DNA of 25,692 nucleotides from a virus. Where the stretch lies: IMG/VR virus record IMGVR_UViG_3300047673_000220, positions 1 through 25,692 of that record, one strand, 5' to 3'. Position 1 is the stretch's first letter. Every line of letters begins with the position of its first letter. A program made the position numbers and the translations under genes. Positions 1 to 25,692 of this stretch are shown here, one piece after another. The notes beneath the pieces were generated by a model. The model made no database searches, was not told the origin of the DNA, and saw nothing but the letters and a program-made list of their open reading frames with translations.

Positions 1-2
1 CG

Positions 3-191
3 CCGGACTTTGGAGCAAAGAACAAAAAGGCCGCAGCCAAGCGGGCGCTGGAACTAAAACCCGTCTTTGTTGAACTGGCAGAATTGAGCGCCAGACAAAT
101 CGCGCTGGAATTAAACCGTCGCAAGGTTGCGACCCCGACCGGCGCGCCATGGTCCGGTAAGACCGTTAGCCGGGTACAGGGGCGGTTGTAG
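3..191 (+). CDS. Serine recombinase, C-terminal fragment (cut by window start)
   Basis: The frame is open from the first bases to a TAG at 189-191, giving 62 residues with no start codon in the window. The end reads as the C-terminal helix-turn-helix of large serine recombinases and resolvases: an 'LSARQIALELNRRKVATPTG' stretch followed by 'PWSGKTVSRVQGRL'. That family typically has an 'IA..LN..G..T..G..W....V..IL' pattern at this place. The catalytic N-terminal domain would lie left of the window and is not seen. The gene converges on the helicase gene, and the last 26 nt of the two overlap. It may be a second integrase, a resolvase or an invertase of the phage, or part of a neighbouring element. 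The family call is fairly good; the role is open. Confidence 0.55.
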   Translation, partial: PDFGAKNKKAAAKRALELKPVFVELAELSARQIALELNRRKVATPTGAPWSGKTVSRVQGRL

Positions 192-1425
192 CTTCCGGCA
201 GCACGCGCCACATCAAAACCTTGCCATCGCCGGCGTAGCTCGACACAAACTTGCGCGCCTCGCGGTGCTTGTTTGCCCTATCCCATGCTTTCCTCACAGC
301 ATCGTCGCGCTTGGTTGGGTCGCCTACTGAGGGATACTTGTGCGCGAAGGCGTCGCGCACAACTGAGTCCTCGACGCAACGCATGACCGGATACCCCGGA
401 CCCGGTGCCATCATCTTGCCGCTGCTGGCCAGTGCATCATCAAGCGCAGCCAACAGCGGCAACAGCGACACATTGGGCCGCCCTGCCCGACTGTGAACCA
501 CGATACCGTCCCACTGTACTGTCATTTCCACAATTGGCTCACCATCCAGATCACGGCCCATGTCAACCGGCGACAGCCTGAAAGGTATTTCATCGCCGGC
601 CGCCCCGCCCCGCATCTTGCGGATGGCCAGCCGCGAGTTACGCAGCACGCCGGTTTGCGATTTCTCACCGAGCACCGAGAGCACAAAGTCGGCGCTGGCT
701 TCCTTGGCACTCGACCCGCGCACGCCCCGGCTTTCGTCCTTGCCGAAGTGATCGACCACCAGCACGGTAGCGTCCGTTGCTGCCGACAGACGCGCAAGCA
801 GATTCATAACCCGCTGTGCTTCGCTGGCATCGTTCTGATCTTTGAAGTCGGCGGCAGCGGCCAGCGTATCAACTGCAATGAGTACCAGCCCACAATCGAA
901 TTGCTCTGCCAGTTCATGCTTCATACGCTCGCAGAAATTAAACATCTTGTCGTAGGCATCGTCCGCAGACAGCCGTGGCACATTGGTAATCCACTTGAAC
1001 GGCAGGCGCTTCATGTCCTCGCCGATTTCAGTGAACCACGGCGCGATTTTAGCCTTGCGTAATCCCTCCCAGCGCTTGCGGACCTGTGACGGCGCCTCTG
1101 CCGCGAACAGGATCACACCGCCAACTTGGTCAACTGGTTTGTTTGCAAAGTCGCGTTGCAGAATCAGACACTGCACCAGATCGAGCACGGCAAACGTCTT
1201 GCCCATGCCGGACTGGCCGGCCATCAGCCCAACGCCCATCTTGGGGACAATGCCCTTGACCAGCCAGCCTTGCGGCGGCGTTTCATCCGGGTCGCCTTCC
1301 CACTGGCCTTTGTATTCGTCCGCCATCCACGGCTTGTCATGGCCGTTGGCTTTGCGCGCCCATGAAATGTCAGGCTTGTCGTGCCGCGAATTCTTTTCGA
1401 CGTAAGGCCGGATTTCTTTAGCCAT
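166..1425 (-). CDS. RecA-fold (RepA/AAA_25-like) replicative helicase/ATPase
   Basis: This is a 419-residue ATPase of the RepA-like hexameric helicase type. Walker A is GQSGMGKT (residues 70-77). Walker B is VLIAVD (181-186). A 'VVDHFGKD' segment (about 223-230) is followed by 'RGSSAKEASAD' (about 236-246), as expected for AAA_25/RepA-like proteins. The preceding 'GWLVKGIVPKMGVGLMAG' is the usual lead-in, where the protein takes up ATP. The ATG at 1425 was chosen because it overlaps the primase stop by 8 nt; the frame stays open upstream to 1497, but that part is translated in the primase frame. It is the last gene of the leftward early operon, paired with the primase, so the two probably act together at the fork. 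The 3' end overlaps the serine recombinase end on the other strand by 26 nt. Confidence 0.86.
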   Translation of the reverse strand: MAKEIRPYVEKNSRHDKPDISWARKANGHDKPWMADEYKGQWEGDPDETPPQGWLVKGIVPKMGVGLMAGQSGMGKTFAVLDLVQCLILQRDFANKPVDQVGGVILFAAEAPSQVRKRWEGLRKAKIAPWFTEIGEDMKRLPFKWITNVPRLSADDAYDKMFNFCERMKHELAEQFDCGLVLIAVDTLAAAADFKDQNDASEAQRVMNLLARLSAATDATVLVVDHFGKDESRGVRGSSAKEASADFVLSVLGEKSQTGVLRNSRLAIRKMRGGAAGDEIPFRLSPVDMGRDLDGEPIVEMTVQWDGIVVHSRAGRPNVSLLPLLAALDDALASSGKMMAPGPGYPVMRCVEDSVVRDAFAHKYPSVGDPTKRDDAVRKAWDRANKHREARKFVSSYAGDGKVLMWRVLPEATTAPVPG

Positions 1426-2338
1426 GCAGGAAGTCGGCGAAGTCGTAACCTTCGTCCTCCGGCGTTCTGATGATTGCGGTGCGCCCGGCCTCGACAAAGC
1501 GCGAATAGCACTGCTCTGCCGCGTAGAGGCCGGCAGCGTCGTTATCGGCCCAGATGCAGATGCCGCCTAGCCCGAATATCACCGGGAACGACTGAATAGC
1601 GCCGGCCGAACCAACGGCCCAGATCGGTTTGACGCCCGACGCCAGCAACGCCAGACCCGTTTCAAGGCCTTCGCAGATATTGAGACAGTCGCAGGTAGCC
1701 AGATCGCTTGCGAATGTTTCGGCCCTGCTGGTCAGCTTGATGGCGCAGCCACCGACCGGGCCGAGCATCATCGCGCAGTCCTTGGTGGCGTCTTTGGTCA
1801 GGAACAGCCGGTGAATTGCTTTCGGCCTGTCCGTTTCATCGTCGCGGAACAGCGCAATCAACGCCGGCTGTTTGCCATTGCCGCGCGGGCAAACCGGGTG
1901 AAAACGAACGACGCTCGCGTCCTTTGGAAGTAGCAGATCACGGCTGTGCAAGTACCTTTCCGCGTCAGTCGAATACGGCGACCACGACTCTTGCCAGATT
2001 TTCAGCGCCAGATCGGACGCCGGCGCCGCCAGCGGCCTGTTCTCGTAGTGCTTGGCCCACTTGCGCGCATCGACCATTTCGTAGCCGGGAGTCTCGCGGC
2101 TCTCGTTATCAAGCCGGCAGCGTTCCCTTGCGTAGTCTGAATCCCAGAGGCCGCGCGATTTGAGCACGGCAATGACATCGCGCGGATCGCAGCCGGCCAT
2201 GCAGCGCACTTGCACGGCTTCGCGCCCGTCGAACACAATGAGCGACGGCGAGCGATCTTCATGCGCCGGGCAACAGCACGCCCACTGCCGGCCCGAACGT
2301 TTGCCACCAAGCGCGAGTGCGATTTGTTCTGCGTTCAT
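1418..2338 (-). CDS. Phage DNA primase (zinc-binding + TOPRIM)
   Basis: The product is 306 residues with two domains. The N-terminus carries a CHC2-like zinc site: C23-P-A-H26 followed by C46-x3-C50, with 'EDRSPSL' between them as in phage primases. The C-terminal part is a TOPRIM domain: 'ICEGLETGLALL' (catalytic Glu about residue 223), 'ADNDAAG' (Asp265, Asp267) and a final 'YDFADFL'. A linker motif 'AERYLHSRDL' (127-136) is typical of phage primases with the TOPRIM_3 type domain. It would make primers on single-stranded DNA. The start ATG overlaps the stop of the upstream gene as ATGA, and the stop overlaps the helicase start, so this sits in the middle of a coupled replication operon. It lacks a fused helicase; that function is in the next gene. 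Confidence 0.88.
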   Translation of the reverse strand: MNAEQIALALGGKRSGRQWACCCPAHEDRSPSLIVFDGREAVQVRCMAGCDPRDVIAVLKSRGLWDSDYARERCRLDNESRETPGYEMVDARKWAKHYENRPLAAPASDLALKIWQESWSPYSTDAERYLHSRDLLLPKDASVVRFHPVCPRGNGKQPALIALFRDDETDRPKAIHRLFLTKDATKDCAMMLGPVGGCAIKLTSRAETFASDLATCDCLNICEGLETGLALLASGVKPIWAVGSAGAIQSFPVIFGLGGICIWADNDAAGLYAAEQCYSRFVEAGRTAIIRTPEDEGYDFADFLHG

Positions 2339-2793
2339 GGCAGCATCTTTTCAAAGATGACCTGATTGAGCGGACAAAAATAGTTGTCCTCAACATTGCC
2401 GGTGTTGCTGGCCAGAATGTTGCCTTTGCGCCACCACGGTTTTGTCCTGTACGGAATGATGGCGCAGTAGGTCATGCTTGCGTTGACGATGACGTAGGCA
2501 GCAACATCGTCACCGGCGCGATCAACCACGCCAACTCTGGAAACAATCATGTCGGTGTGTGGCCAATCCAAAGCGGACGTAAAATCAATGTCGGGCCGAT
2601 GTTTGACTTCGTAGCGACGGCGCACAATCAAGTCGCCGTCATCAAGGAAATGCTCTGCTTCGCCGGCAGTCGCCGCAACTTTGATGGGCCGGATTTCGAC
2701 CGAGCAACCCTTTGCGTGAAGGTGCGCCGCGACCGCGACCATCGCCGACCCGGATGCACGCAGACGTTTCTGAAAACCGGGATGATTGTTCAT
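2335..2793 (-). CDS. PDDEXK-like nuclease-fold protein, function unknown
   Basis: This is a 152-residue protein not assigned to a named family. The segment 'DDGDLIVRRRYEVKHRPDI' (51-69) contains D54 and E62-V-K64, the D-(x)n-E-x-K arrangement of the restriction-endonuclease-like fold, on what would be two adjacent beta strands. A conserved-looking aromatic patch 'YRTKPWWRKGN' (115-125) lies near the C-terminus. The ATG at 2793 was chosen because it forms an ATGA overlap with the stop of the VRR-NUC gene; a longer frame to 2916 would run entirely inside that gene. The stop overlaps the primase start, also as ATGA. The location between a junction-type nuclease and a primase suggests DNA processing. 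The fold call rests on a short motif only. Confidence 0.6.
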   Translation of the reverse strand: MNNHPGFQKRLRASGSAMVAVAAHLHAKGCSVEIRPIKVAATAGEAEHFLDDGDLIVRRRYEVKHRPDIDFTSALDWPHTDMIVSRVGVVDRAGDDVAAYVIVNASMTYCAIIPYRTKPWWRKGNILASNTGNVEDNYFCPLNQVIFEKMLP

Positions 2794-3227
2794 ACCGACA
2801 CACTGGCCTTTACGGCGCCCCATGCTTTGAGTTTGTTGATGGCGTCCTTGTAGTTGTCGCACCAGAAATACGGATAGCCGTTGAGCACGCAGAATTCGGA
2901 AAACGATTGTTGCCACTCCGATAGCTTGCTGCCTTTGCGCTTCAATTCCAGAAAATGCACGCCGCCGAATTCATGCAAATCCTCAAATGTCTGGATTGGC
3001 GCCAGCAGAATAAAATCCGGCCAGCCGACTTGCACGCCCATGCGTTTCAGCCGCATCGCCGTTGCCGGGTGCCGGTACTCGCCGGCCGGGAAATGCGACC
3101 AGCGCCAGCCCGGCATCTGCCAGCGGCGCAGCGTGTCGGCGACCATGCAGTGCGTGACGTACTCTTTGGCCGGCGGTGATTTCACGCCGCGCTGACGTTT
3201 GCTTTTGAACAGCGACAATTGCGCCAT
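2790..3227 (-). CDS. VRR-NUC domain nuclease
   Basis: The product is 145 residues. The core is 'GVQVGWPDFILL' (64-75) with catalytic D71, then 'HFLELKRKGSKLSEWQQSF' (91-109) with E94-x-K96, then 'NGYPYFWCDNYKDAINKLK' (116-134). That is the D...ExK plus 'Q..f......G' layout of stand-alone phage VRR-NUC enzymes, which are structure-specific nucleases. The N-terminal E50 ('PAGE') matches the usual first acidic residue. It is the second gene of the leftward operon, 9 nt after the regulator gene, and coupled through ATGA to the next gene. It probably trims branched DNA or flaps during replication or recombination. The family call is strong; the substrate is inferred. Confidence 0.86.
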   Translation of the reverse strand: MAQLSLFKSKRQRGVKSPPAKEYVTHCMVADTLRRWQMPGWRWSHFPAGEYRHPATAMRLKRMGVQVGWPDFILLAPIQTFEDLHEFGGVHFLELKRKGSKLSEWQQSFSEFCVLNGYPYFWCDNYKDAINKLKAWGAVKASVSV

Positions 3228-3236
3228 GCGCGACCC

Positions 3237-3482
3237 CTAAGCCGCTGCACTGTTTTGTTCTGGCTCAAAATCCCATAGCCCTTGCGGCGCGTCGTAACCG
3301 TTTGCGCGCAATTGCTTTCGCATCATCGGGTAAAATCTGGCGGGGAAACTTTTGCGTTCATTCACCCAGTGGTGGACTTGCGGCGGTCGCCGGCGCACCA
3401 GCCGCGCCACGGAACTTATGCCACCCAGCGCCGCGACCACGGCCGACTGCGTTGAAAGTATTTGTTTTTTGCGTTTAGCCAT
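3237..3482 (-). CDS. Small HTH DNA-binding protein, likely early regulator
   Basis: The product is 81 residues and basic. Residues about 15-50 ('AALGGISSVARLVRRRPPQV' then 'HHWVNERKSFPARFYPMM') fit a lambda-repressor/YdaS-type helix-turn-helix: a helix, 'VARLVRRRPPQVHHW' as turn plus recognition helix, then a short wing or helix. The 'W.....FP..F...M' ending is common in small phage regulators of this type. It is the first gene of the leftward early operon and faces the rightward early operon across a 308-nt control region carrying repeated operator-like sites. A Cro- or repressor-like role is therefore likely. The start codon is preceded by AAAAAGG, which lies inside a small inverted repeat. 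No larger repressor with a protease domain is seen in the window. Confidence 0.7.
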   Translation of the reverse strand: MAKRKKQILSTQSAVVAALGGISSVARLVRRRPPQVHHWVNERKSFPARFYPMMRKQLRANGYDAPQGLWDFEPEQNSAAA

Positions 3483-3486
3483 TTTG

Positions 3487-3512
3487 GAATGCCTTTTTGG
3501 GGAGAGGCATTC
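3487..3512 (-). promoter_or_regulatory. Inverted repeat over the ribosome-binding site of the regulator gene
   Basis: GAATGCC (3487-3493) and GGCATTC (3506-3512) are a perfect 7-bp inverted repeat with a 12-nt loop. In the leftward transcript this hairpin would end 4 nt before the ATG at 3482. It contains the only Shine-Dalgarno-like sequence (AAAAAGG, partly in the loop). It could limit translation of the regulator, or serve as a protein-binding site in DNA. Confidence 0.4.
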
Positions 3513-3541
3513 TCAACGTCGCGATGTTTACACAGACCGGC

Positions 3542-3624
3542 AATGTTTCATTTTGTGCTATTTTGCATCACAACTTTTTTACAAATGAAACGTTTTGACA
3601 CAGCATGATGCAGAATGAAACACG
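3542..3624. promoter_or_regulatory. Three operator-like sites around a TTGACA box
   Basis: AATGTTTCATT (3542-3552) is a perfect palindrome with a 3-nt centre. AATGAAACGTT (3584-3594) and AATGAAACACG (3614-3624) are degenerate relatives sharing the block AATGAAAC. The second abuts a TTGACA hexamer (3595-3600), and the third falls where the -10 region would be. Start-to-start spacings are 42 and 30 bp, close to whole helical turns. This is the usual picture of a phage operator cluster. The likely binder is the small HTH protein encoded next door, which is an inference. Confidence 0.5.
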
Positions 3625-3790
3625 CTTGCCCCTACCAGTTACCGCCGAGCGGTTTATGGTCTGTCACGCATTCATCAGAAAACTGTTGCACTGATTTTTT
3701 ATGAGTTTAAGTTTTTATTATTAGCAATTTCTAATTAGCCGCCATCCCGAATCCGATTGACCCGGCAGAGTCCGTTGCAGGGAGTAAGCA

Positions 3791-4597
3791 GTGCTGACCC
3801 AAGCGCAACTCAAAGCCCGCGAAAACAGATTGACCGCTTCCGTTGCGCCGGTGGTCATGGGTGACGATCAATCCAAGCTGACCGAACGCTGGAAGGTCGC
3901 CATCGGCGCCATGCCCGAACCGGACTTGTCCGATGTGTGGGCGGTGCAGTGGGGATCACACGGCGAAACGTTCACCCTCGACTGGCATGAACGCAAAACC
4001 GGCCAGCCGCTGACCGAGCGCGGCACGTTCTGCCCGCATCCGACGCTGCCCTATATCGGTTGCACGCTCGACGCCTACCGCGCCTTCGACGATACCGTGC
4101 TCGACTGCAAAGTTAGTTCCAGCTTCAACCCGCTCGACGACATCATCGAATACTACACGCCGCAGATCATCGTGCAGATGCGCTGCCGGCAAGCGGCGCG
4201 TGGCGCGTTACTGGTCGTCCACGGCACCGCCGCCCCGCGCGAACTGGAAATCAAGGCGGACCCGGAATACGAAAAGGAACTGTGGGAGCGCATGGCCGCG
4301 TTCTGGCTGTGCGTTGAAACGTTGACCCCGCCGATGGCACTCCCCAAGGCCATCCCGCCGTCGCAGTGGCGCAAGATCGTCCTCGACCCCGACAATGAGG
4401 GCGTGTGGCCGAACTGGGGGCAGGACATGGCGGCGTGCTTGCGGGTGTGGAAGTTCACCAAGGCACACGCCGAAATGTATGCCGAAGCCAACAAGGAACT
4501 GCGCGACATCATCCCCGACGATGTCGGGCTGATCGAGTTTGAAAATATGCGTGTCATCCGCAACCGCGCTGGCAGCATCACCGTGAAGCGAGGCTAA
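3791..4597 (+). CDS. YqaJ/lambda-exonuclease-type recombination nuclease
   Basis: The product is 268 residues and starts at a GTG with GGGAG 6 nt upstream. N-terminal 'ARENRLTASVAPVVMG' matches the 'iTAS....vlG' signature of YqaJ-type viral recombinases. Then come 'WGSHGET' (54-60, the metal-site Glu), 'GCTLDAYR' (90-97; D94), 'VLDCKVSS' (103-110; D105-x-K107) and 'YYTPQIIVQM' (121-130; the conserved Gln). This is the full G...E...D...DxK...Q pattern of the lambda-exonuclease fold. It would resect 5' strands at DNA ends to make 3' single strands for the RecT protein encoded 3 nt downstream. It is the first gene of the rightward early operon. The protein ends with a charged tail that is not part of the nuclease core. 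Confidence 0.85.
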   Translation: MLTQAQLKARENRLTASVAPVVMGDDQSKLTERWKVAIGAMPEPDLSDVWAVQWGSHGETFTLDWHERKTGQPLTERGTFCPHPTLPYIGCTLDAYRAFDDTVLDCKVSSSFNPLDDIIEYYTPQIIVQMRCRQAARGALLVVHGTAAPRELEIKADPEYEKELWERMAAFWLCVETLTPPMALPKAIPPSQWRKIVLDPDNEGVWPNWGQDMAACLRVWKFTKAHAEMYAEANKELRDIIPDDVGLIEFENMRVIRNRAGSITVKRG

Positions 4598-4600
4598 CCC

Positions 4601-5437
4601 ATGTCCCTCCCCGCGCTTGTCCCGCAGTCGCTGCATGAAGCCATGGAACTGGCCGACCAGCTTGCCAGTAGCCGGCTGATCCCGAAGGATTTTAAGGGGT
4701 CGCCGCCCGACATCCTCAGTGCCATTTCGCTGGCGCAGCGCTGGCAAATGGACATCTGGGCGGTGATGGAGCATGTGTCGATTATTCAGGGCAAGCGCTT
4801 CATCGACGGACAGATGGCGGGCGCGCTTATCAATGCGCTGGCCAACGTGCAGCGGCCAATCGTTCACACCTACAGGGGCGAAGGCGACGACCGCACCGTC
4901 ACGGCTTCCGCGACATTCAACGGGGAGACTAAGCCGCGCGAAATCGAGGTACGGCTGGGTGACGCCCGCACGCCCAACAGCGCTTGGAAAAAACAGCCCG
5001 ACCAGCAGCTTGCCTATACCGCCAACCGGGTCTGGGGCCGCCGCAACTGCCCGCAATTGTTTGTGGGCATCCATTTCAAGGGCGAGCACGTCATCGAACT
5101 GGACGCCACCGAAGTCCCCACCACCGAACTGCCGCAACTGGCGCAGCCGATTGCACCGGAAGCCGACCCCGACACCGGCGAAATCGGGCCGCGCAATCTG
5201 GCCATCGGCGATCAAGAGGAATGGCTGGCGTGGGGTCAGCGTTTCATGGCCGCCATCGGCGCGGCGGAAACTGAGGAGGACATCAAGCTGTGGCGCGAAC
5301 ACAACGCGGCCGAGCTTGAACTGATGGCGACCGACGAGCCGAAGCTTTTTGAAAAGATGATGCTCTACGTCCACAAGCGCGCCGACAAGTTGAAGCCAAA
5401 GAAGGAGGCAAAGCCCAAGGAGGAGGTGCCGCCGTGA
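4601..5437 (+). CDS. recT: RecT-family single-strand annealing protein
   Basis: The product is 278 residues. The N-terminal half has the RecT layout: 'LHEAMELADQLASSRLIPKD' leading into 'GSPPDILSAISLAQRWQMD', then 'IQGKRFIDGQMAGALINA', a beta-rich 'TVTASATFNGETKPREIEVR' part, and 'AYTANRVWGRRNCPQLFVGI' (the conserved 'W.r...p....gv' region). The C-terminal 100 residues are charged and end in a lysine-rich tail. It would anneal the single strands made by the neighbouring exonuclease, for phage recombination or for circularising and maturing DNA. The spacing of 3 nt to the exonuclease and the 4-nt GTGA overlap with the next gene mark it as a coupled operon member. The exonuclease/RecT pairing supports both calls. 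Confidence 0.85.
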   Translation: MSLPALVPQSLHEAMELADQLASSRLIPKDFKGSPPDILSAISLAQRWQMDIWAVMEHVSIIQGKRFIDGQMAGALINALANVQRPIVHTYRGEGDDRTVTASATFNGETKPREIEVRLGDARTPNSAWKKQPDQQLAYTANRVWGRRNCPQLFVGIHFKGEHVIELDATEVPTTELPQLAQPIAPEADPDTGEIGPRNLAIGDQEEWLAWGQRFMAAIGAAETEEDIKLWREHNAAELELMATDEPKLFEKMMLYVHKRADKLKPKKEAKPKEEVPP

Positions 5438-5679
5438 CCAAGCGCAGCTTCAACACCCTCATCACAGACATGCGCGTGCTGTGCAAGGACAAGGACGTTG
5501 ACGATGTCTTTCTCGCCGCCTTTGCCTTGCTGCTCTCAAGCGTGCATCAGCGCACCGACAACAAAGAGGACGCATTGCGGATGCTCGACTATGTGGCGGC
5601 CGGAATGAAGGAGGCGATGGAAACGGATTACGACAGAGCCTGTGAGGAGGTGACGTATGGCGCGCACACCCAGCACTGA
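5434..5679 (+). CDS. Hypothetical small acidic protein
   Basis: The product is 81 residues and its family was not recognised. The GTG start overlaps the recT stop by 4 nt (GTGA), with an AAGGAGG-type stretch about 12 nt upstream. The sequence is mostly helical, with 'DVDDVFLAAFALLLSSVHQR' in the middle and an acidic 'AMETDYDRACEEVT' end. There is no signal peptide, and the hydrophobic run is too short and interrupted to be a clear membrane span. It overlaps the next gene by 23 nt. Its place between RecT and a DNA-binding protein suggests an early accessory role, for example as a RecT partner, but nothing in the sequence shows this. Confidence 0.62.
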   Translation: MTKRSFNTLITDMRVLCKDKDVDDVFLAAFALLLSSVHQRTDNKEDALRMLDYVAAGMKEAMETDYDRACEEVTYGAHTQH

Positions 5680-5932
5680 AGGCAAGGCATTGAAGCTGAA
5701 AGATTTGGCAATTCGCTGGGGCGTGTCGCGTGCAACGGTTTATCGCTGGCGCCGCGACCGCGAAATCCCGCCCGGCGACATCGGTCCTCGCCGGCGCATC
5801 TATTCCGAGCGCTTGGTAGAGCGGATTGAGGACAGCCGTGTTGTCGAGGACGCGCCGCGCAAGCGTGCCGTGAGCTACGAATTTGACAAGTTGCTGGCTA
5901 CAGCAGTTTTTGAAACGGGAGTAGCGCACTGA
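5657..5932 (+). CDS. AlpA/MerR-like HTH DNA-binding protein
   Basis: The product is 91 residues. Residues about 12-55 ('LKLKDLAIRWGVSRATVYRW' followed by 'RRDREIPPGDIGPRRRIYSE') match the HTH_17/AlpA winged-helix type found in excisionases and small phage activators: helix, turn at GVS, recognition helix 'RATVYRWRRD', then a short wing. The ATG has a strong GAGGAGGTGA ribosome-binding site just upstream, although it lies 23 nt inside the previous gene. The C-terminal third is without recognised features. It could direct DNA bending at attP or regulate the early operon. A second HTH_17-like gene lies next to the integrase, so this one is less likely to be the excisionase. Confidence 0.72.
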   Translation: MARTPSTEGKALKLKDLAIRWGVSRATVYRWRRDREIPPGDIGPRRRIYSERLVERIEDSRVVEDAPRKRAVSYEFDKLLATAVFETGVAH

Positions 5933-6096
5933 TGAGCGACCAGACCATCGCCGCAATCGCCCGCCGGGTTGCCGTCAATGCGGCGATCAACGGCTACGAG
6001 CGCCGGGACAACAGCAAGATTGAATACCTGCAAGCGCTGACCGAACTGTGTGCGGCTGTAAAGGCGGAACAAGATGAGCAACTCCCTCGACAGTAG
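5932..6096 (+). CDS. Hypothetical 54-residue protein
   Basis: A short frame beginning ATG AGC GAC and ending TAG at 6094-6096, sharing 1 nt with the stop of the HTH gene (TGATG). GGGAG lies about 10 nt upstream. The product starts 'MSDQTIAAIARRVAVNAAIN' and ends in a glutamine/acid-rich tail; it looks like two amphipathic helices. No family was recognised. The perfect stop/start junction and the phage-like composition support that it is translated. It overlaps the following gene by 23 nt, the same length as the overlap of the gene pair before it. Confidence 0.55.
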   Translation: MSDQTIAAIARRVAVNAAINGYERRDNSKIEYLQALTELCAAVKAEQDEQLPRQ

Positions 6097-6391
6097 CGGC
6101 GTGCTGCTACATCCGAAGGGCTATTTGGTGGTGCGCGACGGTGTCGAGGTGTCGCTGTCGCCGATGCAGTACCGCATGTTTGAAATCATCGCCGGTTCCA
6201 CCATCGGCGTGTCGCCAGAGGCCTTGTTTGAACGCATCTACACCGGCATGCACACCCCGATGCAGGGAAGCCGCTCTATCCACATTCAGCGCATTCACGC
6301 CAACAAAAAGCTGCAAGCCATCAAGGTGCGGATCACCAGCAACCGGCGCCATGGCGGGCCGGGCAGCCTCTACAAGGTGGAGGCCGCATGA
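6074..6391 (+). CDS. Winged-helix protein (OmpR C-terminal-domain-like)
   Basis: The product is 105 residues. The pattern runs 'GYLVVRDGVEVSLSPMQYRM' (beta strands plus first helix), 'FEIIAGSTIGVSPEALFERI', 'SRSIHIQRIHANKKLQAIKV' (recognition helix) and 'RITSNRRHGGPGSLYKVE' (the C-terminal beta hairpin). This is the order of a Trans_reg_C winged helix, here without a receiver domain. Such stand-alone domains occur in phages and are presumed DNA-binding regulators. The ATG lies inside the preceding 54-codon gene, and the stop makes an ATGA overlap with the next gene. Role and target site are unknown; regulation of phage genes is the simplest guess. Confidence 0.7.
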   Translation: MSNSLDSSGVLLHPKGYLVVRDGVEVSLSPMQYRMFEIIAGSTIGVSPEALFERIYTGMHTPMQGSRSIHIQRIHANKKLQAIKVRITSNRRHGGPGSLYKVEAA

Positions 6392-6870
6392 CGACCGTGC
6401 TCGCAGTATTCGACCGCAACAACCGCTGCATCGGCTTATGCGACGCGCGCTGTCACAATGCGACGCCACCATCCGAATTAAAGAGCGGCAAGCACAAGAT
6501 GGTCTGCCGCTGCATTTGCGGCGGCGCCAACCACGCCGGCGGGACCGCCAAGGCCATCAGGAACCATGAACGGCTGATCGGGCGCAGCGAGGCCGAGCGT
6601 CATGTGTTTGCGTGCGACCGTGGCCTTAATCCCGGCGATCTGGTGGTGATCGACCGCTTGCAGTTCAAAAGCCCGTACACGGCGCGCCGCATGGCGCGCG
6701 TACATTTTCAGAAGCGCAAGCTGCAACCAGACGACCTTTTTGACAGGCACGTTCTGAGAGTTGGCCGACCTCACCCCTCACCCACGGCCAGCCCCGGAGG
6801 GATCGAGCCTGTCGAAAACGCGCGGCGGGGCTGTTCCAATCACCCCCCGCCGCGCGACTCGTCCGGGTAG
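6388..6870 (+). CDS. Cysteine-rich, probably zinc-binding protein with an odd C-terminal tail
   Basis: The product is 160 residues. Two cysteine groups lie near the N-terminus: C14-x3-C18-x3-C22, and 'VCRCICGGANHAGG' with C40, C42, C44 and H49. Together they look like one metal site. The middle ('GLNPGDLVVIDRLQFKSPYT') resembles a small beta domain. The last 35 residues are proline/serine/arginine-rich and are encoded by a DNA segment containing a 12-bp perfect inverted repeat and a GAGCCTGTCGAA motif. This tail is probably not part of the original protein. The ATGA overlap with the winged-helix gene keeps it in the operon. The biochemical role is not recognised; binding of nucleic acid is plausible. 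Confidence 0.65.
   Translation: MTTVLAVFDRNNRCIGLCDARCHNATPPSELKSGKHKMVCRCICGGANHAGGTAKAIRNHERLIGRSEAERHVFACDRGLNPGDLVVIDRLQFKSPYTARRMARVHFQKRKLQPDDLFDRHVLRVGRPHPSPTASPGGIEPVENARRGCSNHPPPRDSSG
6805..6856. repeat. Palindromic REP-like element at the 3' end of the cysteine-rich gene
   Basis: CGCGCGGCGGGG (6819-6830) and CCCCGCCGCGCG (6845-6856) form a perfect 12-bp, all-GC inverted repeat with a 14-nt loop. Just before it is GAGCCTGTCGAA (6805-6816). From general knowledge this resembles a motif (reverse TTCGACAGGCTC) common in dispersed intergenic repeats of proteobacteria. There is no T-run directly after the stem, so a simple terminator is not supported. The element sits inside the coding frame, 14 nt before its stop. 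Confidence 0.5.
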
Positions 6871-6912
6871 GGCTTTTAACATTTTGTGAAATCGCGTAAA
6901 GGAGGTGCGTCG

Positions 6913-7245
6913 ATGACGGGGCTAACTCTATCGCCCGAACAGACTGCCAAGGAATTGACCATCAGCACCAAGACGCTGATGCGGCACGTTCGGGACGGTG
7001 AAATTTCCTACATCGAAGTCGGGCGTGGTCGCAAACGGCGTGCAATCCGCTTTGCGGCATCCGACATCACCGCGTTTATTGATAATCACCGAAGGACCAA
7101 ACCATGTCTGTCCAAACAAGAGGGAAAGGCGGGACGTATCACTACGCATTCCGCCTTAAGGGTTTACGATTTCATGGATCGACTGAAACGACCGACCGCG
7201 CGCAAGCCAAAAAGTTTGAGAAGGCCGCGCGGGACCAAGCGCTAA
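6913..7245 (+). CDS. Excisionase-like HTH_17 protein
   Basis: The ATG at 6913 was chosen because AAAGGAGGTG lies a few bases upstream, the best ribosome-binding site in the early region; the frame also has a GTG at 6886. Residues 1-60 ('LSPEQTAKELTISTKTLMRH', 'VRDGEISYIEVGRGRKRRAI', 'RFAASDITAFI') are a standard HTH_17/MerR-like excisionase domain. The natural end of that domain is near 7095, yet the frame continues for about 50 arginine/lysine-rich residues, 142 nt of it in another frame of the integrase gene. Position directly before a tyrosine integrase supports a recombination directionality factor. The long basic tail may be real or merely an open frame. Confidence 0.72.
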   Translation: MTGLTLSPEQTAKELTISTKTLMRHVRDGEISYIEVGRGRKRRAIRFAASDITAFIDNHRRTKPCLSKQEGKAGRITTHSALRVYDFMDRLKRPTARKPKSLRRPRGTKR

Positions 7246-8252
7246 AGGACATCCTCACGGCGAAGGAACAGAACAGCCGGCCGTTGACGTTGACGGCGGC
7301 CTTTGACCGTTTCTGGGAGGAAGTCGGCCAGCACTACGGCGGCACTTGGGGCAAGACGACATTCACCGCCTTGGCTTGGCTGGTGGATGAGAGAAAAAGC
7401 GGCCTTGTGCCGACGACGCTCATCGGCAGACTGACGCCGGCAATGGTGACAACGGCCGTTGCCAGACGCCGGGGCGAAGGGGTTGCCAACTCCACCGTGA
7501 ACAAGACCGTGACCTTTTTGCTCAAGCAAATCTGGTTGCGCTCGCGCGATCTGTGGGGCCAAACGGTTGAGCCGATGGAGTGGCGCAAACTGAGGCTGAA
7601 GGGGACACCGGAGCGCATTACCTCGCTCAAGTCGCATGAGGAGCCGCGACTGATGGCGGCGATGCGGGCTGATTACCTGCCGGTCATTCAGTTTGCGATC
7701 AAGTCGGGCTTTCGCAAAGCTGAAATCGTCAACCTCAAAAAGAAAGACATCGACTGGGGCGAGCGCACCATCACCGTGCTGGGCAAGGGCGACAAGCTGG
7801 CGACGATCCCGCTATCGACCGAGTTGCGGCAAATCCTTTGGCCGCTGATGAGCAACCCGACCGAGTACGTCTTTACGTTTGTGACCAAGCGCACCCGCAA
7901 GAACCCGAAAACCGGCCGCGCCTATGTCCGTGGTCAGGTGGTGCCGATTACTTATTCGGGGCTGGGCAGCGCGTGGACGCGGTACGCAAAGCGGGCCGGG
8001 CTAGAGGACTTCCACCTGCACGATTGTCGCCACACCGCTGCGACGCGGCTGGCCAAGGTTGCCAACATCAAGGTGGTGCAGAAGCTGATGCGTCACTCTG
8101 ACATTCAGACAACCGCCAAGTATATGGCGGTGTACGATGAGGACTTGCGGGCGGCGATGGAAGCGGAAACGGGAAGCCGACAGCAAAGCCGACAACAGGC
8201 CGACCAAGAAGCGGTGCAAGTTGTTGACGTGGCTGGAAAAGTTGCGTCGTAA
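7104..8252 (+). CDS. int: Tyrosine recombinase (phage integrase)
   Basis: The product is 382 residues. The N-terminal 'GTYHYAFRLKGLRFHGSTET' is the beta-strand arm-binding domain, followed by a helical core-binding domain (about 60-160). The catalytic residues are all present: R204 ('KSGFRKAEIVNL'), K228 ('GKGDK'), H306-x-x-R309 ('LHDCRH'), H331 ('MRHSDIQTT') and nucleophile Y340 ('AKYMAVY'). AAGGA lies 7 nt before the ATG. The last 25 residues are glutamine-rich because the DNA there carries CCGACA-type direct repeats that look like arm sites. The gene stops 7 nt before a tRNA-Pro half-gene, which marks the attachment core. It would integrate and, with an excisionase, excise the phage. Confidence 0.93.
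   Translation: MSVQTRGKGGTYHYAFRLKGLRFHGSTETTDRAQAKKFEKAARDQALKDILTAKEQNSRPLTLTAAFDRFWEEVGQHYGGTWGKTTFTALAWLVDERKSGLVPTTLIGRLTPAMVTTAVARRRGEGVANSTVNKTVTFLLKQIWLRSRDLWGQTVEPMEWRKLRLKGTPERITSLKSHEEPRLMAAMRADYLPVIQFAIKSGFRKAEIVNLKKKDIDWGERTITVLGKGDKLATIPLSTELRQILWPLMSNPTEYVFTFVTKRTRKNPKTGRAYVRGQVVPITYSGLGSAWTRYAKRAGLEDFHLHDCRHTAATRLAKVANIKVVQKLMRHSDIQTTAKYMAVYDEDLRAAMEAETGSRQQSRQQADQEAVQVVDVAGKVAS
8177..8209 (+). repeat. CCGAC direct-repeat array inside the 3' end of int
   Basis: Three CCGAC-containing units start at 8177 (CCGACAGCAAA), 8189 (CCGACAACAGG) and 8200 (CCGACCAAGAA), with periods of 12 and 11 bp. The same 11-mer CCGACAGCAAA recurs exactly twice downstream at 8409 and 8420. Placement on both sides of the attachment core fits arm-type integrase sites. 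Confidence 0.5.
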
Positions 8253-8259
8253 GGAACAC

Positions 8260-8298
8260 TCCCAAACCAGACGCGCTACCAGACTGCGCTATGCCCCG
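8260..8298 (-). other. attP: attP core: 5' half of tRNA-Pro(TGG)
   Basis: Read on the minus strand from 8298, this matches positions 1-38 of a tRNA-Pro gene. The acceptor strand is CGGGGCA (8298-8292), then TA. The D-stem is GCGC, the D-loop AGTCTGGTA, and the second D-stem strand GCGC. Then come G26, anticodon stem TCTGG, and loop TTTGGGA with anticodon TGG (8264-8262). After the loop the sequence (GTGTT...) no longer pairs with the anticodon stem, and no T-arm follows. A tRNA cut precisely after its anticodon loop, 7 nt from an integrase gene, is the hallmark of an attachment core at the anticodon-loop subsite. The host attB should be the full tRNA-Pro gene. The phage would restore its 5' half on integration. 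Confidence 0.82.
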
Positions 8299-8318
8299 AA
8301 GCTAAAAAAGATGTTTGT

Positions 8319-8347
8319 TTTCTAATGGTTTGCGGCGGTTCTTACAA
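8319..8347 (-). promoter_or_regulatory. Promoter candidate reading into the tRNA-Pro half
   Basis: On the minus strand, TTGTAA (8347-8342) and TAGAAA (8324-8319) are separated by exactly 17 nt, each matching 4 of 6 bases of the -35 and -10 consensus. The tRNA sequence begins 20 nt after the -10 box, after an AT-rich stretch. Because attP supplies the tRNA 5' end, the phage must also supply its promoter once integrated, and this candidate fits that need. Confidence 0.45.
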
Positions 8348-8357
8348 GAGCCGCCGC
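8332..8357. repeat. 12-bp inverted repeat between int and the orphan gene
   Basis: GCGGCGGTTCTT (8332-8343) pairs with AAGAGCCGCCGC (8346-8357) except for one T-G wobble, with a 2-nt centre. No T-run follows on either strand, so it is at best a weak bidirectional terminator between the convergent int and 8457-9002 genes. It overlaps the -35 box of the tRNA promoter candidate. Confidence 0.4.
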
Positions 8358-8378
8358 AAGTCGTTTGGAGAACGAAAG

Positions 8379-8430
8379 GGACACAAAAGGACCCGTTTGG
8401 ACCCTAAACCGACAGCAAACCGACAGCAAA
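8379..8430 (+). repeat. Tandem arm-site-like repeats right of attP core
   Basis: Three consecutive 10-mers GGACACAAAA (8379), GGACCCGTTT (8389) and GGACCCTAAA (8399) are followed without gap by two identical 11-mers CCGACAGCAAA (8409, 8420). Helical-turn spacing and the recurrence of the second unit inside int suggest integrase or accessory-protein arm sites completing attP. Confidence 0.55.
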
Positions 8431-8456
8431 TCTGTGAGGAAAACCGGCTAAGTGAT

Positions 8457-9002
8457 TCAGCGCGAACGCAGGTATTGCATCATGTGGTCAAAGGAATTCA
8501 TCTGTTCCGGCGTGTAGGCGCGCTGATTGAATGCCGCCGGCCACTGCTGGAAAGCGTAGCCCCGGAAATACCCCGGCACCCCAGACATCGTCCGCCAAGC
8601 CTCATAGGGCCGTTGCTCGCCCTGATTGGCGACGGCGTGCTGGTACTGGCTTTTCAGAATGTCCTCTTGCCACGGCTGGATCGAGCCGGTGAAGGATTGG
8701 TAGGCCTGTTTGATGGTCGGGTCGATGTTGACCAGATGGTGCGACACAACATCACCGAGCACGTCAAGCGGCTTGGAATCTGGCCGGTAGTTTTCGACGC
8801 CAAATCTATTTGGGGAGAATTCCGCCGGCCGTGGTTGCTGTGGCGTCCCCGTTTCGCCCGGTGGCCACGACTCCATGTAGCCCTGCCCGCCGCCGGGGTT
8901 GTCCTTATAGGCGATGTCGTAGTTGAGCAGCGCCGGGTATTGCTGGCGCGCTTGGTCAAGCAGCGTCGGCGGGGCGTCGAGGAGGTCCGACATTCCGGCC
9001 AT
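8457..9002 (-). CDS. Phage protein of unknown function
   Basis: The product is 181 residues, or 178 if it starts at the ATG at 8993; neither start has a clear ribosome-binding site. No signal peptide or membrane span is visible. Regions that look conserved are 'GGGQGYMESWPPGETG' (about 37-52), 'DVLGDVVSHHLVNIDP' (about 80-95) and the end 'YTPEQMNSFDHMMQYLRSR'. The tone is that of a small virion or structural accessory protein: many aromatic residues and glutamines. I do not recognise a named family. It lies between attP and a divergent intergenic region, separated from the late operon by a rightward gene, so it is probably transcribed on its own. Confidence 0.65.
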   Translation of the reverse strand: MAGMSDLLDAPPTLLDQARQQYPALLNYDIAYKDNPGGGQGYMESWPPGETGTPQQPRPAEFSPNRFGVENYRPDSKPLDVLGDVVSHHLVNIDPTIKQAYQSFTGSIQPWQEDILKSQYQHAVANQGEQRPYEAWRTMSGVPGYFRGYAFQQWPAAFNQRAYTPEQMNSFDHMMQYLRSR

Positions 9003-9284
9003 CGCAGAATACTAGCAAAAAATTATTTTTCAGCGGTTTACACCCTGCGCCGCAAGGACTTCTGCGATTGCATCGGATCTAAAACGCGCGACTTGTGCCC
9101 GTCGAGCCTAGAGTCAAGTCGGCCAAAACGTTCAAGTTGCCCTACTGCCGCAAGGACTACTTTGCCAAAACCGCAAAAAGCGTGGACCCCACCTGCTAGG
9201 CTTGGCGTGCTTTGAAAAAGCAACGGCCCCCGCAAGGACCAACAAGCGGGGGCCGTCATTCAACCAACCAGTACGGAGCTTATA
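9003..9284. promoter_or_regulatory. Divergent intergenic region with repeated CCGCAAGGAC
   Basis: This 282-nt gap lies between the leftward 8457-9002 gene and the rightward 9285-9638 gene. The decamer CCGCAAGGAC occurs three times (9050-9059, 9148-9157, 9230-9239), the first two inside a longer similarity (GCCGCAAGGACT then CT.TGC). The leftward side starts with an A/T run (about 9015-9030). Only a short start-less frame ending in TAG at about 9199 can be read in the middle; no gene is supported. Promoters for both flanking genes must lie here, but no convincing -35/-10 pair was found. Confidence 0.45.
9215..9256 (-). terminator. Leftward intrinsic terminator candidate
   Basis: ACGGCCCCCGC (9223-9233) and GCGGGGGCCGT (9246-9256) form a perfect 11-bp GC-rich stem with a 12-nt loop. 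On the minus strand the stem is followed by TGCTTTTT (T-run 9219-9215). It would stop leftward transcription coming from the late side before it reaches the 8457-9002 gene. It also sits in the 5' leader of the rightward 9285 gene. Confidence 0.55.
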
Positions 9285-9638
9285 ATGCAGAAAGACCTTA
9301 ATGCCAAATTGACCGCCGTCGAAGCCAGCCTGAAGCGCTGGCATACCCGTTTAACGCGGGCAGCCAACATGCTGCAAAAGCTGGAAAAACAACGCCGGCG
9401 ATTGCTGGCAGTACCCAAGCCGAAGCTGCTGCCGGCACCAGAACAAAGGGCGCCCGAATCAGAGCCAGCCATGTTTACGATCCCCGCAAAGGAGTCGGTG
9501 ATGGGCAAGGAGGATGACAAGCTGGACCTGCCAACCTTCCTCGACCGGCGCAAAGTGAAGGTCGATAAGAAGGCGATGCCGCTCACCGGCAAGGCTGCAC
9601 TCGACTACATAAAGCCGAAGCGCAAAGCCAAGGCCTAA
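9285..9638 (+). CDS. Small basic coiled-coil protein, function unknown
   Basis: The product is 117 residues, and GGAG lies 6 nt before the ATG. Residues about 8-42 ('LTAVEASLKRWHTRLTRAAN', 'MLQKLEKQRRRLLA') are a strong amphipathic helix, probably a coiled coil. A proline-rich linker follows, then 'GKEDDKLDLPTFLDRRKVKV' and a lysine-rich end. It is the only rightward gene in the right two thirds of the window, with its own upstream region and a textbook terminator directly after it. That is the layout of an independently expressed accessory gene ('moron') or a small regulator. No enzymatic motif is visible and no family was recognised. Confidence 0.75.
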   Translation: MQKDLNAKLTAVEASLKRWHTRLTRAANMLQKLEKQRRRLLAVPKPKLLPAPEQRAPESEPAMFTIPAKESVMGKEDDKLDLPTFLDRRKVKVDKKAMPLTGKAALDYIKPKRKAKA

Positions 9639-9650
9639 AGGTCACAAATG

Positions 9651-9682
9651 AAACGCCGCCCCGGAAATGGGGCGGCGTTTTT
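9651..9682 (+). terminator. Strong intrinsic terminator, probably bidirectional
   Basis: AAACGCCGCCCC (9651-9662) and GGGGCGGCGTTT (9669-9680) are a perfect 12-bp stem with loop GGAAAT, followed on the plus strand by a T-run through 9682. It lies 12 nt after the stop of the 9285-9638 gene. The A-run at its left end gives a shorter T-run on the minus strand, so it may also stop the converging 9717-9854 transcript. Confidence 0.88.
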
Positions 9683-9716
9683 ATTGCACCGCGCTTGTGG
9701 CGCTAACGCAATGCAA

Positions 9717-9854
9717 TTACGAGCAACTGCAAACCACCTTGCCGTTAAAGCCCTGCTGGCAAGTGTAGCGCGTGCCCATCGGGCAAGCCGCCCATGCGGC
9801 CGTCGCGTAAGCCAGCGTGAGTAGTGTGATTAGTCCAATTGCAGTTTTCTTCAT
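9717..9854 (-). CDS. Tiny secreted cysteine-containing protein
   Basis: The frame is 45 residues, with ATG at 9854 preceded by GGGGGA about 5 nt upstream. It starts with a textbook signal peptide: MKK, a hydrophobic core 'TAIGLITLLTLAYA' and the cleavage site AWA|A after residue 22. The mature part is only 23 residues, with four cysteines (C24, C32, C42, C44): 'CPMGTRYTCQQGFNGKVVCS' plus a final CS. Two disulfides in the periplasm are likely. Short secreted proteins with a CP.GTRY.C.......CSC pattern are, from memory, common in Bradyrhizobium-type genomes; this is not checked. It may be a host-derived cargo gene or a lysis helper. Confidence 0.72.
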   Translation of the reverse strand: MKKTAIGLITLLTLAYATAAWAACPMGTRYTCQQGFNGKVVCSCS

Positions 9855-9983
9855 GGTATCCCCCGGCCCCTGATGATTGTCGCACAGCGGGTGGTGCCAA
9901 TGTCCGTTGCGCCATCAGTGATTACCGGGAATGGTAGGACTATACAACCCGTAATTCAGTCGGGGGTTTTCATTCAAGGACCA

Positions 9984-10118
9984 TTAGCGCAGAACACGGA
10001 AAAACGAAATTAGCGGACGCCAAGCATAGCGGTAATTGTGACCCCAAGGTTTCCCGATTCTCAGAACGTACTTGCCAAACCAAATCCACCAACAGGCGAT
10101 GAAGCGTTCAACTCTCAT
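9984..10118 (-). CDS. 44-residue basic, aromatic peptide gene
   Basis: The ATG at 10118 overlaps the stop of the upstream gene (ATGA at 10115-10118), which argues for real translation. The product is rich in W, F, Y and R. 'FIACWWIWFGKYVLRIG' (6-22) is a short hydrophobic, aromatic stretch, followed by 'KPWGHNYRYAWRPLISFFRV', again amphipathic and basic. It would bind or disturb membranes; the hydrophobic stretch is shorter than a normal transmembrane helix. It is the last gene of the late operon, downstream of the exported peptidase. It might help lysis, but this is a guess from position and composition only. Confidence 0.55.
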   Translation of the reverse strand: MRVERFIACWWIWFGKYVLRIGKPWGHNYRYAWRPLISFFRVLR

Positions 10119-10342
10119 GGTGTCGGCCCTTTAGCGGCGGTTAGTGCTTTGCGAGCGATAGCGGCACATTCATAGCCGCTATAGACATGGCCGTTCCCGT
10201 CGCCATCCGAAATGTCCTGTAGCGCCGCTCGCAGCCGTTCAATCTCGGCGGCGGATTGCCGCATCATGCTCAATGCTTCCTCGACCGTATAAGTGTCGCC
10301 GTTTAGTTCTGTGATGCTGCGCAGCCTCTGCAAAATATCCAT
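10115..10342 (-). CDS. Small helical phage protein
   Basis: The product is 75 residues. The ATG at 10342 was chosen because AAGGA lies 8 nt upstream; a GTG two codons earlier is too close to it. The centre 'SAAEIERLRAALQDISDGDG' is a short coiled coil, and 'YECAAIARKALTAAKG' is a C-terminal helix. This helix / D-G rich loop / 'IARKAL' arrangement is common in small phage proteins of unknown role. There is no signal peptide. It is coupled by ATGA to the 44-residue gene downstream and separated by 33 nt from the gene upstream. Confidence 0.68.
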   Translation of the reverse strand: MDILQRLRSITELNGDTYTVEEALSMMRQSAAEIERLRAALQDISDGDGNGHVYSGYECAAIARKALTAAKGPTP

Positions 10343-10375
10343 CGTCACGATCCTTTAGGCGCAGTTACTACTCCA

Positions 10376-10576
10376 TTAGGCGCGTCCCATCGTGGCGTTG
10401 TCCAATAGCAGCACGTCCCAATTAGAGAACGTCCAGATTTGACCTTTTGCCGAACCGCTGTCGATAAACACCACCCACTGCAAATCGGAGTCGTCGCCCC
10501 GGTCAATCAGGAACCGGGCATAGCCCGGTCCCTTTGGCGTGGTGAGCCAGATGGTTTGCTCAATCTCAAGGATCAC
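10376..10576 (-). CDS. Small phage protein of unknown function
   Basis: The product is 66 residues starting at a GTG that overlaps the previous stop (GTGA at 10573-10576). The longer frame to 10648 would lie inside that gene. The sequence is beta-rich: 'EQTIWLTTPKGPGYARFLID' and 'LQWVVFIDSGSAKGQIWTFS' then 'NWDVLLLDNATMGRA'. It looks like a small soluble beta domain. No family was recognised. Its place in a run of small genes after the endolysin suggests a late or accessory role. Confidence 0.68.
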   Translation of the reverse strand: MILEIEQTIWLTTPKGPGYARFLIDRGDDSDLQWVVFIDSGSAKGQIWTFSNWDVLLLDNATMGRA

Positions 10577-10770
10577 TTGCGACTGTAGTCCAGAAGCTGC
10601 TTTGCCCACGGCCGCGCTGCCCCGTCCGGGTGCGATGCGTCCTTGCACAGCTTGGCCACGCCTTCATGGAAGCGCACCGCTTCTTCATGGTTGTCGAATT
10701 CGGCAGTCATTGTGACCTTGTGACCGGCCTCGCCGCCGCCGGTGTAGATCGAGAGGTTGAGGCCCTTCAT
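10573..10770 (-). CDS. Small phage protein of unknown function
   Basis: The product is 65 residues. The ATG at 10770 shares 1 nt with the stop of the M15 gene (TGATG), which decides the start over the longer open frame. The pattern is beta strand ('GLNLSIYTGGGEAGHKVTMT'), then helix ('FDNHEEAVRFHEGVAKLCKD'), then a basic C-terminal helix. This alpha/beta order is seen in several small phage proteins; no named family is claimed. It is coupled at both ends. Confidence 0.68.
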   Translation of the reverse strand: MKGLNLSIYTGGGEAGHKVTMTAEFDNHEEAVRFHEGVAKLCKDASHPDGAARPWAKQLLDYSRK

Positions 10771-11318
10771 CAGTGTGCCTCCGTCAGCCGGGCGGGAAAC
10801 ATCGGATCGACGTAAGCCTGTTGCGGCCGCGCCCTTGCACTCATCGCCATCATCACCGGCCGGCTGCCACACGCGGCTGCGGTAACGCCAACCTGTGCGT
10901 GACCGTAGTCCGAGCTACACCAGCGGCCGCCTTCAAAGAGGCCGTGCGCTTCTGCGATGCGGCCTAGCTCCTGTCGGCTTGGCAGATTGCAGCGGCGATC
11001 AACCCGCCCGCGCCCGGTCTGGCACACGTCCAAGGCCTTGCCGCATGGGTGCATGCTGGCCAGCCCGCAATGTCCGCGCCGGATGCCGCCCATGAATTTC
11101 ACAGCGGCACCGCGTGCTTCCAGATCGTCGATGTAGGCCTGAAAGGTGGAGGCGTACTGCCAGCCGACGCGAGCGGTGGCGCCGGTCTTGTGCGAAACGA
11201 CAACGCCGGGGCCGGCGCTGTTGCCATTGGCGTCGATAACGTGCTTGCGAGCAAATGCCGAAGTCGCGACTACGCACACAAACGCAGCCGCGACAACTGA
11301 AACGAGTCGTCGCTGCAT
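10770..11318 (-). CDS. Exported M15-type peptidase (endolysin candidate)
   Basis: The product is 182 residues starting at the ATG at 11318, which has AAGGA 8 nt upstream. A GTG at 11342 overlapping the previous stop is possible but gives a worse signal peptide. Residues 1-23 form a Sec signal peptide ending AFA. The mature part carries the zinc-site pattern of M15/D-Ala-D-Ala carboxypeptidase-like enzymes: 'SMHPCGKALDV' (H90, D97) and 'DYGHAQV' (H140). Six cysteines (84, 92, 99, 110, 134, 150) suggest disulfides, fitting a periplasmic enzyme. It would cut peptidoglycan peptides. Being exported by Sec, it may not need a large-pore holin. Confidence 0.78.
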   Translation of the reverse strand: MQRRLVSVVAAAFVCVVATSAFARKHVIDANGNSAGPGVVVSHKTGATARVGWQYASTFQAYIDDLEARGAAVKFMGGIRRGHCGLASMHPCGKALDVCQTGRGRVDRRCNLPSRQELGRIAEAHGLFEGGRWCSSDYGHAQVGVTAAACGSRPVMMAMSARARPQQAYVDPMFPARLTEAH

Positions 11319-11338
11319 GAACATCGTCCTTATGGTGT

Positions 11339-13885
11339 TCACCCCGGAGTAAACGCAAAGCCTTCGCTGCCGGCAAAGCCACCACCGCCGCCGAAGCCGC
11401 CAAAGTCGCCCATATTGCCGCCGCTAAAGCTGGTGTCGAAGTTCTGCCAGTTGGGCCAGCCTTGGCCGGGCAGACCCTGACTGTAGAACGGCGATAATGG
11501 TAACTGCTGCTGTTGCTGCCACGGCGGTAACATTGACTGGTTCTGCGGACCCGGCGGCATTCCCGGTTGCCCCGGTGCTCCCGCTGACGGCGGTGGTGGT
11601 GACGGCGGCTGCACAAATGGCAGTCCTGCTGTCGCGGCCTGACCTTGGCCGCGCATGGTTTGCTCCTGCGGCGTTGCTGCCGGCCCGGTCTGGTCGAGGA
11701 AGCCCGGCTTATAGCCGCCACTGACGGCGTCCATCATCGCCTTGGCCAAGCCCGGCGGCGTGCCCGGTCCACCAAACTGGTCGGCGTTGCGTGGCGGCCC
11801 AGCCGGCGATCCTTGCGGCAGAGCAATAGCCGGACTGCCGCCCGGCGGACCCGAACTGCGCGCCAGTTCGGCGGCACGCGACTGGTCGCGGGTGGCCTGT
11901 TCGGCTGGCGTTGCTGCCGGCCCGGTCTGCCTGAGAAAGCCGGGGCTGTAGGGCGCGGTGCTGAATTGGCCAATCGCAGCGCCCAGCCTGTCACCAAGGC
12001 CCGGTGGTCCCGGTGGTTGTGGCGCTGGTGGTGGCCCGGCGGTCGCCGGCCCCGGTCCCTGTGCAGCGGCGTAGCGTTGTTCGGTCGCCCGCGCCGCGTC
12101 CTGCTGCGCCTGTTCCTGTGGCGTCGCGGCAGGTCCGGGTCGCAGATAATTGCGTGCGACTGGCGCACCCGAATCCGGCCCGAAATTTGGGCGCGGCGGC
12201 GGTAGCGGCGTGCCACCGGGACCACCGACATTATAGGGCGGCAGCGGCAGGTCGGTGAGGGTCGAGCCTTTTGGCCCCCCGAACGCTGGCGGCGCATTGG
12301 CGATGTCGCGGAAGGTTGCGCCCTGCGGCGGATTAGTCGGAGGCGTTTGCGACCCGTACAGGCCGGTGAGCGTGTTTGGCTTTTGGCGGGACGCATCCAG
12401 CGTTTTCAATGTCTGTTCCGGCGCCGGCATGTTTTCGGGCTTGGCCAGTCTGCCGGCAGCATCGGGTGCAGGCGGCACCGGCCCAGTAGGAGGCGGCCGG
12501 ACGGGCTTGCCAGAGGGGGTGTTTCTGTTGCCCGCGCCGGTTTGAGCCGGTGCCGGTCGGGCCGGTACTGCCGGCCCGATGTCGCGCGTTAGTCCCATCG
12601 CCTGCTCACCGGAGCCGCTTGGGTTGACGATCTGACGGCCGGTATTCGGGTCAACGTAGCCGCCTGCAACCGGCATCTGGTTGCCCAGTCCACTGCTGGG
12701 CGGTGCCGATGCGGCCTGCGCTGCCGATTGCGGTGCGGCGGCCGGTGCTCGCGCGCTGGCCGGCTTCTGGTCTGCTGGCACCGCCGGACCCGCACCAGCG
12801 GGCCGCTGATATGGCAGCGGCACGGTCCCCGTTCCGGTGCCCACTGACGGTGGCAGCCTCTGGTCGGGATAGTTGGTCGATTGCTGGCCGGGATAGACTC
12901 TGGTTGGAATTTCCGGCTGCGGCGCAGCTTGCGCTGGCGCAGGTGCTGCTTTGGTGGGTGGCGCTTGCGGTGCGGCTTGCGGCGCCTGTGCCGGCTGGAA
13001 CGGCGGCGCCGGCACCTGATAGAACGGGGCGCCACCCTGTCCAGTGTTCATGTTGCGGTTGCCCGGCAGATACATTGCCGGATTTGCGCCGGTCGCTTGC
13101 GGTCCAACGTTTCCGGTCGGGAACGACGGCTGCGGGTTGATCGCGCCGGTGATGGCTTGCTGTGCCGGCGATCCTGCCACTGCCGATGTCGGCGTCGGTG
13201 AAAAAGCCTGCGTTGGCGTGACTGTCGGGCCGCCGGTCATGGTGTCGCCGAGCGGTTTACCCGGTGCTGCCTTGGGTGCTGCTTGCGCGGTTTGCGTCGG
13301 TGGCTGGCCTCGCAATTCCTTGACGATGGTCATGCCTTCGTCTGCCGCCCGCGAGTCTTTCCCCTTGGCTTGAATTTCGCCATGGCCAACAATGTTTTGC
13401 GACGGGATATTGAAGCGTTGCTGCACGGCTGGATAAAGCTTGCGCGCCGCTTCTAGTGCCGCCGGCGTCGGATTTTCGCCGCCGCCGACAAATGAAATGC
13501 CCATTGCGTTGTTGTTGCTGATGTCTGGGCGGTCGCTGCGATATTGCGACCCCGGCGGCATGACGTGGTTGGTGCGCGCGTCGAGCGGCGCCGTCTGGTA
13601 AACGGTGCCGTCCTTGTCGATGACAAAGTGATAGCCGTAAGGAACGCCGCCGCGCCCCGGATCACCTTTGGCCGTGCTCAATGCACTTTGTAGATTTTCG
13701 CCTCCGGTATAGTGCGACACGATGGCGCTGAAAGGCTGCGCGTTAGCAGTGGCGCTGCGCCCGAAGGTTTGCCCCGGCTGGTAGGCCTGTACGATCTTTA
13801 GCCCCGGCACTTCCAGTTGTGGGATTTCCCCCGGCGGGCGTGGCGGGTTTGGGTCATAAGAGGGCAGCGTGCGTGGCCATGCCAT
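11339..13885 (-). CDS. N-acetylmuramoyl-L-alanine amidase with a giant proline-rich tail
   Basis: The product is 848 residues. The ATG at 13885 shares 1 nt with the previous stop and has AAGGA 8 nt upstream; a GTG one codon earlier is possible. Residues about 45-195 are an Amidase_2/PGRP domain: 'IVSHYTGG' (H58), 'YGYHFVIDKDGTVYQ' (84-98), 'NNNAMGISFVGGG' (124-136), 'NIVGHGEIQ' (H168) and 'KGKDSRAADEGM' (D177 as probable third zinc ligand). The remaining 650 residues are P/A/G/Q-rich and almost surely disordered, with three copies of a 'GPAATPxEQ' module and a glycine-rich end. It follows the ejection-protein genes, so a virion-associated lysin that opens the cell wall during DNA entry is likely. 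Confidence 0.85.
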   Translation of the reverse strand: MAWPRTLPSYDPNPPRPPGEIPQLEVPGLKIVQAYQPGQTFGRSATANAQPFSAIVSHYTGGENLQSALSTAKGDPGRGGVPYGYHFVIDKDGTVYQTAPLDARTNHVMPPGSQYRSDRPDISNNNAMGISFVGGGENPTPAALEAARKLYPAVQQRFNIPSQNIVGHGEIQAKGKDSRAADEGMTIVKELRGQPPTQTAQAAPKAAPGKPLGDTMTGGPTVTPTQAFSPTPTSAVAGSPAQQAITGAINPQPSFPTGNVGPQATGANPAMYLPGNRNMNTGQGGAPFYQVPAPPFQPAQAPQAAPQAPPTKAAPAPAQAAPQPEIPTRVYPGQQSTNYPDQRLPPSVGTGTGTVPLPYQRPAGAGPAVPADQKPASARAPAAAPQSAAQAASAPPSSGLGNQMPVAGGYVDPNTGRQIVNPSGSGEQAMGLTRDIGPAVPARPAPAQTGAGNRNTPSGKPVRPPPTGPVPPAPDAAGRLAKPENMPAPEQTLKTLDASRQKPNTLTGLYGSQTPPTNPPQGATFRDIANAPPAFGGPKGSTLTDLPLPPYNVGGPGGTPLPPPRPNFGPDSGAPVARNYLRPGPAATPQEQAQQDAARATEQRYAAAQGPGPATAGPPPAPQPPGPPGLGDRLGAAIGQFSTAPYSPGFLRQTGPAATPAEQATRDQSRAAELARSSGPPGGSPAIALPQGSPAGPPRNADQFGGPGTPPGLAKAMMDAVSGGYKPGFLDQTGPAATPQEQTMRGQGQAATAGLPFVQPPSPPPPSAGAPGQPGMPPGPQNQSMLPPWQQQQQLPLSPFYSQGLPGQGWPNWQNFDTSFSGGNMGDFGGFGGGGGFAGSEGFAFTPG
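11650..12150 (-). repeat. Three-copy 'PGFLxQTGPAATPxEQ' repeat in the amidase tail
   Basis: In protein order the units are 'YLRPGPAATPQEQAQQ' (coding near 12121), 'SPGFLRQTGPAATPAEQATR' (near 11908) and 'KPGFLDQTGPAATPQEQTMR' (near 11671). The DNA shares GGCGTTGCTGCCGGCCCGGT between the last two copies. Spacings are about 213 and 237 nt. The last two units are also preceded by a matching 'PPGL' segment, so the repeat unit is about 70-80 residues and has diverged. Confidence 0.75.
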
Positions 13886-15846
13886 CACCGTGATCCTTGG
13901 TTTGCGGCACTCATTGCCGCCAGAACGCGATCAAAAGAATTTGGCCCGGTTGGTCCTGCCGGACCCGCCGGCGGCGCTGTCATGCGATTGCGCGCCCACT
14001 TTGATTCCAGAATTTGGCCTTCAATACTAGGAAACGCCTTATTGGCTGCGGAACCGACAAGGACGGTCGCAAGCGGCCCAGCGCCGAGCATATGCGCGAT
14101 GGTGCCCATGATGACGGGAGGCCCGAAACGGGTCGGCACATTCGCCATGATCTTGGCGCCGCCGCCCTTGACCGAAGCATAATCATAGCGCCGCGCCAGC
14201 AACGCCAATTCCTTGAGCGCTTGCACGTTATTGCCGCCAAGCTTTTCCAGTTCGCCGGGGTCATTGGCGACAAGGTTGTCGATCTTGTCGGCAAACTGGC
14301 GTGCGTTCGGCGCCTTTTCGGCATTCATCGTTGTCCGCAACAGTTCGGACAGGCGGCCGGCGGCCTCTTGGCTCTTTGTAATTGCCTGCGCGGTGTCAAA
14401 GGCCTCACCGGGGACGCCGGCACGGATCGCGGTGTCGCGCATCGCTTGTGTCGCCGGCTCGTAAACTTCCCCATGATATTTTGCTTGCATCCCCGGCATA
14501 TCGAGCAAGTCCTTGCCGAGATTGCTGCGCCAGTTTTTGAATTGCTCGTAGCGCGCGTAAGGAATTCTGGCGCCGGTGGCTGGGTCCACCGGATTCATCT
14601 GCTGAATTGCATCCAAGCGCGGCTTTACTGTCGCGTTCCAGTCGTTCGGGTCCATCTTGTTTCGCAGCGCCAGAAGTGCGTTCTCGACCGGCTGTGTCAG
14701 CACGGCCTTTTGGCCGACTTGGTCCTCAAGGTATTGCTGCACGCGACCGCTGACATCGCCGCCGCCTACACGCGCCTGTTCGGCTTGGTTGATAACTTCG
14801 GCATTTCCCGGTGTGCGCGCCGGCAGCGCCTGCCGCTCCTGCACCAGCGCCTTGCCACGCGCTTGCATCGCGTCGAGCATGGCGTTGCTTTGTGCCTCGA
14901 TCCCCGGACTCTGCCCCATTAATTCTCTTTCCAGTGCCACGCCTTTGCGATTGGCAAGGGCGCCGAATGTCGGTGGCACGCCCTGATTCTCGCCAATCCT
15001 CTGAATGTTTGCCGCATCGGACGCGGCGTACTGGCGCGGGTCGTAGCGCGAGGCGACGCTGCTGACGCCGCGACCGAGCAGACCGGCGCCGGATTGAGCG
15101 CCAGCACCACCAAGCAATGACCCGGCCAACCTGCCCGTTTCGCCGTACATCTGGCCGCCGATTTCGCCGCCCAATTGCGCACCCGCAACTGGCGCCGCAA
15201 CATTTGTGGCCAGTGCGCGGGCACCGGCGAGAATCTTTGGCGCCAGTCCGGGCGCTGCCCGAATAACCGACCTTGCAATAGCAGGTAGGCCGCCGCTCAC
15301 AGCTTCGGCACCGAATTCAGCGGCGCGTTGCAATGGCGTGGACGCCTGTTCCGGCACGTTCAATGATTGACGAATCACTGCACCCGGTTCGGGGATTGGT
15401 TTGAATTGCGTCGGCGCAATCACGCCGGCATTTTCCAGCTTGCCGCGAATATAATCCGCTGGCCAGTTGAGCGGATTTAAGCCGGCGTTGGTCAGGGCGA
15501 CGCCGAAGTCGGCGGCGGCGATAGGACTAAGGCCACTTCTGGTCGCAAAGCGCGTTGCGACATTGAACGCCTCCGAATTGCCCTTCGGTGCGTCAGCGGC
15601 ATCGCTGACACTGCGATAGGCTTCCGACATCTTGACGTAGTCGGGCGTGCCGGCCTTGTCCTGATTGTCTTTGAGCCATTGCGCGTAGTCGAGGCGCCGC
15701 TGCATGTTTTCGTCGGGCGGCGCTTGCGGCTGTGCAGTCGGCGCGACGATAGGTGCGGCGGCTGGCGCAGCAACAGGCACCGCTGTCGGTGCTGTGTCGG
15801 CGCCGGCAATCGGCAAATCCTCTGGAGTCCTGAGAACGAAAGCCAT
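13885..15846 (-). CDS. Phage internal virion / DNA-ejection protein (gp16 position)
   Basis: The product is 653 residues. After an A/P/V-rich N-terminus (about residues 18-45) comes a large helical protein. Two glycine/alanine-rich hydrophobic regions are visible: 'GGEIGGQMYGETGRLAGSLL' with 'GGAGAQSGAGLLGRG', and near the end 'PPVIMGTIAHMLGAGPLATV'. Such sequences are typical of podovirus ejection proteins that insert in the cell envelope. It is the last and largest of three internal-protein genes, matching the gp14-gp15-gp16 order of T7, although no sequence relation to gp16 and no transglycosylase motif was recognised. The ATG shares 1 nt with the stop of the gene before. The role is inferred from order and composition. 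Confidence 0.68.
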   Translation of the reverse strand: MAFVLRTPEDLPIAGADTAPTAVPVAAPAAAPIVAPTAQPQAPPDENMQRRLDYAQWLKDNQDKAGTPDYVKMSEAYRSVSDAADAPKGNSEAFNVATRFATRSGLSPIAAADFGVALTNAGLNPLNWPADYIRGKLENAGVIAPTQFKPIPEPGAVIRQSLNVPEQASTPLQRAAEFGAEAVSGGLPAIARSVIRAAPGLAPKILAGARALATNVAAPVAGAQLGGEIGGQMYGETGRLAGSLLGGAGAQSGAGLLGRGVSSVASRYDPRQYAASDAANIQRIGENQGVPPTFGALANRKGVALERELMGQSPGIEAQSNAMLDAMQARGKALVQERQALPARTPGNAEVINQAEQARVGGGDVSGRVQQYLEDQVGQKAVLTQPVENALLALRNKMDPNDWNATVKPRLDAIQQMNPVDPATGARIPYARYEQFKNWRSNLGKDLLDMPGMQAKYHGEVYEPATQAMRDTAIRAGVPGEAFDTAQAITKSQEAAGRLSELLRTTMNAEKAPNARQFADKIDNLVANDPGELEKLGGNNVQALKELALLARRYDYASVKGGGAKIMANVPTRFGPPVIMGTIAHMLGAGPLATVLVGSAANKAFPSIEGQILESKWARNRMTAPPAGPAGPTGPNSFDRVLAAMSAANQGSR

Positions 15847-17699
15847 TATTGTGCTCGCTTTCGCCCGGTGAGTGAATCAGCCCAGTCGAGCAATGGATTG
15901 CCAGAAGTCGGCGCTGCGTTCGGCGCGGCAGCCGGTGCGGACGGTCTGGTCGCGACGTTGATGCCGCTGCGGTTTGACGGTGGAATAGCCGGTGTTGAAG
16001 GCGCTGGTCCTGCCACTGATGTCGAAGCCAATGGCACCGGCGCGCTGCCGGGCTGAAGCACGTTGGCGATGCGGATAAATTCGGAGTTATCCGGCGAGTT
16101 GGAAATACCGGACGCATAGGCGCCGGGTCCATAGCGGTTGATTTCGCGCGGGTCATTCTTTTGCGGCTGCGGCATATCCGGCAGAACAGCGCGCGGGTCC
16201 AGACCATTGGCTTGCAACCGCTTGGCGGTCTGGTCGCCGATGTTGACGGCTTCCTCAAAATTGGACACGGCGGACGTATAGGCCTGATCCAACATTTGCG
16301 ACTTTGTCGCGGCGTTCAATCGGCCGCCACCTTTGATGTAGTTGAACCAGCCGCCAACCCAGTTCTGCCATTGCGCCGCGTTGCGGCCTAACACCAACTC
16401 CTCGCCGCGCACCGCCGAGCCGGGATCGAACACCTTGGCCAGCGCGTAGATCAAATGCAGGTCGGCATAGCCGGTGTCGTACTTCGCGGCGCGCTGCATT
16501 TCGTTATACATCTGGTCGGCGACGCGCGCCTTGGCGACGGCCGGGTCTTGCTGGAAGCGACTGACTTCCTGCTGGTCAAAACCGCGCACCGCCGGCGTCA
16601 CGGTGACGCCGGGTGCGGGCGTCGTCGTTTGCATCGGAAGTGCCGCCGGTGGCCGCCATATTCCGTTGACAATACCGCCGGCATCCGGCGCGGCCGGCTG
16701 TGGCCCCTGTGACGCTCCCGGCGGTTGCAGCAATGCTGCGGTCGGGCCGCCGGTGGTGGCAGCGGCAGCCGGCGCCGTGTTCGGCAGCGCGCCGGTTGCC
16801 GATGAGTCTGCCGGGCGCGTGGTGCGGAAATAGTAATCAATCGCCGAATGCAGCGGCGCGTAGGTCGCGTTTGGAACCGTTTTTTGGATACCGACAATCA
16901 CGCGACCGCCGTTCGGCGCCGGTTCAATCTGTTGCTCAATTTTGTAGAGCTTGCTGTATTTTGCCGCCAGACTTGGCATGCTCTCACTTGGCGTCTGTCC
17001 GTTCTGAATCTGCTGGGTCGCGCGCAATAGCGATTCATGGATTGCATTGTCCTCAAAGCCTTGCCCCGGCGTGCCCGGCGATAGCGCACCCATTGCTAGA
17101 ATTGCGTGACCCGGCGGAACGAAAGCGGCCATTGGCTGTCCGGTCAGCGCATCGGTTTTGCCGCCGTCAGTGGTTGACCTGTAGCTTATGCTGCCGTCCG
17201 GTGCCCTGATGCCGATGTTTTCCAGTTTGGCTTCATGGGTCGTCGGCGCCGGCAGTTTTTCTTCAAGCGCACCCATTTGTTGCAGGTAGCGCGGTGAACC
17301 AATTGGCGCCGGTGCGATGGACAAGTCTTGCTGGCCGCGTGACGCATAGACGCCTTTGGTAAAGTCCGCTGCTGATTTGCCAAGCAGCGCCGACCCCTTA
17401 GTCACCGCCTCGCCAAACCGGGTCTTGGCGCCGATCAACTGCGTTTCCTGCTCTGGCGTCCACGCGGGGCCAGCTTGCCTTTTTTGCTCCGTCAGACTGT
17501 CGAGTTCGGCGGTGGCGTCGGCGGCGGCTTGTTTGGCGTCCAGTTCGTTTTGCAACTCCATGCGCTTCTGCGCGCTGGTCTTGATTTGCTCACCGGCCAC
17601 CGCCGCGTGCAGCATCGTCTGCGGGCCATTGGAAATCGTGTTGCCAAGCTGGGCCAGCGCGTCGCCGATGGTGTTGTCGGGGATATATTGAAGGGGCAT
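15846..17699 (-). CDS. Phage internal virion / DNA-ejection protein (gp15 position)
   Basis: The product is 617 residues. The N-terminus is helical with a coiled-coil-like 'AQKRMELQNELDAKQAAADA'. A P/A/T-rich region lies in the middle (about 300-360). A compact domain follows: 'ADLHLIYALAKVFDPGSAVR', 'GEELVLGRNAAQWQNWVGG', 'GGGRLNAATKSQMLDQAY'. The 'IYA.AK..DP.S.VR..E' pattern is one I associate with virion proteins of many phages. The C-terminus is again A/P-rich and disordered. Position between gp14-like and gp16-like genes supports an internal or ejection protein. It shares 1 nt with the next gene (TAATG) and starts 15 nt after the previous stop. Confidence 0.68.
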   Translation of the reverse strand: MPLQYIPDNTIGDALAQLGNTISNGPQTMLHAAVAGEQIKTSAQKRMELQNELDAKQAAADATAELDSLTEQKRQAGPAWTPEQETQLIGAKTRFGEAVTKGSALLGKSAADFTKGVYASRGQQDLSIAPAPIGSPRYLQQMGALEEKLPAPTTHEAKLENIGIRAPDGSISYRSTTDGGKTDALTGQPMAAFVPPGHAILAMGALSPGTPGQGFEDNAIHESLLRATQQIQNGQTPSESMPSLAAKYSKLYKIEQQIEPAPNGGRVIVGIQKTVPNATYAPLHSAIDYYFRTTRPADSSATGALPNTAPAAAATTGGPTAALLQPPGASQGPQPAAPDAGGIVNGIWRPPAALPMQTTTPAPGVTVTPAVRGFDQQEVSRFQQDPAVAKARVADQMYNEMQRAAKYDTGYADLHLIYALAKVFDPGSAVRGEELVLGRNAAQWQNWVGGWFNYIKGGGRLNAATKSQMLDQAYTSAVSNFEEAVNIGDQTAKRLQANGLDPRAVLPDMPQPQKNDPREINRYGPGAYASGISNSPDNSEFIRIANVLQPGSAPVPLASTSVAGPAPSTPAIPPSNRSGINVATRPSAPAAAPNAAPTSGNPLLDWADSLTGRKRAQ

Positions 17700-17714
17700 A
17701 ATTTTATCCGCTGG

Positions 17715-18413
17715 TTAAACCGTGCCGCCGCCACCGATGCCGCTGAACATGCTGGCACCGGCGCCCTTGCCGGCGATCCCGGCAAGCGAGTTGGCAATGC
17801 CGCCCCACGGCGACGGCGTCATCTGGATTTTCTGCGGTTCGACCTGCTTGGCGACGTTGTAGGCCGCCAGATCACCGCGCCGGTAATTATTATAAAGGTC
17901 GATGCCCTGATTGCCGGTCTGGAATTCCTTGTTGACCGTGTTCTGCAAACCGAATTGCGAACCGCCGTAGGATTGGATTGTAGCCAATGCGGCAATGCGC
18001 TGACGGGCGTCGGCCGCCGCCGTGGCCACGCGGCTGGCGATGGCGCCCTTTACTTCCGGCGCGGCGTTTTGCTGTCCCGATAGCAGCATGTCGCCGGCAA
18101 GCTGGTCCGGCGTTTGTCCCGGCTGGATCGCGGTTGGCGTGATGTCGGTCTGCACGCGCTGCTGTTCGGTGGTCTGCTGGTCTTTCTGCGTTTGCGCCGA
18201 AATCTGGTCGGCCGTCTGCTGCTGCGCTTGCTGCGCCAATGCCCGGTTGGCGTTGTCGCGCGCGGTCGCCTCTTGCGCCTGCTGGCGCTGGTAATCGACC
18301 CAGCGCTGGTTGGCCGCCATCTGTTCTTCCATGGCGGACTGCTGCTGCGAATAATTAATCAGGCCGCCGGCAATCGAGCCGACCAGCCCAATCATCGAAA
18401 GCGGGTCACACAT
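17715..18413 (-). CDS. Phage internal virion protein, gp14-like
   Basis: The product is 232 residues. The N-terminal 'MCDPLSMIGLVGSIAGGLIN' is a short hydrophobic segment as in T7 gp14-type proteins, followed by a long Q/A-rich helical region ('SQQQSAMEEQMAANQRWVDY' onward to about residue 85). The end is glycine-rich ('GAGASMFSGIGGGGTV'). T7 gp14 forms the outer-membrane pore of the ejection apparatus. The similarity here is in architecture and gene order, not checked by alignment. The spacing is 4 nt to the upstream stop and 15 nt to the downstream start, within the late operon. Confidence 0.7.
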   Translation of the reverse strand: MCDPLSMIGLVGSIAGGLINYSQQQSAMEEQMAANQRWVDYQRQQAQEATARDNANRALAQQAQQQTADQISAQTQKDQQTTEQQRVQTDITPTAIQPGQTPDQLAGDMLLSGQQNAAPEVKGAIASRVATAAADARQRIAALATIQSYGGSQFGLQNTVNKEFQTGNQGIDLYNNYRRGDLAAYNVAKQVEPQKIQMTPSPWGGIANSLAGIAGKGAGASMFSGIGGGGTV

Positions 18414-18417
18414 AGGC

Positions 18418-19065
18418 TTATGTACTTCTTACGATATTGATGTTGCCGGTCCCGGTCGGCGAGGCCGGGTTTAGCCCTTGGCTGGTGTAGTAGTTGTTTG
18501 CATAGCTGTTGGCAGCGCTGATGCCGCCGACCGCAATCGGGTCGAACATGGCGCCGAGCGGGTTGAGGTTGGGCGTCGAAATGGCGCCCTGCTGCACCAT
18601 GCCGGTGGCGGTGTTGGCGGCCACGGTCGGATCTTCCGTAGCGTATAACTGATTGATCGCCTGCTGCTTTTCGTTGCCGATTTGCGTTCGCAAGGACGCC
18701 GCTTGCGCGTCGGCGGCGGCTTTGAGGCCGGCTTGGTCGGTGAGGTTTTGCGTATTGAGGCGGCCAGCGGCATCGACGGCGGCAGAGGAGTTGAGTGTCC
18801 CGGCGCGCGCCGTGTCATAAGTGAGCTTGTTTTTTGCCAGCGTATATTGGTTTTGCAGTTGCGGCAGCGTGTAATCGAGCGAGGCCTGCTTGTATTTGTT
18901 GAAGAACGCATCATCGAAATTTCCGGCCGAGAAAATATCGTTGACCTGCTGCGTGCCTTGCTGCAAACGCGCCTGCCGGTCGGCTTCTTTCTGCTTGGCT
19001 TCTGCCGCCTGCTGCATTTCAAATTGCATCATCTGGTCGTTTGAAGAATGAGATTTTCCGCCCAT
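18418..19065 (-). CDS. Phage structural protein, helical and glutamine-rich
   Basis: The product is 215 residues. The ATG at 19065 was chosen because it shares 1 nt with the stop of the GNAT gene (TGATG), while the frame is open upstream to 19176. The N-terminal 'NDQMMQFEMQQAAEAKQKEA' and following residues form a long amphipathic helix. 'YTLPQLQNQYTLAKNKLTYD' and 'TGMVQQGAISTPNLNPLGAM' follow, and the C-terminus is rich in N, S and G. It resembles small internal virion proteins that lie just before gp14-like genes. No enzymatic motif is seen. The function is inferred from position. Confidence 0.65.
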   Translation of the reverse strand: MGGKSHSSNDQMMQFEMQQAAEAKQKEADRQARLQQGTQQVNDIFSAGNFDDAFFNKYKQASLDYTLPQLQNQYTLAKNKLTYDTARAGTLNSSAAVDAAGRLNTQNLTDQAGLKAAADAQAASLRTQIGNEKQQAINQLYATEDPTVAANTATGMVQQGAISTPNLNPLGAMFDPIAVGGISAANSYANNYYTSQGLNPASPTGTGNINIVRST

Positions 19066-19556
19066 CACAGCACCTTTCGCATGACGACGCCGATTTCTTC
19101 GGCACCGAATTTTTTGAACAGATTGACCAGCGTCGGCATCGCTGCATGGCCACTGGTCAGCGGGATATGCGCGCAAGTGGCGCCGTCAGATTTCATCAGG
19201 TCCATGCACGCTCCCACCAGCGCGCGGCCAACCGGCGTGCCGCGATAGGCCGGTAGCGCATACAGTTCGTCCATCACCGCCAGCGGCGTTGCCGAAAAGC
19301 TTTCATCGAAATGGTAGGAAATCACGCCGACGATTTTGTCACCGTCAACGGCGATGATGTGCGGCGAAAAGCCTGAGCCGATGGCGCTGGTGAGATATTT
19401 TGTGCAGACATCGGTGCTGAATTGCAGCGCCGGCTGATAGTGGCTTTCATTAAAGAAAACTTGGAACAGTGCTACCAATGCCGGAATGTCTGCGACGCTC
19501 GCCAGCCGCAACTGGATTGCCGGTTTGGTCTGGGTTCGCTCTGCGGCGGTGCTCAT
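19065..19556 (-). CDS. GNAT-family acetyltransferase
   Basis: The product is 163 residues from the ATG at 19556; the frame is open further to 19715 but that part overlaps the previous gene. The GNAT fold is clear: 'IQLRLASVADIPALVALF' (beta1-alpha1), 'HIIAVDGDKIVGVISYHF' (beta2-3), 'AVMDELYALPAYRGTPVGRA' (beta4 and the acetyl-CoA pyrophosphate loop RGTPVG) and a C-terminal 'LFKKFGAEEIGVVMRKVL'. It would transfer an acetyl group from acetyl-CoA to an unknown amine, possibly on a virion or host protein. A free-standing acetyltransferase inside the tail/ejection operon is uncommon. It is coupled by TGATG to the next gene. Confidence 0.8.
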   Translation of the reverse strand: MSTAAERTQTKPAIQLRLASVADIPALVALFQVFFNESHYQPALQFSTDVCTKYLTSAIGSGFSPHIIAVDGDKIVGVISYHFDESFSATPLAVMDELYALPAYRGTPVGRALVGACMDLMKSDGATCAHIPLTSGHAAMPTLVNLFKKFGAEEIGVVMRKVL

Positions 19557-20016
19557 CACTGAGCCACCTGTAAAGGGTAAAATCTTCGCCGCGCCGACCG
19601 GAGGAGCGCAATACGGCTTCCGCAACTGCACCGAATTGGGCAACCCATCGGCCCACATCCTCTCTGTGAGCGAGCGCCCGGCACTCGATACGGTGGTAGC
19701 CGTTTTCCAGTACAAGCGGGAGCATAAACCGCTTGACGTGCCGTGTCATCGTTAACAGCGCGCGCGGCCATTGGTCGGTGCCGAAGGCGAACGCCGTGCC
19801 GACGCCCGGCCACATCGGGCACAGCCCCCAGACGCTTATCGGTTCTGCGTTCTCGTCGCGCGAAACAAACGCCGCCGACGCATACCCCATCACCCTTTCG
19901 GGCAAATACAGACCGTCCGGCGATGATGTCGCCGATAATTCGACGCGATCCTGCTCGCGCAGGTTCGCCGCGACGTAGGCCACCGCGTCGAAGGTCGCCG
20001 CTTCGACGCGGATCAT
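19450..20016 (-). CDS. T7 gp13-like (DUF2833) acyltransferase-fold protein
   Basis: The product is 188 residues starting with an ATGA overlap to the nozzle gene. The core 'GTAFAFGTDQWPRALLTMTR', 'HVKRFMLPLVLENGYHRIEC', 'RALAHREDVGRWVAQFGAVA' ends at 'GEDFTLYRW'. This matches the T7 gp13/DUF2833 pattern (W...r...f.k....yd.l...v......h.r.l...GA.......g..f.ly), a GNAT-related fold found next to tail genes. Homologues end soon after the 'F.LY.' motif, whereas this frame runs 35 residues further, 107 nt into the GNAT gene. A nearby frame change could have removed an original stop at the TGATG junction (19556-19558). T7 gp13 is needed for virion assembly. Confidence 0.7.
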   Translation of the reverse strand: MIRVEAATFDAVAYVAANLREQDRVELSATSSPDGLYLPERVMGYASAAFVSRDENAEPISVWGLCPMWPGVGTAFAFGTDQWPRALLTMTRHVKRFMLPLVLENGYHRIECRALAHREDVGRWVAQFGAVAEAVLRSSGRRGEDFTLYRWLSDEHRRRANPDQTGNPVAAGERRRHSGIGSTVPSFL

Positions 20017-21413
20017 CCCGTTTCAGCCTTTTCATAATGCACGATCATGTTGGACAGCGTTAAAGGCCCATTGACCGATGAACGCATGCGCAGGCTCATA
20101 TGTGTTGAATGTCCCTGCATCGGGAAGCGGCCCTTCAAAAACGTCGGGCCGGTGAATTTGCCCAGATAATCCTCTGCGGTGTCATTGTCCGGGTCATAGG
20201 AGGCATACACGTCCCACTCGCCGGTACAGGCCGCATCGAGGCCGTGGAACACCTTGAAGGTGGCCGGCTCCTCGCCGGCGTGGAACGGGAACACGATTTC
20301 AACCGGACAGGTGTCGTAAACCACGCCGGTATCGGTGGCGCCGCCATAGGCATAAATGTTGTTATTGCTATCGCGCACTACGACGTGCTTGCGGTAGGTG
20401 GTGGCGGCGACAATGTTGATGGGATTGCCGCTTGCATCGGTCGGGTCGTACTGCGACCACGCCGTCACCTTGGGGCCGGGAAACGCCGACAGGATATAGA
20501 CGCGGTCTGGCAAGATGATCCAGAAGCGCCCCGTCACCGGCTGCAACAGCGCGATGATGCTGCTCATAAACCCTGTTCCCTGATCGCGCAGCAATTGCTG
20601 CATGACCGGGTCGAGCGGCGACCCGACATCGGACACCGACGCCGCCAGCGAGGCGTTGCGCGCGCGCAGCGAGCGGATGCCATCGGGAGCAATGTAGAGC
20701 ACGTCACCCGACCCGTATTGCAGCACCGAACGCGGAGCGATGGTGCCGGCCTGTCGCAGCGTCTGGTCGTATTGTGTTTGCAGCGGGTCCGGGTCGATTG
20801 ACCACAATTGCGTCGCCGTCGATGACAGGATGGCGAGCTTGTCGTAATAAACTTCAAGCGCTTGGCAGTCGGTCATGTCGCTGTCCTCAAGCGACAGGTC
20901 GATGAATCCCGACCCGGTTCCGGCCCAGTCATCGGCGGCGCCGACTGCGGAAAAATACATCACCGAACCGGCGACCGTGAACATCTTGGTTTTATAGGTG
21001 CGGCAATAATATCCGTTGGCGCCCGCCACGCTGACGCCGTTATAGAAGTGCTGCACCGCGCCATTGGTATCGACCACAATGGAGAACACCTTATTATTGA
21101 ACAGGTCGTAGTCGAGGATGTACGAAATCCCGCCGGTCGCGAGTTTCAGCGTGCCGACCGTCCAGTCGGCCGGCGGCTCAACCACGCCGGGGCCGTTGGG
21201 ACCGAACACATAAAGTTTCTGGTTGACCTCGATCAAACCGCTGCTGGCCGGGTCAACGGTGGCAAATTTCACAAACGCAAAGCGTTTTTCGATTTCACCG
21301 CCCGGCGTCAGATGCAGGTTTTTCAGCGAGCGCAGCGTGCCGACCGGGGCGGTGAGCGAGGAGCGGCGCAGGTCTAGCCCGGCGGCAAAATTGTTGATGA
21401 TGTAATACGCCAT
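20013..21413 (-). CDS. Tail nozzle / tail tubular protein B (gp12-like)
   Basis: The product is 466 residues. The start 'AGLDLRRSSLTAPVGTLRSL', 'KNLHLTPGGEIEKRFAFVKF' is the classic N-terminus of podovirus nozzle/stabilisation proteins ('G.d.r.s....p.g.l....N......G.i..R.g'). The middle has beta-propeller-like repeats ending in 'W' and 'D' ('DDWAGTGSGFIDLSLEDSDM', 'LWSIDPDPLQTQYDQTLRQA', 'GDVLYIAPDGIRSL', 'GRFWIILPDRVYILSA'). The C-terminus is a beta domain. It would form the distal tail tube below the adaptor ring. The gene follows the adaptor gene, as in T7 (gp11-gp12), and its stop overlaps the gp13-like start. Confidence 0.85.
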   Translation of the reverse strand: MAYYIINNFAAGLDLRRSSLTAPVGTLRSLKNLHLTPGGEIEKRFAFVKFATVDPASSGLIEVNQKLYVFGPNGPGVVEPPADWTVGTLKLATGGISYILDYDLFNNKVFSIVVDTNGAVQHFYNGVSVAGANGYYCRTYKTKMFTVAGSVMYFSAVGAADDWAGTGSGFIDLSLEDSDMTDCQALEVYYDKLAILSSTATQLWSIDPDPLQTQYDQTLRQAGTIAPRSVLQYGSGDVLYIAPDGIRSLRARNASLAASVSDVGSPLDPVMQQLLRDQGTGFMSSIIALLQPVTGRFWIILPDRVYILSAFPGPKVTAWSQYDPTDASGNPINIVAATTYRKHVVVRDSNNNIYAYGGATDTGVVYDTCPVEIVFPFHAGEEPATFKVFHGLDAACTGEWDVYASYDPDNDTAEDYLGKFTGPTFLKGRFPMQGHSTHMSLRMRSSVNGPLTLSNMIVHYEKAETG

Positions 21414-21422
21414 CGCGCCGGC

Positions 21423-22151
21423 CTATGACGGGATATAGTCGATGCCCGGCACCGCGTAATTGTAGCGATAACGGCCACTGGTGTAGTCGCGGCCGGCTGA
21501 TCCTCCCATGTTGAAGTTTGTGCGCTTGTCGGCGCCCTGATTTGCCAACAGCCGGCGCAGATAATTCTGCGCTTTGAGCAACTTCAACTGCGCCGCTTCC
21601 ACTTTATTGGTGGCTAGAATTTCTGCCGCCGCAAACAGCACGATGGCCTTGCTGTCGAGGATGCAAACGTCATCGTCGGCGACCAGCGGATTGCACGGTG
21701 CCGAACCTGCAAAACGCAACTCGCCGTTGACGTTTGGCGTCGGCAAAATTTGAATATGACCGACCGGATTGGTGACGCCGCCGGTGACAACGGCCATGTT
21801 GCCCCAGCGCAGCGGCGTTCCGGCCGATGCGTTGAGCCTGACATCGGTGGCCCGAATCCCGTAGGCCAGCGGCTTCCAGTTGCTCCCGTCGGTGCTGAAG
21901 TAAATCTGGTTGATCTGATCAAACGGCATATCCGCCGGGTAATCGAACACCGACTGTCCGGCGTTGACGCTGTAATCGACCCAGTAGCGCAGATGCGGCC
22001 AATCGTAATTGGCCCACAACTCGCGCTGCTGGCGATCCAGTTGATTATCCTGCGTTGCCTGCGACTGCACGCCTTGCGCCGGGTTGAGCGATTGCCCGGT
22101 TTCGGCGCGCAGATCACGCCGCAAGTCGATGAGTGCGACCCCGACCGGCAT
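21423..22151 (-). CDS. Head-tail adaptor / tail tubular protein A (gp11-like)
   Basis: The product is 242 residues. The N-terminus 'VALIDLRRDLRAETGQSLNP' begins a helical region with 'DRQQRELWANYDWPHLRYWV' (the 'W..ydW..l' pattern of gp11/P22 gp4-type adaptors). A beta domain follows ('QINQIYFSTDGSNWKPLAYG', 'LRWGNMAVVTGGVTNPVGHI'), and a late helix 'DSKAIVLFAAAEILATNKVE', 'AAQLKLLKAQNYLRRLLANQ'. This order is that of podovirus adaptors which sit under the portal. It lies directly before the nozzle gene, the standard order. The ATG shares 1 nt with the preceding stop. Confidence 0.82.
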   Translation of the reverse strand: MPVGVALIDLRRDLRAETGQSLNPAQGVQSQATQDNQLDRQQRELWANYDWPHLRYWVDYSVNAGQSVFDYPADMPFDQINQIYFSTDGSNWKPLAYGIRATDVRLNASAGTPLRWGNMAVVTGGVTNPVGHIQILPTPNVNGELRFAGSAPCNPLVADDDVCILDSKAIVLFAAAEILATNKVEAAQLKLLKAQNYLRRLLANQGADKRTNFNMGGSAGRDYTSGRYRYNYAVPGIDYIPS

Positions 22152-22633
22152 CAGGCTGGCGTCGGCAGCGTCGGACGCGGATGCTTGCCGGGCTTGAAGG
22201 CGGCAGGCGCCGGTGACGGCGGCTGTTCTGGCGCCGGTGCGTCATCCTCCTCCTCATCGTCATCGCCGGGATGTTCGCCGTTGCCGTTACCGTTGCCGGT
22301 AGCGGCGACCTGTTCGGGCAGCGGAATGCCGTCACGGTCGGACAGCGGCAGGTTTTCGCTGTGCGCCGGCATCAGCGTTTCCATCAGGAAGGCGCGGCCG
22401 GGGAATACCCGCTCGACAATCATGCCGTACTTGGCAATCAGGCGGTCCTTTTCGATGCGCGAATTGATTTCGGCGATGCTGATGGGCTTGATGTCGTAAA
22501 TGTTTTCTTCGCCGTGCAGCGCGGTCAATACCTGCACCTCCGGCCATGACACCGCATCCTGCGGGCTGAAACTGACGTGCGTCAGATTTTGGCCGGAGAG
22601 GTTTACCCGGCAGGTACACCAGTGCATTTTCAT
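22151..22633 (-). CDS. Small phage protein with acidic, disordered C-terminus
   Basis: The product is 160 residues; AAAGGAAG precedes the ATG. The N-terminal 95 residues look folded ('MHWCTCRVNLSGQNLTHVSF', 'IYDIKPISIAEINSRIEKDR'), while the rest is low complexity: a GNGNGNG run, a block of ten mostly D/E residues, then P/A/K-rich sequence. It is located between the capsid and adaptor genes, where many phages encode a small head or connector accessory protein. No family was recognised. Cysteines C6 and C8 near the start could bind metal. It shares 1 nt with the next gene. Confidence 0.68.
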   Translation of the reverse strand: MKMHWCTCRVNLSGQNLTHVSFSPQDAVSWPEVQVLTALHGEENIYDIKPISIAEINSRIEKDRLIAKYGMIVERVFPGRAFLMETLMPAHSENLPLSDRDGIPLPEQVAATGNGNGNGEHPGDDDEEEDDAPAPEQPPSPAPAAFKPGKHPRPTLPTPA

Positions 22634-22655
22634 TTTGGCTTCCTTTACAAAGTTG

Positions 22656-22687
22656 ACCGCCGGGCCGGGCTTGGACGGCCCGGCGGT
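22656..22687 (-). terminator. Hairpin after the capsid gene, possible attenuator
   Basis: ACCGCCGGGCC (22656-22666) and GGCCCGGCGGT (22677-22687) form a perfect 11-bp stem with a 10-nt loop, 7 nt after the capsid stop on the minus strand. Only CAACTTT follows, so termination would be partial. Such a structure commonly lowers transcription beyond capsid genes or protects the capsid mRNA 3' end. Confidence 0.5.
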
Positions 22688-22693
22688 TCCCCG

Positions 22694-23809
22694 TCAGGCA
22701 ATGTCGATGACAAGGGCGCTGTTGAGGCGCCTTGCACAGAGTTGCCCGGTGGAGGTGATGCCTCGATAGATGAGGTACTTATCGACGGGACGCGACGGCG
22801 AGTGTTGATGCTTCCACTCGTCCTGCATCTTGACCAGATAGATGTCGCGATTGTCCCACCAGTAGCAGCGCTTGTTTTTGCCGAGTGCGTCCAGCGAGGG
22901 ATCGTATTCAAAGTCAGTGCCCATATAACTGATGGTTCCGACCGATACGTCCTTGCCGCCGGCAAAGCCCTGCATCGAGTAGTTGCCGTTGGCGCGCAGT
23001 TCAACTTCCAGCGCGTTGAGCCAGTCGCTGCCACACAACGCGGTATTCGGCTTGCCACCGTAGCGGGTGAGTTGCCGGTACTCGTTTTGCAGCTTGGCAA
23101 TGAGAACGCCGCCGCCGGTTGCAGACGATGCAATCGGTGCGCCGCCCCACGCCGCCAGCGCCGGGGTGCCAGTGACCGCTGACCCCATCGCTGTCGTATA
23201 GGCCCGGTTGCGCCACCAAGTGTAGGTCGCACGGTCGAGGCCGGCGACGATGCCGGTGCCGGGTGCGTCGGTGACAAGGGCGGCCATTCCCGCCAGCGCT
23301 TTCGGGTCGGCGGTGCCGTTGGCCCAGAGCAGTGCATTAAGCGATTGCGCGTAGCGTTCGCTGATGTCCTGCAATGCGTCATCGAGCAAACCAACCAGCA
23401 CGGTCACGTCGCGGCCACTATGGTCGCTGGTGTCCTCGCCGTTGGTGTCCACCACGCTGATGCCATCGGCCTTAAGTTCCGAGTGCGTCAGCGTCAGACC
23501 GATGTGATGTTCCTTCCAAGGGAACACCGCCTGTTTCAAGTTGGCTGGCGTGTAGTATTGGACCTGATCGTCCAATTGATAGCCGACCAGCTTGTCGTTG
23601 GTGCCGATGCTCCCGGTGTTGCCGTAATCACCTTTCACGGAAACGATGATGTTGCCTTTGCCACCGGGGAACGTCTTGGCCTTGCTTTCCATCATCGCAA
23701 GCAGGGGCTTTTCCTGAATTGCCTGCTGGAACGCAGTGCCTTTGTTGAGCCAGTAGTCGAGTGCAGCCGTTGTGACATTGTCGAGCATCGGCTGGGTAAA
23801 AGTCGGCAT
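22694..23809 (-). CDS. Major capsid protein
   Basis: The product is 371 residues. The N-terminus 'TTAALDYWLNKGTAFQQAIQ', 'EKPLLAMMESKAKTFPGGKG' followed by 'NIIVSVKGDYGNTGSIGTND', 'VQYYTPANLKQAVFPWKEHH', 'IGLTLTHSELKADGI' fits HK97-fold capsid proteins of the type with an N-terminal helix, a beta-rich extended loop and a long P-domain helix. Later 'NEYRQLTRYGGKPNTALCGS' and the end with 'YLIYRGITSTGQLCARRLNS' fit the A-domain and C-terminal strand. It directly follows the scaffold gene, as in most podoviruses, and is followed by a strong hairpin. Length and position agree with a major coat protein. Confidence 0.85.
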   Translation of the reverse strand: MPTFTQPMLDNVTTAALDYWLNKGTAFQQAIQEKPLLAMMESKAKTFPGGKGNIIVSVKGDYGNTGSIGTNDKLVGYQLDDQVQYYTPANLKQAVFPWKEHHIGLTLTHSELKADGISVVDTNGEDTSDHSGRDVTVLVGLLDDALQDISERYAQSLNALLWANGTADPKALAGMAALVTDAPGTGIVAGLDRATYTWWRNRAYTTAMGSAVTGTPALAAWGGAPIASSATGGGVLIAKLQNEYRQLTRYGGKPNTALCGSDWLNALEVELRANGNYSMQGFAGGKDVSVGTISYMGTDFEYDPSLDALGKNKRCYWWDNRDIYLVKMQDEWKHQHSPSRPVDKYLIYRGITSTGQLCARRLNSALVIDIA

Positions 23810-23828
23810 TGACGTGTGCCCTTAAGTG

Positions 23829-24962
23829 TCAGGGCCGCGCCCGTTCCATCGCTTGTACGACAGCATCCCTCAAACTGTTGGGCTGGGGCGCGGCGCCATT
23901 GGTGCGGCCAGTGCTGCTGGGCTGTCGTGATGTTGGACGTTTCGGAGGAGTCCACCGAGCGCTGTGCTCGTTCACCCGCCGATACGCTTCCTTTGCGATT
24001 TCTACGGCGGCTTCCGGCGAGGGCGGTGCGCCGCGTTCGCGCACCACGCTCCACATCACTTCCTGTAGCAGCGGTTTTTTCGTTGCATAATCCGGGTCCG
24101 ACTGCGCCGTCGCCGTTTCCCACGCATTGACTCTGTCACGCACGGCTGTCTGAAGCTGATACTGGGTTGTCGCTTGCGTATGCGTGTCGAACTGTTGCGC
24201 TTGGCGCAGGCGCTGACTTTCAGACAGCGCCCGGTCCATTCGCTCGCGTGCGAACATCGCAGCCGATTGCGTCGTCATCTGCCCTTCCTGCACTCGCTGT
24301 TGCAGGTCGCGGGGCAATTGAATTCCCAGATATTCTTCAGCCAGCCGCATGTAGGGCTGCACACCTTCGTAGAAAGCCTTGAAGTCGCCACGCCGCATTG
24401 CAGCCGCGAGTTCAAGCGTGAGTTTGAAATCTTCCTCTCCGATGTCGTTGTCGGAGAGATATTTCTTCACGCTCGACGCCGCGCTTGCCAGCGGCATGTA
24501 CGCCTTCAGTTGGTCGAGTTCGGTTTTTTGACTTTCTGCGGCAGCCCTAGCTTCATTGCGTTGTTTAACGAGCTTATCGACACGCCGCTTTGTGCCGAGC
24601 CGGTACGCCGCTAATTCTTCCGGCGAAACGTCCTCAGACAAATCGGAGTAGTCGTCAGGCGGTGGCGTCGTCGTATCGGATTTTGCATCGGGCGCAGGCT
24701 TCACGCCGCCCGCTTCATCGGCTTCTTTCTTCTGTGAGGATCGCAGTTCGGGGACTGCCTGCTGCACAGCTTCAAGAAGTGACTCGCGGGAGTCGCCTTC
24801 GGTCGGCTTTGCGCTTGGCGATGGCGCAGATTTTTCGCCGGGGGATGGCGCGCTTGGCGATGGCGCAGTTACGCCAGTGGATGGAGTTGCCGACGACTCT
24901 GGTGTCGTGGGTGTCGGTGCCGCGTTCTCAGTTGCGGCGGGCGAAGGAGCATCATCGGCCAT
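23829..24962 (-). CDS. Capsid scaffolding protein
   Basis: The product is 377 residues from the ATG at 24962; the frame is open to 25010 but the longer start is not supported. The first 110 residues are P/S/A/T-rich, acidic and disordered, including a repeated 'SAPSPS' segment. The rest is highly helical and charged: 'VDKLVKQRNEARAAAESQKT' coiled coil, 'YLSDNDIGEEDFKLTLELAA', 'FYEGVQPYMRLAEEYLGI', and 'NAWETATAQSDPDYATKK' near the end. This disordered acidic N-terminus plus a long helical body is the usual scaffold make-up. It is encoded directly before the capsid gene, 19 nt apart. It would guide procapsid assembly and then leave. Confidence 0.75.
   Translation of the reverse strand: MADDAPSPAATENAAPTPTTPESSATPSTGVTAPSPSAPSPGEKSAPSPSAKPTEGDSRESLLEAVQQAVPELRSSQKKEADEAGGVKPAPDAKSDTTTPPPDDYSDLSEDVSPEELAAYRLGTKRRVDKLVKQRNEARAAAESQKTELDQLKAYMPLASAASSVKKYLSDNDIGEEDFKLTLELAAAMRRGDFKAFYEGVQPYMRLAEEYLGIQLPRDLQQRVQEGQMTTQSAAMFARERMDRALSESQRLRQAQQFDTHTQATTQYQLQTAVRDRVNAWETATAQSDPDYATKKPLLQEVMWSVVRERGAPPSPEAAVEIAKEAYRRVNEHSARWTPPKRPTSRQPSSTGRTNGAAPQPNSLRDAVVQAMERARP
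24811..24868. repeat. 19-nt direct repeat in the scaffold gene
   Basis: GCGCTTGGCGATGGCGCAG occurs exactly twice, at 24811-24829 and 24850-24868, 39 nt apart and therefore in frame. It encodes the repeated 'APSPSA' units of the disordered N-terminus and could expand or contract by recombination without breaking the gene. Confidence 0.8.
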
Positions 24963-25046
24963 GAAGCCGTTGATCCTACAAAGCCCAAACTCCCCTGAAG
25001 TCGCGGACACTACGCCGGTGATGCAAAAGGCGCAACGTTAACAGAG

Positions 25047-25457
25047 TTAGGAGTAGCCGACGCTGTCGTCGCCGTCGTATCCGCTGCGGCGCGAGCAGGC
25101 ACGGTCCAGATAGGCCGCCAGCTTGGGGTCGTGGATGGTATCTGATTGTAGCGATAATTTTCTCGCCCTGATTTGAGGCACGCTGTCATCGCGTGCAACA
25201 GCCATGCCACCGCCGCGAAATGTTCTGTGTGGGATAGCGTGCTCTATCCCATCCAGAACGAGTCGTCGCGGTTTGTTCTCCGGTAACGGCGGGCTTACGG
25301 TGTCACCTGCCGCCGCCTTACCAGTGAGCACGGCGCCGATGCGCCTGATGAGATTCGGCCGTTCGCGGTCGAGCATGTGACCGTCCGGCAGACCGCAACG
25401 CTCGATCAACCGCTTTTCCAGACCGGCCCAGATTTGCGCCGCGCGTGCTTTTTTCAT
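25047..25457 (-). CDS. Hypothetical phage protein between portal and scaffold
   Basis: The product is 136 residues. The start forms an ATGA overlap with the upstream portal-like gene (25454-25457). The N-terminus 'KKARAAQIWAGLEKRLIERC' is a basic helix, followed by a probable loop and a short domain with 'RLVLDGIEHAIPHRTFRGGG'. The end 'YDGDDSVGYS' is acidic. The protein is basic overall and no family was recognised. It contains an 8-bp inverted repeat in its DNA (TGGGATAG at 25231, CTATCCCA at 25245), which is probably incidental. Its position between portal and scaffold is often taken by small head-assembly proteins. Confidence 0.62.
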   Translation of the reverse strand: MKKARAAQIWAGLEKRLIERCGLPDGHMLDRERPNLIRRIGAVLTGKAAAGDTVSPPLPENKPRRLVLDGIEHAIPHRTFRGGGMAVARDDSVPQIRARKLSLQSDTIHDPKLAAYLDRACSRRSGYDGDDSVGYS

Positions 25458-25692
25458 CCGCCCGGTCCTGCCCCCGCGCCCGGTGGTCCGGGTGACGCAC
25501 CCGGTGCGCCCGGCGGCGGCATGCCGGTCATCTGGCCGACCATGTCGGGCGGGCCGCCCGGCGGTTGATTCCCCGGCTTGCCGGCATTGGCCGCGCCTTG
25601 CGGCCCTTGGGCGCCGCCGGCGGCGGCCCCGGTTCCCGGCGGCACGCCTTGCGCCATGCCGTTCATGGCGACAATCGAGGGCAATTGCGACT
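25454..25692 (-). CDS. C-terminal end of a probable portal protein (cut by window end)
   Basis: The frame is open from the right window edge to the stop at 25454, so only about 79 residues are seen and the true start is outside. The visible part reads 'SQLPSIVAMNGMAQGVPPGT' and then a Gly/Pro/Ala/Met-rich, disordered tail ('GGPPDMVGQMTGMPPPGAPG'). No diagnostic portal motif lies in the window. The call rests on gene order (portal, small protein, scaffold, capsid) and on the fact that podovirus portals of this type often end in such Gly/Pro/Gln tails. It overlaps the next gene by ATGA. Confidence 0.45.
   Translation of the reverse strand, partial: SQLPSIVAMNGMAQGVPPGTGAAAGGAQGPQGAANAGKPGNQPPGGPPDMVGQMTGMPPPGAPGASPGPPGAGAGPGG

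Follow-up and report, generated by a model that had tools for sequence, protein, structure and literature searches.

A temperate phage attachment site that appears to replace the 5' half and the promoter of a host tRNA-Pro gene

A 39-nt block next to the integrase gene of a viral sequence most probably forms the attP core of a temperate phage of Alphaproteobacteria that replaces the 5' half of a host tRNA gene. The sequence, IMG/VR virus record IMGVR_UViG_3300047673_000220, was analyzed over its whole 25.7 kb (25,692 nt; hereafter the window), which may be less than the whole phage genome. We propose that the integrase recombines the core, at positions 8260-8298, with the host tRNA-Pro(TGG) gene at its anticodon stem-loop. 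As the block corresponds to tRNA positions 1-39 and lies across the anticodon loop from the integrase gene (int), integration would leave the host promoter and the host 5' half beside int as a non-functional remnant. At the far end of the prophage the phage 5' half, with phage DNA upstream, would be joined to the host 3' half, so that the rebuilt tRNA would be transcribed from phage DNA; in lysogens of related phages this DNA carries a promoter-like site resembling the native one. We assign this explanation as a whole a probability of about 0.92. The features discussed below are as follows.

6886..7245, + strand: small helix-turn-helix protein overlapping the int start (PF12728 HTH_17, E=1.1e-8)
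7104..8252, + strand: tyrosine integrase gene (int), 382 aa (PF00589, E=1.6e-28)
8174..8197, + strand: two arm-type repeats (AAGCCGACAGCA, AAGCCGACAACA) of family D1, within the 3' end of int
8260..8298, - strand: attP identity block, tRNA-Pro(TGG) positions 1-39
8260..8266, - strand: anticodon loop TTTGGGA, at the end of the identity block; likely crossover region
8319..8348, - strand: weak candidate tRNA promoter (CTTGTAA at -50, 16 nt, TTAGAAA at -27)
8330..8359, no strand assigned: inverted repeat of 14 nt, which overlaps the candidate -35 box
8406..8428, + strand: two arm-type repeats (AAACCGACAGCA) of family D1, beyond the core on the side opposite int

The integrase belongs to the tyrosine recombinases by its PF00589 match and by alignment, with the catalytic R, K, H-x-x-R, H and Y present as R204, K228, H306, R309, H331 and Y340, all invariant across 12 aligned relatives. 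The helix-turn-helix protein upstream is, by its position, a possible excisionase. Further upstream, at 3791-5437, the window encodes a RecE-like exonuclease and RecT-like annealing protein pair.

The complete tRNA closest to the block, and our reference for it, is a tRNA-Pro(TGG) of viral contig L298; its positions 1-39 match window positions 8298-8260 at 39/39 (E=6.5e-18). The rest of that tRNA had no meaningful match anywhere in the window, a T-arm pattern gave 0 matches in the 25.7 kb, and neither ARAGORN nor Rfam detected a tRNA there; the window therefore contains the 5' half alone. The attP thus holds the tRNA from position 1 to the crossover and lacks the 3' part, as in the 5'-fragment class of islands in the Islander database (see below). 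ARAGORN called no tRNA at attP or at the int-side junction, and recognized a tRNA-Pro(tgg) when the window's 5' half was joined to the L298 3' half. In L298 itself (positions 1-1732) the tRNA-Pro(TGG) adjoins an opposite-strand 452 aa ORF that reads like an integrase, apparently another element, which occupies this tRNA in the classical 3' orientation.

An earlier note, made from the letters of the window, had described attP as the 5' half of tRNA-Pro(TGG), cut exactly at the anticodon loop and lying 7 nt from the integrase stop codon. The half tRNA and the spacing are as described, with the int stop ending at 8252 and 7 nt separating it from the block. The exact cut also holds in the window, where identity stops at the last anticodon-loop base (the next base is g in the phage and c in the tRNA), but it is no strict rule among relatives: in five of their lysogens identity continues for 0 to 3 bases beyond the loop at one end and, at the other, for 2 to 18 bases ahead of the tRNA. 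Two more contigs of the window's phage carry the 39 nt unchanged within an uninterrupted attP, and therefore represent the joined, phage form of the site. The identical 39 nt were also found in five further records, of phage with an only 53% identical integrase. The note had also proposed a search for host genes sharing the block. The search retrieved related tRNAs, the best with one mismatch to a 44-nt tRNA stretch, and no exact match to that stretch among 385 Alphaproteobacteria and 199 genomes of one order; the identical 5' half is that of L298.

Paired 12-nt repeats of family D1 lie on both sides of the core and resemble the arm-type sites of an integrase (the repeat common to both arms has a shuffle p=0.03). 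Analogous repeats appear in many relatives, some 55-80 nt ahead of the int stop codon and some 80-110 nt away from the start of the tRNA. Four lysogens were tested for int-arm repeats at the complete tRNA: in three, such repeats reappear upstream of it (p 0.000-0.007) but not in the host-side DNA, and the fourth gave no signal. This identifies the stretch upstream of the complete tRNA as the second arm of attP. Shuffles and host-side arms served as controls here; the arms of other phages were unusable for this purpose because members share an AGTCCCG motif. This type of motif is common to the arms of nine otherwise different phages, which suggests a shared arm-site specificity. The window also has a palindrome at 8320-8370, predicted to form a hairpin of -30.5 kcal/mol on the + strand (z=-6.1), which could be an operator or a terminator. 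A strong hairpin at 8330-8359 is absent in nearly all relatives checked, and we rejected it as a family trait; it is specific to the window.

The consequences of such an attP can be followed in lysogens of relatives, from which the junctions are known; no lysogen of the window's exact phage was found. In Xanthobacter autotrophicus DSM 432 a 5' half adjoins int at C1:536082, and the complete tRNA-Pro(TGG) lies at C1:472040-472116, 64 kb from it. The layout is the same in a second Xanthobacter genome (complete tRNA 60 kb off) and in Devosia BIN32 (tRNA-Pro GGG, 62 kb off). In all three the integrase gene lies between a 5' fragment and the complete tRNA, the fragment being upstream and both pointing the same way, again as in the Islander class, and in X. 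autotrophicus and Devosia ARAGORN calls the complete copies and not the halves. The prophage side of the complete tRNA encodes proteins of phage type, a DNA polymerase in Devosia and a tail fibre in M. gnaphalii, and in X. autotrophicus it has PHROGs matches of unknown function.

Comparison with uninfected congeners fixed the orientation. Upstream of tRNA-Pro, 1.4 kb of DNA in five Xanthobacter congeners aligns with the sequence preceding the int-side half (77-89% identity) and not with that preceding the lysogen's complete tRNA, whereas the downstream DNA matches that of the complete tRNA; one Devosia congener agrees with this pattern. The host promoter and 5' half have therefore been displaced, and the phage supplies new ones. 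This displacement, also a property of the Islander class, was seen at empty sites of relatives only (the six congeners above). In Methylobacterium no link could be made between the upstream flank and congeners, and for the second Xanthobacter genome the search gave no syntenic empty site. The junctions and uninfected sites that the earlier note had suggested looking for are thus present in relatives, and we infer that the window's phage integrates as they do. The tRNA-Pro gene is probably essential, and in Xanthobacter and Methylobacterium each matching genome showed one complete tRNA-Pro(TGG); given this apparent single copy, the cell likely depends on the rebuilt gene.

The earlier note had further held that the phage supplies the leader and promoter of the tRNA. 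A generic sigma-70 scan of 8150-8500 returned no promoter, and was replaced by a two-block model (CTTGC, 16 nt, TA-containing block) trained on 69 native tRNA-Pro upstream regions. With this model the phage-supplied upstream DNA of the five lysogens scored 12.1-19.9, within the native range of 7.5-20.0 (shuffle p 0.000 to 0.011), and promoter-like sites stood at a native-like distance from the tRNA in 5/5. These results support a phage-supplied promoter, predicted from sequence, in five lysogens of relatives (p<=0.011). Free-phage attP sites scored lower (VSN-002, 8.5, p=0.05; L037, 8.3, p=0.05; RHph_I3_18, 2.9, p=0.12), and the window's own candidate is weak (score 3.6, shuffle p=0.17), so that the claim stands for the relatives and is not borne out to the same degree in the window; the positions of the window's two boxes, -50 and -27, are close to those in Xanthobacter. 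Among loci with the window's arrangement, 18/29 scored at p<=0.05, in a set that includes lysogens whose scored DNA is host DNA. The level at which the rebuilt tRNA would be transcribed is likewise a prediction. Native genes and phage copies alike also have a motif containing GTTC (TTTGTTC, CGTTCTC) that lies beyond the promoter, some 60-80 nt ahead of tRNA-Pro. The displaced host promoter, which would point into the 3' end of int, could be a putative source of antisense RNA.

The order of int, a few nucleotides and a reverse-complement tRNA 5' half up to the anticodon loop recurs in RHph_I3_18 (tRNA-Pro GGG) and VSN-002 (tRNA-Pro TGG), in Xanthobacter, Methylobacterium, Shinella, Devosia and Microvirga genomes, and in many viral contigs. 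In five further records int is followed by an apparent tRNA-Val(TAC) 5' half, and the 5' mode is therefore not limited to tRNA-Pro. No tRNA half was found within 500 nt after int in the Bradyrhizobium phages ppBeUSDA76-1 and ppBdUSDA122-1. Of 97 integrases, 55 could be classified by arrangement. The window's own arrangement, with the 5' half lying past the crossover, was found in 30/55, a proportion that is no unbiased frequency because the query alignment through which the sample was drawn consisted mostly of such members. The others had int followed by the 3' half (18/55), the 3' half between int and the crossover (5/55), or a promoter and complete tRNA downstream of int (2/55). This fourth arrangement is seen in L230 and L234, where a promoter-like stretch and a complete tRNA-Pro come after int on its own strand. 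The integrase tree requires at least 10 mode changes (shuffled mean 21.4), and the integrases of L234 and L226 are 77.6% identical, yet their modes differ. The description of this orientation as the less common one therefore applies in general, with 5' tDNA fragments in 159/3919 islands in Islander (PMC4383910), but not to the relatives sampled here, in which it was the most frequent.

The anticodon stem-loop resembles an integrase core site, with a 7-bp overlap between inverted arms (PMC8371274), and by this likeness it is plausible that it can be used from either side. We lean, at little better than even odds, towards a wider reading for this clade of alphaproteobacterial phage integrases: that the promoter and 5' half of a seemingly single-copy tRNA gene are commonly replaced, that flips to and from the classical mode are many because the near-palindromic anticodon stem-loop is usable from either side, and that every phage adopting the 5' mode is under selection to retain a native-like tRNA promoter.

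Several other explanations of the block were weighed. The half tRNA might be a relic of a former integration or tRNA capture, in a phage that integrates elsewhere or not at all, as the failure to find a lysogen of the exact phage and the weak promoter candidate of the window (p=0.17) would allow. However, the block is intact at 39/39, is identical in phage with a 53% identical integrase and sits between paired arm repeats, and relatives have integrated at exactly the tRNA-Pro site; we regard a relic as very unlikely. Classical integration, in which the phage restores the 3' half and the host promoter is kept, is the usual mode (3760/3919 islands; PMC4383910) and is employed by some relatives, e.g. 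L029 and phiLM21. Against this, the window has no 3' half, and relatives that share its attP layout show the opposite orientation at their empty sites. For the layout seen in the window the classical mode is thus refuted, barring a 3' half elsewhere in the phage genome, and the chance that it applies is close to nil.

That the target of the integrase is a tRNA gene would also suit tRNA-dependent lysogeny, where the host tRNA is broken and the phage supplies a whole one. But that system uses a core of about 10 bp that rebuilds nothing (PMC10865867), in contrast to the 39-nt block, which rebuilds the full tRNA, and no tRNA is encoded in the window, itself perhaps part of a genome; such a mode is extremely improbable here. 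A different doubt concerns transcription: the rebuilt tRNA could be made solely by read-through from prophage genes, with the promoter-like sites of the lysogens being incidental. The weakness of the window's site fits this view, which we consider unlikely in light of the native-like sites, at native-like distances, in 5/5 lysogens (p 0.000-0.011).

The 5'-half integration mode that we favor is already documented. Zhao and Williams (2002, J Bacteriol 184:859, cited in PMC6563490) reportedly described an element in reversed orientation that carries the 5' part of its target tRNA gene. The 5'-fragment islands of Islander (PMC4383910) likewise contain the 5' part of the target tRNA and displace that of the host, as the window's phage would; what differs here is that the 5' mode is frequent among related phage integrases and that promoter replacement was tested against empty sites. 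Archaeal pTN3-type integrases also use the tRNA 5' half and separate the rebuilt tRNA from its own promoter (PMC5495485, PMC8371274). In pTN3, however, attP lies inside int, which is split on integration, whereas the window's attP lies 7 nt outside an intact int; as int is also intact in lysogens, we rejected a suicidal integrase of this type.

Among phages, Sinorhizobium phage phiLM21 (tRNA-Pro GGG; PMC12429752) has a related integrase (35-37% identity) and a tRNA-Pro target like the window, but in its record the half carried is the 3' one, on the same side of the anticodon loop as int, a classical block. Closer in layout are Rhizobium phage RHph_I3_18 (37%) and Sphingopyxis phage VSN-002 (31.5%), with related integrases followed by a reverse-complement tRNA-Pro 5' half that is missing among the record features listed; RHph_I3_18 carries the GGG isoacceptor, and the arm repeats of both differ from those of the window. 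The mycobacteriophages with tRNA-dependent lysogeny (PMC10865867) share a tyrosine integrase and an attB in a tRNA gene, but there a phage tRNA gene replaces the broken host tRNA, whereas here the host gene would be rebuilt. We rejected membership in that class, defined by a short non-rebuilding core together with a phage-borne tRNA gene of matching isotype, as the 39-nt block rebuilds the tRNA.

To the documented mode these results add a clade in which it is common, repeated switching between modes, promoter replacement compared against empty sites, and lysogen promoters that resemble native ones. A natural set of related integrases with different tRNA halves allows a direct test of the rule that elements restore the 3' half. 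Prophage finders that expect 3' fragments alone would misplace the ends of insertions in the 5' mode. Phages carrying stand-in promoters for a probably essential host tRNA gene would provide a testable link between lysogeny and translation.
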